This document shows positions 1 to 64,000 of a stretch of DNA of 64,000 nucleotides, piece after piece. Position 1 is the first letter of the stretch; each line of letters begins with the position of its first letter. A program made the position numbers and the translations under genes. The DNA comes from Flammeovirga sp. SJP92 (lineage in GTDB: Bacteria; Bacteroidota; Bacteroidia; Cytophagales; Flammeovirgaceae), in assembly GCF_001583495.1 (NCBI RefSeq), contig NZ_LQAQ01000098.1, positions 124,001-188,000 of the forward strand, in the 5' to 3' direction. The notes beneath the pieces were generated by a model. The model was not told the origin of the DNA and made no database searches. It was given only the letters and a program-made list of their open reading frames with translations.

Positions 1-1
1 A

Positions 2-670
2 ACAAATAATACTCCTATTACTAATGATGATTTATTAGGTTTGTTCTTTTTTACCTATGCCGTAATTGCTACCGCTGTCGTAAACCGTTCATTTCTTTCT
101 TTTAGATCTCAAAAGAAACTCATTACGTTTTTGACTTTTCCAGTTTCACAATTCGAAAAGTTTTTATTTGAATACCTGTCTACAGTTTTAGTGGGGGTTT
201 TCATTGTACCAGCATTGATTCTTTTTGCTTATATGCTGGAAGGAGAAGTACATCAATTATTAGATAAGAATATTGGTTATACAGGACTTACATTTATTAC
301 AGATGTGATCAATGATACATTGTCAAGTGGTCCAGAGAATAAACTTTACGTTAAAAAAGTAGGTATGGTGATCGTATTTCTTATGCCATGGAGCATGATG
401 AATGTATTATTTACAGGTACTTCTGTTTTTAGTAAATGGCCACTGATTAAATCAGCTCTTTTTGTGGCAGTCTTCTTTATTTATCATGGTCTTTTAGTTT
501 ACCTGATTTTCAATAAAATGGGAGTTAGTGACTATTTATCCAATGAGTATCCATTGTTTTTCTTTTCATCTGGAAATGCAGCAATCAATTTTGTACTATT
601 TTCGATGATTGTGGCTAATGCAGTGTTTATATATAGTGCGTATTTGAAGTTGACAGAAAAAGAGTTGTAA
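2..670 (+). CDS. ABC-2 type membrane permease-like protein, 5' truncated by the window edge
   Basis: The frame is open from base 2, so the true start lies outside the window. The visible part is hydrophobic with about five membrane segments separated by short loops, typical of an ABC-2 permease subunit with no ATPase motifs. The stop is one base before the start of a YtrA-type GntR regulator. In Bacteroidota such regulators sit with a short ABC transporter operon, which supports the permease reading (inference from context). The ATPase gene would be expected further left. A generic integral membrane protein is the alternative. Confidence 0.6.
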   Translation, partial: TNNTPITNDDLLGLFFFTYAVIATAVVNRSFLSFRSQKKLITFLTFPVSQFEKFLFEYLSTVLVGVFIVPALILFAYMLEGEVHQLLDKNIGYTGLTFITDVINDTLSSGPENKLYVKKVGMVIVFLMPWSMMNVLFTGTSVFSKWPLIKSALFVAVFFIYHGLLVYLIFNKMGVSDYLSNEYPLFFFSSGNAAINFVLFSMIVANAVFIYSAYLKLTEKEL

Positions 671-671
671 G

Positions 672-1040
672 ATGGAATTTAAAAATACAAAAAGCATTTT
701 CACTCAGATCGGTGATGATGTAAAAGATAAAATTATGGAAGGAGAATACACTGAAGAAGGAAAAATTCCTTCCACGCGTGAGTTGGCAGGTATTGTGGGT
801 GTGAATCCGAATACAACCATCAAAGCCTATGCGGTTTTACAACAGGAAGGGATCATTTATACTCAAAGAGGTAAAGGATATTTTGTAAGCCAAGGTGCCA
901 AAGAAACAATTATCAAAGACAGAAAAGAAGAATTTCTAAATGAAGTTTTGCCCGAAACAGTGGAACAGGCCAACAAATTGGAAATCTCATTTGATGAACT
1001 TCAAAACTATCTAAAAGACTTATACCATGAAGAAAAGTAA
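672..1040 (+). CDS. GntR family transcriptional regulator, YtrA-type short form
   Basis: A 122-residue protein with an N-terminal winged helix of the GntR family: the segment from about residue 8 to 75 contains the typical IPSTRELAG and VNPNTTIKAY motifs. The C-terminal tail is only about 45 residues, so there is no effector-binding domain of FadR or HutC type; this is the YtrA pattern, usually a repressor of its own ABC transporter operon. It starts one base after the permease stop and overlaps the next gene by 14 bases, so the three genes are probably one transcript. Confidence 0.88.
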   Translation: MEFKNTKSIFTQIGDDVKDKIMEGEYTEEGKIPSTRELAGIVGVNPNTTIKAYAVLQQEGIIYTQRGKGYFVSQGAKETIIKDRKEEFLNEVLPETVEQANKLEISFDELQNYLKDLYHEEK

Positions 1041-1710
1041 TATATATTTAATCTCTCTTTTAAGTAGCGTAACGCTTTTTATCATTACTGGAGCTGTTGT
1101 TTCTGTGGCAAGAGGAAAACCAGAAAAAAATGAAAATAGTTTTACGCAGAAGGTGCCAGCTTATTCTTATATCTCTCTTCAGAATACCAATTACTATGTA
1201 TCAATTGCTACTGCTGATAGCTATGAGTTTAAAGTGTATTTGGAAAAAGATGTGGAACAGATAGAAATTCCTTATACAATAAAAGGAGATACATTGGTGT
1301 TGTCAGAATTACCAAAAGAGAGGGCAGAAGGAATGGAAAGTTTGCAGTTGAGTTTACCACTGGAGACTCTTAATATAATAGCAAAGTCATCTAATATTGG
1401 GTTTAATGAATTCAAGGGATCTTCTTTGAAGTTAGAGCTTGACGGAAGTGAAGGTTATATGCGTAACAGAGAAGGAAAAGGATTATCTAATCTTGAAATT
1501 TCAGGAACAAATAACTCCAATTTTGACTCTCATTTAGCTTGTGATTCCATCAGGTTAAATCTAGATAAATCTAATTTTAATAATTGGGGAGATACGCAGT
1601 TTATTGAAGGGAAATTGATAAATAAAGCTTCTGTAACTCAAAATAATCCTGGAGAAACTAACCTTTCAAAGGATGCTACTTCACAAATTCATTATTATTA
1701 TAATGATTAA
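1027..1710 (+). CDS. Hypothetical membrane-anchored exported protein of the GntR/ABC operon
   Basis: A 227-residue protein with one N-terminal hydrophobic segment (about residues 5-28) followed by a mostly beta-strand, Ser/Asn-rich extracytoplasmic part. The alternating short strands resemble the DUF2807 (GIN-type) beta-helix domain, but no diagnostic motif is visible, so this is a guess. It overlaps the regulator gene by 14 bases and ends just before a strong terminator, so it is the last gene of this operon. Confidence 0.65.
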   Translation: MKKSNIYLISLLSSVTLFIITGAVVSVARGKPEKNENSFTQKVPAYSYISLQNTNYYVSIATADSYEFKVYLEKDVEQIEIPYTIKGDTLVLSELPKERAEGMESLQLSLPLETLNIIAKSSNIGFNEFKGSSLKLELDGSEGYMRNREGKGLSNLEISGTNNSNFDSHLACDSIRLNLDKSNFNNWGDTQFIEGKLINKASVTQNNPGETNLSKDATSQIHYYYND

Positions 1711-1734
1711 AAATACAATATTATAGATGAATAG

Positions 1735-1767
1735 AAGGTGAATTCAATAATTGAGTTCACCTTTTTT
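1735..1767 (+). terminator. Rho-independent terminator of the GntR/ABC operon
   Basis: Perfect 8-bp arms AAGGTGAA and TTCACCTT enclose a 13-base loop and are followed by a T run. It lies 25 bases after the stop of the last operon gene. Confidence 0.85.
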
Positions 1768-1782
1768 ATTTGAGCAAATAGT

Positions 1783-1817
1783 TAAAAAAAGAGAGACAAG
1801 TAATCTACTTGTCCCTC
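1783..1817 (-). terminator. Minus-strand terminator-like hairpin
   Basis: The arms at 1791-1802 and 1806-1817 pair over 12 positions with one mismatch. A run of seven A on the plus strand (1784-1790) makes a T run only for minus-strand transcription. This implies a leftward transcript coming from the 1.8-2.2 kb region. Confidence 0.5.
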
Positions 1818-1907
1818 TTCCATTTTAGTATATGAATGTAAATCTTTAGCTTAAAAATGAATTACCAATAGCATTCAATATTTTGAATTGTGATTGGTTG
1901 ATGGTAT

Positions 1908-2117
1908 TTAGGTTCCCAAAAATTGGCCAGTTATTCTAAGTGTTTTATTTAAAGGGAATTGTATTTTTAAAAGATTTAAAACTGTAAAAATATTATACAC
2001 TAAAGTGTCAACGAATTGAACAGTTTGTTTAAGATCAGGCAGAGTTAAATGAGAAAGAGTAATCAGAAAAGAAGTTGGATTAAAGAAAAACGGTGTAAAA
2101 TTTTTTGACACTTGCAT
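1908..2117 (-). CDS. Doubtful small leftward ORF (69 aa)
   Basis: An ATG-initiated frame of 69 residues, rich in Phe and Leu with no recognised motif. The longer 73-residue version would start at a TTG. The only support is the minus-strand terminator-like hairpin about 90 bases downstream of its stop. It lies in the otherwise empty 1711-2181 gap, close to the start of the rightward response regulator gene, and may be fortuitous; a leftward non-coding RNA would fit equally well. Confidence 0.2.
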   Translation of the reverse strand: MQVSKNFTPFFFNPTSFLITLSHLTLPDLKQTVQFVDTLVYNIFTVLNLLKIQFPLNKTLRITGQFLGT

Positions 2118-2181
2118 CAATTCTCCCAAAAACTATCGCGAAATTTAGTGTATTAAGAAAAACAACAAAAACAAACACCAC

Positions 2182-3534
2182 ATGGGAAACCTTTTAATTA
2201 TCGACGACAACCCTTCCATTCATGCAACACTTGAGATAGTGTTGGAACCTTATTTTGATACGATTAAAAGCTTGGAAGATCCATTACAGATCATGAGAAC
2301 TTTGGCAGTAGAAGATTTTCATGTGGTTTTGCTGGATATGAATTTTTCTCCAGGGCTAAATACCGGAGCAGAAGGAGTACGTTGGTTGAAAAAAATTAAA
2401 GAGACTTATCCCAATATTTCGGTGGTGATGATGACGGCTTATGGTCATGTTGAATTGGCAGTGGAAACACTCAAAATTGGAGCATCAGATTTTATTTTAA
2501 AACCTTGGGACAACCGAAAATTGTTGGCAACAGTACAGTCGGCATTACAGTTGAGTGAATCAAAAGGGGAAATTCAACAACTAAAAACCAAAGCAAAAGC
2601 CTTAAGAAAAGAAGAGAATTCATTCCCAGAAATTATAGGTGAATCGGCTGTAGTGAAAAACATGCTTTCCTTGATCGCCAAAGTAGGAAAGACTGACACC
2701 AACATTTTGATCACTGGTGAAAACGGAACCGGAAAAGAATTAGTAGCCAAAGCACTGCATCATTATTCTAAAAGAAACCAAGAGCAATTGGTAGAAGTGG
2801 ATATGGGTGCCGTTTCGGAAACGCTTTTCGAAAGTGAATTGTTCGGTCATGTAAAAGGAGCTTTTACCGATGCACATCAAGATCGAATAGGTAAGTTTGA
2901 GTTGGCCAATAAAGGGTCTTTGTTTTTGGATGAAATCGGAAACTTATCTTTTTCCCTTCAAGCAAAATTACTAGCGGCTTTGCAAAATCGTCAAATCACA
3001 AAAGTAGGTGGTAATAAAGTAATCCCGATTGATATCCGATTAATTTCAGCCACCAACAAAAACCTTTTTAAAATGGTGGAAGATGAAGAATTCCGTCAGG
3101 ATTTACTGTACAGATTAAATACCATTCAGATAGAAGTTCCCGCCCTAAGAGACAGAGGAGATGATGTGATTTTACTTGCCAATCATTTTAAAGATCTATT
3201 GGCCCAGAAATACGATAAAGGAACATTAGAATTTACTGCTTCGGCAAAAGAGAAATTGATGAGCTATCATTGGCCGGGTAATATTCGTGAATTACAACAT
3301 ACGATAGAAAGAGCAGTGATTTTAGTAGATGGAAATGAAATCACACCGGACCTGATTGTTACTTCTGCCTCTGAAAACACAAATGTGAAAACATTGAACT
3401 TAGCACAGACGGAAGAAGTGTTAATCAAAAAAGCCTTGAAGAAGCATCCTCAGAATATTAGTGCAGCCGCTGAGGAATTAGGTGTGACACGTCAGACACT
3501 TTATAATAAGTTGAAAAAATTGGGGTTGTCATGA
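2182..3534 (+). CDS. Sigma-54-dependent response regulator, NtrC family
   Basis: A 450-residue activator. The receiver domain (about 1-120) has the acidic pair D8/D9, phospho-acceptor D52, T85 and K107. The AAA+ domain (about 150-380) has the Walker A motif GENGTGKE at 179-186 and the Walker B stretch LFLDEIG near 247. The sigma-54 contact loop reads GAFTDA (226-231) instead of the canonical GAFTGA. A Fis-type helix-turn-helix closes the protein (about 425-448). It overlaps the kinase gene by four bases (ATGA), so the two form a two-component system; the regulated genes are not obvious nearby. Confidence 0.93.
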   Translation: MGNLLIIDDNPSIHATLEIVLEPYFDTIKSLEDPLQIMRTLAVEDFHVVLLDMNFSPGLNTGAEGVRWLKKIKETYPNISVVMMTAYGHVELAVETLKIGASDFILKPWDNRKLLATVQSALQLSESKGEIQQLKTKAKALRKEENSFPEIIGESAVVKNMLSLIAKVGKTDTNILITGENGTGKELVAKALHHYSKRNQEQLVEVDMGAVSETLFESELFGHVKGAFTDAHQDRIGKFELANKGSLFLDEIGNLSFSLQAKLLAALQNRQITKVGGNKVIPIDIRLISATNKNLFKMVEDEEFRQDLLYRLNTIQIEVPALRDRGDDVILLANHFKDLLAQKYDKGTLEFTASAKEKLMSYHWPGNIRELQHTIERAVILVDGNEITPDLIVTSASENTNVKTLNLAQTEEVLIKKALKKHPQNISAAAEELGVTRQTLYNKLKKLGLS

Positions 3535-4847
3535 AAAAGATTTTCTATATAAAAATCATCATTACTTTATTACTGTTGATAATTCTAGGAGGATTGATTG
3601 TGCATTATCAACAACAGCCATATATGTTGATAACTTTTGTTTTGATGGTTACTGGGTTGATAACTTATCAACTTATTATCTTAAAAAATGCATTGAATCA
3701 AAGTATTCTGATTGTAGAAGCGATCGGTAATGAGGACTTAAGTTTTTTGAATGCGAAGAATTACCAACAGTTCGACAGCACCTATCAATATAGGCTTGAA
3801 AAGATTCAACACTCTTTTTCAAGAATTAAGAAAGACAGTATTCGACAGGAAAAGTACTTGGATTGGATCATAGAAAATCAAGATGTTGGTATCTGTACTT
3901 ATGATGAAAACGGCCACGTATTTCATGTCAATTCTTCTTTTAAAGAAAAAGTAAATCTCAGCGTTCTTACACATTTAAAACAACTCACTTCAAAAACGGC
4001 AATTACATCTGATTTAATTCAAAAAGCATTTAATCAAAATGCCTTAGAGCTAGAAAATTCTAATTTAGTACTGAAAGCGAGACAGTTATCACGTGAAGAT
4101 CAGACAATTTTTCTATTGACTTTACAGGACATTTCAAATGAGTTAGAAGAGAAAGAACACCTCTCCTACAGTAAACTAATCCGTGTTTTGACCCATGAGA
4201 TTATGAATGGGATGACTCCGATTATTTCACTTTCTGACAGTATGTTGATGATGATGACGGATGAGGAAAATGCTCCTTTACCTTTAGAAAACTTCAATCA
4301 GAAAATTATCAACACTAATGTGAAGAGCATTAAAGTGATCAATAGTCAGGCAGAAGGATTGATGAACTTTATCAACATCTACCGTTCGATTTCAAAGTTA
4401 CCAACACCCAAAATGAAAGAGATAAATGTTGATAACTTTATTCAAGAAGAACTGAATAGCTTTGAAGAAGTTATTCACAATCAAGATATCAACATAGATG
4501 TGATTAATGTGAATAAAGTTGAAGTCATACACGCTTTTGATCCCACATTAATTCACCAATGCTTGCATAACATTATCAAAAATGCCATTGAGGCAATGTC
4601 TGATGTAAATAACTCTAAGTTGACTATTGAATTTGAAAAGAAGGAACAATTAGTTATTCACATTACCAACAACGGTCCTATGATTCCTGAAGAGGAATTG
4701 AAACATATTTTTGTACCTTTCTTTACGACAAAAAACACTGGGAATGGAATTGGACTAGCATTGTGTAAGCAGATTGCAAGAGTGCATAAGGGGAGTTTAA
4801 GTGTGACTTCAGTGGAAGAAAAAACAGAATTTATAATAAAAATTTAA
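3531..4847 (+). CDS. Sensor histidine kinase, NtrY/NtrB-like partner
   Basis: 438 residues. Two membrane segments lie close together near the N-terminus (about 7-24 and 30-50) with almost no periplasmic loop, so sensing is probably intramembrane or cytosolic. A PAS-like region (about 115-200) precedes the HisKA motif LTHEIMNGM with the phosphorylatable His at 222. The ATPase domain shows the N box (KNAIEAM) and the G2 box (GNGIGLALC). Its start overlaps the stop of the sigma-54 activator, which indicates cotranscription and cognate signalling. Confidence 0.92.
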   Translation: MKKIFYIKIIITLLLLIILGGLIVHYQQQPYMLITFVLMVTGLITYQLIILKNALNQSILIVEAIGNEDLSFLNAKNYQQFDSTYQYRLEKIQHSFSRIKKDSIRQEKYLDWIIENQDVGICTYDENGHVFHVNSSFKEKVNLSVLTHLKQLTSKTAITSDLIQKAFNQNALELENSNLVLKARQLSREDQTIFLLTLQDISNELEEKEHLSYSKLIRVLTHEIMNGMTPIISLSDSMLMMMTDEENAPLPLENFNQKIINTNVKSIKVINSQAEGLMNFINIYRSISKLPTPKMKEINVDNFIQEELNSFEEVIHNQDINIDVINVNKVEVIHAFDPTLIHQCLHNIIKNAIEAMSDVNNSKLTIEFEKKEQLVIHITNNGPMIPEEELKHIFVPFFTTKNTGNGIGLALCKQIARVHKGSLSVTSVEEKTEFIIKI

Positions 4848-4918
4848 ATAGCGATTGATAGCTATATTTTATAACTTTAGTAATTGAAATTAAGCAAACA
4901 TATCTATAAAAAACTGTC

Positions 4919-5419
4919 ATGGGACTTTTTGATTTTCTGGGAAAGAAAAATAATTCAATTGAAGAAATTAAACGAATTTCTAATAAGATAGAAACTTATA
5001 TCACAAGGTTGGAAAAAGCTGAAGATGCTTTTAAGAAAGACCAAGAAGAACTGTCTAAACCTTTACCGAATCATATTTTAGCAATTGTAGAAAGAAAGTT
5101 AGAATTTGATACTCAAGTTTCTAAAAAACTTAGAGAAATAGAAACGCTCAAAAGTATTGATTCCTCGGATCCAGACTTTCAATTTCAACTGGAATGTGCC
5201 ATTAAGAATTTTGGAGCTCTAAATGCTGTAGCGGAAATGGAATTAAAAAATGCTAACGATACCATGAAGGCATCAAATGAATTTGAGTCATCTTATTTAT
5301 CAAGTTCTGATATGACTGATGTTCATAAAGAAATATCCTCATTAAGAAAAGAAAACCTTATTCTTCAAGAGACGATTAAAGAATTGATGAAAGCGATTGA
5401 TTTGGATACGATTCAATAA
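4919..5419 (+). CDS. Hypothetical cytosolic coiled-coil protein
   Basis: 166 residues, not recognised. It begins MGLFDFLGKK, a short amphipathic start often seen on small membrane-associated cytosolic proteins, then is almost entirely charged alpha-helix with heptad-like segments at about 15-60 and 135-160. There is no signal peptide or membrane span. It starts 71 bases after the kinase gene on the same strand and may belong to that transcript, but no function can be assigned. Confidence 0.7.
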   Translation: MGLFDFLGKKNNSIEEIKRISNKIETYITRLEKAEDAFKKDQEELSKPLPNHILAIVERKLEFDTQVSKKLREIETLKSIDSSDPDFQFQLECAIKNFGALNAVAEMELKNANDTMKASNEFESSYLSSSDMTDVHKEISSLRKENLILQETIKELMKAIDLDTIQ

Positions 5420-5459
5420 GAATAAGCAGGCCTAAAATTAATTTCTTCCTATTCATCAG

Positions 5460-6029
5460 TTACAGATAAACTTCTAATCCTATTTGTAGAACATTGTTAG
5501 GAAATTTCCCTGTATCTGTCGTTGATTTTAGGCCAAAATTATATCTTAAATCTATTGAAGTTCCATGTATAAAGTTGTAGCCGATACCAAATGCAAAAGC
5601 ATAATCTACTTTTTCAATTTGATCGAAAACATCGAGGCCATTACCTTTTCCAGAAATATTTGCAGAAATAATTGTTCCTAATTGTGGACCTATTTGGAAG
5701 TGAAACCCTTTAGTATAAGGGAATATCTTAAGAATAACAGGAAAATTGATATAATCGTACTTGGCATAAATATTATCTCCCAATTTTGTTCCTTGCATAG
5801 AGTATACTGCTTCATTTTGAATATAAAATATATTACTCATTTTAACCTTAATGAATACACCCATATATATACCTGCTTTTGAATTGACTCCTTCAGCATC
5901 ACCGCCGATCTTTGAATAGTTAAACCCTCCTTTAAATCCACAATTAAAATAATTGTTGGATTGTGCAAGTAAATTAGATTGAACACAATGTAAAATGATG
6001 ATACACAATAATAACTTGAAAGCTTTCAT
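5460..6029 (-). CDS. Outer membrane beta-barrel protein, PorT/OmpA-like small barrel
   Basis: 189 residues with a signal peptide (about 1-22, ending near LLAQS) followed by alternating amphipathic strands and Gly/aromatic-rich turns, for example FNCGFKGGFNYSKIGG and FAFGIGYNFIHG. This is the pattern of the small outer membrane beta-barrels (PorT-like, outer_membrane_beta-brl_2) common in Bacteroidota. It is a single-gene unit convergent with the coiled-coil gene. Specific role unknown. Confidence 0.8.
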   Translation of the reverse strand: MKAFKLLLCIIILHCVQSNLLAQSNNYFNCGFKGGFNYSKIGGDAEGVNSKAGIYMGVFIKVKMSNIFYIQNEAVYSMQGTKLGDNIYAKYDYINFPVILKIFPYTKGFHFQIGPQLGTIISANISGKGNGLDVFDQIEKVDYAFAFGIGYNFIHGTSIDLRYNFGLKSTTDTGKFPNNVLQIGLEVYL

Positions 6030-6246
6030 GTTCTAAAAATAGATTATTACAAAATGAAAAAATTATAGTTTGCTTATGTAATTAGCTCATCCATTGGAAT
6101 AATTGTAATTACACTTTAAAAGTATCAAAAATATAAACTTGATTCAAAGAGTAAGATGGGAAAAAAGTGAAATATATTTTAAACTAAAATTAAGAATAGA
6201 AGCAGAACATCTTTACTAAAACGTAATTTTAATTGTTGAGGAAAAT

Positions 6247-7185
6247 TTACTTCAACTCCTCCATCACTTCTTCAATCCCTAATTTCCTCAAACATTCACA
6301 AGGCTTCTCCCCTACACATTTTATACAAGAAGCATCTGGAGTAATAATCGAACACATTTCCTTATTGATATAGAAGGATTCTGCGGAAGAAGAAATACAA
6401 ATGACCTTCGCTCCCATTGCATGAGCAAGGTGGGCGATGTCATTATTATAAGTGACCAAAACATCACTTTTTGCGATTAAAGCTAAAGTCTCTTCAAGAT
6501 CTTCTAAGTCGGTAGAGTTTTTTACACTTGGTACTCTAAACAATTCTGGAGCGGTCATTTCTAACGCTTTTCCTTCCATTTCATTTCCAGCAATGATATA
6601 ATTATTCTCATATTTTGGAAGTTGGTCTATTAGTTCAAAATAACGTACAGATGGCCAAACTCTATGTGTATCCAATCGGTAAGGGTAAAATACAATATTT
6701 TTAAGATCCTTTTTAATGATTCCTCTAAATGTACCAACAGGGGCAGTCAATGAAGGTTCGTTATTTGATTTTTCAGTGATTCCTAAGGGAGTAAGTAAAG
6801 CAATGTAGCATTCCTCCAAAGTTAGCAGATCATCTATGGCAACTGCATCTGTAAATCGGCGATTGCTTCTCCAACCGCTTTTTGCACCAATTCTAATTTC
6901 AATCTTAAGATCTCGGCATTTTTTAGAAAAATCTTTTTCCTCAGAAAGGAAGATAACCGCTTGATTTTGTGTTAATATTTCATCCTCAACTTCTTCTTTT
7001 ACAAGAAACTGATCCAAACCATTGACATATTCAGCTAGTACTTTTTGCTCTTCGTACCCTATCCAAGTGACCTTTATTTGGGAGTTATGTGATTTTAAGG
7101 TGTTGATAATTGATAAAGAAATAGCAAATTCCTTCATAGAAGGGCTCCCAATTATAACAATATTATCTATTCCTTGGATTCTCAT
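6247..7185 (-). CDS. Glycosyltransferase family 9 (heptosyltransferase-like) protein
   Basis: 312 residues from the ATG at 7185; a GTG four codons upstream (7197) is also possible. The fold signature is that of ADP-heptose:LPS heptosyltransferases: an N-terminal Rossmann half opening IDNIVIIGSPS, and a C-terminal donor-binding half with the NDIAHLAHAMGAKVI motif near residue 255. The last 35 residues carry four cysteines (CIKCVGEKPCEC), which could bind a metal or form disulfides. It stands alone and is not beside other lipopolysaccharide genes, so the acceptor is unknown. Confidence 0.8.
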   Translation of the reverse strand: MRIQGIDNIVIIGSPSMKEFAISLSIINTLKSHNSQIKVTWIGYEEQKVLAEYVNGLDQFLVKEEVEDEILTQNQAVIFLSEEKDFSKKCRDLKIEIRIGAKSGWRSNRRFTDAVAIDDLLTLEECYIALLTPLGITEKSNNEPSLTAPVGTFRGIIKKDLKNIVFYPYRLDTHRVWPSVRYFELIDQLPKYENNYIIAGNEMEGKALEMTAPELFRVPSVKNSTDLEDLEETLALIAKSDVLVTYNNDIAHLAHAMGAKVICISSSAESFYINKEMCSIITPDASCIKCVGEKPCECLRKLGIEEVMEELK

Positions 7186-7359
7186 AACATTATACACTCA
7201 TTGAAGTTGATAAATAGCTCCTTTTCTTTAATTCCTTGGTATATTGTGATTAGCTAAGAAAAACAGGATTACTTATAGCACTGTTTAAACCTTAATTTAT
7301 TATCACATTTTTAAAAGGAAATACCCTCAAAGGTAGCTCTTTCTACTCTTAATTACATC

Positions 7360-7962
7360 ATGAATAACGACGCTAAAAAGAAAAAATCCCCGAATACAAC
7401 TGCACAACGATTAATAATTTTTGATCGTGAATTTGCTCCCCACACCGATTCCATGTATAGTTTTGCATTCCGTTTGACCGGTAATGATGAAGATGCTAAA
7501 GACTTAGTACAAGATGCACATATGAAAGCTTATCGATTTATTGATAGTTTTGAAATAGGAACCAATGCTAAAGCATGGCTTTTCAGAATTCTGAAAAATA
7601 GTTTCATCAACGAATATCGCAAGAAAAGTAAGGAGCCTTCGAAGATCGATTACAATGAGGTAGAAACAGTGTACAGCGGTGAAAGAGATGACCCAAGTTT
7701 AGTGGCTGGATTGAAACAAGAGAACTCTAAATATAAAATTGGAGACGAGGTAACCGGTGCGTTGAATGCGTTAGCTGTTGATTTCAGAATCGTAATTATC
7801 CTTTGTGACATTGAAGGATTTACTTACGAAGAAATGTCCAAGATTTTGGATATCCCAATAGGAACTGTGCGTAGTCGACTGCATCGTGCACGTAATCTAC
7901 TGAAGGAAAAGCTAGAAGATTATGCAAAAAAGATGGGATATTATCAAAAGAAAGCGAACTAA
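7360..7962 (+). CDS. ECF sigma factor (RpoE-like), Bacteroidota conserved type
   Basis: 200 residues. Region 2 (about 25-95) has the DAKDLVQDAHMKAYRF motif of ECF factors, and region 4 (about 130-185) has the EGFTYEEMSKIL and GTVRSRLHRAR helix-turn-helix. No anti-sigma gene is adjacent, so control is probably by expression or by a distant partner. It is followed 69 bases later by gmk, which has its own -7 box. Confidence 0.92.
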   Translation: MNNDAKKKKSPNTTAQRLIIFDREFAPHTDSMYSFAFRLTGNDEDAKDLVQDAHMKAYRFIDSFEIGTNAKAWLFRILKNSFINEYRKKSKEPSKIDYNEVETVYSGERDDPSLVAGLKQENSKYKIGDEVTGALNALAVDFRIVIILCDIEGFTYEEMSKILDIPIGTVRSRLHRARNLLKEKLEDYAKKMGYYQKKAN

Positions 7963-7986
7963 GTGCGATTAAATTGTTTAAGTCAT

Positions 7987-7994
7987 TATCTTTG
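7987..7994 (+). promoter_or_regulatory. Bacteroidota -7 box before gmk
   Basis: TATCTTTG matches the TAnnTTTG consensus and lies 37 bases before the gmk start. No clear -33 TTG is found at the usual spacing, so the call rests on the -7 box alone. Confidence 0.45.
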
Positions 7995-8031
7995 CATTCT
8001 TAAACAAAAATTTATTTTGCACATATAAAGC

Positions 8032-8601
8032 ATGAAATCAGGCAAAGTATTTATCTTTTCTGCACCGTCAGGATCAGGTAAAACCACCGTTGTGAGACAT
8101 CTTCTAAGTGTATTTCCAGAATTGACCTTTTCAATCTCTGCTACCACACGTGCTCCGAGAGGAGAAGAACAAAACGCGAAAGATTACTATTTTATCTCTT
8201 TGGATAAATTTAAAGAGAAAATCGCGAACGATGAATTTGTAGAATATGAAGAGGTATATCAAAACCTTTTCTACGGAACTTTAAAAAGCGAAGTAGAAAG
8301 AATTTGGGAAGAAGGAAAGCATGTTGTCTTGGATGTAGATGTTCAAGGCGGAATCAGCCTGAAAGAATACTTTAAAGAGAAAGCACTTTCTGTATTTGTA
8401 TGCCCTCCAGATGTAGCTTGCCTAGAAGACCGACTAAGAGCAAGAGCCACAGATTCTGAGGAAGCAATCAAAGAAAGAGTAGCTAAAGCAGCAGAAGAAA
8501 TGCCATTCGGAGATCAGTTTGATGTTCGTTTGATCAATAAAGACCTTCCTGTATGTTTAGCGAATGCTGAGAAATTAGTCACAGAGAAATTATCAGAATA
8601 A
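8032..8601 (+). CDS. gmk: Guanylate kinase
   Basis: 189 residues, the usual size. It phosphorylates GMP to GDP with ATP in the cytosol. The P-loop SAPSGSGKTT is at residues 9-18, the GMP-binding segment has SATTRAPRGEE and YYFIS, and the lid region carries the expected Arg residues (RLRARATDSEEAIKER). It is probably its own unit, with a -7 box upstream and a strong terminator 24 bases downstream. Confidence 0.97.
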   Translation: MKSGKVFIFSAPSGSGKTTVVRHLLSVFPELTFSISATTRAPRGEEQNAKDYYFISLDKFKEKIANDEFVEYEEVYQNLFYGTLKSEVERIWEEGKHVVLDVDVQGGISLKEYFKEKALSVFVCPPDVACLEDRLRARATDSEEAIKERVAKAAEEMPFGDQFDVRLINKDLPVCLANAEKLVTEKLSE

Positions 8602-8624
8602 CCACCTGATAAAAAAATACGAAG

Positions 8625-8657
8625 AGAGCATAGTCGTGAGATTATGCTCTTTTTTTA
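8625..8657 (+). terminator. Terminator of gmk
   Basis: Arms AGAGCATA and TATGCTCT enclose a 10-base loop and run into seven T. Confidence 0.88.
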
Positions 8658-8724
8658 TATCAAAATATGAATCAAGAGTTGATTAAATTCTAAAGTCATA
8701 AATTTTCGAATAAAGTCTTGTAGC

Positions 8725-8742
8725 CACGTAGCCTGTTACGTG
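8725..8742. repeat. Short inverted repeat in the gmk-DUF1989 gap
   Basis: CACGTA and TACGTG separated by six bases form a perfect small hairpin. It is downstream of the gmk terminator, and no gene frame is convincing here. Confidence 0.35.
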
Positions 8743-8834
8743 TGTAGGGTATTGGTTTATTTGAATAAATAGAGCAGAGATTTAAAATATCTATTATTTT
8801 TTTCATCTCTCCATAGGGGATTTCTGAATTGCCA

Positions 8835-8851
8835 CGCATATGTAAGTGAAA
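8835..8851 (+). promoter_or_regulatory. Leader motif shared by both DUF1989 genes, copy A
   Basis: CGCATATGTAAGTGAAA, 46 bases before the start of the first DUF1989 gene, matches the leader of the second DUF1989 gene at 16 of 17 positions. A 6-bp hairpin (GAGCTT/AAGCTC) follows directly. It may be an operator, RNA element or residue of duplication. Confidence 0.45.
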
Positions 8852-8897
8852 GAGCTTCAAAAGCTCAACTATCTTCAATAATTTAATAGATAAAGAA

Positions 8898-9842
8898 ATG
8901 TGTAATTCAAAGAACAACAAAGCCACTTACAATGCAGATGTAGACCCTGTAAAATCTTACCAAGATAAATGTAAAGTCAATTATGATTTTTACAATAAGG
9001 TCATTGCTACTAAAGAGAATAATACTAGAACAACAGTTTATGAGGATACAATTGAACCGCATACTGGAAATGCATTTCCATTAAAAGCAGGTCAAACGAT
9101 TCGTTTTGAACAACGTCCAAGTTTACATAATGGCAGAACACAAATTCTGGATGTTCAATTCATTACCCCTGATTTAAAACAATGGAGCGATCATTTGAAT
9201 AATGGTCCAATAGAAGGTTTGAACCTGAAATTATATTCAGGAGTTTGGACACAAAGCCAATATATGGAGAAAATTGCTACAGTAGTTGCAGACGAATTTC
9301 CCTATGAATTGTTAGACAATAAGGATACATCACATATGTTTTTTGCAGCGCATTGCTGTCCGGAATGGATAGAAATGACGCATGGAGAAGAAGCTAATGT
9401 GAACAGTTGTCAGGAGAATTTTATTCATGGTTTTAATAGAATTCCAGCCATACAAGCCATTGAAGACCCTATGGAAAGAAGAAAAATGGTTCAGTTTTTT
9501 GCGGATAAAAATGATATCAACATCTTTCAAGGGAATCAGTTTAAGCAAGATGAAAACGGTATTACCCGTTGTTATTTATCACCATCACCTTCAGTACCTG
9601 ATGGAACAGGTGTAGAATTTTATGCTGAGAAAGACTGTTACGTGGTGGTCAGTAATTGTCCTTATGCTGATCAGGCAATTCCTTACCCAGAGGCAAAACC
9701 AAATCCAGTGTATATTAAAGTAGAAGATACAGGCATCCAACCTTATTCAGACAATCATCTTAGTATCAATCATGGCTGGGAAGACCGAATTTATGAACGT
9801 ATTTTTTCAAAAGATGTATCCCCAAAACCCATGAACTTTTAA
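8898..9842 (+). CDS. DUF1989 protein (urea carboxylase-associated / CgdAB-like family), paralogue A
   Basis: 314 residues. Conserved blocks include HNGRTQI, HMFFAAHC, VNSCQENF, SPSVPDGTG and SNCPYADQ; the repeated His and Cys residues in these blocks are likely metal ligands or catalytic. DUF1989 includes the urea carboxylase-associated proteins and the carboxyguanidine deiminase subunits CgdA/CgdB, but those sit with a biotin carboxylase and allophanate hydrolase, none of which is here, and are shorter. The substrate is therefore open. A close paralogue lies 4 kb downstream with a related leader. ATG start supported by homology of the N-terminus (YNADVDPV). Confidence 0.82.
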   Translation: MCNSKNNKATYNADVDPVKSYQDKCKVNYDFYNKVIATKENNTRTTVYEDTIEPHTGNAFPLKAGQTIRFEQRPSLHNGRTQILDVQFITPDLKQWSDHLNNGPIEGLNLKLYSGVWTQSQYMEKIATVVADEFPYELLDNKDTSHMFFAAHCCPEWIEMTHGEEANVNSCQENFIHGFNRIPAIQAIEDPMERRKMVQFFADKNDINIFQGNQFKQDENGITRCYLSPSPSVPDGTGVEFYAEKDCYVVVSNCPYADQAIPYPEAKPNPVYIKVEDTGIQPYSDNHLSINHGWEDRIYERIFSKDVSPKPMNF

Positions 9843-9854
9843 TTCCTCTCTATC

Positions 9855-9889
9855 AGTGCTTGTTGTTGTAAAACAATAAGCACTTTTTT
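9855..9889 (+). terminator. Terminator of the first DUF1989 gene
   Basis: A stem formed by AGTGCTT and AAGCACT with inner TTGTT/AACAA pairing is followed by six T. Confidence 0.85.
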
Positions 9890-10018
9890 GATTCTATTCA
9901 GGAAAATAAAATGAAAAAATGGAGACTTTAACCTGTTGTTTATCAGTTTTCTGTAGGTGCAAACTTGTTACTTCCATCATTTAATAGCATCTTATAATAA
10001 CAATATACTACTATTACT

Positions 10019-10573
10019 ATGAAAGAAAATTTAACTCAATTATTAAATAACAGAACCCTAGACGAAAGAAGTGATAAGATTTATCCTTTGGTGTATGAAA
10101 ACTTGCACTTAATTTCTGAAAAACTATTTCAAAGAGAATCCAATAAAAACACCCTTCAACCTACTTTATTGGTCAATGAAGCCTATTTGAATTTAATTGA
10201 CCAGGATAACATTGAATGGCAGGGAAAAACACACTTTTATGCTTTAGGTGCAAGAGCCATCAGAAGGATATTAGTGGACCACGCTCGAAGTAAAAATACC
10301 ATCAAAAGAGGTGGAGATTGGAATAAAGTTGATTTTGAAAATGCCATTATTTTTAATCCAGAGAAGAGTGATATGACGCTTGCATTGGATGAAGCCATTG
10401 AACATTTGAAACAGAAGCATGAACGCCAAGCTGATGTGGTGGAGATGAAGTTTTTTGGAGGAATGAAAATGCAGGAAATTGCAGATGAATTGGGCGTTTC
10501 TATCAAAACAGTAGAGGTAGATTGGACAGTAGCGAAACAGTGGATTAGAATGTTTTTAACCAAAGAGGTATAA
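10019..10573 (+). CDS. ECF-like sigma factor paired with a Ser/Thr kinase
   Basis: 184 residues. Region 2 has LQPTLLVNEAYLNLID and HFYALGARAIRRILVDHAR, the signature of the sigma family common in Planctomycetes (TIGR02999-like). Region 4 has FFGGMKMQEIADELGVSI and a recognition helix. Its stop codon is followed at once by the ATG of a membrane Ser/Thr kinase, so the two are cotranscribed. In Vibrio, the ECF43-type EcfP is activated by phosphorylation by its neighbouring kinase PknT; a similar mechanism is plausible here (inference). Confidence 0.88.
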   Translation: MKENLTQLLNNRTLDERSDKIYPLVYENLHLISEKLFQRESNKNTLQPTLLVNEAYLNLIDQDNIEWQGKTHFYALGARAIRRILVDHARSKNTIKRGGDWNKVDFENAIIFNPEKSDMTLALDEAIEHLKQKHERQADVVEMKFFGGMKMQEIADELGVSIKTVEVDWTVAKQWIRMFLTKEV

Positions 10574-12868
10574 ATGAGTGATAATTTACATGAAAGAGCA
10601 ACCGCATTATTTGGACAAGTGATTGATCTTTCAGAATCTCAAGGCAAAGCATTTATAGAGCAACAAACCCAAGAAGATAGCGAGCTTAGAGAATATACAT
10701 TGAAATTGTACCTTTCTTTTTTGAAAGAGCAGGAAAACTTCGGAGACCAGAAAACAGAAAAAGAAGAGGTGACCAAAAAAGAGATTGCACCTTTTTTTAA
10801 TCCTGATATACAGGAAAGTCTTGATCTAGTTGGGAAAATCAAAAATGCTCCAAAGAAGAAAAATATTTTGATCATCAGTTTTCTGGTGCTTTTTATTGTT
10901 TCAGCTTTTTTCTATGGAACATATATTAGAGAAGAGCTCAAAGCGATGGAAGTGAATGAACATATAGCTATCCTTAATGCAAACAAAACAATTCTGAAGC
11001 AGTGGGTTGAAAATCAAAAGATGAAAGTACATGATATCGCTTCTCTACCCGTTGTTCAAAATGCCACTTTACAACTCAACCTTCTCTATGATCAAAATGG
11101 CAATGAATTCTTCAAAAAGGCAACTTCTCCCCTCCTTTCAATCACCAAAGATTTAAGCCGTTTAAGTAAAAATGAAAATATATTGGGAATTGGAATTTTG
11201 CATCATTCAAGCCCAATCACTTTGGTTAGTACAGCAGAGTTGGATAGAACGTCTCATTTATCATTATTCAATGGAAAATTGCTTGCAGAAGGTGCCTATC
11301 CCTATTATGTAAAAGTGATTGAAGGTCATACGGTTTTTACTCCTCCTATTGAATTAGAAAAACAAATCTATCACGATACCTCAAAAGTCAGGAATTATAC
11401 CTCAGAGTGTCATTTTTCTACCCCAATTATTATTGATGGAAAATTAGAGGGTGTCTTTAATATGAGTTTGACTTCAAAGAAAACATTTGGTCAGCTTTTC
11501 AGGAGTACCATTCATGGAAGTTCTTCAGAAGTATATGCTTTCAATGAAAGAGGACAAATGCTAAGCACAAGCCGTTTTCTGAAAGATTTGCAACATTCTA
11601 AGATGCTCGACTTTGATACAACCAAATCCAGTATTCTAAATATTACTTTAAAAGACCCAAACCTTAATGAAAGCACGGCATTATTTGAAGTCATCCAAGA
11701 TGATTTAGCCTCCAACTCTCCACAATATAGTGGAACGCTGACGCAACCTTATATTAATTACTTGGGCCACGAAGTCATTGGTGCATGGATTTGGTTTCCA
11801 GAATACCAAATTGGTTTAATTCACGAACAAAATTATAGTGAATTCAACCGCTCCATGTATCTCTTCGATATTACCTTTTTACTGGTGGTGTTGATTGCTG
11901 TCATTCTTGGAGTAATAGCCATTCGAAGTAATTTTAAGTTAGATCTCTTGAGAAAAAAATACACGGAACTGCAGGAACTAGGACAGTATCAATTGATTGA
12001 AAAGATTGGTGAAGGCGGTTTCGGAAAAGTATATAAAGGAGAACATCGTTTATTGAAAAAGCCTGTTGCCATTAAGCTATTGAAAAAAGAATTGAATGGA
12101 ACAGACGCTTTAGATCGTTTCAAAAAAGAAGTAATGGTAATGGCCTCGTTGGATCATCCAAACACCGTAAAAGTTTACGATTATGGAACAAGTGATGATG
12201 GACAATTCTATTATGTGATGGAATATTTGAATGGTATTTCTGTTGAAAACTTACTGACCAAAAAGGATGCTGTCACTGTCAATAGAGGTATTTATATTTT
12301 ACTCAAGGTATGTAAAAGTTTGGAAGAAGCTCACCGAAAAGGATTACTACATAGGGACATCAAACCTGCAAATATCATGGTTTGCAATCAAGGAGGTGCT
12401 TATGATGTTATAAAATTACTGGATTTTGGTTTGGTCAAAGAGATGAATACAGACGTTAGTCAACAGACTAAAATCAACCGAATTGGAGGAACACCAATGT
12501 TTATGGCACCTGAACGGCTACATGATCCTTTCAACGCTGATGCAAGACAGGATATCTATGCCATTGGAGCGGTAGGTTTATATATGTTTAGTGGAAAATA
12601 CATTGTAGAATTGATTTCTCAGAAAATGCTGATGGGTCAGGATTCTATTGATAGTTTATTGACAGAAGATATTTTTAAAGACATTACCCTTCCTGAAGAA
12701 CTGATACAGTTGCTTTTCAGTTGTATCAGTTTTAATGTAAAAGAACGACCGAATGATATCAGACAGCTGATTTCTGCTTTAGAAAATCTTAATCGTGTTT
12801 ATCCATGGTCGGAACAAAATGCAAAAGAATGGTGGATGGAGTTTGATGAGTATTCTTATTCATCATAA
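10574..12868 (+). CDS. Membrane Ser/Thr protein kinase with periplasmic sensor
   Basis: 764 residues. A cytosolic N-terminal helix bundle (about 1-50), typical of kinases encoded beside such sigma factors, is followed by a first membrane span (97-118), a large extracytoplasmic Cache/PDC-like region (about 119-428), a second span (about 430-453) and a complete C-terminal kinase domain (about 470-755). The kinase has the Gly loop GEGGFG, the VAIK lysine near 500, HRDIKPAN at 593-600, DFG at 617-619 and MAPERL. The gene abuts the ECF sigma gene, its likely substrate. The topology suggests an external signal is passed to the sigma factor by phosphorylation. Confidence 0.93.
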   Translation: MSDNLHERATALFGQVIDLSESQGKAFIEQQTQEDSELREYTLKLYLSFLKEQENFGDQKTEKEEVTKKEIAPFFNPDIQESLDLVGKIKNAPKKKNILIISFLVLFIVSAFFYGTYIREELKAMEVNEHIAILNANKTILKQWVENQKMKVHDIASLPVVQNATLQLNLLYDQNGNEFFKKATSPLLSITKDLSRLSKNENILGIGILHHSSPITLVSTAELDRTSHLSLFNGKLLAEGAYPYYVKVIEGHTVFTPPIELEKQIYHDTSKVRNYTSECHFSTPIIIDGKLEGVFNMSLTSKKTFGQLFRSTIHGSSSEVYAFNERGQMLSTSRFLKDLQHSKMLDFDTTKSSILNITLKDPNLNESTALFEVIQDDLASNSPQYSGTLTQPYINYLGHEVIGAWIWFPEYQIGLIHEQNYSEFNRSMYLFDITFLLVVLIAVILGVIAIRSNFKLDLLRKKYTELQELGQYQLIEKIGEGGFGKVYKGEHRLLKKPVAIKLLKKELNGTDALDRFKKEVMVMASLDHPNTVKVYDYGTSDDGQFYYVMEYLNGISVENLLTKKDAVTVNRGIYILLKVCKSLEEAHRKGLLHRDIKPANIMVCNQGGAYDVIKLLDFGLVKEMNTDVSQQTKINRIGGTPMFMAPERLHDPFNADARQDIYAIGAVGLYMFSGKYIVELISQKMLMGQDSIDSLLTEDIFKDITLPEELIQLLFSCISFNVKERPNDIRQLISALENLNRVYPWSEQNAKEWWMEFDEYSYSS

Positions 12869-12870
12869 AA

Positions 12871-12900
12871 AGAGCCAATAAACAGGTATTTATTGGCTCT
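12871..12900 (-). terminator. Terminator between the convergent kinase and merC-like genes
   Basis: Perfect 12-bp arms AGAGCCAATAAA and TTTATTGGCTCT with a 6-base loop. The T run exists only on the minus strand, so it suits the leftward MerC-like gene, but the stem can also stop the rightward kinase transcript. Confidence 0.8.
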
Positions 12901-12975
12901 AACTATAAAAGAAATATGTAGTATTTAATAGATATATGAGGTAATTCAGTTTCTTACAGTTTTAGTTTAGCTGGA

Positions 12976-13389
12976 TTAATGATGGCATTTTTTCAAGTTC
13001 ATCAAGTGACTTCCTATCAGTACAAATGACATTGTATAAGATAATATACTTAGCCAAAGAGGTTCAAAACCAAAATATTTAGAAAGCATACAAACGCTGT
13101 AAACAATATAACTTACCCACATCACAATGCTTCTAGCTTCAGAAGAAGAGCATTTTTTTGTAGAAAAATAAACAGCTATACCGCTAATAACGATCATAGA
13201 TAAATCAATTATTCCCCAGATATCTAATTGATGAATATGATCATGATGGTGATGGTGTGAAGAATGAGAAATAATGGAACTACCAATCATTACACCTGAT
13301 GTGATAATACAATGAATCAAACAGATAAATGAACCTGTTATTCCTATCTGATCAGTATATTTTATAAACTCTCTCTTTAAAGTATACAT
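12976..13389 (-). CDS. MerC-domain membrane protein
   Basis: 137 residues with four membrane segments. The first has the Gly-x-x-Cys-x-Ile-His-Cys pattern (SFICLIHCI) of MerC-type proteins, and the loop after the second carries a His cluster (SHHHHHDHIHQ) suited to metal binding. MerC proteins move mercuric or other heavy-metal ions across the inner membrane; in Bacteroidota the family is often found without a mer operon, so the metal is not known. It is a single-gene unit. Confidence 0.8.
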   Translation of the reverse strand: MYTLKREFIKYTDQIGITGSFICLIHCIITSGVMIGSSIISHSSHHHHHDHIHQLDIWGIIDLSMIVISGIAVYFSTKKCSSSEARSIVMWVSYIVYSVCMLSKYFGFEPLWLSILSYTMSFVLIGSHLMNLKKCHH

Positions 13390-13710
13390 AGCAATTTGTG
13401 TTTTAACTGTATAACAGCTTATGATGAATAGTAGAGTGGATCACTCCTTACATTATCATATGCGTCAGTTTTACTCAAACCCCTATTTAGAGGTCTCTTT
13501 TAGTGAAAATTTTCCAAACATGCTTTTAAGAAGAGATTTTTGTGATGGTGTTTTTAATGAGACTAGAATAATAGAAGTGATTGAGAGATATACCTTATTG
13601 ATATGAATGTATAATTTTCCTTTAGTGTTAAAAAGAGTTAAACGAATAGAGGTTTTATTTAGGGCTTTCGCCTATGTAAGTGAAAACAAAAAAACATAGG
13701 AAACTAAATA
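13390..13710. other. Intergenic region between merC-like gene and second DUF1989 gene
   Basis: It holds the promoter side of the leftward MerC-like gene and the leader of the second DUF1989 gene. The only frame of any length (13421-13606, 61 residues) has no recognisable features and is not called. No RNA gene was seen. Confidence 0.5.
13660..13700 (+). promoter_or_regulatory. Structured leader with shared DUF1989 motif, copy B
   Basis: The motif CGCCTATGTAAGTGAAA (13669-13685) matches the leader of the first DUF1989 gene. Its CCTATGT pairs with ACATAGG at 13694-13700, while the same CCTA can instead pair with TAGG at 13660-13663. The two hairpins exclude each other, as in a switch, but copy A does not keep this pairing. 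Confidence 0.4.
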
Positions 13711-14694
13711 ATGAATGCTATGACAACGAAAAATGAAAGCTACAACGCAGATATCGATCCAGTAGAACAATTTGCAAGAGGTGTAAAACCGAATACAGAA
13801 TTCTATGATAAAGTGATCGCCACAAAAACGAACAATACTCGAAAACTTGTTTACGAAGACGTATTAGAAAAGCATACAGGCAATTCTTTTTATGCCAAAG
13901 CAGGACAAGTTATTAGAATAGAACAACGTCCTCACCAACATAATGGTAGAACACAAATTGCTGATATTTTATTCTTCACTCCTGATTTAGAACAGTGGTC
14001 AGACCATTTAAGTACAACAGCTGTAGCAGGTTTTTCTCCGTCTATTTATGGTTCACTTTGGACTCAAAGCAAGTACATGGAGAAAATTGTAACGCTAGTT
14101 GCAGATGAGTACCCTTATGAATTACTAGAAGATCCTGATAATGGAATGAAAGTACAGCACATGTTTTTTGCCGCGCACTGTAGCAAAGAATACAATATGT
14201 GTGCATACGGAAATGAAGCTGTACACATGAACAGTTGCCATGAAAATTTTATTCAAGCATTAAATAGAATTCCAGCGATTGCTTCTATTGAAGATGAGGA
14301 GGAAAGAATGAAAAAAGTACAATTTTTAGCAGATAGAAATGACTTGAATATCTTCCAACCCAATCAAATTATTCCAGATGAGGAAGGAGTAACAAGAGGT
14401 AAGATGTTTTTAAGCCCATCTGTTCCTGACGGTACAGGTTTGGAGTTTTATTGTGAAAAAGATTTGTATTTGGTGGCGAGTAATTGCCCTTATGCGGACC
14501 AGAATTTACCATTTCATGAAGCTGATCCTAACCCAATTTACATTCAAGTATTTGATACAGGAATTCAACCTCATAGTGAAGATCATCTTGGTATGGTAAA
14601 AGGTGATCAATGGGAAAAATTAATCTATGATAAATTCAAAAATGGAGAAAAGGACATTTCTGTAAGAACTCCAGAAAGTTTCAATAACCTTTAA
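13711..14694 (+). CDS. DUF1989 protein (urea carboxylase-associated / CgdAB-like family), paralogue B
   Basis: 327 residues, clearly paralogous along the full length to the protein at 8898: shared YNADIDPV, HNGRTQI, HMFFAAHC, HMNSCHENF, SPSVPDGTG and SNCPYADQ blocks, with the candidate His/Cys ligands kept. It lacks the adjacent double Cys of paralogue A (AAHCS versus AAHCC). No urea/guanidine carboxylase or hydrolase is nearby. The two proteins could form a hetero-oligomer as CgdA and CgdB do (inference). A terminator-like hairpin follows. Confidence 0.82.
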   Translation: MNAMTTKNESYNADIDPVEQFARGVKPNTEFYDKVIATKTNNTRKLVYEDVLEKHTGNSFYAKAGQVIRIEQRPHQHNGRTQIADILFFTPDLEQWSDHLSTTAVAGFSPSIYGSLWTQSKYMEKIVTLVADEYPYELLEDPDNGMKVQHMFFAAHCSKEYNMCAYGNEAVHMNSCHENFIQALNRIPAIASIEDEEERMKKVQFLADRNDLNIFQPNQIIPDEEGVTRGKMFLSPSVPDGTGLEFYCEKDLYLVASNCPYADQNLPFHEADPNPIYIQVFDTGIQPHSEDHLGMVKGDQWEKLIYDKFKNGEKDISVRTPESFNNL

Positions 14695-14704
14695 ATAACT
14701 CAAT

Positions 14705-14737
14705 GGGGGGAGTAAATAAAATACTCTCCCTCTTTTC
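14705..14737 (+). terminator. Terminator-like hairpin after second DUF1989 gene
   Basis: A G-rich arm ending GGAGTA pairs with TACTCTCCC and is followed by a T-rich tract. Confidence 0.6.
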
Positions 14738-14760
14738 ATCTCACTTCAAAATCCATAATC

Positions 14761-15261
14761 ATGAAAACATCATTAAAAAGTAAAATAGGTTTGGGCACTA
14801 TTGTGCTTGGTATTATTTCTCCTGTATTTTCTTTGATCGTTCCTTTTTTAGGTTTGAGTAAAGGAATGACTGCCACTATCATTACACTTTTTGTAGTAGG
14901 TGTCCCCGAAGTATGTTTACTAATAGGAGGACTTTTAGCAGGTAAGGAAGGGATTCAGTTGGTAAAAGGAAAAATCAAAAAAATGATGGGATTACCTCCC
15001 GGAAAATATCCAGCAACGCCTTTTCAATATAAAATAGGAATAGTTTGTATTCTTGTTTGGTTTGCAGTGACGGTAGTTTCAGGTTACATCCCTAATATTT
15101 TTGAAGTTCCTTTTATCAAAGAGAATCTGCTCTATTTTTCCATAGGAACTGATATAATATTACTTCTTGGGATTGTAGCTTTTGGAGGAAATCAAATGAT
15201 GAAAAAACTAGGTGATGTATTTCGTTGGCAACCTTGGGTTTTACCCGAAAATAAGAAATAA
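14761..15261 (+). CDS. Hypothetical four-span membrane protein
   Basis: 166 residues, not recognised. Four membrane segments at about 10-30, 38-62, 98-118 and 122-142 in two hairpins, separated by a basic cytosolic loop (KGKIKKMMGLPPGKYP). It follows the DUF1989 gene by 66 bases on the same strand but a terminator-like hairpin lies between, and it has its own strong terminator. A link to DUF1989 function, such as transport, is possible but unsupported. Confidence 0.65.
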   Translation: MKTSLKSKIGLGTIVLGIISPVFSLIVPFLGLSKGMTATIITLFVVGVPEVCLLIGGLLAGKEGIQLVKGKIKKMMGLPPGKYPATPFQYKIGIVCILVWFAVTVVSGYIPNIFEVPFIKENLLYFSIGTDIILLLGIVAFGGNQMMKKLGDVFRWQPWVLPENKK

Positions 15262-15262
15262 T

Positions 15263-15312
15263 AAAAGCCATTGAACTTTCTTCATTAAAAGGAAATGTTC
15301 AATGGCTTTTTT
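15263..15312. terminator. Bidirectional terminator
   Basis: 13-bp arms AAAGCCATTGAAC and GTTCAATGGCTTT with A and T runs on the two sides. It serves the convergent membrane protein and the leftward transporter/HEAT fusion. Confidence 0.88.
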
Positions 15313-15330
15313 CAAACTATGGTTTGATAT

Positions 15331-18300
15331 TTATTTCGAATAATTATTCTGACTTCTAATACGCTGTCCAAGTGTTTTTAAAATTCCTTGCATCAAGCTT
15401 CTTCTGTAGCCCATTAAGGCCAAGAAATCATCTTGTTCTATAGTCATCAAAACAGAATCTTTTGTAGTGGTGGCAGAAAGTGATCTTGGTGAAGAATCTA
15501 ATAAACTCAGATCTCCAAAAAGATCTCGATTCATCAATGTATTAAAAGTAAAACCGCCATCATGAAGTTTTACCTCTCCTTCATAGATAATATACATTTC
15601 TCTACTCTCCTCTCCTTTTCTAAAGATAGAAGTGTCTCTAGGAACTCTAACTTCATGCATAATACTGGCAATGTCTACTAAAATGTGTTCAGGGATTTCC
15701 CTAAATAGAGTTGTAGAACGTAATAAAATTACTTTTTCCAGCTCCAGTAATGGTTTTGTTCCTTCGTTTAATATGCCCATAAGCCAATCTTTTCTTTCAG
15801 GTGAAACCAATTCATCCAATGATTTCGACACTGGTAAATCTTGATAATCTTCTATTCTTTTTAAGCTGATCAAAGCGGGTTCAATCAGTTTTATGTCGTC
15901 TTTATTTAATATCTGACCGATGTATTTCATTAAGCTTGGAGACATTGCATCACGTATACTGATTAATGCTGTGATTTTCGTCCAAGTATTGAACAAAGGC
16001 CTGTTAAAACTGAAGGGTCTGATAATTCCCAGAGTAATACTCAGCGGATCCACAAGGTTAGCAGAATAATAATCTCCCAACTTTTGCATTTTCATTTCCA
16101 GACTGTAATACCCCAAAACTATGATCAGTTTTTGATAAATAGAAGAAGGCAGGGTTTTCCAGAGGTTCTTTTCAATTTCTGCATTCTGTAATATCATTTC
16201 TTGATCAGTATATTCAAAAAGGCGCTTGCTGAAAGAAGTAACTTTAAAAAGCTGATCTCCTTTACCTGCAATCATAAACTCTTGAATGGTTCTGATTCCT
16301 TCCTCAATCAATTCTAATTCATCTTCCAATGCCTTTGAAAGCATAGCACGGAATGGTTTTTCATGTTTCAAAACTACAATGGCATTACAAAGCCAATAGT
16401 AATTCTGGAAAAAGCGTTCCAGATGTTTATTTAAAACCTGAAAGTCAGTATCCGTTTTTGGTCTGTATTTTAATCTTTTGAGTGCATTGTAGGCGGCCAT
16501 TCTCATAAATGGCCAAGGATAATCCACCAATTGCCATAAAATCTCATAGGATTTAGGCGTATCAATCTTACCCATTATTTTACATAATGTGATCAGATAA
16601 ACATCTTCTCTCCTTTTGTTAACAAATAATTCGTTTTCAATAATATCCAGACAATCTTCACCATATTGAATTAGTGTTCTCAGTACGGTATCATTGAACT
16701 TATTTTCTTTCAGAAGATTAATTAATAATGGAATATGCGTTGGACTTTTTACAATTCCTGCAATTTTAATCCCTTCTTTGATCAGTAAATCATCACCATC
16801 AATAATAGCATCAAAGATATAAGGCTCACTTTCCTTGGGTGAGACTTTTGCTAGAATTTTTAGAGCAAAGATTTTTTGTTTAGGGTTTTCAGATTTTAAA
16901 GTGTTCTTAATATAATTCAGAGCTATGGTTCTTTGTTCTTCAGATTCTGAAGAGAGGAGACCATAAAGTGCTCCTTTCCTTATTTCTTTGTTATCATCAT
17001 CAATCCAATCAATCACTTCTTTAATAAAAGTAGGATCGCTTTTGCAAGTACTGATGATTGCTTTTTTTCTTACCCTTGGATCAGGATCTTTTAAAGCGAG
17101 TTTCTTTATAGCCTCTTCAATCTTTGGCGTTTTGATTTCCTCATTGAAAGTGATAGAAAAATACCTTACCACTTCCTCAGGGTGGCGAAGCATATGTAAT
17201 AGAACCGTTTCATTCTTTTTGGGGTTGATCATGGTATTTGCCTCCAAAGCATAAAGCACATCTTCGGGGCGGTGAGAAATCAACTTATTTACTAAAAGGC
17301 GGTTTACTTCCTGGTCATGAGTGGCAATTTCATAACTTTCTATATCTCTCAATAAGAAGGCACGGCGGATAATTACTCTATAATCTCTAGAAACAATCTT
17401 TGCACAAAGCCACCATGCCAGTAAGAAACTGATGGATAACCAGACAATCATTGTTCCTTCTCTAGAGGAAACATCAGCATTGACTATCCAGAGAAAAAAG
17501 CCAGAAAGTATTAATCCAAGTGACCCAAAAAAGCCTCTTAATATTCCAAATGTAAAACCTCTATGTTTTTTCTGAATTGGCCTTAACAGCGAAGGCGTAA
17601 CTGTCGTTAAAATGATATTTCTAGTCATAATAAAGACAATAGCGACCAAGGTTAGCATTACAGGCAGTTGAGGAGGGCTAAATCTTAATACTAAATAAGT
17701 TAGCACTACAATACATAGTAAAATTAGGGGCGGAATAGTAAGTAATTTTTTAATGCCTATATCCTGCAATTTCCTTGATGAAAAGAAAGGAGTGATTGTC
17801 GCCACAATGGCGTAAGAAACAATCAATAATAATGAGAGTGCAATCAGTCCTTTTTGAGGTGTAAAAAGCGATACCCTCAAATCTACCATAAAGAAAAACT
17901 CTACAATACCCCAAACACAGGCCATGCATACCGTTAGTAATCCTAGTTTTAATACATAAGGATTAGAGATGCCAAATGCCCAGAAACTATCTGGAGTGAA
18001 TTTTCTAGATGGTCGGGTGACTTTATCGTGATATTCTTCGAGTTGATCATCAATATTACTATTCTTCAGTGATTGCCAAAGCCCCCATCCAGAAATTACA
18101 TACAGAGGAATAGCCCAGAAAGCCATGGCCGACAAGCTGAATAAATTGGAACCTACCAATACAATTAAAAAACCGGTAAGCTTTGCCAATACCTTAAATG
18201 ACTTGGCTTGTTCTAGCACCTTCCTTCGGTCAGCGGTAGTAGAGTAATTTTCAATGATGGTCCAATACGTACAGTCTTCAAAGAAAATCAAGAGTTTAAT

Positions 18301-18684
18301 GCTGATGATGAGCCCTTGTATGACAAGATAATCGCTTTCACTTAAACACAAATACCATACAAAGACGCAAATCAATACTTTGATCAAACTGTAGGTGGCA
18401 TTCAAATGCTCCACGCGGAAACGGCGTTCTAGATAAGCTAAAAGCCTGGCTAACAAAAGAATAATAATGCCACTAAACATGAACGCATAAGGCAAGTTAT
18501 CAACAGCTCTTTCTTGGAATAAAGTGGTATAAGCAATTGAAAATACTATAGCCAGACCCGCACCTTCAGCGATGAAAAAGAGATTAACCCAGTTCGGGTT
18601 TTCCTTTCTCAACAATTGATAGAGTTTGCTAAAAATATTGTCTTTTGGGAGGTAATAATAAAGCTTAGAAGCAATTGAATTCAT
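15331..18684 (-). CDS. Membrane transporter-like / HEAT-repeat / cyclic-nucleotide-binding fusion
   Basis: 1117 residues in three parts. Residues about 30-430 hold about 12 membrane segments in the manner of MFS or nucleotide-translocase (NTT-like) carriers. Residues about 450-800 are alpha-helical HEAT-like repeats, with a typical motif DPDPRVRKKAI. Residues about 985-1110 are a cNMP-binding domain with the phosphate-binding cassette FGDLSLLDSSPRS, where the usual FGE is FGD. The combination suggests a membrane carrier controlled by a second messenger, but neither substrate nor nucleotide can be read from the sequence. Single gene with its own terminator. Confidence 0.82.
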   Translation of the reverse strand: MNSIASKLYYYLPKDNIFSKLYQLLRKENPNWVNLFFIAEGAGLAIVFSIAYTTLFQERAVDNLPYAFMFSGIIILLLARLLAYLERRFRVEHLNATYSLIKVLICVFVWYLCLSESDYLVIQGLIISIKLLIFFEDCTYWTIIENYSTTADRRKVLEQAKSFKVLAKLTGFLIVLVGSNLFSLSAMAFWAIPLYVISGWGLWQSLKNSNIDDQLEEYHDKVTRPSRKFTPDSFWAFGISNPYVLKLGLLTVCMACVWGIVEFFFMVDLRVSLFTPQKGLIALSLLLIVSYAIVATITPFFSSRKLQDIGIKKLLTIPPLILLCIVVLTYLVLRFSPPQLPVMLTLVAIVFIMTRNIILTTVTPSLLRPIQKKHRGFTFGILRGFFGSLGLILSGFFLWIVNADVSSREGTMIVWLSISFLLAWWLCAKIVSRDYRVIIRRAFLLRDIESYEIATHDQEVNRLLVNKLISHRPEDVLYALEANTMINPKKNETVLLHMLRHPEEVVRYFSITFNEEIKTPKIEEAIKKLALKDPDPRVRKKAIISTCKSDPTFIKEVIDWIDDDNKEIRKGALYGLLSSESEEQRTIALNYIKNTLKSENPKQKIFALKILAKVSPKESEPYIFDAIIDGDDLLIKEGIKIAGIVKSPTHIPLLINLLKENKFNDTVLRTLIQYGEDCLDIIENELFVNKRREDVYLITLCKIMGKIDTPKSYEILWQLVDYPWPFMRMAAYNALKRLKYRPKTDTDFQVLNKHLERFFQNYYWLCNAIVVLKHEKPFRAMLSKALEDELELIEEGIRTIQEFMIAGKGDQLFKVTSFSKRLFEYTDQEMILQNAEIEKNLWKTLPSSIYQKLIIVLGYYSLEMKMQKLGDYYSANLVDPLSITLGIIRPFSFNRPLFNTWTKITALISIRDAMSPSLMKYIGQILNKDDIKLIEPALISLKRIEDYQDLPVSKSLDELVSPERKDWLMGILNEGTKPLLELEKVILLRSTTLFREIPEHILVDIASIMHEVRVPRDTSIFRKGEESREMYIIYEGEVKLHDGGFTFNTLMNRDLFGDLSLLDSSPRSLSATTTKDSVLMTIEQDDFLALMGYRRSLMQGILKTLGQRIRSQNNYSK

Positions 18685-18784
18685 TTCTTATAATTCAGTT
18701 ATTACTTTTGAAAAAATACCTGCATAAGAAAACATCTAATCATGTTTAATTTGAAGTGTTTCGCTTTCAAAAGATAGCAGAAAA

Positions 18785-18823
18785 AAAAAGCCGAAGCAAT
18801 TAAAAAATTACTTCGGCTTTTTT
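18785..18823 (-). terminator. Terminator of rho
   Basis: AAAAAGCCGAAG pairs with CTTCGGCTTTTT around a 14-base AT loop. It is 18 bases beyond the rho stop and is A/T-flanked on both sides, so it can work in both directions. Confidence 0.9.
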
Positions 18824-18840
18824 GTGCTGTATAAATGATC

Positions 18841-20613
18841 TTACTTATTCATTGAGATCAAGAATTCTTCGTTTGTTCTTGTGCCTCTCATATTGCTTTG
18901 TAAGAATTCCATTGCTTCTGTTGACTTCATGTCAGACATCATTCTACGCATAATCCATACACGCTGCAATGTGTCTTTGTCCATCAATAGATCTTCCCTA
19001 CGAGTACCCGACATAGGAATATCAATTGCAGGGTAAATACGCTTGTTGGCAAGCTTTCTATCCAGCTGAAGTTCCATATTACCTGTACCTTTGAATTCTT
19101 CAAAGATTACTTCATCCATCTTCGATCCTGTATCAATCAATGCCGTAGAGATGATGGTTAATGAACCACCGTTTTCAACATTTCTTGCCGCACCAAAGAA
19201 TTTCTTAGGCTTATGTAATGCGTTGGCGTCTACACCACCAGAAAGGATCTTTCCAGATGATGGCGTAACGGTGTTATACGCACGTGCTAAACGAGTAATT
19301 GAATCTAGTAGAATGACTACATCATGTGAACATTCCACCATTCTTTTCGCTTTCTCTAATACCAATGAAGAAACTTTTACATGCTTATCAGCTGTTTCAT
19401 CAAAAGTAGAAGCAATTACTTCAGCGTTTACGCTACGTTGCATATCTGTCACCTCTTCCGGACGTTCATCAATCAGTAAGATGATCAAATAACATTCAGG
19501 GTGATTTTGGGCAATAGCGTTGGCCACTTCCTTCAATAACACTGTCTTACCTGTTTTAGGTTGTGCTACGATCATACCACGTTGACCTTTACCAATTGGT
19601 GCAAATAAATCTAATACTCGAGTAGAATAAATCTGCGGTTTAGTAGAAAGGTGTAATTGATCTTGAGGGAAGAGCGGCGTTAAATATTCAAAAGGAATAC
19701 GATCACGAATTTCTTCAGTCGTTTTTCCGTTTACTGTATCAACTCTTAGTAAGGCAAAATACTTTTCTCCGTCCTTTGGAGGTCTAACATTACCTCTTAC
19801 TGTATCACCTGTTTTTAGACCAAAAAGTTTGATTTGTGAAGGTGAAACATAAACATCATCAGGGCTGGCTAAGTAGTTATAATCAGAAGATCTTAAGAAT
19901 CCGAAACCATCAGACATGATTTCCAATACGCCTTCACTGCTGATTACGCCATCAAAATCTTTCACAGACACTTTCTGAACAGGTTTAGCTGGTTCAGTAG
20001 CTTTTTGCTCAATGGCTTTATTTCTTTCCTGTTGAAGTGTAGGATTTTTTTCATCCGTTTCATCGTCCAAGAACATATCGAAATCAGGCATGTCGTCTAA
20101 AGGATCAATACCTAAGTCAATTTCTTCCCAAGACATAATATCGTCATGAGTAATAGGCTTTGGAGCACTTGGTTGAGCTGGATTATTTTTTTGCCCCCTT
20201 GCTTTCTTCTGATCTTGATTCTTTCCTCGCTGATTTGGATTCCCTTTTTTCACATTTTCTCTCTTCACTCTTTCTCTTGGTGAAGCTGAACGTCTGTTTA
20301 ATCGGGCTTTATCAGGTCTGCTTTCAGGCTTTTTGTTTTGACTAACGGGCTTATCGCTCTCTGGTTGAGGAGCATTTTCGTTATTGTTATCGTTAGAGGC
20401 GGCTGGCGTAACTTTCGGAGTTTGCTCTACTTCTTCTGGTGCTTCAGACACAGGCTGTGCACTCTCATTTTTTTCTTGAGCTTTGATTTGATTTTCAATT
20501 CTCTCAATGAGTTCTTTCTTACGAAGGTTACTGAAATTTTTCATGCCAAGACTTTCTGCAATATCTTTCAATTCAGATAGCAGTTTAGCCTCTAGTAGCT
20601 TTCTTGTATACAT
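18841..20613 (-). CDS. rho: Transcription termination factor Rho, with long disordered insert
   Basis: 590 residues against about 420 in E. coli. The N-terminal helical Rho_N/SAP-like domain (about 1-45) is followed by a long low-complexity insert (about 46-215) rich in Lys, Arg, Asn, Pro and acidic residues, then the cold-shock RNA-binding domain (about 225-300) and the hexameric ATPase. The P-loop AQPKTGKT is near residue 347, and the Q- and R-loop segments are intact. Long inserts are known in Bacteroidota Rho and take part in RNA binding and condensate formation in Bacteroides. Start at ATG 20613; the leader is structured. Confidence 0.96.
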
Positions 20614-20697
20614 AAAAATAATGATGACAGTGTTTCAGACTGTCGCTATAATGAAATACTTTATGAAGAAACTTAATTTTATTATTAAGAGTGTGTG

Positions 20698-20757
20698 AGA
20701 TAGAAGCTATCTACATCGTAGTCACCTTACCGGAAGGAAATAGGTTTTGTCGTGACT
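20698..20757 (-). promoter_or_regulatory. Structured leader of rho
   Basis: Read on the minus strand the leader has two perfect hairpins: 6-bp arms AGTCAC/GTGACT (20720-20757, with an inner CCTT/AAGG) and AGATAG/CTATCT with a 3-base loop (20698-20712). rho is often autoregulated through its leader, so these are candidates for that control. Confidence 0.4.
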
Positions 20758-20822
20758 TTCTATATTATAAGCAAATCTAAGTTATCCGATTTAATTTAAC
20801 AAGCTGAAATGATAAGATTACT

Positions 20823-22169
20823 TTAATTTCTAATCAATTTTTCGATAACATCTCCAAAATAGGCCCCATATTCAGGTCCAACCCAGTTCATTTCTCTAAT
20901 TTCATAACTATGTAAGGAGTCATAATAAGCGTCACAAGTAATGTAGCCTACATAGTTTCCATTAAAACTCGAAAGCATGAAATTTTTGTTATGTTCTTTT
21001 GCTAACGAATCAAATTTATAATCCAATGCGATTTCTCCCGAAAAGTCTGAAGGAGTTCCAAACCAATCAATATCACCTAGTTTGAAGTAGGTAATATCCC
21101 CTTGAAGTCCTCCTGAAGCCATTTTGAATACCCAGTCACGGACTTTCAAGTTCTTCTCTATTCTCACTTGTGAAGGTCTGAAATCAACTTCCACTTTGTG
21201 AATACTGGCATCTATAACGTAATTGACAGGAGTCTGCTCCCACTTTACGAATATAGAATCAGATAATGCCTGTCCCATGTGTTTGATCATTTCAAAATCT
21301 TTTTCCCCATGCGGACTGTTAGGGCCGTGGCTTGCCACCATTCCAGCACAGTACATTGCAAAATCAACTGAAGGTTTATTTTCTAGGTGATCAATAAACT
21401 CTCCAGGATAATCTCTAGAATAAATCCAGAAATCCATATTCAAACAAGTGGCGTGTGCATTATAAGTTGTAATAACAGCCTGTTTACCATCTGTACGACT
21501 GATTTTAATAGCCCGGATAGAATTTTCTTTTCTTCCCCCATCTACAATTCTATTTCTCACCCAATCAGGTGATTCAGTTTGCAGAAAACCAACTCCGCCT
21601 TTTGATTTTGTATTACGAGCTTCTTTTATAGCATTAAACGAAGCTTCAGTAATTTTTTGAGTGGCTTCTTCTGAATATTTTCCCATAGAAACACTTCCCA
21701 AGAAAGAAGGGTCAAAGCCTCCCATGCCGTTGTGAGTATGGATTGCCGAAAATAGTACCTGATCAGCGGTAAGACCAATTGTAGGCAGCAACTTCTCTAA
21801 GCGTTTTCTTACTTCAATAGGAAAAATCATTAGGTCTAAAGTCAATACAAATGACTCGCGAATACCGTCGTCGAATGCAAAAGCTCTAGCATAAAGTGAA
21901 TCTCTTATGATCGTGTAGGATGTTCTAAATCCATAGCCTGCTACAGGTAGTGAAACACCTTTTGGAACAATGGATTTGGCAGACCAGCCAATGAGAAGTG
22001 TATCTTGTGTTGAAACTTCTTTGTGTATTGCAGATATAATATTATCTGTATTAAGAATGGTATTTTTATATTCTTCTGTTGAATGCAGAGGTGTTCTATC
22101 GATTCTGCCTATTAATACAAAAGCTAATATCAAAAGCCCTGCAACAAAATAACTGATTTTCTTTACCAA
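20823..22169 (-). CDS. Neutral/alkaline ceramidase-like hydrolase
   Basis: 448 residues. An N-terminal membrane anchor or signal (about 4-22) is followed by the neutral/alkaline non-lysosomal ceramidase N-terminal domain: LIGWSAKSI, VAGYGFRTS, and the zinc-site motif SAIHTHNGMGGFDP near residue 140. It is about 200 residues shorter than classic neutral ceramidases and lacks their C-terminal Ig-like domain. The nucleophile loop reads CAGMVASHGPNSP and departs from the usual GDVSPN, so true ceramidase activity is uncertain. The start is TTG; no in-frame ATG lies upstream. It may act on sphingo- or sulfonolipid amides (inference). Confidence 0.82.
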   Translation of the reverse strand: MVKKISYFVAGLLILAFVLIGRIDRTPLHSTEEYKNTILNTDNIISAIHKEVSTQDTLLIGWSAKSIVPKGVSLPVAGYGFRTSYTIIRDSLYARAFAFDDGIRESFVLTLDLMIFPIEVRKRLEKLLPTIGLTADQVLFSAIHTHNGMGGFDPSFLGSVSMGKYSEEATQKITEASFNAIKEARNTKSKGGVGFLQTESPDWVRNRIVDGGRKENSIRAIKISRTDGKQAVITTYNAHATCLNMDFWIYSRDYPGEFIDHLENKPSVDFAMYCAGMVASHGPNSPHGEKDFEMIKHMGQALSDSIFVKWEQTPVNYVIDASIHKVEVDFRPSQVRIEKNLKVRDWVFKMASGGLQGDITYFKLGDIDWFGTPSDFSGEIALDYKFDSLAKEHNKNFMLSSFNGNYVGYITCDAYYDSLHSYEIREMNWVGPEYGAYFGDVIEKLIRN

Positions 22170-22329
22170 GAATAGGGGAATTTTATGTCCGTAAATAGAA
22201 TGGCATAAAAATACAGAATCCGTTTTTACTATTACTAATTTTTGACTTTAAAAGTTTTACTATTGTATTAACAAAGTACAATCGCTCTATTTGTATGTTA
22301 TTTTTAGTGATTTTAAGAAAAAAGTCTTT

Positions 22330-22337
22330 TATCTTTG
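22330..22337 (+). promoter_or_regulatory. -7 box before DUF4136-like lipoprotein
   Basis: TATCTTTG, 36 bases before the ATG at 22374. A start at the earlier TTG (22335) would overlap this box, which supports the later start. Confidence 0.45.
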
Positions 22338-22373
22338 GAAGTGTTAACATATTTAATAACTCATTTTTTTTTC

Positions 22374-23054
22374 ATGAAAACACTTTTTCTTAAAGCATTC
22401 ACTCTTATTGGTCTAATAGGGTTATTGCAAAGCTGTTATCCAGGAGGAGCTGAGTATACAAGCGACTTGGATATTGCTATCTCTCAATATGAATCCGTTG
22501 AGGATTTAAGATCTTACAAAACGTATTATTTAGTTACTGACTCTATGTCTGTGGTAGGTATTGGAACAGATAATGTTTTAAGCGAAGCAGAGCAGCAGGA
22601 AGTAATTAACTATACAAATCAGCAACTTCAATCTGTATTAGGGCTGACACAAGTAACAAACCCTACTTCAGAAAATGATGCAGATTTATTTATACAGCTG
22701 TCGCAAATAGCAGTACAGCAGCAAGGTGTTGTTTGGCAACCACCTTTTTGGCCAGGTTATCCAGGTTGGCCAGGATGGGGTTACCCAGGTTACCCAGGCT
22801 ATCCATGGTATGGTGGAGGGTATTCATATTATTCATACAGCAACGGAACAATTTTGATTGATTTTGTGGATGTTTCTAAAACAGTTGAAGAGAACAATCC
22901 ACCAGAAGAAGAAAATAGATATGTGCTTATTTTAGGCTGGGAAGGAGCATTAAATGGTGTTTTATCCCGTGCTAACAATGTCAGCCTTATTAAGAGTGGT
23001 ATAGATGTATTATTTGATCAATACAACACTGCAAAAGCCGGAACAGATAACTAA
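22374..23054 (+). CDS. DUF4136-like lipoprotein
   Basis: 226 residues from the ATG at 22374. A lipoprotein signal ends at LLQSC. The mature part has the DUF4136 layout (SYKTYYLV-like start, short strands, ALNGVLSR... near the end) interrupted by a Pro/Gly/Trp/Tyr-rich segment at about residues 118-150 made of PGYPGWP-type repeats. It forms an operon with the next barrel gene, 35 bases downstream. Outer-membrane-associated, function unknown. Confidence 0.75.
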   Translation: MKTLFLKAFTLIGLIGLLQSCYPGGAEYTSDLDIAISQYESVEDLRSYKTYYLVTDSMSVVGIGTDNVLSEAEQQEVINYTNQQLQSVLGLTQVTNPTSENDADLFIQLSQIAVQQQGVVWQPPFWPGYPGWPGWGYPGYPGYPWYGGGYSYYSYSNGTILIDFVDVSKTVEENNPPEEENRYVLILGWEGALNGVLSRANNVSLIKSGIDVLFDQYNTAKAGTDN

Positions 23055-23089
23055 AAACTATTACACAATCTATTCAAAAGAAATTAATC

Positions 23090-23677
23090 ATGAGAAAATA
23101 TATTGTCACTCTATTGTTGTCTTTGATGGGCTTTTATGCTTCAGCACAAGAATCTGATTTTATTTTATCATATCAAATGTCCCTTCCGTTAGGAAATACA
23201 AGCGATTATATCGGTGCTTTCAGTGGCCGAGGTGTAGGTTTGGAATGGAAGCGACACTTGTTGACAACTCCAGTTTCCTATGGCTTTTCTGTCAATTGGA
23301 ATATTCTTTATGAAAAAGTAGATGAGCGTTACCACAATCCTAGTGAAGGGATTGTAGCAGATGGTAGACAATACAGATATATGAATATTGTACCTATATT
23401 ATTGCATGCCAATTATTACTTCAATAAAGATGGTATTATCAACCCTTATGTGGGTGTGGGAGTAGGTACTTATTTTATCAACCAGAGAACATCTTTTGGT
23501 CAATGGGCATTTATTGATAAAAACTGGCATTTTGGAGTTGCTCCAGAAGTGGGGGTGGTAGCTGATGTAAGCTCTTCATTCAATATGCTGTTCACAATCC
23601 GTTATAATCAGGCCTTTAAAGCAGGCAATGCATCAGATCATTCCTATTTGGGATTCAATGTGGGATTTGTATTCTAA
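23090..23677 (+). CDS. Outer membrane beta-barrel protein
   Basis: 195 residues with a signal peptide (about 1-19, ending ASAQ) and OmpW/OmpX-like alternating strands ending in an aromatic C-terminus (GFNVGFVF), as expected for barrel assembly. It sits 35 bases after the DUF4136-like lipoprotein and before a long-stem terminator, so the two envelope proteins are probably made together. Confidence 0.82.
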   Translation: MRKYIVTLLLSLMGFYASAQESDFILSYQMSLPLGNTSDYIGAFSGRGVGLEWKRHLLTTPVSYGFSVNWNILYEKVDERYHNPSEGIVADGRQYRYMNIVPILLHANYYFNKDGIINPYVGVGVGTYFINQRTSFGQWAFIDKNWHFGVAPEVGVVADVSSSFNMLFTIRYNQAFKAGNASDHSYLGFNVGFVF

Positions 23678-23702
23678 GGGAAAGTATTCATAAATTATAT
23701 AC

Positions 23703-23746
23703 TACCTAGCTGAAATAAAGATCATTTTATTCTGGCTAGGTATTTT
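23703..23746 (+). terminator. Terminator of the lipoprotein/barrel operon
   Basis: TACCTAGC pairs with GCTAGGTA; an inner AAATAAA/TTTTATT stem extends it, and TTTTAAT follows. Confidence 0.75.
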
Positions 23747-23878
23747 AATAAAAAAATAAATTTCTTCTTTAAGAATCTGAAAATGAGTTAATAATCAAAA
23801 TTAATAAGGAAACAGTGTAACCTTATTCCATTCTTTGAGTATTAATTAGAAAATAAAAATTAAGCACAATCTACAACA

Positions 23879-24343
23879 ATGAAAAAATTTCTATTCATAG
23901 TATCTCTTCTTTTGGGAACATCCATGATGATAAGCGCTCAAACAATAGATGCAGAGACCATTAAATCAGTAATCAAAACTGAAAAAAGAATCTTCTTCAT
24001 GGAAAATATGGATTTATCTTTAGAAGAAGCCACAAAGTTTTGGGAATTGTATGACAAGTTCGAATTGGATAACTCTGATTTGTCAAGAGAAAAAACAAAG
24101 TTATTTGAAGAATTGATCAGTGAAACTGATGGTATTACTGACGAAGAAGCATTAAATATGGTCAACGAACTAATGGCGATTCAGCAGAAAAATCTGAAGT
24201 TGAAAAAGAAGCATATGAAAATTATGCAGAAGGAATTATCTCCTAAAACAGTCGCTCGTTTTTATCAATTAAATGAATTGGTGAATAGCTTCTTGAAAAC
24301 TCAAATCTTAAGTGAATTGCCAGTTGTGCAAAGTAAAAAGTAA
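23879..24343 (+). CDS. Hypothetical secreted helical protein
   Basis: 154 residues with a clear signal peptide (cleavage near ISAQ, residue 20) and then only amphipathic charged helices, including LSLEEATKFWELYDKFE and a Lys-rich stretch near 110. The layout recalls small periplasmic helical proteins of the Spy/CpxP kind, but no LTxxQ motif is present, so the family is not assigned. It has its own terminator. Confidence 0.7.
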   Translation: MKKFLFIVSLLLGTSMMISAQTIDAETIKSVIKTEKRIFFMENMDLSLEEATKFWELYDKFELDNSDLSREKTKLFEELISETDGITDEEALNMVNELMAIQQKNLKLKKKHMKIMQKELSPKTVARFYQLNELVNSFLKTQILSELPVVQSKK

Positions 24344-24379
24344 TTGCTTTGGTCAGGACATTCATTCAATTATAAAGTA

Positions 24380-24415
24380 CAGCCTCAGTATCTTTGAAAA
24401 TACTGAGGCTTTTTA
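24380..24415 (+). terminator. Terminator after the secreted helical protein
   Basis: AGCCTCAGTA and TACTGAGGCT, perfect 10-bp arms around a 10-base loop, followed by five T. Confidence 0.9.
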
Positions 24416-24549
24416 TTTTAAAAAATAGTGAGGTGTATTTCCTTATAACTTTCTGTAAGTAAAACGGTAGGAAAACGACGAAATACTGATTCATTTTAGA
24501 ATGAGAAAATGCAAAACCATAATAAGCAGATAGAAAACTTAGGTTGAAT

Positions 24550-25134
24550 ATGAATATTTCAAAACAATCCATCATTAAAGAACTGAAATCATGGGGTTTC
24601 TTCGTCATTCTTTTAGGAGGGCTTTATATTACAGGAGCCTTGCCGGAAGTGTCTGCATTGATGCAAAGAGGTTTATTAATGACAGGGCTTATGAATGCCT
24701 CTTCTTCTGAAGGTTATGTAGGAAAAACAGATTATAACTGGAAACTGGAAAAGTTTGAAACAGGTGAAGCTGTAGATTTTAAAGCATTCAAAGGCAAGAA
24801 AGTTTTTCTTAATGTATGGGCTTCTTGGTGTCCGCCCTGTATTGCAGAAATGCCAAGTATTGAAAAGCTCTATCAACATTTCAAAGACGATGAAAATGTT
24901 GTGTTTATGATGTTGAATGTAGATGAAGATAAAATAAAGGCAGAAAAGTTTTTAAAGAGGAAAGGTTATAGTTTTCCAAATTACAGAAGAGTTACTTCTA
25001 CCCCATCCGTTTTTCAGAGTAATAGTATCCCGTCCACTTATGTCATTAATGAAAAAGGAGAAGTCATCTTCAAACATCAGGGATTAGCAAACTATTATTC
25101 AGATAGTTTTATAAATATGCTAACAATACAATGA
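24550..25134 (+). CDS. TlpA-like membrane-anchored thioredoxin
   Basis: 194 residues from ATG 24550 (a TTG two codons earlier is less likely). A signal anchor lies at about 10-32. The thioredoxin fold has the active site WASWCPPC near residue 97 and the cis-Pro loop SIPSTYVI. Proteins of this type reduce or resolve disulfides in the periplasm, for instance in cytochrome c maturation or with DsbD; a DsbD gene is present at 60974. It precedes rpoB on the same strand, but a promoter-like box lies between. Confidence 0.88.
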   Translation: MNISKQSIIKELKSWGFFVILLGGLYITGALPEVSALMQRGLLMTGLMNASSSEGYVGKTDYNWKLEKFETGEAVDFKAFKGKKVFLNVWASWCPPCIAEMPSIEKLYQHFKDDENVVFMMLNVDEDKIKAEKFLKRKGYSFPNYRRVTSTPSVFQSNSIPSTYVINEKGEVIFKHQGLANYYSDSFINMLTIQ

Positions 25135-25205
25135 CATTTCTTAAGTTATTTAGTATTGTTGATAAAACTTATGCCAATAAGAGTATGACTTTAGTAACTT
25201 TTGTC

Positions 25206-25213
25206 TATATTTG
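25206..25213 (+). promoter_or_regulatory. -7 box before rpoB
   Basis: TATATTTG matches the Bacteroidota -7 consensus and is 144 bases before the rpoB start, leaving a leader of roughly 135 bases. No -33 TTG at ordinary spacing. Confidence 0.45.
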
Positions 25214-25300
25214 CAAGTTGCATGTGAAATATATTATTTGCATCAGGCAAAATAGTCTATTTACTTGCAATAATTTACATTTTGGCGCCTCTGTTTAGGA

Positions 25301-25317
25301 TGGTACGAGTTACCATA
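25301..25317 (+). promoter_or_regulatory. Leader hairpin before rpoB
   Basis: ATGGTA and TACCAT flank a 5-base loop about 40 bases before the rpoB start. It is a perfect stem in the presumed leader and could affect translation. Confidence 0.35.
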
Positions 25318-25356
25318 TAAGCAGATAGTTTTTGAAACTTAAAAAAGAATACCACC

Positions 25357-28300
25357 TTGGCAACATTCAAGAACGGTAGAAAGAATTTTGCATCAGCAAA
25401 AAGAGTACTGGGTTACCCAGACTTCTTAGATGTACAGTTTAAGTCTTTCCACAATTTCTTCCAAATCGACACTCCACCGGAATTACGTGAAGATGAAGGT
25501 CTTTACAAAGTATTCATGGAGAATTTCCCAATTACAGATTCTCGTGAGAACTTTAATTTGGAATTTATTGATTATACAATTGATCCTCCAAAATACACTG
25601 TTGATGAGTGTGTAGAAAGAGGTTTGACTTTTAGTGTACCGTTAAAAGCGAAGTTAAAGCTTTCTTGTAGCGACGAAGATAACGAGGATTTTGAAACCAT
25701 CGAACAAGATGTGTTCTTAGGAAACATTCCTTACATGACTCCTCGTGGATCGTTTGTAGTTAATGGTGCAGAACGTGTAATCGTTTCTCAGTTACACAGA
25801 TCTCCAGGTGTGTTCTTTGCTCAATCAAAACACACTAACGGTACTAAACTTTACTCTGCAAGAGTAATTCCTTTCAAAGGATCATGGATCGAATTTGCAA
25901 CTGACGTTAACAACGTGATGTATGCTTATATCGACCGTAAAAAGAAATTCCCAGTGACGATGCTTCTTCGTTCGATCGGTTATGGATCAGACAAAGACAT
26001 TTTAGATCTATTCGAACTTTCTGAGGAAATCGAGGTAACGAAAGCAAACCTTGCTCAGTTAGAGAATAGAACATTGGCTGCTCGTGTACTTAAAACATGG
26101 ACAGAAGACTTCGTAGATGAGGATACAGGTGAGGTAGTTTCTATCGACCGTAACGATGTTATCTTAGAGCGTGATCATATCATCTCTGAGGAGGATCTTG
26201 AATTGATCGAAGATGCAGGTGTTAACTCTGTGATCGTTCATAGAAAAGATATCAACATCAACGATTTCCGTATCATCTTCGATACATTAGCAAAAGATAA
26301 TTCAAACTCAGAGAAGGAAGCGGTACACCAAATCTACCGTCAACTTCGTAACACTGAGGCTCCTGATGATCAGACTGCACGTGATATTATCAACAACTTG
26401 TTCTTCTCGGACAAACGTTACGATTTAGGTGAAGTAGGTCGTTACAAACTTAACCGTAAGTTACAGTCGGAGACAGGCATGGAAGTGCGCGTACTGACTA
26501 AAGAAGATATTGTCAAAATCATCAAGCACTTGATCCACTTGATCAACTCTAAAACAGTAGTTGATGATATTGACCACTTGTCAAACCGTCGTATCCGTAC
26601 GGTGGGTGAGCAACTTTACTCTCAATTCGGAGTAGGTTTAGCTCGTATGGCACGTACTATTAAAGAGCGTATGAACGTTCGTGATAACGAAGACTTTAAG
26701 CCAGTTGACTTGGTAAATGCTCGTACGTTATCATCAGTGATTAACTCGTTCTTCGGTACCAACCAGCTATCTCAGTTCATGGACCAAACTAACCCTCTTG
26801 CAGAGGTAACGCACAAGCGTCGTATCTCAGCATTAGGACCAGGTGGTTTATCAAGAGAGCGTGCAGGCTTCGAGGTTCGTGACGTTCACTACACTCACTA
26901 CGGTCGTCTTTGTACTATTGAGACACCAGAAGGTCCAAACATTGGTCTGATTTCATCTCTTACGGTATATGCTAAAGTAAATAGCATGGGATTCATTGAG
27001 ACTCCTTACCGTAAAGTAACAGACGGTGTTGTTGACATTGAAGACAATAACGTTACTTATATTTCTGCTGAAGAGGAAGATGAGAAATTCATCGCTCAAG
27101 CTAAGACTGACTTAGATGAGAACAACCGCTTCACTGAAGAGTTTGTAAAAGTACGTTACGAGGGTGACTTCCCGCTTAAAGCGCCAGAAGACATCCAATA
27201 TATGGACGTTGCTCCAAACCAAATTGTATCGATTGCCGCATCATTGATTCCTTTCTTAGAGCATGATGATGCCAACCGTGCATTGATGGGATCCAACATG
27301 CAGCGTCAAGCCGTGCCATTATTGAAGCCTGAAGCTCCAATCGTAGGTACTGGTTTGGAAAGAAACGTAGCAATTGACTCTCGTACTGTTGTTCTTGCTG
27401 AGAAAGACGGTGTAGTAGATACAGTTGATGCGAATGGTATTCATATGAGATATGATCTTACAGAGGACGAAAAGTTAGCTACTTTCGAAGACGATGTAAA
27501 ATCACACAACTTGGTGAAGTTCCGCAGAACAAACCAGGATACTTGTATGAACATGCGTCCTATCGTGAAGAAAGGACAAAGAGTAAAACAAGGTGACGTT
27601 CTTTCTGAAGGTTATTCTACTGAAAATGGCGAATTGGCAATTGGTAAAAACTTACTAGTAGCCTTCATGCCTTGGCAGGGATATAACTTTGAGGATGCGA
27701 TTGTAATCTCAGAGCGTGTAGTACGTAATGATGTTTATACATCACTTCACATTGTTGAACATGAATTAGAAGTGCGTGACACTAAGCGTGGTGAGGAAGA
27801 ATTAACTTCTGAAATCCCTAACGTTGGTGAAGACGCAGTGAAAAACCTTGACGAAAACGGTATTATCCGTGTTGGTTCACGTGTTCGTCCTGGTGATATC
27901 TTAATTGGTAAGATTACTCCTAAAGGAGAATCAGATCCAACTCCAGAAGAAAAATTATTACGTGCTATCTTCGGTGATAAAGCAGGTGATGTAAAAGACG
28001 CTTCATTAAAAGCTTCTCCATCTTTAATTGGTACAGTAATCGACACTCGTCTATTTGCTCGTCCTAAGAAAGACAAAGAGATGCGTGCTAAAGCTAAGAA
28101 AGAAGTTGAGTTGTTGAAAAAGCAATACTCACGCGACTTGAAAGGCTTAGAGAATAAGATGATGTCTAAATTGATTGAGTTATTGGACGGTATGACTTGT
28201 GAAGGCGTATTCCATAAATTCGGTCAAGAAGTGATGAGCAAAGGAGTTACTTTCTCTGATGCAAACATCGCTGAAAACATCTTCTCTGGAGAGAACCCAT

Positions 28301-29229
28301 TCCGTGATGATTCTAGTTATGCAGTTCCTGAGGAAGTGAACCTAATCGGTGACCTTATCTTAGACAACTGGACGTCTGATACTCGTATCAACGAATTGGT
28401 ACGTTCTACTGTGAAGAACTACGTGAATGCTCGTAACGAAGTAACTGGTTACTTCAAGCGTGATAGATTTACACTAGAAGTAGGTGACGAATTACCAACA
28501 GGTATCGTGAAGCTTGCTAAAGTTTACATCGCTAAGCGTCGTAAATTGAAAGTAGGTGATAAGATGGCCGGTCGTCACGGTAACAAGGGTGTTGTTGCGA
28601 AGATCGTTCCTGAAGAGGATATGCCATTCTTAGAGGACGGTACTCCAATGGATATCTGTTTGAACCCTCTAGGTGTACCTTCACGTATGAACATCGGTCA
28701 GATCTATGAAACTGTTCTAGGTTGGGCTGGTTTGAAAATGGGTAGAAAATATGCGACTCCAATCTTTGATGGTGCTTCTGAAGAAGAAGTAGTAGCAGAA
28801 TTGAAAGAAGCAGGTTTACCTGACTTTGGTCGTGCTCAATTATATGATGGTTTAACAGGTGATCCATTCCACCAAAGAGTTTCTGTTGGTGTGATGTACA
28901 TGCTGAAACTAGGTCACTTAGTTGATGATAAGATGCACGCCCGTTCTATTGGACCTTACTCGTTGATTACTCAACAGCCATTAGGTGGTAAGGCACAGTT
29001 TGGTGGTCAGCGTTTCGGTGAGATGGAAGTTTGGGCATTAGAGGCATTCGGTGCAGCTAATGTACTTCGTGAAATCTTAACTGTGAAGTCTGATGACGTT
29101 CAAGGACGTGCGAAAGCATATGAGGCAATTGTTAAAGGTGACAACATGCCGAATCCAAACGTTCCAGAATCATTCAACGTATTGGTGCACGAACTTCGCG
29201 GTTTAGCACTAGAGATTACGCTACAGTAA
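25357..29229 (+). CDS. rpoB: DNA-directed RNA polymerase subunit beta
   Basis: 1290 residues, the usual length for Bacteroidota. The start is a TTG: the conserved N-terminus ([22 protein letters not shown]) begins right after it, and the next Met is about residue 49. The rifampicin pocket is of sensitive type ([23 protein letters not shown]), and the catalytic core motifs GRHGNKG and ETPEGPNIG are intact, so it looks like the functional main copy. Unlike the usual rplJL-rpoBC order, the gene before it is a thioredoxin and a terminator follows its stop, with no rpoC in the next 34 kb. Confidence 0.98.
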
Positions 29230-29269
29230 TTCTGGTCTCAACAAGACTAAAAAGCCAAAATGTATATAT

Positions 29270-29302
29270 AAAAACCTGTGGAGTTCTCTCCATGGGTTTT
29301 TT
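29270..29302 (+). terminator. Terminator of rpoB
   Basis: TGGAG/CTCCA with a 4-base loop, extended by AACC/GGTT across a small internal loop, then a T run. It is 41 bases after the rpoB stop and separates rpoB from all genes downstream. Confidence 0.85.
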
Positions 29303-29392
29303 CACATTTTAAGAGGATATGATTTTTGGTGGTTTTGTTGAAAAATTCTTCTTTTAATTCATCAATTACTGCTTAAGTAGACAATACTAGCT

Positions 29393-29430
29393 ATTTCTTA
29401 ATAATTAATGACAGCCAATTATTGAGAAAT
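29393..29430 (+). promoter_or_regulatory. Long hairpin upstream of the DUF5606 gene
   Basis: 14-bp arms ATTTCTTAATAATT and AATTATTGAGAAAT with one T-G pair around a 10-base loop. No T run follows. It lies about 120 bases before the gene, so it may be an operator or leader structure. Confidence 0.4.
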
Positions 29431-29547
29431 CATGAGATGATTTATTAAATTGCGTAGCATTTTTGATAAGAAAAATCGGTAAGACATGAACTCTATTGTT
29501 GCACAAAGTGTAGAGTACATGGATATAATGATATAAAATAATTAAAT

Positions 29548-29988
29548 ATGAATTTAAAAGATATTGCTTCAGTTGCTGGTAAACCTGGCTTATTTAAGAT
29601 TGTAAAACCATCTCGTACAGGTGTGATTGTTGAATCTTTAGAGGTAAAGCCTAAGAAAACCATTGTGAATGCAAGTCAAAGAATCTCTATCTTGAAAGAG
29701 ATTTCTATGTATGTGACGGGTGAGGCTGAAGAGTCGGTAGCATTAGAGGAAGTTTTCCAATCTATCAAATCTAAATTTGGTGTTGGTATCTTGACTGATG
29801 TAGATACAAAAAGTGAGGATGACTTAGAAGATTTTATCACTTCAGTGCTTCCTAACTGGGATCAGGATCGTATCTATACATCTGACATCAAAAAATTAGT
29901 GACATGGTACAACAAGCTTTCAGAGTTCTACCCTGAAGCTTTAGAAGATACAGAAGAAGAAAAAGACGAAGAGGCATCTGCTGAATAG
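29548..29988 (+). CDS. DUF5606 family protein
   Basis: 146 residues, cytosolic. The N-terminal half (MNLKDIASVAGKPGLFKIVKPSRTG) is the conserved DUF5606 beta domain found across Bacteroidota; the C-terminus ends in a run of acidic residues. Function is unknown. It stands alone, with its own terminator, between rpoB and a two-component pair on the other strand. Confidence 0.85.
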   Translation: MNLKDIASVAGKPGLFKIVKPSRTGVIVESLEVKPKKTIVNASQRISILKEISMYVTGEAEESVALEEVFQSIKSKFGVGILTDVDTKSEDDLEDFITSVLPNWDQDRIYTSDIKKLVTWYNKLSEFYPEALEDTEEEKDEEASAE

Positions 29989-30011
29989 TTAACAGTACTT
30001 CTTGACAAAGG

Positions 30012-30042
30012 GGCTTGAAAATTTATATTTTCAAGCCTTTTT
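30012..30042 (+). terminator. Terminator of the DUF5606 gene
   Basis: Perfect 10-bp arms GGCTTGAAAA and TTTTCAAGCC around 6 bases, then five T. The T run overlaps the stop of the convergent receiver gene. Confidence 0.88.
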
Positions 30043-30454
30043 AATATGGAAAGAATTCTTCTAATACATTTTGAAAACCATCTTTAGTCAGCGGCTTAGT
30101 CATGAACTTTTTCACTGCCGGATGCTTTTCTCCTCTGCTTTTATCGTCAGGATTGAGACTTGTAGTCAACATCACAACAATAGTGTTGTCAACAAGCTCT
30201 GAAGGCATGCTTTCAAACTCATCCAAAAATTCCCATCCGTTCATTCTAGGCATATTGATATCAAGAAAAATTAATAAAGGCTCATCTTCATCCACGCTTT
30301 GGCTTTTCAAAAACTCAAGACCTTGTTGAGCTAACATTTTAATTTCGATTCTAGCATCAGTAAGTTTTGACGATTTGATGATCATCTCATGAAGAAAATT
30401 AACGGGCTCATCATCGTCAATTAATAATATTTGGTTCAATTTTTCTCGATTCAT
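30041..30454 (-). CDS. Single-domain response regulator
   Basis: 137 residues, receiver domain only: acidic cluster DDDE near 14, phospho-acceptor in LIFLDINMPRMNG near 65, conserved T in MLTTS and K in TKPL. It has no output domain, as in CheY or Rcp1-type regulators. Its ATG overlaps the stop of the kinase gene by one base (TAATG), so they are coupled; the kinase type is often followed by such receivers. Confidence 0.92.
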   Translation of the reverse strand: MNREKLNQILLIDDDEPVNFLHEMIIKSSKLTDARIEIKMLAQQGLEFLKSQSVDEDEPLLIFLDINMPRMNGWEFLDEFESMPSELVDNTIVVMLTTSLNPDDKSRGEKHPAVKKFMTKPLTKDGFQNVLEEFFPY

Positions 30455-32073
30455 TATTTCTTAGTGTTAATTGTAAAATAAAAAGTACTCCCGATTCCAA
30501 CTTCAGATTCTACCCAAATCTGACCATGATGCAGGTTAATAATCTTCTGACAATGGGCTAGTCCAATACCTGTTCCTTCACCATCTTTTTTAGATGATGA
30601 TAACCTTTGAAAGATGATAAAAATTTTCTGACGGAACTTATCATCTATCCCTATACCATTGTCTTGGATTCCAAACATCCATTCTCCATCTATGCGAGCA
30701 GATGAAATTTTAATAAAAGGAGCTTCTGTTGGTTTTCTAAATTTAATAGCATTACTAATTAGATTTTGGAATAATAGTCTTAACTCAAGTGGATAACCAT
30801 AAATAATTGGTAAATCAACATATTCAATGATGGTATTAGTTTCATTAATGACCACTTGCAAATCATCTTGAACATCATGAAGAATGTCATTGATGTTTAC
30901 TTTTTTCAATTCTCTATTTTTACCAAGCCTTGAATACTCAAGTAATCCATGAATAAGCATTGACATTCTCTTGGATGCTTGACCAATATAATAAATAAAC
31001 TTCTTAGATTCTTTATCTAATTGTGTTAGATCTTGCTCTTGTAGTAAATCTGAGAAACTTGAAATAGTTCTAAGTGGCTCTTGTAGATCATGTGATGTGA
31101 TGAAAGCAAACTGTTCAAGTTCCTTATTTTTTCCTTTCAATATTTTTTGAGCTTTCTCCATCTCTTCCATTCTGATATGATCTAGTTGATACATATACAT
31201 ATAATCCATGATGATACCCACAAAAGGAATAACATAGGAGATCGATTTCAAGAAGTGTGCAATGTTAAAATGTCCATCAAAAAGCCTATCTGAACCAAAA
31301 GCCATATGAATTTGAGTAGCAATAGCAGGAAGCATACTCCATAATAGTGCTTCCACAAAAACACCAGGATCATTTCTTTTCAACGTTGGAATAAGGACCA
31401 GAAATAAAAGAAGATATAAAACTAGTGGTATTATATCAAAAGGTCTGCTTATCCAGAAGTTGGGAAAGTAGGTTTTAGGTAATGAAGGAGCAACAGCACA
31501 ATAATGAACGATTCCGTATGTAATAATAAATACGATTAGACAAATAACCCACATGATATGATTCTTTCTGTATTTAAGAATTACATCATTATAGTTGATC
31601 ACTAAAGCAATCCCAAGCAACAAAATAGATGCATTGAAAATCCTTGAGAGTGTCCAAGTGAAAGGTATAAAATTATCATTGAAGGCAATGGATTCAATGA
31701 TATTGGCTGCAGCCAAAGTGTGAAAAGCATCCATACACCCAGCAAAAAAGAGAACAATACCGATAATAGGTGCAGTGGTATTGCCTGTCATTTTATATTG
31801 GATAAAACTCAGCGCTGCAGTTGAAAGAGCTATAGTAACACCGCTCCATTCTAAAATTAAATGAACGAAAAAGCCTATATACTCTTCAAATATAAGAGCT
31901 CTGACACTAACATTGTCCAATATGGAATCTTCTATATGGTGAATAGAAGGGTTTCCAAAGTTGAAGAATGTAAGTTGCAGAATTAGGGGTGCTATACTTA
32001 CAAAAATAGTAGCCCCGATAATTTCTCTAGGTAATTTAGCAATGTATTTGCCGGTTTCTTCTGTTTTTAACAT
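30454..32073 (-). CDS. Sensor histidine kinase with MASE3 membrane sensor
   Basis: 539 residues. Eight or so membrane segments (about 20-300) form a MASE3 domain, recognised by AGCMDAFHTLAAA near residue 112. It is followed by HisKA with SHDLQEPLRTISS (phospho-His near 330) and an ATPase domain ending in GEGTGIGLAHCQKI. The dimerisation helix is of the phytochrome-kinase type. Translation is coupled to the receiver gene that follows. Signal unknown. Confidence 0.92.
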   Translation of the reverse strand: MLKTEETGKYIAKLPREIIGATIFVSIAPLILQLTFFNFGNPSIHHIEDSILDNVSVRALIFEEYIGFFVHLILEWSGVTIALSTAALSFIQYKMTGNTTAPIIGIVLFFAGCMDAFHTLAAANIIESIAFNDNFIPFTWTLSRIFNASILLLGIALVINYNDVILKYRKNHIMWVICLIVFIITYGIVHYCAVAPSLPKTYFPNFWISRPFDIIPLVLYLLLFLVLIPTLKRNDPGVFVEALLWSMLPAIATQIHMAFGSDRLFDGHFNIAHFLKSISYVIPFVGIIMDYMYMYQLDHIRMEEMEKAQKILKGKNKELEQFAFITSHDLQEPLRTISSFSDLLQEQDLTQLDKESKKFIYYIGQASKRMSMLIHGLLEYSRLGKNRELKKVNINDILHDVQDDLQVVINETNTIIEYVDLPIIYGYPLELRLLFQNLISNAIKFRKPTEAPFIKISSARIDGEWMFGIQDNGIGIDDKFRQKIFIIFQRLSSSKKDGEGTGIGLAHCQKIINLHHGQIWVESEVGIGSTFYFTINTKK

Positions 32074-32218
32074 GTAACTAAAGGGCCTCTAAAATCAGTT
32101 TAAAAATATACTAATTTTTGAAGTGGAGCCCTACTATCTACTTTCAATTTCTAGGGAATGTAAAATCAATTATTAATAAAGTACTTTTTATGAACAAAAC
32201 CTTTGAAATATTACATGC

Positions 32219-32252
32219 AAAAAAGCCTAAGCAAACTTTAATTTACTTAGGC
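32219..32252 (-). terminator. Terminator of the PolX-like gene
   Basis: GCCTAAG pairs with CTTAGGC around a 14-base loop; read on the minus strand it is followed by six T. It is 25 bases past the gene's stop. Confidence 0.85.
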
Positions 32253-32276
32253 ATTTAGGGCTACTTTATCATCAAT

Positions 32277-33959
32277 TTATTTTTTTCTTGATTTGAAATA
32301 CTCTTCTATTTCCTCTCTGCTCAATGCATTAAAAGTCATCTCTTTGGTTAAGCCTCCTTTCTGCCCGACCAATAAACCGTAATGCATATCAGCATATCCT
32401 TCTACAGCATGGGCATCAGGATTCAAGGATAATTTTACACCTTTTTCCAAAGCATAATGTACCCATCTCCAATCGAGATCCAAACGCCATGGACTAGAAT
32501 TGATTTCAATAATTACACCGTGTTTCGCACAAGCGTCAATGACTGCCTTATGATCGATAGGATAACCTTCTCTTCTTAATAAAAGCCTTCCTGTTGGGTG
32601 ACCAAGAATAGTAGTAGCAGGGTGTTGAATGGCTTTAATTAAACGTTCTGTTGCCTTTTCCTTTGTCATTGTCAAAGGTGAATGAATAGAGGAAACAACA
32701 AAATCAAAAGTCGCCAATACATCGTCATCATAATCTAAGCTACCATCAGAAAGGATATCAGATTCAATACCTTTGAAAATCTTGAAAGGAGCTAATTCCT
32801 TATTCAATTCATCGATTTCCTGATGCTGTTTTTCAATTCTTTCTACTGAAAGACCATTAGCATAAAAAGCAGTTTTGGAGTGATCCGAAATTCCCAAATA
32901 CTCATACCCCTGCTCTTTCAAATAAACAGCCATTTCTCTCAATGTATTCTGCCCATCAGAGTAATCAGAGTGATTATGCAAAGATCCTTTAAGGTCGCTG
33001 TCCTGTACTAGTTCTGGAATGCCATTTTTTACAAAATCTTCATCAAAAAGACCTTCTCTCAAAGGTGTAGGGAAAAATGGAAGTCCCGCCTTTTCATAAA
33101 TCTCTTCCACAGAAGCTACCTCTTCTTTTCTCAACACTTCTGCCAATGACATGTTCCCTTCCTTTTGTAATTGAAGGTGCTGAACAGTAGCACTTTTTTG
33201 GAAAGACAGCTTAATAAATTCTTCAGAAGAGGAAACAAAAATTTCTAATGGACTTTCGTTCTCTCCAATTGTACCTCTTAAAGTTAAAGGAATGCACTTT
33301 TCAGGATCAATCGAAATTCCTTCATACTCTTTAAGAACATCAAGCAGTGAATCAGTACTATCAGTAGCAATTGTAAACTGAAAAACTTCTACAACTTCTC
33401 TATACAATGACAGTGCACCTGCAGTTGCTACTTTAAGCTCTTTCTTTTGAAGAAAATCGATAAAATCATTTGCTACTACTTCTGCTTTTGCATAATGCAT
33501 TCGCTTACGATTTTCCTGCAAGAATAAAACTTGCTGAAGAATTTTAGCTTCTGTTTTAGCCGCAAAACCTTTTAATGCCTGTACTTTATTCTCCTCACAA
33601 GCCACTTTCAGTTTTTCCAAAGAATCGATATCCAATTCTTTCCAAAGTGTAGCAATTTTCTTAGGACCAACACCACTCAATCCCATCATTTCAATGACTC
33701 CTTCCGGTGTTTTTTCTTCCAATTCTTCTAACTCCTTGAAAGTTCCTGTTTCAAAAAGTGTCAGTAGTTTTTCAGCCATTGTTTTAGATAAACCCACTCC
33801 TACTAGACCTTCTTGATCTAAGGCAATAAGAGGAGTACCCGCATTTTCCATGCTTTGAATCGCCGAACTGTAAGCTCTTGTTTTAAAAGGATTAGCACCG
33901 TGCAGTTCCATTAATGAGGTAGTTAAACGGAACTTTTTGATTATATCTTTATTTGTCAT
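32277..33959 (-). CDS. PolX/PHP family protein with degenerate polymerase site
   Basis: 560 residues, the usual bacterial PolX length. The N-terminal helix-hairpin-helix part (about 1-140) includes MGLSGVGPKKIATLW. The polymerase palm is changed: where family X has Gly-Ser...Arg-Arg and the catalytic Asp-x-Asp, this protein reads AGALSLYREVVEVFQFTIA (near 180-200), with both Asp lost. The C-terminal PHP domain (about 325-560) keeps its metal ligands (HNHSDYSD, SDHS, KGIESDI, SSIHS, GHPTG, NPDAHA). It probably acts as a metal-dependent 3'-5' exonuclease or phosphoesterase in DNA repair, not as a polymerase. Confidence 0.88.
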   Translation of the reverse strand: MTNKDIIKKFRLTTSLMELHGANPFKTRAYSSAIQSMENAGTPLIALDQEGLVGVGLSKTMAEKLLTLFETGTFKELEELEEKTPEGVIEMMGLSGVGPKKIATLWKELDIDSLEKLKVACEENKVQALKGFAAKTEAKILQQVLFLQENRKRMHYAKAEVVANDFIDFLQKKELKVATAGALSLYREVVEVFQFTIATDSTDSLLDVLKEYEGISIDPEKCIPLTLRGTIGENESPLEIFVSSSEEFIKLSFQKSATVQHLQLQKEGNMSLAEVLRKEEVASVEEIYEKAGLPFFPTPLREGLFDEDFVKNGIPELVQDSDLKGSLHNHSDYSDGQNTLREMAVYLKEQGYEYLGISDHSKTAFYANGLSVERIEKQHQEIDELNKELAPFKIFKGIESDILSDGSLDYDDDVLATFDFVVSSIHSPLTMTKEKATERLIKAIQHPATTILGHPTGRLLLRREGYPIDHKAVIDACAKHGVIIEINSSPWRLDLDWRWVHYALEKGVKLSLNPDAHAVEGYADMHYGLLVGQKGGLTKEMTFNALSREEIEEYFKSRKK

Positions 33960-34136
33960 TGTCTGTATTGAAATTGAGGTTTAAAGTTAAGAAAAAGAGT
34001 GATTAATGAAGAATGATAAGCCGATTTATAATAAACTTTAATTCGTCGATAAAAACCTCCAATTGGTAGATTGTACTTCTTTAAGAGAGATCTCAAAATT
34101 ACTTTTGGATAACATTAATCTTAAAGATCAATCATC

Positions 34137-35432
34137 ATGAATAAATCTATTTTTAGACTAAGCATACTAACAGGACTTTTGGCTTTTATGACTTTTAGTT
34201 TTACTTCTTGTACTCAGGAAGATGAAATCATTGAAGATACGGAGGAAAACCCAGAAGCTCCAGGAAATAATTTGCCTGATATATCAGGATACCCGGTTGT
34301 GGGAACCAATCAAACTACCTTTTTTAATAATTCACAACCAACCACAACACAAGTAGAAGGAAATGATTTTTATGGTCAAAATGCGAACTACCTAGGTAAC
34401 GAACCTTCCTATACAGATAATAACGATGGAACGGTAACTGATAATGTGACAGGTCTGATGTGGCAACAGAGTTTTGATCATGACGGAGACGGAACAATTG
34501 ATGTCAATGATAAACTGACTTACAGTGAAATCCTTGCTTTAGTAGAAAACGGTTTCACTTATGCAGGCTATTCTGATTGGAGGGTACCGACGATCAAAGA
34601 AATGTATTCATTGATTTTATATAGCGGAAAAGATATTGCTCCAGAAAGTACTTCAGGTACAGATTTAACGCCATTTATTGATGACAATACCTTTGAGTTT
34701 GCTTATGGAGATGTAAGTGCAGGTGAAAGGTTGATTGATATGCAATGTGCAACGACGAATGTTTATGTGAGTAAAGAAGTAGAAACATTAGTTTTTGGAG
34801 TCAACTTCGCTGATGGACGTATTAAGGGTTACGGTACTAGAAACCCACACGGAAGTGGGGATAAGGCTTTCAATTATTTATTGGTAAGAGGAAATGCTAC
34901 TTATGGTCAGAATGACTACACTGATAATGGAGATGGAACGGTAACGGATAAAGCAACAGGTTTGATGTGGTCTACGGCTGATAATGCTGAGGCTATTTTA
35001 TGGCAAGATGCTTTGAAATATGCTGAAAACAGTGAGTTGGCAGGTCATACAGATTGGAGATTGCCGGATGCAAAAGAGTTGCAGAGTATTGTTGATTACG
35101 ACCGTTCGCCAGCTACACATAATTCAGCTTCCATTGATCCTGTTTTTGAATGTACAAAGATTATTAATGAAAGAGAGGAGGAAGATTTTCCATGGTATTG
35201 GTCGAGTACTACACATGAGTCGATGGCAAATAAAGGTGGAGGAAATGCTGTTTATGTAGCCTTTGGAAGAAGTTTAGGAAATATGAACGGATGGATCGAT
35301 ATTCATGGAGCAGGTTCTCAAAGAAGTGATCCTAAAACAGGTGATCCGGCAGATTATGAAGAGGGTTTTGGTCCTCAGGGTGATGCAATCAGAATTTATA
35401 ATTTTGTTCGATTAGTAAGAACAGTGAAATAG
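34137..35432 (+). CDS. DUF1566 (Lcl-like) lipoprotein with two repeats
   Basis: 431 residues. A lipoprotein signal ends at FTSC (residue 25), and an acidic linker follows. Two DUF1566/Lcl C-terminal domains are visible from their openings DGTVTDNVTGLMW and DGTVTDKATGLMW and by SDWRVPTIKEM and TDWRLPDAKEL. The first contains a Ca-binding-like loop DHDGDGTIDVND. Such proteins are surface adhesin-like and their partner is unknown. It lies 91 bases before a LytS/LytTR pair on the same strand. Confidence 0.85.
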   Translation: MNKSIFRLSILTGLLAFMTFSFTSCTQEDEIIEDTEENPEAPGNNLPDISGYPVVGTNQTTFFNNSQPTTTQVEGNDFYGQNANYLGNEPSYTDNNDGTVTDNVTGLMWQQSFDHDGDGTIDVNDKLTYSEILALVENGFTYAGYSDWRVPTIKEMYSLILYSGKDIAPESTSGTDLTPFIDDNTFEFAYGDVSAGERLIDMQCATTNVYVSKEVETLVFGVNFADGRIKGYGTRNPHGSGDKAFNYLLVRGNATYGQNDYTDNGDGTVTDKATGLMWSTADNAEAILWQDALKYAENSELAGHTDWRLPDAKELQSIVDYDRSPATHNSASIDPVFECTKIINEREEEDFPWYWSSTTHESMANKGGGNAVYVAFGRSLGNMNGWIDIHGAGSQRSDPKTGDPADYEEGFGPQGDAIRIYNFVRLVRTVK

Positions 35433-35441
35433 AGTGTTTTT

Positions 35442-35493
35442 GAGATAAGAGGTAAGAGGTTAGAAAATAATTTCTTCTTCTTACCTATTTCTC
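35442..35493 (+). promoter_or_regulatory. Long imperfect hairpin between the DUF1566 gene and lytS-like gene
   Basis: About 14 paired bases between 35442-35457 and 35479-35493 with a small bulge. There is no T run, so it is not a standard terminator; it may be an attenuator or processing site. Confidence 0.35.
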
Positions 35494-35523
35494 CTTTCTC
35501 TATGAAATAGATATTTAAAGAAA

Positions 35524-36588
35524 ATGCAGAAGCAGGTCAATCAAGTTCCATTTATTCTGACCACATTAGTTTGGTTACTTTTATTCTCCATGCCCTTATT
35601 GTTTGGGGATTATGAGAACGGAATTAAATGGAATCACATTCATAAAATTTGGGCAGAGTATGCAGTATTGTTGATGGTTTATCTTGTCAATCACTTTTAC
35701 TTTATGCCTAAATTCTTTTTCAAGGATAAAAAGGTCAAGTACTTTATTCTTGTAGGAATAAGTATTATCGCTTTATCAGTATTAGTGTATTATCTGCATA
35801 CTTATTTTGAAAATCAACGTCTGCCAAGGATGAGACCTAGAGAGCATTTTCCACCTATGCATCCGCCTCATCAAATGATTAGACAAAAGGAATTTGTGCC
35901 TCCTTATGCCAATTTTATCATTCTGAGTATTCTGCTGATTGGATTTGACTCTAGTCTTTTATTTTTCAGTAAATGGACGAAATCGGAGCAAAATAAATTG
36001 AAGGCGGAGAAGGAAAATATCGCCAACAAAATGGCTTTTCTGAAAACACAGATCAGTCCGCATTTCTTTATGAATACCTTAAATAATATTCATGCATTAA
36101 TAGATTTTGAAAAAGAAAAAGCACAGGAAGCGATCATTAGTTTATCACAGATGATGGATTATATGCTCTATGATTCTCAATCGTCTAAAGGTTCTCTTTC
36201 TGAGGAAATTAATTTCATAAAAGGTTATATCGATTTGATGAAATTACGATTGATGGATGATTTCGATCTAAAAGTGGAAATTCCTGATGAATTGCCTCAA
36301 GTAGAAGTTCCTCCTTTGTTGACGATTTCATTAATAGAAAATGCATTCAAGTACGGTGTAAGCTATAATGAACCTGCTTTTATTCATTTAAAATATACTA
36401 TTGAAAATAATCAATTGCATTTCTTTATTTCCAACAGAATTCATCAGCATCAGAAGAAAAATAAAGGATCAGGAATTGGCTTAGAGAACACAGAAAAAAG
36501 ACTGGATCTATTGTTTGGTGATGATTATTCTTTAGATATTAATCAGGAAAACGACATCTTTACTGTAAACCTAAAAATCCCGTTATGA
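35524..36588 (+). CDS. LytS-type sensor histidine kinase
   Basis: 354 residues. Four membrane segments (about 10-28, 42-60, 70-92, 122-142), with a His/Pro-rich loop between the third and fourth (REHFPPMHPPHQMIR) that may bind a metal. The His_kinase domain motif is TQISPHFFMNTLNNIHAL (near 175), and the ATPase part has SLIENAFKYG and GSGIGLENTEKRL. It overlaps the LytTR regulator gene by four bases. Confidence 0.93.
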   Translation: MQKQVNQVPFILTTLVWLLLFSMPLLFGDYENGIKWNHIHKIWAEYAVLLMVYLVNHFYFMPKFFFKDKKVKYFILVGISIIALSVLVYYLHTYFENQRLPRMRPREHFPPMHPPHQMIRQKEFVPPYANFIILSILLIGFDSSLLFFSKWTKSEQNKLKAEKENIANKMAFLKTQISPHFFMNTLNNIHALIDFEKEKAQEAIISLSQMMDYMLYDSQSSKGSLSEEINFIKGYIDLMKLRLMDDFDLKVEIPDELPQVEVPPLLTISLIENAFKYGVSYNEPAFIHLKYTIENNQLHFFISNRIHQHQKKNKGSGIGLENTEKRLDLLFGDDYSLDINQENDIFTVNLKIPL

Positions 36589-37313
36589 TTAGATGTATTG
36601 CCATAGATGATGAACCTTTGGCGTTAAAGCAAATCCAAAGTTATGTGGAGAAGATTCCTTCTTTTCAGTTGATAAAAACATTTACGAGTGCCATCAAAGC
36701 TATTCAATTTTTGAATGAAGAAGAGGTAGACTTGATGTTTGTAGATATTAATATGCCGGATCTTTCAGGGATGGAATTTGTGAAATCACTAACGAATCCT
36801 CCTAAGGTGATTTTCACTACAGCTTATAGAGAATATGCGGTAGAAGGTTTCCAGGTTGATGCGGCAGATTATTTGGTGAAGCCAATCTCCTTTCCTGTAT
36901 TTTCAAAGTCGTTGGAAAAAACGAAATCAAGGTATTTTTCTGAATCAAAACCTATTGAAGAAATAGAATCTACCGTAAAAAAAGAGAGTGATTTTCTGTT
37001 TATCAAAACCGATTATAAGATTGTCAGAATAAAGTTTGAGGAGATAAAATACATTGAAGGAATGAAGGATTATATCCGAATCCATCTTGTGGAAGGAAAG
37101 CCTTTGATGATTTTATTTAGCTTGACAAAAGTGATGGATTTTCTTCCTTCCGAGAACTTTTTGAGGGTACATCGCTCTTATATTGTCAATTTGAATGAGA
37201 TTGTAAGTATCAGCAGAAATAGAATTTATTTTGATGGGGATGTGGTATTGCCTGTGAGTGATCAGTGTAAAGAGAGCTTTCAGGAGTTTATAAATAAGCA
37301 CTTTTTGAAATAA
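36585..37313 (+). CDS. LytTR-family response regulator
   Basis: 242 residues. The receiver has DDEP at residues 8-11, phospho-acceptor in LMFVDINMPDLSG (near 54) and K in YLVKPI. The C-terminal LytTR DNA-binding domain (about 140-240) has FIKTDYKIVRIKFEEIKYIEG and FLRVHRSYIVNL. It is translationally coupled to the LytS-type kinase; the DUF1566 lipoprotein just upstream is a natural target candidate (inference). Confidence 0.94.
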   Translation: MIRCIAIDDEPLALKQIQSYVEKIPSFQLIKTFTSAIKAIQFLNEEEVDLMFVDINMPDLSGMEFVKSLTNPPKVIFTTAYREYAVEGFQVDAADYLVKPISFPVFSKSLEKTKSRYFSESKPIEEIESTVKKESDFLFIKTDYKIVRIKFEEIKYIEGMKDYIRIHLVEGKPLMILFSLTKVMDFLPSENFLRVHRSYIVNLNEIVSISRNRIYFDGDVVLPVSDQCKESFQEFINKHFLK

Positions 37314-37320
37314 TAATTGC

Positions 37321-37342
37321 GGGTAGACACGTAGGTCTACCC
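37321..37342. repeat. REP-like hairpin between convergent genes
   Basis: GGGTAGAC and GTCTACCC, perfect 8-bp arms around 6 bases, in a locally GC-rich stretch with CCCTACAACCCCTACGACG next to it, unlike the AT-rich surroundings. This looks like a dispersed intergenic repeat, or a weak terminator for both neighbours. Confidence 0.45.
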
Positions 37343-37351
37343 CTACAACCC

Positions 37352-38149
37352 CTACGACGAGCTGACTAATTTTTCGAATATCTTTGGTAGAAAACGCTTG
37401 ATTAAAACGGCTATTTTTTCTCTTGGTCTGCCGATTACAACTTCACTTTTTCCGTTTGTGACTGCTTTTACAATGTCTAGTGCGGCTTTTTCAACTGTAA
37501 TTCCTCCTTTTCCTTCATCCAAGTGACCCTGTGTTGAGCCATCACCTAAAAGAGCATTTTTAGCAAGGTCCGTTTTTACATACCCCGGTAAAATATTGGT
37601 AATTTGAAGATTAGGGATGACGTTTTCTGCTCTTAAAGAATCAAAGAAACCTAAGAGGGCGTGTTTGGAAGAAGAGTAAGCGGTTCTTTCTGGAACACCG
37701 AACTTTCCTTGAACACTATTAATGGAAACTATAATGGGGTTTGATACTTCTCTGAGATAAGGTAATGAGGCTTTGGTGAGATACAGTGGCCCCCAGAAAT
37801 TGACTTTAAAGATTTGTTCAAAAGTGTCGTATGAAGTTTCTTCAAAACCGGCTCTTTGACTGATTCCACCTATATGAAAAATGCAATCAATCATCTCATA
37901 AATAGAATAAGCCTCTTTCGCTTTTTGATGTAAAACCTCTTTATCATCCGCAAGGTCTAAAGGCAAAATGCTTACTTCTACTTTTGGATCAATACTTTTT
38001 TTTACTTTCTCTAATTTATCTTGATTTCTAGCGGAGAGTATCAACTTTGGATTTTGCTGACTTAATAATAAAGTAACTGCTTTTCCAATGCCAGAAGATG
38101 CTCCTGTAATCCAGCAAACCTTGTTTTCAAACCTCATTTTTTTATCCAT
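37352..38149 (-). CDS. Short-chain dehydrogenase/reductase
   Basis: 265 residues, classical SDR. Cofactor motif GASSGIG near residue 16, second Rossmann features, and the catalytic Tyr-x-x-x-Lys as YSSSKH near 160 preceded by a Ser (VSINS). The C-terminal region resembles DHRS7-like SDRs with a short basic tail. It is a single gene; substrate unknown. Confidence 0.9.
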   Translation of the reverse strand: MDKKMRFENKVCWITGASSGIGKAVTLLLSQQNPKLILSARNQDKLEKVKKSIDPKVEVSILPLDLADDKEVLHQKAKEAYSIYEMIDCIFHIGGISQRAGFEETSYDTFEQIFKVNFWGPLYLTKASLPYLREVSNPIIVSINSVQGKFGVPERTAYSSSKHALLGFFDSLRAENVIPNLQITNILPGYVKTDLAKNALLGDGSTQGHLDEGKGGITVEKAALDIVKAVTNGKSEVVIGRPREKIAVLIKRFLPKIFEKLVSSS

Positions 38150-38298
38150 GCCCGAAAATACAACCTATATTTTTATTTAAATGAGATACGTAATTAAAAG
38201 TTATAGTTTTAAGAGATCTGCGGTTTATTTTGAACTATTGACAAAAAGTAAGACAAAGATCATCCGTTAGAGGGGTTTAGTGGATCTTTATCACTGTT

Positions 38299-38451
38299 AT
38301 GAATCAAGAGATACTTCGTATATTTGCAAATCAATTTGAAATAGATAAAAGTATCCCATCAAAATTAGTTTTTACTATTTATTGTTGTGATCAACAACTA
38401 GTAAAGATGTTATTATTGAAGGAATACGAAGAGGAATTCATATTAACATAA
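38299..38451 (+). CDS. Possible small protein upstream of panB (50 aa)
   Basis: An ATG-initiated 50-residue frame ending 7 bases before the panB start, with ordinary protein-like composition, two adjacent Cys and an amphipathic C-terminal half ([13 protein letters not shown]). It is not recognised. It fills much of the 309-base gap before panB. Against it, a -7 box (38319-38326) lies inside the frame, so either the box or the ORF is probably fortuitous. Confidence 0.3.
38319..38326 (+). promoter_or_regulatory. Possible -7 box before panB
   Basis: TATATTTG, 132 bases before the panB start. It conflicts with the small ORF that spans it. Confidence 0.35.
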
Positions 38452-38458
38452 AAATCAA

Positions 38459-39277
38459 ATGTCAGTCCATAAATCAGATATAAAAAAGGTTACTACACAT
38501 CAATTAGCAGCAATGAAAGAAAGAGGTGAGAAAATATCTATGCTTACCGCTTACGATTATTCAATGGCTAAGATTATTGATGGTGCAGGTATTGATGTTA
38601 TTTTAGTAGGTGATTCGGCATCCAATGTGATGGCAGGTAACGAAACTACTTTACCAATCACTTTAGATCATATGATTTATCACGCTACTTCTGTAGTCAA
38701 CGCTGTTGATCGTGCGTTAGTAGTGGTGGACATTCCTTTCGGTAGCTACCAAGGTAGTTCAACTGAAGCATTGCGCTCTGCGATCCGTATCATGAAAGAG
38801 TCAGGCGGACATGCTGTAAAAGTTGAAGGCGGAAAGGAAATTGAGGATTCTGTAAAAAGAATTTTATCAGCTGGAATTCCAGTAATGGGACATTTGGGAT
38901 TAACACCTCAATCTATTTATAAGTTTGGTACGTATACAGTAAGAGCAAAAGAAGAAGCTGAAGCTCAGAAGTTAATTGATGATGCCAAGCTGTTAGAAGA
39001 ATTAGGATGTTTTGCCTTAGTATTAGAAAAAATCCCTTCAGCATTAGCAGAAAGAGTTGCAAAAGAGTTGACTATACCGGTGATTGGTATTGGTGCTGGT
39101 TCTGGAGTGGATGGACAAGTATTAGTTGTTCATGATATGCTAGGTATTACACAAGACTTTAAACCACGTTTCTTAAGGAGATATGCCAACATTGGCGGTA
39201 TGATGACTGAAGCAGTTCAGCATTATATTCAAGATGTAAAAGCGGTAGATTTCCCGAACGAAAAAGAACAATACTAA
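38459..39277 (+). CDS. panB: 3-methyl-2-oxobutanoate hydroxymethyltransferase
   Basis: 272 residues, usual length. It makes ketopantoate from 2-oxoisovalerate and methylene-tetrahydrofolate in pantothenate and CoA synthesis. The TIM-barrel motifs are all present: [20 protein letters not shown] (metal Asp), [10 protein letters not shown], the glutamate in VLEKIPS and [14 protein letters not shown]. It is followed 33 bases later by an RluA-type gene on the same strand, as in a small operon. Confidence 0.97.
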
Positions 39278-39310
39278 TTCATTTTTGAGTTAGTCTAAAA
39301 TTTCGAAACT

Positions 39311-40012
39311 ATGAAAATCGATCAATCACAAGTCATCTATGAAGACAATCATTTAGTGGTTGTGAATAAAGCTCCAGGTATTCTTGTACAAGGGGATGAA
39401 ACAGGTGATGAAACTCTTTTGGATATTGTAAAAGAGTATATCAAAGAAAAATACAATAAGCCTGGTGCTGTATTTTTAGCACCTGTTCACCGTTTGGATA
39501 GACCTGTAAGTGGTGTTGTTGTTTTTGCCCGTACTTCAAAAGCGGCAGAAAGAATGGCGAAGATCTTTCAAGACCATAAGATTACAAAAAAATATATCGC
39601 TTTAGTTGGTAAGAAGCCTCAGTACGATGAGGATACAATGATCAACTGGATGAAGAAAGATCCGAAGAAGAACCGTTCTCATGTTTATCAGTCTGAGAAA
39701 AAAGGTGGTAAATATGTAGAGACGTATTATCAAATGCTAGGAAGAGTAGGTGATAACTACTGTTTGGAAGTAATTCCAAAGACAGGTCGTTCTCATCAAA
39801 TTCGTGCACAACTGGGTAACATTGCATCTCCGATTGTTGGTGATATGAAATACGGTGCTCCAAAAAGAATCATGAAAGGTAAATTAATTTTCCTTCATGC
39901 AAGAGAATTGGAATTCGAACATCCTGTGAAAAAAACGCCTGTACGTTTTACAGCGAAACTTCCTGATCATGATGTGTGGAGGAACTTCACAGAAATGGCG
40001 GCAAGTATCTAA
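39311..40012 (+). CDS. RluA-family pseudouridine synthase
   Basis: 233 residues with the catalytic motif HRLDRPVSG (Asp near residue 62) and the RluA signature RSHQIRAQL. There is no N-terminal S4 RNA-binding domain, so it is of the short RluA/RluC-like kind; whether it modifies rRNA or tRNA cannot be told. Probably cotranscribed with panB. No T-run terminator lies directly after it; the first is about 190 bases downstream. Confidence 0.92.
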   Translation: MKIDQSQVIYEDNHLVVVNKAPGILVQGDETGDETLLDIVKEYIKEKYNKPGAVFLAPVHRLDRPVSGVVVFARTSKAAERMAKIFQDHKITKKYIALVGKKPQYDEDTMINWMKKDPKKNRSHVYQSEKKGGKYVETYYQMLGRVGDNYCLEVIPKTGRSHQIRAQLGNIASPIVGDMKYGAPKRIMKGKLIFLHARELEFEHPVKKTPVRFTAKLPDHDVWRNFTEMAASI

Positions 40013-40060
40013 GAGCTTGTTTGAAACATCTATTTTAGTAAAAATCCACCCTTTCAGAAC

Positions 40061-40121
40061 GTGAGTTTATTAATTTCATCAACTATAGAACCGCTATTTT
40101 TTCTGAAATTAATTTCCTCAC
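40061..40121. repeat. Long imperfect inverted repeat after the RluA gene
   Basis: Arms of 18 bases: GTGAG and ATTAATTTCA pair exactly with TGAAATTAAT and CTCAC across a 3-base internal mismatch, with a 25-base loop. There is no T run. Confidence 0.6.
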
Positions 40122-40203
40122 AACCTAAAATGGAAAATTTTTACTTTTAAAATATATATTCCAAACATGCTCTAGTAAAAGCAGTTACTTATTCACATAA
40201 TGA

Positions 40204-40247
40204 TAAAAACCTCTGTATTTTCAGGATTGGAAATGCAGAGGTTTTTT
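40204..40247 (+). terminator. Terminator downstream of panB/RluA unit
   Basis: AAAACCTCTG...ATTT pairs with AAAT...CAGAGGTTTT with one T-G pair, followed by a run of T. It is about 190 bases past the RluA stop, so it ends either a long 3' untranslated region or a separate small RNA. Confidence 0.8.
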
Positions 40248-40261
40248 GGGTTGTCAACAAA

Positions 40262-40277
40262 TATGTTGGTAACTTTT
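40262..40277 (+). repeat. Perfect 16-bp inverted repeat, left arm
   Basis: TATGTTGGTAACTTTT is the exact reverse complement of 40453-40468. Together the arms enclose 207 bases containing three of the four DnaA boxes. No target-site duplication flanks them. Confidence 0.8.
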
Positions 40278-40307
40278 ATGAGAATCACCCATTGTGAATA
40301 ACTTAAC

Positions 40308-40316
40308 TTATCCACA
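40308..40316 (+). promoter_or_regulatory. DnaA box
   Basis: TTATCCACA, the strongest consensus form. It lies 6 bases from an opposite-facing box (40293-40301) and directly left of an AT-rich segment with the 15-base palindrome at 40317-40331. Confidence 0.6.
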
Positions 40317-40452
40317 TCAATATATTATTGAAATATTTTAAAAGATAGTGTTGATAGTGTGAATAACTAAATTCACATGTTTGTATAACGTTTTCAAATA
40401 GCTATTAATCAGTGGATTATAATGTTAGTAAAGTTTGAATAATAAGAAATGC

Positions 40453-40468
40453 AAAAGTTACCAACATA
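40453..40468 (-). repeat. Perfect 16-bp inverted repeat, right arm
   Basis: AAAAGTTACCAACATA, exact reverse complement of 40262-40277. It lies about 90 bases before the start of the membrane protein gene. Confidence 0.8.
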
Positions 40469-40535
40469 AGGAGTGAATAAAAGAACAGCCAACATTTTTG
40501 ATAAACTGATTTGTGAAAATAAATTTTATTCACTT

Positions 40536-40552
40536 ACTTTGAATTACAAAGT
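40536..40552 (+). promoter_or_regulatory. Shared operator-like palindrome, copy 1
   Basis: ACTTTG-N5-CAAAGT followed by ACTTTT, in a 37-base block (40521-40558) that is repeated before two more units. TTACTTTG inside it resembles the -7 box, so a protein bound here would block RNA polymerase. It ends 7 bases before the ATG at 40560. Confidence 0.6.
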
Positions 40553-40559
40553 ACTTTTT

Positions 40560-41165
40560 ATGAAAGAACAAGATTACATCAACGACTTAAAAGAAATCAA
40601 GGATATTATGAACCGTTCATCTCGGTTTATCTCCTTGAGTGGCCTCTCTGGAATCAGTGCTGGGATTTGTGCATTAATAGGAGCATACTTCGCTTATGAT
40701 ATTCTATATAATATCGGTTATGAAAGAAATATTATTAGTGGAAAAAAGATTGATGCCCTTATTATTACAGGTGCAGTAACATTATTGGCGGCGATTGGTT
40801 CTGCTTTATATTTTACATTTTCTGAAGCAAAGAAAAACGGTCAGAAGCTATGGGACCTTCAAGCGAAAAGGTTATTGATCAATTTGATGATACCACTGGC
40901 AACGGGCGGTTTACTGACATTGGCTTTAGTAGCAAAAGGATTTATTGGTTTAGCAGCTCCCCTGACTTTGATTTTTTATGGGCTTGCACTCGTGAATGCT
41001 AGTAAATATACCATCTCAGAACTACGTGGTCTTGGGATAATTGAAATAATTTTAGGACTTTTGGCGACGCAATTTATTGGATACGGTTTATGGTTCTGGA
41101 CAATAGGCTTTGGATTCTTGCATATTGCATATGGTCTATACATGTATTTTAATCCTCAAAAGTGA
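40560..41165 (+). CDS. Hypothetical multi-span membrane protein of the winged-helix/CreD locus
   Basis: 201 residues from the ATG at 40560; the longer frame from GTG 40473 runs through the operator and is unlikely. It begins MKEQDYINDLKEIKDIMNRSSRF and then has about six membrane segments. The family is not named here, but such proteins commonly precede a small winged-helix regulator in Bacteroidota. Its TGA overlaps the GTG start of that regulator, so the two are translationally coupled; the membrane protein may control the regulator (inference). Confidence 0.75.
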   Translation: MKEQDYINDLKEIKDIMNRSSRFISLSGLSGISAGICALIGAYFAYDILYNIGYERNIISGKKIDALIITGAVTLLAAIGSALYFTFSEAKKNGQKLWDLQAKRLLINLMIPLATGGLLTLALVAKGFIGLAAPLTLIFYGLALVNASKYTISELRGLGIIEIILGLLATQFIGYGLWFWTIGFGFLHIAYGLYMYFNPQK

Positions 41166-41452
41166 AAGACTTATTAAACAATTTAAATAAAGCATTTGAA
41201 AATAAAGTTCGATTGGGAATTATGGCGGCACTTGTTGTAAATGAGTACCTGGATTTTAATTCCCTCAAAGAACTGCTCGGTGTCACAGATGGCAACTTGG
41301 CGAGTCACTTGAAATATTTGGAGAAGAATGAGTTTGTTTCGGTAAGAAAAGAGTTTTTGAACCGTAAACCCAATACCAAATATTCTGCTACCAATGAGGG
41401 GAAAGTGGCTTTCCAAAAACATATCAAAGCCATTGAAGATTTACTAAAATAA
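41162..41452 (+). CDS. Winged-helix transcriptional regulator (HTH_34/ArsR-like)
   Basis: 96 residues, GTG start overlapping the previous stop. The whole protein is one winged helix: FENKVRLGIMAAL, LKELLGVTDGNLASHLKYLEK (recognition helix) and the wing VSVRKEFLNRKPNTKYSAT. This DUF-type dimeric regulator is frequent next to creD in Bacteroidota. It is the natural binder of the palindrome ACTTTG-N5-CAAAGT that precedes three units of the locus, including its own. Confidence 0.88.
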   Translation: MKDLLNNLNKAFENKVRLGIMAALVVNEYLDFNSLKELLGVTDGNLASHLKYLEKNEFVSVRKEFLNRKPNTKYSATNEGKVAFQKHIKAIEDLLK

Positions 41453-41468
41453 AAAATTTTAAACTATT

Positions 41469-41485
41469 ACTTTGTATTTCAAAGT
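41469..41485 (+). promoter_or_regulatory. Shared operator-like palindrome, copy 2
   Basis: ACTTTG-TATTT-CAAAGT followed by ACTTTT, 19 bases before the ATG of a 32-residue ORF. The same upstream AAATTTT block is present. Confidence 0.6.
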
Positions 41486-41504
41486 ACTTTTAAACTATAC
41501 AATT

Positions 41505-41603
41505 ATGTACAAAAACTTATTTCGAAGAGAAGAAAAAATACTCAGAAGAAGGTTAAATAAAGTGGTACTTCAATTGATGCTGAGGCATTGGCTCTCATTT
41601 TAA
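41505..41603 (+). CDS. Possible small basic peptide (32 aa)
   Basis: A 32-residue ATG frame starting MYKNLFRRE, rich in Arg and Lys (RREEKILRRRLNK) with a hydrophobic end (QLMLRHWLSF). It is too short for statistics, but it starts 19 bases after its own copy of the operator and ends 51 bases before the radical SAM gene, which has a third copy. It could be a functional small protein, a modified peptide precursor or an accident of the leader. Confidence 0.4.
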   Translation: MYKNLFRREEKILRRRLNKVVLQLMLRHWLSF

Positions 41604-41623
41604 TATAAAAATTTTATTCATTC

Positions 41624-41640
41624 ACTTTGTAATTCAAAGT
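41624..41640 (+). promoter_or_regulatory. Shared operator-like palindrome, copy 3
   Basis: ACTTTG-TAATT-CAAAGT followed by ACTTTT, 14 bases before the radical SAM start. The upstream AAATTTTATTCA block matches copy 1. Confidence 0.6.
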
Positions 41641-41654
41641 ACTTTTAGAAAACT

Positions 41655-43118
41655 ATGAAAGTAAAAATGATATTGCCGGCATTGGCAGAAGCTGAAAGCC
41701 CTTTTTGGAGACCAATCAAATACTCTTTATTTCCACCATTAGGTTTAGCTACTTTAGCTTCTTATCTCTCTTCAGAAGATGAAATTGATCTTCAAGATCA
41801 GCATGTAGAAACATTGAATTTGGATGATGAGCCCGACCTTGTAGTCATTCAAGTTTATATCACCAATGCGTATCGCTCCTATAAAATTGCCGATCACTAC
41901 AGAACAAAAGGAGCCTATGTGGTACTTGGTGGTTTGCATGTGACTTCTCTTCCTGATGAAGCGGCACCACATGCCGATTCTCTTTTTTTAGGACCAGGCG
42001 AAGAAACTTTTCCTCAATTTCTTAAAGACTTCAAAAACAAAAGACCTCAAAAGAGGTATTTCTCATCCGTTAGAACACTTGTTGGAGCTCCGCCGATTAG
42101 ACGGGATTTAATTAAAAGAGAACGTTACCTCGTTCCTAATTCAATTGTAGTGACCAGAGGTTGTCCTCATCATTGCGATTTCTGTTATAAAGACGCCTTT
42201 TTTGAAGGTGGAAAAGGCTTTTATACACAACAAGTGGATGATGCATTAGCAGAAATTGATCGTTTGCCAGGTAAGCATTTGTACTTTTTAGATGATCACC
42301 TTTTAGGTAATGCAAAGTTTGCCACTGAATTATTTGATGGAATGAAAGGAATGAACAGAGTATTCCAAGGAGCGGCCACAATTGATTCCATTTTAAGAGG
42401 AAACCTAATAGAAAAAGCAGCAGAAGCTGGCTTAAGAAGCTTATTTGTAGGATTCGAGACCTTTTCCCCAGAAAACTTAAAGCAAAGCAACAAAAAACAA
42501 AACCTACAAAAAGACTATAAGAAAGCGGTTCAAAGACTACATTCTCTAGGAATTATGATCAATGGCAGTTTTGTTTTCGGGCTGGATGATGATGACAAAG
42601 ATGTGTTTAAAAGAACGGTAGATTGGGGCGTAGAAAATGGAATTACTACTTCTACTTATCATGTTTTGACGCCTTATCCCGGCACTAAACTCTTTAAAGA
42701 TATGGAAAGCAGTGGCCGTATCATTACTAGAAATTGGGATATGTATGATACCAGAAATGTCGTTTACCAAACCAAAAAACTAACGGCTCAGGAATTAAAG
42801 GAAGGCTATGATTGGGCATACAAAGAGTTTTATGCTTGGTCCAATATTCTAAAGGGAAGCCTCAGTCATGATGCGCATAAGCACAAACTAAAACATTTGC
42901 TGTACAGTGGTGGATGGAAAAAATTTGAACCGCTTTGGAACTTCATCATTAAATCTAGAAATCTCAATAACATGCTTCCACTTCTAGAGTCAATTTTATC
43001 AAAAGTGAACTATAAAGAAAACAGTGCAATGGAGCTGATCACACCAAAGCAAAGAAGTATTTCAAGTCGTCCAAAAGTGATAATTAAGGCTTTGAACAAG
43101 CAAACAACAGTCTTATAG
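41655..43118 (+). CDS. B12-binding domain radical SAM protein
   Basis: 487 residues. A Rossmann-type cobalamin-binding domain (about 1-130) with LGLATLASYLS, VVLGGLHVTSLPDEA and GPGEETFPQFL, then a radical SAM domain with the iron-sulfur motif C170-x3-C174-x2-C177 (RGCPHHCDFCY) and later motifs LYFLDDHLL, LFVGFET and GSFVFGLDDD. A C-terminal helical extension is present. It belongs to the large class with BchE and B12-dependent methylases, whose substrates vary, so the reaction is unknown. It is placed between the winged-helix regulator and creD and has its own operator copy. Confidence 0.9.
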   Translation: MKVKMILPALAEAESPFWRPIKYSLFPPLGLATLASYLSSEDEIDLQDQHVETLNLDDEPDLVVIQVYITNAYRSYKIADHYRTKGAYVVLGGLHVTSLPDEAAPHADSLFLGPGEETFPQFLKDFKNKRPQKRYFSSVRTLVGAPPIRRDLIKRERYLVPNSIVVTRGCPHHCDFCYKDAFFEGGKGFYTQQVDDALAEIDRLPGKHLYFLDDHLLGNAKFATELFDGMKGMNRVFQGAATIDSILRGNLIEKAAEAGLRSLFVGFETFSPENLKQSNKKQNLQKDYKKAVQRLHSLGIMINGSFVFGLDDDDKDVFKRTVDWGVENGITTSTYHVLTPYPGTKLFKDMESSGRIITRNWDMYDTRNVVYQTKKLTAQELKEGYDWAYKEFYAWSNILKGSLSHDAHKHKLKHLLYSGGWKKFEPLWNFIIKSRNLNNMLPLLESILSKVNYKENSAMELITPKQRSISSRPKVIIKALNKQTTVL

Positions 43119-43200
43119 ACTAAAGCATAACACTTTTAAAAACGAGTTAAAAAATTACTCATTAAACAAATTATTATATAAAACTTTTAATCTAATTATT

Positions 43201-44556
43201 ATGGAACAACAACAAAATCAAAAGCCTCAAAGAAGTTGGGCAAAGAACACAGTAATGGTCAAAGTTGGTATTATTACTATTTTAATGCTGTTATTATTAA
43301 TACCACTTTCTATGATTGAATCCATTATTTATGAAAGGGAAAATATGAATAGAAAAGCCATTAAAGAGGTGTCTTCAAAATGGTCAAATGAACAGGTGGT
43401 GAAAGGGCCAATTCTAACAGTTCCCATGTTGATGGAAAGAGTAAATCAAGAGGGTGAAGTGATAGAATATACAAAGTACTGGTACTTGTTGCCTAAAGAA
43501 TTAAAGATTGATGGTGACGTAGATCCAAGATCATTAAATAGGGGTATTTACGATATTATAGTGTACTCTTCTAATTTAGATGTGAAAGGACAATTTGATT
43601 TAAAGTCAATTCCAAAACCTAGCGATTTGAAAGAAATACAATTGGATAAAGCATTTCTCACAGTTGGAATTAATGATCTCAGAGGAATTAAGAATCAAAT
43701 TAAAGTCAAATGGAATGATACTACCTTGGATATTGAACCAGGAAGTAGAATACCGAAATTAGTAGAAAGTGGTGTTACAATTCCCGTTACACTTTCAGAA
43801 GAGGGTCAATCAAAATATGATTTCAGTTTTAATTTGGTACTACAAGGAAGTCAAAACCTCTCTTTTATTCCACTTGGAGCAACCACTCAGGTAAGCATGC
43901 ATTCAAAATGGGACTCACCAAGTTTCGTCGGTAATTTTCTCCCTGATACAAGAGAAGTGACAGAAGAAGGGTTTACGGCAAAATGGACTGTACTGCAGTT
44001 GAACAGAAACTTTCCTTTACAATGGATATCAGGTGAATTCAAACAATACAGCAACTTTGATCAATCAGCTTTTGGGGTAGACTTACTGATCCCTGTCAAT
44101 GACTATCAAACTTCCATGCGTTCTGCCAAATATGGAGCCATGACCATTGCATTAACCTTTTTGATTTTCTTTTTGGTGGAAGTGATCAATAAAACAAGAA
44201 TTCATCCTTTACAATATGCCATGGTGGGGATTGCCCTCTGCTTGTTTTACACATTATTGGTATCGATCTCAGAACACAGTTCTTTCAACCTTGCTTTTGG
44301 AATTGCTTCTGTAGCTATTGTAAGTATGATTTCATTATACTCCTTGAGTTTATTTAAAAACAAAAAACTGCCTTTAATGTTGATGCTGATCTTATTCGGA
44401 ATTTATACCTTCTTATTTATCACATTACAAATGGTAGATTATGCATTGCTGATGGGTAGTATTGGGTTGACAATGATCTTGGGGGCAACAATGTTCTACA
44501 CAAGAAAAATCAATTGGTATCAATTAAATCTTACACCTACAACAAGTGTGAGTTAG
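43201..44556 (+). CDS. creD: CreD-family inner membrane protein
   Basis: 451 residues, usual length. One N-terminal span (about 20-42) with the family motif LLLLIPLSMIESIIYERE, a large extracytoplasmic domain (about 45-305) with KGPILTVP and LDVKGQFDL, and five or six spans at the C-terminus (about 308-440) with HPLQYAMVGIALCLFYTLLV. CreD affects envelope integrity and colicin or beta-lactam responses in enterobacteria. In Bacteroidota it usually follows the winged-helix regulator seen here two genes upstream. No fourth operator copy is visible before it. Confidence 0.93.
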   Translation: MEQQQNQKPQRSWAKNTVMVKVGIITILMLLLLIPLSMIESIIYERENMNRKAIKEVSSKWSNEQVVKGPILTVPMLMERVNQEGEVIEYTKYWYLLPKELKIDGDVDPRSLNRGIYDIIVYSSNLDVKGQFDLKSIPKPSDLKEIQLDKAFLTVGINDLRGIKNQIKVKWNDTTLDIEPGSRIPKLVESGVTIPVTLSEEGQSKYDFSFNLVLQGSQNLSFIPLGATTQVSMHSKWDSPSFVGNFLPDTREVTEEGFTAKWTVLQLNRNFPLQWISGEFKQYSNFDQSAFGVDLLIPVNDYQTSMRSAKYGAMTIALTFLIFFLVEVINKTRIHPLQYAMVGIALCLFYTLLVSISEHSSFNLAFGIASVAIVSMISLYSLSLFKNKKLPLMLMLILFGIYTFLFITLQMVDYALLMGSIGLTMILGATMFYTRKINWYQLNLTPTTSVS

Positions 44557-44564
44557 AAATATAA

Positions 44565-44597
44565 AAAGATCAGGCTAATAATATCAGCCTGATCTTT
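44565..44597. terminator. Bidirectional terminator after creD
   Basis: AAAGATCAGGCT pairs with AGCCTGATCTTT around a short AT loop; A and T runs are on both sides. Confidence 0.85.
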
Positions 44598-44654
44598 GAT
44601 CATGTTGAACGATTTGATAAGTATTTGAGCTGTTGAAAGTACAGACTCAACCAC

Positions 44655-46379
44655 TTAATTTAATTGATTGGTTACTTTTTGAGGTATGTTAAGAACGTCT
44701 ACCAGAATAAATCCATCTAGGCAATTGTTGAATTTAGGATCAGTATTAAAACCGATGATTTTGCCATTCAACTTGATATACTGACGGATCAAAACCGGTA
44801 CTTTGTATTTTTTAGAATCAATTTCCATTAATAATTTGTCCAGTTCATTGATGTTGAAATATTCTTTGTTCGTCAATTCATCAATGAATTCTTGGACATT
44901 GGAAGTGATTTTATATTTCTTTCTAGGTTTGATCAGATGTGAAAGTTCGTGATCGTATAAGAACTTGTGTGAGTAATAAATGATCGCATCTTTTGATGCA
45001 TCAGAATAGTCGTTGCTTATACTTACAGAACCGAACATGTATCTGTAATGAGGATTTCTTTTCAAGTAAATATTGATGCCTTTCCAAAGGAAGAATAATG
45101 GGAAGGCATCTTTTTGCTTTTCTTTAATCACAAAAGATCTACCTAATTCAATTCCTTGTCGTAAGATAGGTTTAAAACCATCTTTATACTTGAATAGTGT
45201 ATTGGTATAGAAACCTTTTTTACCGACATGTTCCATGATTTCATCACCTTTACCAATTCTGTAAGACCCGATCACACGGCTTTCTTCCTTATCCCAAATA
45301 AATAAATGCTGGTAATATTCATCAAAACGGTCCAAATCAATAGAGTGGTTTGTCCCCTCTCCTACATCTCTAAATGTTTTCTCTCTCAGTCTGCCGATTT
45401 CAAGAAGGATATAAGGAATTTCTTCAGATGGGCAGATATATACATCATATTGTTTTTGGCTGAAAAGTAGAGATGAGGAAGATAAATCTTTAATTTCTCC
45501 CACCAGAACATCCTTAGGAATAGGCTGGAATAAAGGTTCAGCTTCAGTCTTTACTTTTTTATTAGGCTTCAGGAATTTTTGCGACTTCAATCCTTCTCCT
45601 AGCAAATAGGTTTTATTTCTTAAGAAAGAACTGATTTCCTCAACAGTTTCGTGTTTTTGATATTCTTTAGGTTGTATGGGCTGGCCAATTCTGATTTTAA
45701 TTTTGTTCCCTTTCTTATTTAAGAATTCTTTAGGGATTTGCATAGTTCTTAATGAAGGATGCACTTTGCCCAATAAATGGAACATCCAACTGTTGACTCC
45801 ATGAAAATAAACAGGAACCACAGGTGCATTTGCACTTTTGATTAAGCGAATAGACGATTTTGTCCAAGGTCCATCTTCTATTCTTTTATTACTATTATAA
45901 TAGGTTGATACTTCACCAGCTGGGAAAAGACCAATTGAGTTACCTTCATCTAAGGTTTTCAGTACTTTAGAAAAGGCATTTAGTTTCTTTTTACGAAAAG
46001 GGTCAACACTAATAAACAAGTCTTGAAAGGGTTTCATGACCTCCAAAAAATGGTTGGCAGTGACTTTAAAATCAGGTCGGACTTTGTTCATCATCTGCAG
46101 TAATAATACACCATCAAGTAATCCATATGGGTGATTGGAAATACTTATAAACGCACCTTCTTTAGGAATTTTAGCTAGATCTTCATCACTGACTTCAAAA
46201 GAGATATTGAGCATGTCCAATGCCTTTTCAATCAATTCAATCCCTTCATAACGAGATAGTTTAGTGTACATCTCGTTCATAGCCGAAAGTCCTAAAGTTT
46301 TCATGATAAGCTCAGTAATCATTTTATTTGTACCAAGCTCTTTCATCATCTTATCAGTTGGTATTATCTCAGTCTGCAT
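44655..46379 (-). CDS. olsF: Bifunctional O-/N-acyltransferase for aminolipids, OlsF type
   Basis: 574 residues in two parts. The N-terminal acyltransferase (about 70-260) has the motif SNHPYGLLDG (near 83) and FPAGEVS, as in the OlsA/hemolysin-type lysophospholipid acyltransferases. The C-terminal half (about 300-560) is a GNAT-like N-acyltransferase of the OlsB/GlsB kind (EIGRLREKTFRDVGEG, GRSFV, LWKGI). OlsF makes ornithine or glycine lipids from an amino acid and two fatty acids; in Bacteroides the two activities are on GlsB and GlsA. Here they are fused. The amino acid used is not known. Single gene. Confidence 0.88.
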   Translation of the reverse strand: MQTEIIPTDKMMKELGTNKMITELIMKTLGLSAMNEMYTKLSRYEGIELIEKALDMLNISFEVSDEDLAKIPKEGAFISISNHPYGLLDGVLLLQMMNKVRPDFKVTANHFLEVMKPFQDLFISVDPFRKKKLNAFSKVLKTLDEGNSIGLFPAGEVSTYYNSNKRIEDGPWTKSSIRLIKSANAPVVPVYFHGVNSWMFHLLGKVHPSLRTMQIPKEFLNKKGNKIKIRIGQPIQPKEYQKHETVEEISSFLRNKTYLLGEGLKSQKFLKPNKKVKTEAEPLFQPIPKDVLVGEIKDLSSSSLLFSQKQYDVYICPSEEIPYILLEIGRLREKTFRDVGEGTNHSIDLDRFDEYYQHLFIWDKEESRVIGSYRIGKGDEIMEHVGKKGFYTNTLFKYKDGFKPILRQGIELGRSFVIKEKQKDAFPLFFLWKGINIYLKRNPHYRYMFGSVSISNDYSDASKDAIIYYSHKFLYDHELSHLIKPRKKYKITSNVQEFIDELTNKEYFNINELDKLLMEIDSKKYKVPVLIRQYIKLNGKIIGFNTDPKFNNCLDGFILVDVLNIPQKVTNQLN

Positions 46380-46977
46380 AACTTTGTGATTTATTTCTGA
46401 AAGTTAGAAATCACGTTTTATCTGAAAGTTATTTAAAGCTTAATTCTATTTTGTTTTTAGGTGAATTACACGTTACAAAGTCATTTTTAGGTAATAAAAC
46501 CAATTTAGTTTGATGTTAATCAAATAGTCGTTTTTTTCTTTCCATTTAGATTCCTCTTTATTAACTACAAATCAGTGAATTACGAAAAAAATAACTTCCA
46601 ATATTTAAAATTGAAATTTTAAATTTGAGTAGGTTGAAAGTGAAATACTATTCTTTGTTATATTTGGTTATGCAAATAAATAATTCTTTATAAATTAGAA
46701 TCTTAAAATTTGTAATCAATTTTACAGGTTAGCGAAGATTGAATTTTTAATTGTTACATTAACTACTTAAAAATGAGTACTGAGTATTCCTTATTCTTGT
46801 TTTTTATACATTTGTTTTAGCAAATAATAGTGTATTTGAAATTACAAATATATAAAGTGTGTAAATATAAAGTTAACTATTGATTTAGCTTTAAAAGCTC
46901 AAAAAAATGAAATTTTACTTTGAGAAATAGAGGATTACTGATACTTTCAAGTTATCATATTAAACACCAATAAACAC
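46380..46977. other. Long AT-rich intergenic region before the flavin reductase gene
   Basis: No convincing ORF or RNA gene. It includes the promoter side of the leftward olsF gene and a possible rightward promoter (46634-46666). Short repeats of the form AAATATAAAGT occur near 46845-46875. Otherwise nothing recognised. Confidence 0.5.
46634..46666 (+). promoter_or_regulatory. Possible promoter upstream of flavin reductase
   Basis: TTG at 46634 and TATATTTG at 46659-46666 with 22 bases between them, within the range accepted for Bacteroidota promoters. The leader to the gene would be about 300 bases, which is long. Confidence 0.3.
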
Positions 46978-47826
46978 ATGAAAACTTTTACTCCTTCAGA
47001 CGTAACTACAGCACAGATGCATGGTTACCTTTTAAATGCTATTGCCCCTCGTCCAATTGCTTTTGTAAGTACAATTGATGATGAAGGCAATGTTAACTTA
47101 AGTCCTTATAGCTGTTTTAATTTTTTTGGAGCCAACCCACCAATTTTGCTATTTTCACCCACAAGAAGAGTGAGAGGTAATACCGTTAAGCATACTTTGG
47201 AAAACATTTTACAGACCAAAGAGTGTGTAGTTAACATTGTACCATACACTATTGTAGAACAAATGTCACTTTCCAGTACCGAGTACGATAAAGGCATTAA
47301 TGAATTTATTAAATCTGGTTTGACAGAACTTCCATCTCTAGATGTAAAAGCACCAAGAGTGAAAGAGTCGCCCGTACAGTTTGAATGTAAGCTTCAGCAA
47401 GTTATTGAAATGGGACAAGAAGGAGGTGCAGGTAATTTGGTTATATGTGAAGTGATCAGAATACATGCCGATGAGAACATATTAGATGATAATGGCATGA
47501 TAGAAGGTGCCAAATTAGACTTGATGGGAAGAATGGGAGGAAACTATTATGTAAGAGCTTCAGGCGATGCCTTGATGAGTATTGAGAAGCCAATCAGGAA
47601 AAAAGGAATTGGTATAGATCAATTACCCTTACATATCGTTGAAAGTGAAATATTGACAGGGAATCAATTAGCAAAACTTGCAAACATAGAAGCAATTCCA
47701 TCCATTGAATCATTAGAACATATAGAGGTTCCTATGATGGAGTCAAGAGAAAACAATCACATTTTAGCAGGAAAGCTATTAGATAAAGGAATGGTGGAGG
47801 AAGCTTGGAAGGTTTTGTTGAGTTAG
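46978..47826 (+). CDS. Flavin reductase-like FMN-binding protein
   Basis: 282 residues. A split-barrel flavin reductase domain (about 15-200) opens with APRPIAFVSTIDDEG and has NLSPYSCFNFFGANPP and VKHTLENI, all typical of FMN-binding flavin reductases. The last 80 residues are extra and not assigned. It is a cytosolic NAD(P)H-dependent flavin reductase or flavoprotein oxidoreductase by family. Single gene, 195 bases before the T9SS cargo gene. Confidence 0.87.
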   Translation: MKTFTPSDVTTAQMHGYLLNAIAPRPIAFVSTIDDEGNVNLSPYSCFNFFGANPPILLFSPTRRVRGNTVKHTLENILQTKECVVNIVPYTIVEQMSLSSTEYDKGINEFIKSGLTELPSLDVKAPRVKESPVQFECKLQQVIEMGQEGGAGNLVICEVIRIHADENILDDNGMIEGAKLDLMGRMGGNYYVRASGDALMSIEKPIRKKGIGIDQLPLHIVESEILTGNQLAKLANIEAIPSIESLEHIEVPMMESRENNHILAGKLLDKGMVEEAWKVLLS

Positions 47827-48021
47827 TAAATAAAATATAAATGTTAAAAGATACATGTAATACTGTATATATATATATAATATCTTAATTTGGTATCAAT
47901 AAGCAATTATTGTATTCATTACTTAAAGTGTATAAAATGATGCTAAATTATTTAGCGTAATATCAATTTTTGAGTCCATACAAAAAGACTATATATTTTA
48001 TCAAATCTTCAATTTTTACAA

Positions 48022-51000
48022 ATGAACTTTAGAAAACTACTGTTATTGGGAGTTTTTGTCCCTGCATTTACATATGCTCAGGACAAAAAATTACCTGAAC
48101 AAACACCGATTAGTGTTAATGTTTTAGAGCAAACAAAACAAAAAAAAGAGCAAGAGAAAGAATTGCTTGAAGCTGAATTAGAGAAGAAGTACAAAGCTGA
48201 CTCTACAAGAAAAGAAGCTAAAAAGAAGGAAGCATTATCTTCAATTCAATTGACAGCGTCTCAGAAATCAGCATTCTCTACTTTTCAAGAGCTTAAAGGC
48301 TTAGAAAAAACACTACTAAAGAAAAGAGCTGAGGAAAAAGTTACATTCAAAGGGAGTAATGAAGAAAAAGAACTTCCTTTCACCTTGACAGAATCTTTTA
48401 TCAGTCACTTACCTGAAAAGCGACAAAAGACTTTTAACCTTCAAAGATCACAATGGGTTAAGAAAGAAGCATTGGTGGGCACTGACAATAAAGAGAATGA
48501 AAAAGAATTTGATTCAAATATTAATACAAAAATAAGTGAAGAGCAGTTGCTTGTTCAAAGCAGAAAAGAATTGAAAGACTTGCTTTCAAATGGAAGAGTG
48601 ATGTCTGAAGATCCTACTTTATCATTGCGTAATGACTCAACACTAATTTATGAGTATGATTTGAATGGTGATTCTGTATTAGTTGGTAGAAAGCTTCGTT
48701 CTTATGATCAAAATGATTTCATCGAAACTTATACAACTCAAGATCTCACTTCTTCTAATACTTGGGAAACTGTTGAATTTGTTGAGATTGAAAGAAGTGA
48801 AAATAATTATATTACTAATCAAAAAACGTATGATTTTCCTAATGGAGAAAAGACATTATTGTTAGAAAGGTCTTATACTTGGGACTCAGACTTTAGCTAT
48901 ACATTAGTCTATGAAGAAAGAGATAATAATACAGGGGAAATGATGCCTATCTCTAAGGTAGAAATAGAGTTTGATGAAGAATGGAGAGATCTTTCTTACA
49001 AGAGTATAAATTATAATGAAAAAGTAAATGCTTATGTAGGTTGGGGATATGCATATAATGTAGAATATGACGAGGATGGAAATCAAGTCTTCTATCAAAG
49101 GCTTGATTATTCAAAAGTTTTGGATGAATGGTTTGTTTGGTATGAAGAGGAAACTGAAATTGATGGAAACACATTCACTACAGTCCGAAAAGAAAGAGAT
49201 TATTACAAGAATGGTTTCTACAAGGAATTAACATTAGATCAAAAAAGAGTCTTTGAATATAATGAAGATGGTAGGTATTTATCTGAAGTGATATATAATT
49301 GGAATCATTCTATTGAAGATTGGGTAGGTGAAACAAAGAAAAATTACGAATATGATTATCAAGGTAACATAACATCAGAAATTTTTTATAAATGGGTACC
49401 TTCAAAAATGGATTTTGTAGTAGAATACAAATATGAAGATCTATTTGAGGAAGGTTTCAAAACAGAAAGAACTAGATATGACTTTGTGAATGATGATTTT
49501 GTTGCTGATTGGAAAAGAACTTATGCTTTTGACGAATTAGGTCGTCAGATATTGAACGCTTATCAAGAGTATAATGTAGAAGTTGAAAAATGGGAAAAGG
49601 TAAGTAAGGTTATTAATGAATACGATGAGAATGATTTTATTACATTAATGGAGGATTACTATGGAGAAACAGAAGATGGAGAGTGGTCAAAAAATGTAAA
49701 AAACCATAGAATGTATGATTCAAATGGTAATGTTTTGTCTTTTGAGTATTATAGGGCTAATGACAATGTTTGGGAAAAGGCATCGAAATATACTTCCACA
49801 TATGATCTAAGGGATAGAATGATATCAATGATTACTTATGGAGTTGTTAATGATGAATGGGTAAATACTAACCAGACATTGAATACTTTTCATGAGGACG
49901 GTAGGGAAGAGACTATTGAAGAAGAATGGATAAATAACGCTTGGGTTGGTTATTCAAAAAAAATCATTAAAAAAGATGAACAAAATAGATTAACTCTTTC
50001 AGAAGATTATCTTGTTGTAGATGAAGGTTGGGAGAAATCAACCACGAAGACAATGTCTTATCATGAGGATGGAAAAGTATGGGTTGAGAAAGTAACTGCA
50101 CATATTGAGGGGTATTCAAGTTACAGAGAAGAAAATGTATATCACAGAAATAGTAGTTATTCTAAAACCTTAGAGATGTTTCAATCGGGAGGCATTGATG
50201 ATACATATACTTATGGGTATAAATACGAGAAAGAATTCAATCATCCTCACTATTCATATTCAATTACAACAAGTAAAAATTATGATTGGGTAGAAGATGC
50301 TTGGGTGCAAAATTATGAATCAATAGAATCATTCAATGACGAAGGATTACTTGTAACAAATCATTATTTAAGAAACATGGATAGTGAAACTTCTATCTAT
50401 GGAACAAAGTATGAATACAACTATGACAATAATGGAAATATAATTAAGCAACAAACTTTTAATTGGAATAGAACTACTGATGAATGGCTAAATAATAGTG
50501 TGTATGAGTATGCGTATAATGATAATAATTTCATAATAGTTTATATCTATTTTAGTAATTGGGATGGAGAAAAGTATACATATGGTTATAAACGTGAGTA
50601 TGAAAAATCGGATGAGAATCAATTGTTAACACAAGAGTTTTTCTCTTGGAGTGATGCTAATTGGGTAAAAATGAATAAAAGATATTATTCCTATAACGAT
50701 CTGGGTCAAAAAAAATCGGAGATACAAATGCTGTGGGATTCAGTAGAAAATGATTATGTCAATAACTATAAGGAAGAATGGAATTTCACTAACAGTACAG
50801 ATTATAGTTATGAAACATTCAACTTCTCAGAAAATGAATGGGTTTCAGACAGCTATCAAGAATATCAAGAAATAGGTAATATTACAGAGTATATCACTTT
50901 TGCTTCTAATAAAGCAGAAGTAATAAATTCAATTAGACGAGAAACATATACAGATAATAAACATAACTATACTCTGAAAGAAGAGTATGTAGATTTTGTA

Positions 51001-52887
51001 TATCCATCTAATTCCCAAATGAGTTTATATGAGAAACACTTTGATGAAAGAGTAAGTAGTGAGTGGGAATTCTATGGTTTAAAATATAATTCTGAAGCAG
51101 GATATTGGTCTAATAGTAGTTATAAAGTGATCGAGGATTCTGTAGATAACGTTCTGAAGAGTCGTATTTACTATAAGAATACTGGAAGTTATTCAAATCC
51201 TGAATGGGAACTTTATGAAAAGTTTGAATACACTTTTGTTGATGGAATACAAATGGGTGTTATGACATATAGTTTAGATATCAACGGAAACTTTGTAGAA
51301 GAAGATAACTATTTGAAAACAAAAACAGATGATACTACCACAGATGATATAGAACAAAGTTGGAATGGGAGTGAATGGGTTAATCAAAGAAGACAGGAAG
51401 AGTTTTTCAATGAAGACGGAGATAAAATCGGATATGCAAGATATGATTGGTCTTCTGATAAGGGGGATTGGGTAGGTTATTATAAATCAATTGACTATAC
51501 TTTATATCATGATAATGGAATAAGAAAGTATTATAACTATGAAAGCTATAATTGGGAAAATGATCAGTGGGTTGGTTCATATGCTTACGATTATTCTTAT
51601 GATGAAGAAGGAAATATTATTTCAAATATCAGCTACAGATATGATATCAATAAGAATGAATGGTTTGGATATAATAAGGAAGAGTACTCGATTGAAGGAG
51701 ATAAAAACGTTACTATCAATTCTTATTGGAGTTATGATATTTCAGATTGGGAATATTATAGAAAAAACCTATCTCAGACTTCATCTAATACTCAAGGTGT
51801 AATGACAAAAAATGTTTTAGAGGTGGAAAGCTGGAACCCAGAAACAGAGAACTGGTTTGGAGTAGAAAGAGAAATTACTCATTACACAGAAAATTCATCA
51901 ATCTTTGAAAGATATGTATACCTTAAACAAATAGATCTTTGGGAAGGTGCATATCGAACCGAAATATTTAAGGATCAATCAATAATAATAAGGTACTCAT
52001 GGATTGAAGATGAAGATTGGATACCATACCAAAGGGAGACTAATATTGAGGAAATAAATATAGATGGTTCGAGATATACGGAATACTTATATGAGGACTA
52101 TATTGATGAAGAATGGAAAAAAATAAGAATCGAAGAACGTTTTGACAATTGGAATAATTGGGAGGAATCATATTCTATCATAAACTTATATGATGAAACT
52201 ATTGAAGAGTTCTTACCTTCTGTAAAAAGATTTTACTATGATAATATAGAGTATACATGGAGTGAGGAACTAATGGATTGGAAAGAGTTCAGACATAATC
52301 TTTATAATGAAAGATATCCTCAGCAATGGAGTACTATCGAAAATGAATGGGTAAAATATAAAGATGAGTTTAGCTTTTATTCGCCAACTCTTGAGCATAA
52401 TATTCCTTCAGAGTTATTTATGGAAGATCACCCTACTTTTGATATTGTATTTACAAAAGGTACAGAAGACATGATACTTTCAACTTCTGGAACTGTAGCA
52501 TCTTTAGAAGGAAATACCCTAACCCTAAATGAGGTTGGAGAATTAGTACTTACAGTTGTTATTCCTGAAGGAGTAAATGAATATGGCATTACTTATACAG
52601 GTAGAACTGTTGAAATCAAAGTAGATGTAAAAGTAGGAAGTATCAATAGTATTGATGATTTACTTCCTGGACAATTGCTTCTATATCCAAACCCTGCTAC
52701 AGATGTAGTAAATATTGCTTCTGAAGCAGCATTGATTTCTCAAGTAGAAATATTTACTGCAGCTGGGCAAAAAGTAGGTAGTACTACTGACAGTACAATC
52801 AATATTGGTGGTTTGAATAAAGGAATTTACATCCTTAAAATTGCTACGAGCAAAGGTGTAACTTCTAAAACACTAATTGTAAAATAA
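48022..52887 (+). CDS. Large repetitive T9SS-secreted protein
   Basis: 1621 residues. A signal peptide ends at FTYAQ (residue 20); a Lys/Glu-rich helical segment (about 25-130) follows. Residues about 200-1480 are tandem imperfect units of about 40-50 residues built around W-V and YxYDxxGN (for example KNYEYDYQGNITSE, EYAYNDNNFI), rich in Tyr, Trp, Asn, Asp and Glu and poor in Cys. The end (about 1550-1621) is a type IX secretion type A sorting domain: LLYPNPATDVVNI and a GIYILKI segment. It would be exported and anchored on the surface. The repeat family is not recognised; RHS/YD-like repeats are only superficially similar. Confidence 0.85.
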   Translation: MNFRKLLLLGVFVPAFTYAQDKKLPEQTPISVNVLEQTKQKKEQEKELLEAELEKKYKADSTRKEAKKKEALSSIQLTASQKSAFSTFQELKGLEKTLLKKRAEEKVTFKGSNEEKELPFTLTESFISHLPEKRQKTFNLQRSQWVKKEALVGTDNKENEKEFDSNINTKISEEQLLVQSRKELKDLLSNGRVMSEDPTLSLRNDSTLIYEYDLNGDSVLVGRKLRSYDQNDFIETYTTQDLTSSNTWETVEFVEIERSENNYITNQKTYDFPNGEKTLLLERSYTWDSDFSYTLVYEERDNNTGEMMPISKVEIEFDEEWRDLSYKSINYNEKVNAYVGWGYAYNVEYDEDGNQVFYQRLDYSKVLDEWFVWYEEETEIDGNTFTTVRKERDYYKNGFYKELTLDQKRVFEYNEDGRYLSEVIYNWNHSIEDWVGETKKNYEYDYQGNITSEIFYKWVPSKMDFVVEYKYEDLFEEGFKTERTRYDFVNDDFVADWKRTYAFDELGRQILNAYQEYNVEVEKWEKVSKVINEYDENDFITLMEDYYGETEDGEWSKNVKNHRMYDSNGNVLSFEYYRANDNVWEKASKYTSTYDLRDRMISMITYGVVNDEWVNTNQTLNTFHEDGREETIEEEWINNAWVGYSKKIIKKDEQNRLTLSEDYLVVDEGWEKSTTKTMSYHEDGKVWVEKVTAHIEGYSSYREENVYHRNSSYSKTLEMFQSGGIDDTYTYGYKYEKEFNHPHYSYSITTSKNYDWVEDAWVQNYESIESFNDEGLLVTNHYLRNMDSETSIYGTKYEYNYDNNGNIIKQQTFNWNRTTDEWLNNSVYEYAYNDNNFIIVYIYFSNWDGEKYTYGYKREYEKSDENQLLTQEFFSWSDANWVKMNKRYYSYNDLGQKKSEIQMLWDSVENDYVNNYKEEWNFTNSTDYSYETFNFSENEWVSDSYQEYQEIGNITEYITFASNKAEVINSIRRETYTDNKHNYTLKEEYVDFVYPSNSQMSLYEKHFDERVSSEWEFYGLKYNSEAGYWSNSSYKVIEDSVDNVLKSRIYYKNTGSYSNPEWELYEKFEYTFVDGIQMGVMTYSLDINGNFVEEDNYLKTKTDDTTTDDIEQSWNGSEWVNQRRQEEFFNEDGDKIGYARYDWSSDKGDWVGYYKSIDYTLYHDNGIRKYYNYESYNWENDQWVGSYAYDYSYDEEGNIISNISYRYDINKNEWFGYNKEEYSIEGDKNVTINSYWSYDISDWEYYRKNLSQTSSNTQGVMTKNVLEVESWNPETENWFGVEREITHYTENSSIFERYVYLKQIDLWEGAYRTEIFKDQSIIIRYSWIEDEDWIPYQRETNIEEINIDGSRYTEYLYEDYIDEEWKKIRIEERFDNWNNWEESYSIINLYDETIEEFLPSVKRFYYDNIEYTWSEELMDWKEFRHNLYNERYPQQWSTIENEWVKYKDEFSFYSPTLEHNIPSELFMEDHPTFDIVFTKGTEDMILSTSGTVASLEGNTLTLNEVGELVLTVVIPEGVNEYGITYTGRTVEIKVDVKVGSINSIDDLLPGQLLLYPNPATDVVNIASEAALISQVEIFTAAGQKVGSTTDSTINIGGLNKGIYILKIATSKGVTSKTLIVK

Positions 52888-52918
52888 AACGCAATTTGAA
52901 ATAAAAGAGACCGAAACA

Positions 52919-52962
52919 AAAAATCCCTCTTACAGCATCTTGTCTGTAAGAGGGATTTTTTT
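52919..52962. terminator. Strong bidirectional terminator
   Basis: Perfect 15-bp arms AAATCCCTCTTACAG and CTGTAAGAGGGATTT around 8 bases with A and T runs. It serves the T9SS cargo gene and the leftward phosphosulfolactate synthase gene. Confidence 0.93.
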
Positions 52963-52975
52963 GTATAAAATTAGC

Positions 52976-53746
52976 TTACTTCCAACCTTCGTTTAAGAAG
53001 TCGTGGAATGTATCGCCTCTTAAACCTAAACGAATAGTTTCTAAAGGAATAACTTCTTTAGGAGCGATATTACCAAGGTTCACGTTTGTGCCGATCAACT
53101 TGATAAACCAAACTTGTTGTGCTTTTTGTGGAGCTTCCCATATGATATTTTCATAAGGGATTTGGGTTAAAATCTCTTCTACTAAACCAGATCTAACTTC
53201 ACCCGAAGAACGGAACAAACCAACGTTACCACCTTCACGAGCTTCACCGATTACTTTCCAAGCTCCGGCATCTAATTCAGCACGCATCAATTCGATCCAC
53301 TTGTATGGAGGAATAATTTTCTCAGCGTCTTTAGAACCTACTTCTGAAAGAACAGTTACTTGTTTTGATAATTTGTTGATGTATTCGCATTTTACATCAT
53401 GAGCCATATCCATAGATCCATCAGAAACTTCTGCGAATTCTAAACCGAATTTATCTAAAACTCTTAAGTAGTCTTCGAATTGGTTACGGATAACAAAAGC
53501 TTCAAATAAAGTACCACCTAAGTAAACGTTGATACCCGCTTCTTTATAAAGGTTGATTTTATCTTGAAGCTGAGGAGTTACATAAGAAGTAGCCCATCCT
53601 AACTTTACTATATCAATGTAATCTCCTGATGTAGACAAGACGTCTTCTACTTCACGTAAAGACATACCTTTATCCATTGCCATTGTTAAACCTTTGTTTC
53701 TTGGTTTAGCACTTCTTTCAGGAAGATTATTTAAAACGTAATTCAT
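52976..53746 (-). CDS. comA: Phosphosulfolactate synthase (ComA family)
   Basis: 256 residues from the ATG at 53746 (another ATG is one codon upstream; the longer frame begins at a TTG and adds an unconserved end). Family motifs: LPERSAKPRNKGLTM near the start, DIVKLGWATSYV, GGTLFEAF, EVSDGSM and EAREGGNVG. ComA makes phosphosulfolactate from PEP and sulfite. In methanogens this leads to coenzyme M; in Bacteroidota it may feed cysteate or capnine-type sulfonolipid synthesis (inference). A strong inverted repeat lies upstream. Confidence 0.9.
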   Translation of the reverse strand: MNYVLNNLPERSAKPRNKGLTMAMDKGMSLREVEDVLSTSGDYIDIVKLGWATSYVTPQLQDKINLYKEAGINVYLGGTLFEAFVIRNQFEDYLRVLDKFGLEFAEVSDGSMDMAHDVKCEYINKLSKQVTVLSEVGSKDAEKIIPPYKWIELMRAELDAGAWKVIGEAREGGNVGLFRSSGEVRSGLVEEILTQIPYENIIWEAPQKAQQVWFIKLIGTNVNLGNIAPKEVIPLETIRLGLRGDTFHDFLNEGWK

Positions 53747-53825
53747 CATCGGACGATTTGAAATAAAAAAAACCGACTTCTCTCGTCGATACATTTTTAA
53801 TTGCTTACTAAGTATATTCAAACAT

Positions 53826-53880
53826 TATACACAATAAGACGAGGCGCAATTTCGTAAAACTGAATCGCTTATAGTGTATA
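53826..53880 (-). promoter_or_regulatory. Inverted repeat upstream of phosphosulfolactate synthase
   Basis: Arms TATACACAATAA (53826-53837) and TTATAGTGTATA (53869-53880) pair at 11 of 12 positions across 31 bases. It lies 80 bases before the start, where an operator or leader stem would be expected. Confidence 0.4.
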
Positions 53881-53995
53881 TTTTTGTTAAAAAAATGAAA
53901 TATTAATGCTAATTATCAATAATGAGGGATAGGACTCAAAAATGAATGTAAAAAAGGGTCAAAAATGAATATTAATGTATTTTAGACACTAAAAA

Positions 53996-55390
53996 TTACT
54001 TCTTTTTGAAACTTAAAATCGCTGATTCTAGGATTTTCTTCACTGTGTTATTAGGAATGAAATCAACTAATTCAGTGTGAGCATCATAGTTAAGCTTTAA
54101 TGCTACCTCAATATGTTTGTATGCATCCTTTAGTTTTCCAAACAGCATATAATATCCTGCAAGTCTATAATGAATGGAATGATTGCCCTCTAAGTGATCA
54201 AGTGCTCTTTTCAATACATTGATAGCTTCTTCGGTTTCATTCTCATTATAATAAACCATAGACCATTCTATCCATGCTTTAGATCTGTGTGGATTGATTC
54301 TACAAGTCTCTTCAAAAGCTTCTATACCTGAACTCAAATTGCCCAATGCAGTTTCAGCCAATGCTAAGGAAAACCAGTATTCATCATAAAATTTATTCAG
54401 CTTTACAGCTTTACTCAAATAATGAGTGGCTTCTAGATAATTGCCCAATAATCGATGATTTTCTCCTATTCCAAACCATGCTTCATCATAATTCTCATCA
54501 ACTTCTATGGCCTTCTTGAAGTAACGAATACCAACGTTGTAGTCCTTCATCAGTTCAGCTGAAGCACCCAAGTGACAATACAGTTCGGCTGTTGGTTCCT
54601 CAGTATTTTGCAAAGCTTCAAGATAGGCTCTAAAAGCTTCAGCATATTCCTTGAGGTTCATATGACAATGCCCTGTTTGCATGTGAGCACTCTCAAAGGT
54701 GTCATCAATTAAAATAGCATATTCAAATGCCTTTAGCGCATCATTGTATTCTTTAATCTGACTGAAGTAAATTCCCAAATTATACCACGCATCAGTATTG
54801 TAGGGATCTTTATCAACAAACTGTTGAAGGAAGTTGTGAAGCTCTTCCGTTTGATTAAGCTGTACACAGCAATCCACTAGTTCATAAATTGTATTTTCAT
54901 GAGACATGTCACTTTCAATGGATTTTTTAAAGGCTTCTACCGCTTTCTCAAATTCATTGATGGACTGAAGTGTTATACCAATGTTATAATAAATATCGGC
55001 AGGGTTTTCTGCATAGGGCAAGGCGGTCTCAAAACTGCTGATGGCTTTTTCTACTTCGCCAACAATAGAATGTAGAGACCCTTTATGAAATAAGACATTG
55101 AAGTCTGTTGGTGCAATTTGTGCGGCTTCATTAATAGCGGCAAAAGCATTAGAATAATCACCTGAAAAGGCCAGTATCCTTGCTTGAAGTACTTTTATCG
55201 TACTGGAAAATGGATAAACACTATTGGCTACCTCGCATGCTTTAAGTGCTTTATTGATATTAAAATTGACGAAATAGTGTTCAATGATATCTTCAAATGT
55301 ACTTAGGTCAAAAAATTCTACTCTTCCCTCCTTTTCCATCAATTCAAATTTTTCTAAAGCACTTTGTATGTTATTTTGACTATCGGGCAT
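53996..55390 (-). CDS. TPR-repeat protein
   Basis: 464 residues, cytosolic, built almost completely of about 11-12 tetratricopeptide repeats from residue 40 onward (for example DAWYNLGIYFSQIKEYNDAL, ELYCHLGASAELMKDYNVGI). No signal peptide or catalytic domain. TPR proteins serve as protein-protein scaffolds; the partner is unknown. Single gene. Confidence 0.87.
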   Translation of the reverse strand: MPDSQNNIQSALEKFELMEKEGRVEFFDLSTFEDIIEHYFVNFNINKALKACEVANSVYPFSSTIKVLQARILAFSGDYSNAFAAINEAAQIAPTDFNVLFHKGSLHSIVGEVEKAISSFETALPYAENPADIYYNIGITLQSINEFEKAVEAFKKSIESDMSHENTIYELVDCCVQLNQTEELHNFLQQFVDKDPYNTDAWYNLGIYFSQIKEYNDALKAFEYAILIDDTFESAHMQTGHCHMNLKEYAEAFRAYLEALQNTEEPTAELYCHLGASAELMKDYNVGIRYFKKAIEVDENYDEAWFGIGENHRLLGNYLEATHYLSKAVKLNKFYDEYWFSLALAETALGNLSSGIEAFEETCRINPHRSKAWIEWSMVYYNENETEEAINVLKRALDHLEGNHSIHYRLAGYYMLFGKLKDAYKHIEVALKLNYDAHTELVDFIPNNTVKKILESAILSFKKK

Positions 55391-55518
55391 ATTGAAGTTT
55401 TTAAATAGAAAGTTCTATACAATATCGCAATAAATATAATGTAAAGTTGTTAATAGACTTCTATTTATGTGAATTGAATTTAAGGGGATTAATTATGTTA
55501 ATAGATATAGGTATACTT

Positions 55519-56496
55519 CTATTGGTTTGAATTAATCCACAGCATTGTTTCCTCAAGTGAATAGAACCTGATATCAAGTTTTTCTATTGCCTTTATGTTT
55601 TGATATTGATAGGTAGAAAACAATGTATTGATAAGATCTTTTGTGAGAGCATTTTGTTTACTACTGAAAATAGAAAAGATCTTTTTGATATAATAAAGAA
55701 ACATCACAGTAGAGCGTGATATGCTTTTGACTGGTGGATTTACATTCAGTTGTTTGCTGATGATCGTTAAAGCCTCTTTAAAAGGAAGGTTAGACGCATT
55801 CAAAATGAATCGCTCACCCGTAATTGGAAGTCTCAATGCATTGACCACACTTTGAGAAACATCTCTTACATCTACAGAAGAGAAAAGACCGCTAGGGTAA
55901 AACTTCACTCCTTCCTTAATATAATTCAAAATGGATAAGCTGCTTCTTTTGAAATCACCAACTCCAAAGATGACAGAAGGATTCAAAATTACCATGTCTA
56001 GCCCTTCTCTATAACCTCTCCAAACTTCTTGCTCAGCATTGTATTTTGATATCGCATATTGCGACATCCCCTTTTCTCCTGTCCATTTTGATTCCTCATT
56101 AATTTGGTCACCAAACTCAGGAATACCAAGTGCCGCAATAGAACTTATGAAAATAAATTTTTTAATGTTGGATTGTAAAGCAATGTTGACAAGGTTGGCA
56201 GTGCCTTCTACATTCACAGCACGCAGTTCCTCTCTGGATGTATTAAAAGAAACAATGGAAGCGGCATGAACAATGTATTCTACCTCTTTCAGTACATCAG
56301 AAAGTTGACTAGGGTCTAAAAGGTGGACATCTACCCACTCTATTTGATCGTTTTCATTTTTAAGAAAAGATTTATCATTTTGAACACCATTCATTGCCAC
56401 AATTTGAGCTCCTTCTTTGAGCAGTGCCTGAATGATATATCCTCCTACAAAACCGGTTCCCCCAGTTACAAAAACTTTTTTCCCTAGTAGTGACAA
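55519..56496 (-). CDS. NAD-dependent epimerase/dehydratase family protein
   Basis: 325 residues, extended SDR: nucleotide motif GGTGFVGGYI at residues 12-21, catalytic YAISK near 150 preceded by FISSIAALG. The layout is of dihydroflavonol-4-reductase/3-beta-HSD-like epimerases. Its start is only 17 bases after the CpsB-type phosphatase stop, which places it in the exopolysaccharide block. Confidence 0.88.
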   Translation of the reverse strand: MSLLGKKVFVTGGTGFVGGYIIQALLKEGAQIVAMNGVQNDKSFLKNENDQIEWVDVHLLDPSQLSDVLKEVEYIVHAASIVSFNTSREELRAVNVEGTANLVNIALQSNIKKFIFISSIAALGIPEFGDQINEESKWTGEKGMSQYAISKYNAEQEVWRGYREGLDMVILNPSVIFGVGDFKRSSLSILNYIKEGVKFYPSGLFSSVDVRDVSQSVVNALRLPITGERFILNASNLPFKEALTIISKQLNVNPPVKSISRSTVMFLYYIKKIFSIFSSKQNALTKDLINTLFSTYQYQNIKAIEKLDIRFYSLEETMLWINSNQ

Positions 56497-56513
56497 ACTT
56501 TTATACGTTTCTT

Positions 56514-57287
56514 TTAAAATGTTGCAATTTGATTGTTTTTAAGGTTCAAACCTAATGATTTATAATAATATGAGGATTTCAAAACCTTTTTTAACCCATC
56601 AATATGTTTTGGTTTATGAGAATCAGTTCCTATAAAATCAACGAGGTTATCATCAATCAACCTTTCAGCAATAGCTTTTGACCTAGAGGAGTAATATCCC
56701 ATTAAAGAAAGAGCATTGATTTGAAGTAAAGCACCCAAGCTTTTCCATCTTACAATTTCCTCATAATCATCAAAAACATAAGTATATCTTTCAGGATGTG
56801 CAATTATAGGCTGGTATCCTTGTGATATTGCCATGAAGATTGCTTCATCAATAAATAAACAAGGATTTATAAATGATGTTTCGACTAGAAGATATTTTTT
56901 ACCAAAAGTAAGAAAAGGCTTTTTGTTTCTTAAGTTTAAAAGAAAACCATCATCAAGGTAATACTCGGCGGCAAACTCAATGGTTATATCCATTTTCTCT
57001 TTTGCGATTTCTTCTCTTACAAGTGCAACTTTTTCGGCAATACCTTCAGGTGTATTTTTATAAAAGTCACTCATGATATGCGGAGTAGCCACAAGGTGTT
57101 TATACCCCAATTGCTGAAGCCCTTTTATGATTTCCATGGATTCATCCAAACTGGAAGCACCATCATCTAATTCAGGTAAAAAATGGGCGTGCATATCCAT
57201 GGTTATTTCTGGCCCTTGAGGAGTTGTGATAACTTCCTTGGTTTCTTTTTTTTTGTTTTTTGAAAAAAGACGAGACAACCAACCCAT
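56514..57287 (-). CDS. CpsB/CapC-type PHP tyrosine phosphatase
   Basis: 257 residues. A basic N-terminus (KNKKKETKE) is followed by a PHP domain with MDMHAHFLPELDDGA near 30, VATPHIMSDFY, HPERY and GTDSHKP; these supply the metal ligands. CpsB-type enzymes remove phosphate from the tyrosine autokinase that controls capsule chain length, and that kinase is encoded next door. Part of the export operon. Confidence 0.93.
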   Translation of the reverse strand: MGWLSRLFSKNKKKETKEVITTPQGPEITMDMHAHFLPELDDGASSLDESMEIIKGLQQLGYKHLVATPHIMSDFYKNTPEGIAEKVALVREEIAKEKMDITIEFAAEYYLDDGFLLNLRNKKPFLTFGKKYLLVETSFINPCLFIDEAIFMAISQGYQPIIAHPERYTYVFDDYEEIVRWKSLGALLQINALSLMGYYSSRSKAIAERLIDDNLVDFIGTDSHKPKHIDGLKKVLKSSYYYKSLGLNLKNNQIATF

Positions 57288-57374
57288 AACAAATTATTTA
57301 TATCAATTGAATAATTACAAACCTACAAATAGAACTACGTTTTTAGTGTATTATTTTGTTTGATTTAGGAATTA

Positions 57375-59843
57375 TTATTTTTTCTTCTTTTTGAATACTC
57401 TTTTCCAGAAAGGTTCTGATACAGTATTAAAGTAAGCGGCATCTTCAGGATTCATATCAGATTCATATCCGTAGGTGTAACCATAGCCGAACCCGCCAGC
57501 ATTGTAAGACATAGCACCATAACCGTAGCCATATCCTCCATAGCTTCTTCTATCAGGAACAGAGTTTAGGATAACAGATATATTCTTGAATTTTCCTGAT
57601 TTATAAAGATTGTTGGCATTATCAATGAAAGAAACCTTAGAGTAATCAGCTCTGATAATGTAAATAGGATGAGTCACATGTTGCATGATAATCATACCGT
57701 CTGTAACGAGGCCAATTGGAGGAGAGTCAAGGACAATGACATCAAATTCTTTTTTCAACTGCTCTAAGAACACCGAAAAATTATTGGACATTACCAATTC
57801 AGAAGGGTTTGGAGGTATTGGTCCTGCACTGATATATTTTAAGTTGTCAATATCCGTTTTTTGTAGACAGTCTTCTATTGTACTTTGTCCTGTAAGAATA
57901 GAAGAAGAACCTTTGTAGTTATTCCCGCCAAAAGCAAGGTGTACTTTAGGTTTACGGAGGTCTAAGTCAACCATAACAACTTTCTGTTCTGACATTCCTA
58001 TGATTCCTGCAAGGTTGGACCCGATAAACGTTTTACCTTCACCACTGATAGTAGAAGTAACAGATATGACTTTCTTTTGCTCTTTATTTTCATTGTCAGT
58101 GATCATAAAGTTCAAATTGGTACGCACTGACCTGAAAGCCTCACTCATTGTAGATTTTGGATCGCCAGACACAACTAATTTAGAAACGGGCATTTCTTCC
58201 TTATTATATTCTGGAATCAAACCTAGAATAGGCATTGTAGTTCTTCTTTCTAAGTGTTTTAATCCACTGATTTTGTCCATTTTGATATATACAATCAAAA
58301 TAAGAATCACAGAGAGAAAAATACCTGCAACTATACCAATCCCATAAGCAATCATGATTTTTGGTGTGATGGGGGTTTTGCTTGCGTTTGGTGAGTTGAT
58401 CACAGTAGAGCTTTCTATAGTACTTGCTTGAGCCATGCTCACTTCAATCATCTTATTGGTAAGAAGATCAAAGATGTTTGTATAGATTTCAACTCTTTTC
58501 TCAATTTTTTTGAAATCAGGATCTCCACCAATATTTTGATAAAACACATGTTTCAGTTTACCAATTTCACCTTGTAATTCACTGATATTCTCTGTAAGAA
58601 ACTCTTCTGCAAACTTTATAGACTCAGCAACTTCATAACGTAATTTCTTATAAAGTTCTAGTTTAGCATTGCTAGCAACTGTTCTTTCAGTATAAGAGTT
58701 TTTGATACGATTTGCTTGTACTTCAAGTTTAGCGAGTTCACTTAAGTTAGAAGCAATACTGCCATCTGTAAGAATTGTAGCATAAGCCTGTATGTATACA
58801 ATACTGCTATCAGCTTCTAAGAAATGCCTTAATTTCTGGTATTTCTTGCGTTCTCCTTTCAGTTCATTCAGTGATTTTTCAAGCTCCTGAATATTATTTA
58901 CAATAGGACCAGCATCCATGTAGGATGATAAATCTTTATTGTAGCTAATTTCTCTCAACTTCTTTTCTTGAAGGGATAAAGAGTCTCTTGTCAAGTCAGC
59001 TTGGTTGTATAAATAATCTAGAGCTCTTTCATATACCAATGCCTTTCCTTCTCTAGATAGTTGGCTGTAAGCCAGGTTGATGGATTGAAGAATTGCAATT
59101 GCCTTTTCTCTATTGCCAGCTGTGAAAGAAATTTGGATAGTGTTAGCTTTAGGGTTAAAAACTTGCACACTAATATTTTTTTTCAAGAACTTTACAAGTG
59201 AAGGTCTTGAGTTGACAACAAAAGAGAAGGTATTATTTATTGTAGACTTAGAATTGGGTTCGATGATAATATCAGCTCCTTCAAAGAATAATGGTTTTCC
59301 TGATATTCCTTCGACTACACTTTTACCTTGATTGTAAGTTAGTTGATAGCTTTTACCATCTCCAGAAAAATTTAGTAATATTGGTTTATCCTGTAGGAAA
59401 GGTAATTTTCCTGAAGGAAACGTAATTGAAAAAGGGAGATTTTTTCCAAAGAGTTCCGAATCTCTGATTTCACCTACAGAATAATAACTCAATCTTAGAT
59501 CAATCAATGAATCAAGTATTCTATTGTATGTGACACCCGATGTGATCAAAGCCATTTCACTCTCTAATTTTCCATCATTTAGAGAATTACTCATCAAACC
59601 AAGTTTTTCAGCAAATTCTTGGGAAGATGAAGTTAGCTTAATCTGATTTAATGTAGTAGCCTCGTAAATACGTGGTGACCATCTTATATATAGATAAGCA
59701 CAAATTGTGGTTAATGAAATCAATAACAGGACCCAGACAATATTTTTCTTGACAACATATTCTAGTTTATCAAAATCAATACTATCTGCTATATTACCAT
59801 CTTCTCTATCGAAGTCGTCAAATTCTTTATCAAAATCAGTCAT
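57375..59843 (-). CDS. Polysaccharide tyrosine autokinase, Wzc-like
   Basis: 822 residues. A Wzz domain is between two membrane spans (about 35-53 and about 500-522), with a periplasmic coiled coil (about 260-450). The cytosolic BY-kinase has Walker A SGEGKTFIGSN (about 608), Walker A' VMVDLDLRKPK and Walker B VIVLDSPPIG. The C-terminus has a Tyr cluster between about 765 and 800 (YGGYGYGYGAM, YGYTYGYE), the usual autophosphorylation site. It controls export of the polysaccharide with the neighbouring Wza-like protein and CpsB-type phosphatase. Confidence 0.95.
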   Translation of the reverse strand: MTDFDKEFDDFDREDGNIADSIDFDKLEYVVKKNIVWVLLLISLTTICAYLYIRWSPRIYEATTLNQIKLTSSSQEFAEKLGLMSNSLNDGKLESEMALITSGVTYNRILDSLIDLRLSYYSVGEIRDSELFGKNLPFSITFPSGKLPFLQDKPILLNFSGDGKSYQLTYNQGKSVVEGISGKPLFFEGADIIIEPNSKSTINNTFSFVVNSRPSLVKFLKKNISVQVFNPKANTIQISFTAGNREKAIAILQSINLAYSQLSREGKALVYERALDYLYNQADLTRDSLSLQEKKLREISYNKDLSSYMDAGPIVNNIQELEKSLNELKGERKKYQKLRHFLEADSSIVYIQAYATILTDGSIASNLSELAKLEVQANRIKNSYTERTVASNAKLELYKKLRYEVAESIKFAEEFLTENISELQGEIGKLKHVFYQNIGGDPDFKKIEKRVEIYTNIFDLLTNKMIEVSMAQASTIESSTVINSPNASKTPITPKIMIAYGIGIVAGIFLSVILILIVYIKMDKISGLKHLERRTTMPILGLIPEYNKEEMPVSKLVVSGDPKSTMSEAFRSVRTNLNFMITDNENKEQKKVISVTSTISGEGKTFIGSNLAGIIGMSEQKVVMVDLDLRKPKVHLAFGGNNYKGSSSILTGQSTIEDCLQKTDIDNLKYISAGPIPPNPSELVMSNNFSVFLEQLKKEFDVIVLDSPPIGLVTDGMIIMQHVTHPIYIIRADYSKVSFIDNANNLYKSGKFKNISVILNSVPDRRSYGGYGYGYGAMSYNAGGFGYGYTYGYESDMNPEDAAYFNTVSEPFWKRVFKKKKK

Positions 59844-59866
59844 TGAGAGACTTTTTATTTTAATGA

Positions 59867-60808
59867 TTAATTACCAGTAGAAATTTGTTGAATCAGTAAG
59901 TATAATGATACAACACTTGAGACTACACTAACTAGAAGCGTTAAATCTTGTAGGTTTCTAGTATCTGATTTTCTACGCGGTTCGATGTAGATAACGTCAT
60001 TAGGCATTACATTTAAATTTGCTTTTGCCATTCCCTGAATAGTACTCAAATCAACAAGCTGAACAGCAGGTTTGTTCAAACCATAGACAGGATCGGGACG
60101 TATAAGTCTGATATTGGTAGCCATGATGTCATTTTGAACCGGAACGCCGTTATTTCCTCTAGTATTTTGTCCACTTAAAGTGGCTTGAGCAATGACATCT
60201 AATAATGTCATATGTTCTGAGCGTAGAGGAATGATATTCGCTCCTGTAGCTCCCATTACAATTACTTTTTTATTGATATAGTTTGTAACAACATAAGGAT
60301 CTAGATAAAACTCACTATACTTTTCAGCTAGTATTTTATTGGCCTCATCTAATGTTAACCCTACTAGATTAATTGCTCCGATTAATGGAAGTATAACAAG
60401 GCTGTCTGATTGAACGAGATAATTTTTAGGTTCATCATTATTCTGCCTTAAATTCATATTCAAAGCACTATTTGGGTTTTCTAACATATTAGCATTATTA
60501 CCATTTAAGTTATTTCCCTCAGTACTCTTCTTTAAAACTTGGTCTGGTTGAAGATAATCTCCATTAGGATCAACAATTGCCTCTCCACTATTTGTGAAAA
60601 CAGACATTGCTATTCTATCATCTACATTAATAACATAGTTATGAAGAGCAGATTGCTGTGCATCTTGAAAAACTTCCTCATTGATACTTGTATCTGTTTT
60701 GAATAAAATACTCTTTTTGATTGAACAAGAAGACAAGCTTACTAACAGAAGTAGAGTTATTAAAAATGGAAAATTATATTGTTGTATAACCTTTTTGAAA
60801 TGTTTCAT
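59867..60808 (-). CDS. Polysaccharide export lipoprotein, Wza-like
   Basis: 313 residues. A lipoprotein signal ends at SLSSC (residue 28). The Poly_export domain (about 55-180) and an SLBB domain (about 185-255, IVMGATGANIIPLRSEHMTLLD) follow, and a hydrophobic segment near the C-terminus (about 285-308) may be the outer-membrane helix. It forms the outer-membrane channel with the tyrosine autokinase, whose gene starts 23 bases further on. Confidence 0.93.
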   Translation of the reverse strand: MKHFKKVIQQYNFPFLITLLLLVSLSSCSIKKSILFKTDTSINEEVFQDAQQSALHNYVINVDDRIAMSVFTNSGEAIVDPNGDYLQPDQVLKKSTEGNNLNGNNANMLENPNSALNMNLRQNNDEPKNYLVQSDSLVILPLIGAINLVGLTLDEANKILAEKYSEFYLDPYVVTNYINKKVIVMGATGANIIPLRSEHMTLLDVIAQATLSGQNTRGNNGVPVQNDIMATNIRLIRPDPVYGLNKPAVQLVDLSTIQGMAKANLNVMPNDVIYIEPRRKSDTRNLQDLTLLVSVVSSVVSLYLLIQQISTGN

Positions 60809-60911
60809 GTTTAGTTACATCAATAGCTTATTTAGCGAAAATTTTAATCGAATAAGCGTAAAAAAAATAGGCAATATTGCCTTATGGGATTAATTTAAAA
60901 CCAAAAGTAAT

Positions 60912-60952
60912 AAAAAAGGCCCACTCTCTGAACAATTTTCAAAGAGTAGGCC
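60912..60952 (-). terminator. Terminator of dsbD
   Basis: On the minus strand GGCC-ACTCT pairs with AGAGT-GGCC with one T-G pair, then six T. It is 22 bases after the dsbD stop. Confidence 0.87.
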
Positions 60953-60973
60953 AAAATCTATCTATTAAATGAT

Positions 60974-63007
60974 TTATTTCTTAAATGACTTTACACCTTC
61001 ATCTAAGAAGTTGATAAAGTTTTCAACATTTAAGTCATAAGCTTTTGCAGGAATCATTAAATCACCATTGTCATTTAACAGGCAATAATAAGGTTGTGCA
61101 TTACTGTTGAACTTCGTGATTTGGAAGTCAAAGTTCTTTGCCCCAATTGTCTTTTTCACATTACCATCAAATGTTGACGTTACCCATTCATCTTTTGGTA
61201 ATTTAGTAGGGTCATCTACATATAAAGCAAGAATGATATAATCTTCTTTTAAACGCTTTAATACTCTAGGATCTGACCAAACATTGTCTTCCATTTTACG
61301 ACAGTTGGCACATCCATGTCCCGTAAAGTCAAGGAAAATAGGCTTTCCAAATTTCTTAGAAGCTTCTACCGCTTGATCATAATCAAAATACCCTTTTAAA
61401 CCGTGAGGTAAATGGAAGATGTCTCCGTATTTGATTGGATAAAGCATATCCTGTTTTTCTGAAGAAGCATCAATAGATGCGTTAGCGACTTCATCTCGGA
61501 TAATCGATTTTAAATCAAAAGTATGATGTGTTTGTGGAGGTAAAATACCTGAAAGCATTTTCAATGGAGCACCAAATAATCCAGGGATCAAATAAATCAC
61601 AAATGAGAATACAATTGTCGCTAAAATTAATCTTGGAGGGCTGATAACGTCCATCGGAGAATCATGCGGTAAACGGATTTTACCTAATAAATAAAGTCCT
61701 AACATCATTGAAATAGCAATCCAAATCGCTACCATGATATCTTTATCTAAAACACCCCAGTGATATACTAAATCTACTGTTGATAAGAATTTGAAAGCTA
61801 ATGCTAATTCTACAAAACCTAGTACCACTTTTACTGAGTTTAACCAACCTCCCGACTTTGGAAGACCTTTCATTAAACCAGGGAACAGGGCAAATATTGT
61901 GAATGGTAATGCAAAAGCTGAAGCAAAAGCAATCATACCAAAGATAGGTTTTACGTATGCTCCACCTACTGATTCAATCAAGATTGTTCCTACAATTGGA
62001 CCTGTACATGAAAAAGAAACAAGTACTAATGTAAAGGCCATGAAGAATACGGCACCTAAACCACCTTTGTCCGATTGTTTATCCATTTTATTTACTAATG
62101 AACTCGGCATTGTGATTTCGAACATACCGAAGAACGACATCGCAAAAACGATGAAAATTGTAAAGAAAAGGATATTTGGTAACCAGTGTGTTGAAATAGC
62201 ATTAGCTACACTTGGGTCTCCTGCGAGAGGTGCTAAAACAGCTCCAAAGAAACCATAAATAGCAATAATTGAGAAACCATATAAGAATGCCTTTGACTTT
62301 CCTCCACTCTGATTAGTGAAAAATGAAACCGTCAATGGAATCATTGGGAACACACAAGGAGTAAAAATAGCTGTAAGACCAAATATGAAAGCTGAAAGCA
62401 TAAAACCAAATAAGCTTTCCTCAGTGTCTTGTCCACTTGAAGAAACAGCTTTGATTTCACCTTTTTCAACTTGCTCTACTTTTACTTCTTTCTTTACTTC
62501 TGAATCAACAGCTTCTTCGACTTTTGCAATTTTAGCATCACCGAAAACAAAACTCTTGGCCAATGGAATACATTGCCCCGTTTCATCAGAACAGCTTTGG
62601 CCAGAAATATTCGTTTCAATTTTAAAAGGAACTTCAAGTACTTTTAGTGTTTGAGTGAATTCACCATGTTTTTTAAAATAAGTGATATCACCTTCCCAAA
62701 GTTCATCATATTTTTTCTTTGGGTTGACAGGAGTAAATTCTCCAGCAACTTCAAATGTATTGTTTAAAGTGTATTCTACTTCAGTAAGCATTGGTCCTAG
62801 GTCAGGATCAAAATCTGAAGAATAGAGATACCAACCTTCTTTAATTTCCGCTTTATAAGTGATAGTAATAACTTCTCCCTTTTTTGGCGAATTGTTTGAA
62901 AGTTCAGCACTCCATTTGACTGGGTTAATCAATTGAGCGTTTGTAGTAGATATTATTCCTATAAGGAACAATCCTATTAGATAAATTGATCGAAAAAATG
63001 TGTTCAT
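60974..63007 (-). CDS. dsbD: Thiol:disulfide interchange protein DsbD
   Basis: 677 residues, three-part DsbD. A signal peptide (about 1-24), an N-terminal immunoglobulin-like domain (about 25-150, with the redox Cys pair in SGQSCSDETGQC), an eight-span DsbD domain (about 200-480) with FTPCVFPMIPLT and VSFSCTGPIVG, and a C-terminal thioredoxin domain (about 540-677) with GHGCANCRKM. It moves electrons from the cytosol to periplasmic thiols, for example to TlpA-like proteins such as that encoded at 24550. Confidence 0.95.
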   Translation of the reverse strand: MNTFFRSIYLIGLFLIGIISTTNAQLINPVKWSAELSNNSPKKGEVITITYKAEIKEGWYLYSSDFDPDLGPMLTEVEYTLNNTFEVAGEFTPVNPKKKYDELWEGDITYFKKHGEFTQTLKVLEVPFKIETNISGQSCSDETGQCIPLAKSFVFGDAKIAKVEEAVDSEVKKEVKVEQVEKGEIKAVSSSGQDTEESLFGFMLSAFIFGLTAIFTPCVFPMIPLTVSFFTNQSGGKSKAFLYGFSIIAIYGFFGAVLAPLAGDPSVANAISTHWLPNILFFTIFIVFAMSFFGMFEITMPSSLVNKMDKQSDKGGLGAVFFMAFTLVLVSFSCTGPIVGTILIESVGGAYVKPIFGMIAFASAFALPFTIFALFPGLMKGLPKSGGWLNSVKVVLGFVELALAFKFLSTVDLVYHWGVLDKDIMVAIWIAISMMLGLYLLGKIRLPHDSPMDVISPPRLILATIVFSFVIYLIPGLFGAPLKMLSGILPPQTHHTFDLKSIIRDEVANASIDASSEKQDMLYPIKYGDIFHLPHGLKGYFDYDQAVEASKKFGKPIFLDFTGHGCANCRKMEDNVWSDPRVLKRLKEDYIILALYVDDPTKLPKDEWVTSTFDGNVKKTIGAKNFDFQITKFNSNAQPYYCLLNDNGDLMIPAKAYDLNVENFINFLDEGVKSFKK

Positions 63008-63025
63008 GTTGTTATAAAAATCGTT

Positions 63026-63337
63026 TTAGATCGTTTCTTCTCTTAATACAGAGCGGAACTGACTTACTTTCTCACCGAACTTCTGCTTGAGCTGGATATG
63101 CAAACTTTGTTCGTGTTGTCTCATAAAGCGATCTGCATTAGATAAGCTTTCCACATCAAGCATTAATGCAAAGTTACTTCCTGTAGCTTCTGCTTTTTCA
63201 GACAATAATTTCATCAGTTTGTGACTTTTAAAGCACTTGGTATTTGTTACTTCTGGAATGAAATAAGTTTTCATCCATTCTTTCCATGTAGAAAGCACTT
63301 CATCGTCTACATGAAAAGAGATATTATATATGATCAT
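63026..63337 (-). CDS. DUF4286 family protein
   Basis: 103 residues, cytosolic. The sequence MIIYNISFHVDDEVLSTWKEWMK and the DVESLSNADRFM segment are those of DUF4286, a small ferredoxin-like dimeric protein widespread in Bacteroidota with no known function. It is 18 bases before the dsbD start and probably cotranscribed. Confidence 0.88.
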   Translation of the reverse strand: MIIYNISFHVDDEVLSTWKEWMKTYFIPEVTNTKCFKSHKLMKLLSEKAEATGSNFALMLDVESLSNADRFMRQHEQSLHIQLKQKFGEKVSQFRSVLREETI

Positions 63338-63551
63338 GGTATGTAATTTTTTGCAAAATAAAGAGTATCGTAATAATGTACTATTTTTTAAAATTCTTTT
63401 TCAATTTAATTACAATCAGGATCATCATTAAATTTCCTAAACCACCTAATTTATATGAATAATGAAATTTATTGACTACAAATATCAATTCAATTGAGTG
63501 AAAATTGATAGTTAATACTTCCTTGCTACTTGTACAAATTTCCTTTTGTTT

Positions 63552-63573
63552 ACAACGTAAATGAATACGTTGT
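63552..63573. repeat. Hairpin with ACGT motifs
   Basis: ACAACGTA and TACGTTGT, perfect 8-bp arms around 6 bases. Confidence 0.6.
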
Positions 63574-63626
63574 GTATTTTTATTGACTTATTCTAAGAAA
63601 TAGTGTAATCCATTGATGTGACTTAT

Positions 63627-63639
63627 GTTGTAATACAAC
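63627..63639. repeat. Palindrome GTTGTAATACAAC
   Basis: Thirteen-base palindrome with a single central base, followed by GTATATG; ACAACGTA is seen again here (63635-63642). Confidence 0.5.
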
Positions 63640-63659
63640 GTATATGCTCTAATGAAGTG

Positions 63660-63673
63660 CGTAATTAATTACG
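63660..63673. repeat. Palindrome CGTAATTAATTACG
   Basis: Fourteen-base perfect palindrome, again ending in an ACGT context. Confidence 0.5.
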
Positions 63674-63936
63674 TATATAGCTTTTGTAGGTTTTTCATAT
63701 GTATGATCTAAGCTAGATATAACGCTTAAACTTGTCATGTTTATGTATAACTGAATGGAGTATTGGAACTTTTTAATTCAATTTAGGATTGATGATGTAA
63801 AGAATACTTTGTTTTTGGGTTGTATTATTTCACTTTTTCATTTTGAAGAAAATTTTAATCAAAATATTAAAATAAAAAAAGATCTTACATGGGAACTAAA
63901 ACGGAGTATTAGTCATATCGTAAAGAAATAGTGACT

Positions 63937-64000
63937 ATGAAACCTAATTTTATTAAAACATACCTTACTATTCCTTTATTAAAGATGAAGATTTGGGAAG
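63937..64000 (+). CDS. Start of a gene running off the right edge
   Basis: An ATG frame of 21 codons (MKPNFIKTYLTIPLLKMKIW) is open to the end of the window. The hydrophobic/basic mix could be the start of a signal peptide. Too short to assign. Confidence 0.35.
   Translation, partial: MKPNFIKTYLTIPLLKMKIWE

Follow-up and report, generated by a model that had tools for sequence, protein, structure and literature searches.

A cluster of DnaA boxes downstream of the rluA gene of Flammeovirga sp. SJP92 is best read as a putative satellite site on the primary chromosome, about 107 kb from the presumed oriC, that would delay re-initiation by taking up DnaA and would not itself be an origin; we give this reading a probability of about 60%. 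The cluster lies in a stretch of 64,000 nucleotides (here called the window; positions 124001-188000 of contig C98, NZ_LQAQ01000098.1), taken from an assembly of 8,491,641 bases in 123 contigs (G000), in which dnaA is on a contig other than C98. Positions follow window numbering unless C98 is given. Nine Flammeovirga genomes (G000-G008) were compared, with two sequence forms counted as DnaA boxes, TTATNCACA (called exact) and TTATCAACA, and 21 rluA loci, fetched out of 49 non-genus genomes searched, served as the outgroup. The parts of the locus are as follows.

39311..40012, + strand: rluA-type RNA pseudouridine synthase gene (PF00849), left neighbour of the cluster in 9/9 genus genomes
40010..40178, no strand: dispersed inverted-repeat (MITE-like) element with a terminal inverted repeat, separating rluA from the boxes
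40189..40197, + strand: DnaA box TTATTCACA, between rluA and the hairpin; invariant in G000, G003, G004 and G005
40205..40246, + strand: terminator-like hairpin and trailing T run, downstream of rluA; judged by eye on the inverted repeat and kept in the four-genome alignment
40262..40277, no strand: left arm of a perfect 16-nt inverted repeat, containing the degenerate box TGTTGGTAA
40293..40301, - strand: DnaA box TTATTCACA; invariant in G000, G003, G004 and G005
40308..40316, + strand: DnaA box TTATCCACA; not conserved in G003-G005
40317..40350, no strand: AT-rich stretch, 29/34 A/T; not conserved in G003-G005
40358..40366, - strand: DnaA box TTATTCACA, half of TGTGAATAACTNAATTCACA; invariant in G000, G003, G004 and G005
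40369..40377, + strand: weak box AAATTCACA, reading TAATTCACA in G003-G005
40453..40468, no strand: right arm of the 16-nt inverted repeat, pairing with 40262..40277

An earlier note on this DNA had reported four exact TTATNCACA matches, at 40189-40197 (+), 40293-40301 (-), 40308-40316 (+) and 40358-40366 (-), together with a 7-of-9 match at 40369-40377 (AAATTCACA), and all of these are present. Its estimate that 0.03 matches would be expected in 550 bases agrees with the genome as a whole, where 451 exact TTATNCACA (218 and 233 on the two strands) occur in 8,491,641 bases, and the region that it called gene-free is indeed without a listed reading frame of at least 80 amino acids from 40013 to 40472. 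To the right, a GTG-start reading runs from 40473, the ATG at 40560 being the likelier start. The three inner boxes, all exact, lie within 74 bases and are flanked by the arms of the 16-nt inverted repeat; those at 40293 and 40308 form an exact tail-to-tail pair within 30 bp, an arrangement that this genome has three times. Of 300 dinucleotide shuffles of the 450 bases that follow rluA, none reached the four boxes observed (TTATNCACA plus TTATCAACA). The description of 40317-40350 as having almost no G or C was overstated, as 5 of its 34 bases are G or C, and the 15-base palindrome described there has matching 6-base arms but a mismatched 3-base centre.

The left part of the reported region, 40013-40559, is occupied by the 162-bp MITE-like repeat, which is not part of the box cluster. 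With 40 of 176 candidates scored, this repeat has at least 61 matches in its own genome, some of them one element read both ways, and at least 21 matches, itself included, are near full length at 80% identity or more; it is absent downstream of rluA in G003, G004 and G005. Near C98:60670 there is a short palindromic sequence whose ends, by eye, resemble those of the repeat. Separately, an exact box lies within rluA itself at 39361-39369, and is found in the same place in G003, G004, G005 and G006.

Across the genus, the 450 bp downstream of the rluA orthologue contain 4 to 9 boxes (TTATNCACA or TTATCAACA) in 9/9 genomes, and the observed total was reached by 0/300 dinucleotide shuffles in each of the nine. 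By comparison, none of the 21 outgroup loci has a box cluster at rluA, 19 having no box and two having one. On these sequence comparisons, the cluster downstream of rluA is real and genus-wide, and its boxes are likely DnaA binding sites. Box alignments covered two groups, G000 with G003, G004 and G005, and G007 with G008. The earlier note had proposed conservation in close relatives as a check on the boxes; in the first alignment those at 40189, 40293 and 40358 stand as islands of identity in a diverged spacer, and conservation does not extend to the box at 40308. The G007/G008 alignment has its own common box islands, G001 and G006 each have a single exact TTATNCACA at rluA, the remainder being TTATCAACA, and box order and spacing vary between clades.

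What lies to the right of the boxes bears on the reading that DnaA bound here affects a neighbouring gene, as a transcription factor or as a roadblock, which we regard as rather improbable. In the window, a membrane-protein-like gene starts just right of the cluster, PMC10950094 reports a case of DnaA blocking transcription where there is a terminator, and a roadblock would be possible at the rluA end, that end being constant. The right-hand neighbours (reading frames of at least 100 amino acids), however, are of five kinds among the nine genomes and convergent in 7/9, which makes it unlikely that the boxes serve a conserved promoter on that side; the idea that they control one constant promoter to the right was rejected because the neighbour varies.

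The earlier note had offered as its first reading that the cluster is the chromosomal origin, and clustered boxes do sit beside an AT-rich stretch in a gene-poor interval; moreover, in the two-contig assembly of G008, base 1 of the large contig is 11 kb from its rluA. The GC-skew check suggested at the time was run as four-fold-site skew split by coding strand, since plain GC skew of 20-kb stretches is noisy from gene orientation, and was applied to sampled stretches (260 to 800 kb each) of G000, G001, G006, G007 and G008. It points elsewhere. The sign of the skew is equal on both sides of the rluA cluster in G000 (+), G006 (+), G007 (+) and G008 (-); in G001, sampled near rluA on the origin side only, the nearest stretch starts 20 kb away and is negative. 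In all five genomes the switch from negative to positive skew lies about 70-107 kb from the cluster, at about 40-80 kb of C98 in G000, 4.75-4.80 Mb in G001, 3.13-3.17 Mb in G006, 3.43-3.47 Mb in G007 and 60-140 kb in G008. There are exceptions to the pattern: at 4.427 Mb G001 is positive within a negative arm, at 3.201 Mb G007 is near zero, at 3.152 Mb G006 is slightly negative just past the switch, and G008 fluctuates about zero from 40 to 140 kb. Inside the switch interval, all five genomes have box arrays, stronger than the rluA cluster, on either side of one TPR gene. Furthermore, such arrays are common to most of the other family loci, the outgroup loci lack a cluster at rluA, and the AT-rich core is not conserved in G003-G005. 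As regards an AT-rich unwinding element, the peak A/T content per 50 bp across the nine genomes is 40-45 at the rluA cluster and 45-47 upstream of the TPR gene. An oriC at the rluA cluster was rejected on the unchanged sign of the skew across it and the distance to the switch, and we consider an origin here highly improbable.

In G000, the arrays lie at C98:56.5-57.4 kb and C98:59.5-60.0 kb, which places them 64-67 kb to the left of the window and some 107 kb from the rluA cluster; about 3 kb beyond them in the same direction is mnmG (GidA family). This region, G000:C98:56500-60000, with its two box arrays around the TPR gene near mnmG, is the probable true oriC. The distance from the rluA cluster to the presumed oriC is about 70-107 kb in the six genomes in which both are on one contig (G000, G001, G002, G006, G007 and G008). 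A clean box cluster 107 kb off can be mistaken for the origin. Outside the genus, boxes were counted in the first 1.5 kb of each TPR-orthologue locus. Six of the seven other family loci fetched (G009, G010, G011, G012, G015 and G017) have 6 to 22 boxes upstream of the gene, the count for G017 falling partly inside the gene because its contig has just 525 bases upstream. G013, the seventh, has none upstream of its TPR orthologue, and the oriC array is therefore not family-wide. At 14 order-level TPR loci, the count is 7 to 15 in four (G040, G047, G054 and G055) and 0 to 4 in the other ten. TTATCAACA is commoner than TTATNCACA upstream of the TPR gene in 5/7 non-genus family loci (15 vs 7 in G012). 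We counted TTATCAACA as a DnaA box because it is abundant at the presumed oriC, which suggests that it may be a second accepted form.

As the start of chromosome copying most likely lies about 107 kb away, the rluA cluster looks like a satellite site. The other option in the earlier note, a titration or regulatory locus, is compatible with a cluster that is kept in nine genomes, is near to but distinct from the presumed oriC and has a variable right-hand neighbour. In the mechanism we propose, DnaA would bind the boxes of the rluA cluster in vivo; the locus, being near oriC, would be duplicated soon after initiation, the doubled boxes would take up freshly made DnaA, and this uptake would help to delay a second firing, as has been proposed for the clusters of Bacillus subtilis and for E. 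coli datA. Bacillus subtilis reportedly has oriC-proximal DnaA-box clusters (DBCs), a finding attributed to Okumura et al. 2012, and a DnaA-box cluster in Streptomyces is said to have been described by Smulczyk-Krawczyszyn et al. 2006. The rluA cluster is likewise a box cluster outside but near oriC, and, by description, it resembles the DBCs in comprising several boxes. The DBCs differ in belonging to another phylum and being associated with other genes, and one Flammeovirga satellite lies in coding sequence. The Streptomyces cluster, likewise compared by description, is also chromosomal, and PMC5742627 and PMC10950094 say that the clusters of both B. subtilis and Streptomyces repress untimely initiation.

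Several observations weigh against titration. Four boxes, as in G000, are few for it, the closest relatives have not kept the box at 40308, G001 and G006 rely on TTATCAACA, and looser clusters occur away from the origin in G008 and G006. In addition, PMC5295017 attributes a strong effect in B. subtilis only to the removal of all six clusters; it rates the role of the clusters as modest, clusters with significant roles not having been identified.

The position of the cluster is also what one would look for in a datA-like site, where boxes in one direction, together with a DNA-bending protein, stimulate DnaA to hydrolyse its bound ATP. Like datA, whose box 1 overlaps the glyV-X-Y terminator, the rluA cluster has origin-proximal boxes beside the terminator, here a terminator-like hairpin, of the upstream transcription unit. 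A further point in favour is that the own genome has a single PF00308 match, so that an Hda-like inactivator, Hda being a member of that family, is not seen. According to PMC5742627, datA needs boxes in the same direction, these being its essential ones, and a single IHF site. The rluA boxes, in contrast, are of mixed direction and variable spacing, and the E. coli IHF consensus occurs inconsistently, being found in 5/9 rluA loci and not in G000. Strict datA membership was rejected on these grounds, and we hold a datA-like function to be unlikely.

Also unlikely, in our judgement, is a DARS-like site, at which head-to-head boxes would pair two ADP-DnaA and recharge DnaA. Head-to-head boxes I and II are essential in DARS, according to PMC10380432, and such pairs occur at rluA in 5/9 species at a start-to-start spacing of 13 (G002, G007 and G008) or 16 (G001 and G006), near the 14 of E. 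coli DARS1 and DARS2. We measured the latter on fetched DNA (I-II 14, II-III 12, start to start), the assignment of boxes I-III being our own. The close pair, however, is missing in G000, G004 and G005 and weak in G003, no third box was found 12 bp beyond the second, where DARS1 and DARS2 have box III, pointing the same way as box II, and the E. coli DARS sites lie far from oriC (17.5 and 64 min vs 84.6 min). Strict DARS membership was rejected on the spacing, present in five genomes, weak in one and absent from three, and on the missing box at +12. We prefer simple titration to a catalytic complex of the datA or DARS kind because between clades the boxes are retained but change in order and spacing; given the mixed directions and the failed DARS spacing, the best fit would therefore be a counting-type satellite like the B. 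subtilis clusters.

Turning to the distribution of boxes along the chromosome, a strict threshold of at least three exact TTATNCACA per 400 bp was applied to sampled stretches of five genomes. Strict clusters concentrate near the presumed origin: 18 lie no farther than 150 kb from the presumed oriC (1,027,550 bases sampled) vs 0 in the 1,412,872 bases sampled beyond that distance. Thirteen of the 18 are in the oriC arrays, three are at rluA and two are in a histidine-kinase gene; the rluA clusters of G001 and G006 fall below the threshold. Inverted exact pairs within 30 bp number 35 in the nine whole genomes vs 11 for reversed control patterns, and are located at rluA (9), at the oriC arrays (7), in the kinase gene (4) and elsewhere (15). 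Looser clusters, of at least four TTATNCACA or TTATCAACA per 500 bp, also occur far from the origin, at 3.634, 4.932 and 5.102 Mb in G008 and at 3.353 Mb in G006. At G006:C1:3353055-3353610, about 215 kb from the presumed oriC, seven TTATCAACA or TTATTCACA sites lie mostly just past the end of a reading frame. For E. coli, PMC12371093 likewise describes a concentration of boxes near oriC.

The kinase gene is the second satellite in the window.

3531..4847, + strand: sensor histidine kinase gene (PF02518) with an intragenic box cluster

Its boxes, on both strands, are TTATCAACA starting at 3574, 3605, 3625, 4306, 4369 and 4427 and TTATTCACA at 4471, 4508 and 4654, the three TTATTCACA spanning 4471-4662. 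These nine compare with 1.7 expected under permutation of synonymous codons. All seven kinase orthologues found in the genus have an excess, with 6 to 10 boxes each, their counts being reached in 0/300 permutations in five and 0/200 in two. Nine distant homologues of the kinase from four other genera have 0 or 1 box, and no excess was seen in 17 control reading frames of the window (60 permutations each). The cluster is apparently kept by codon choice. An orthologue of the kinase was not found in G006 and G007 at E 1e-40, so that this satellite is not genus-wide. Where the two satellites can be placed, they are on the same side of oriC.

If the satellites do titrate DnaA, control by box clusters near the origin would extend beyond E. 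coli, B. subtilis and Streptomyces to a distant lineage, and the intragenic cluster would point to selection on codon choice for replication control. Replication timing in Bacteroidota seems little described, and among the titles and abstract openings searched we found no description of DnaA-box satellites in this phylum.

A broader proposal, which we regard as a very long shot, is a genus-specific form of initiator control in which replication of the cluster at the rluA terminator and of that in the kinase gene (7/9 genomes), soon after oriC has fired, would serve as a timer, resetting DnaA and licensing a second chromosome driven by Rep3. In Vibrio, replication of the crtS site triggers initiation on chromosome 2, and such a timer would be the DnaA-box counterpart of crtS. 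A crtS-like link between the satellites and chromosome 2 is conceivable, the one positive sign of it being their shared limits to the genus. According to PMC8653839, the second chromosome of Flammeovirga derives from a plasmid and its replication is of the RepA type, and we found Rep3 genes accompanied by repeated iterons on contig C2 of G001, G006 and G008 and on C12 of G007. In none of the nine genomes do the 600 bp downstream of rluA contain a close match to the Rep3 iteron core of chromosome 2; a motif common to the rluA cluster and the iterons was rejected, the best match, in G001 and G006, having 3 mismatches. Separately, the large chromosome contig of G001 itself contains a Rep3 initiator gene (C1:4302190), and one of similar size is on a small separate contig, G006:C3. 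Because the G001 gene is in the large contig and the skew at 4.427 Mb is odd, there are hints that G001 carries an integrated replicon.
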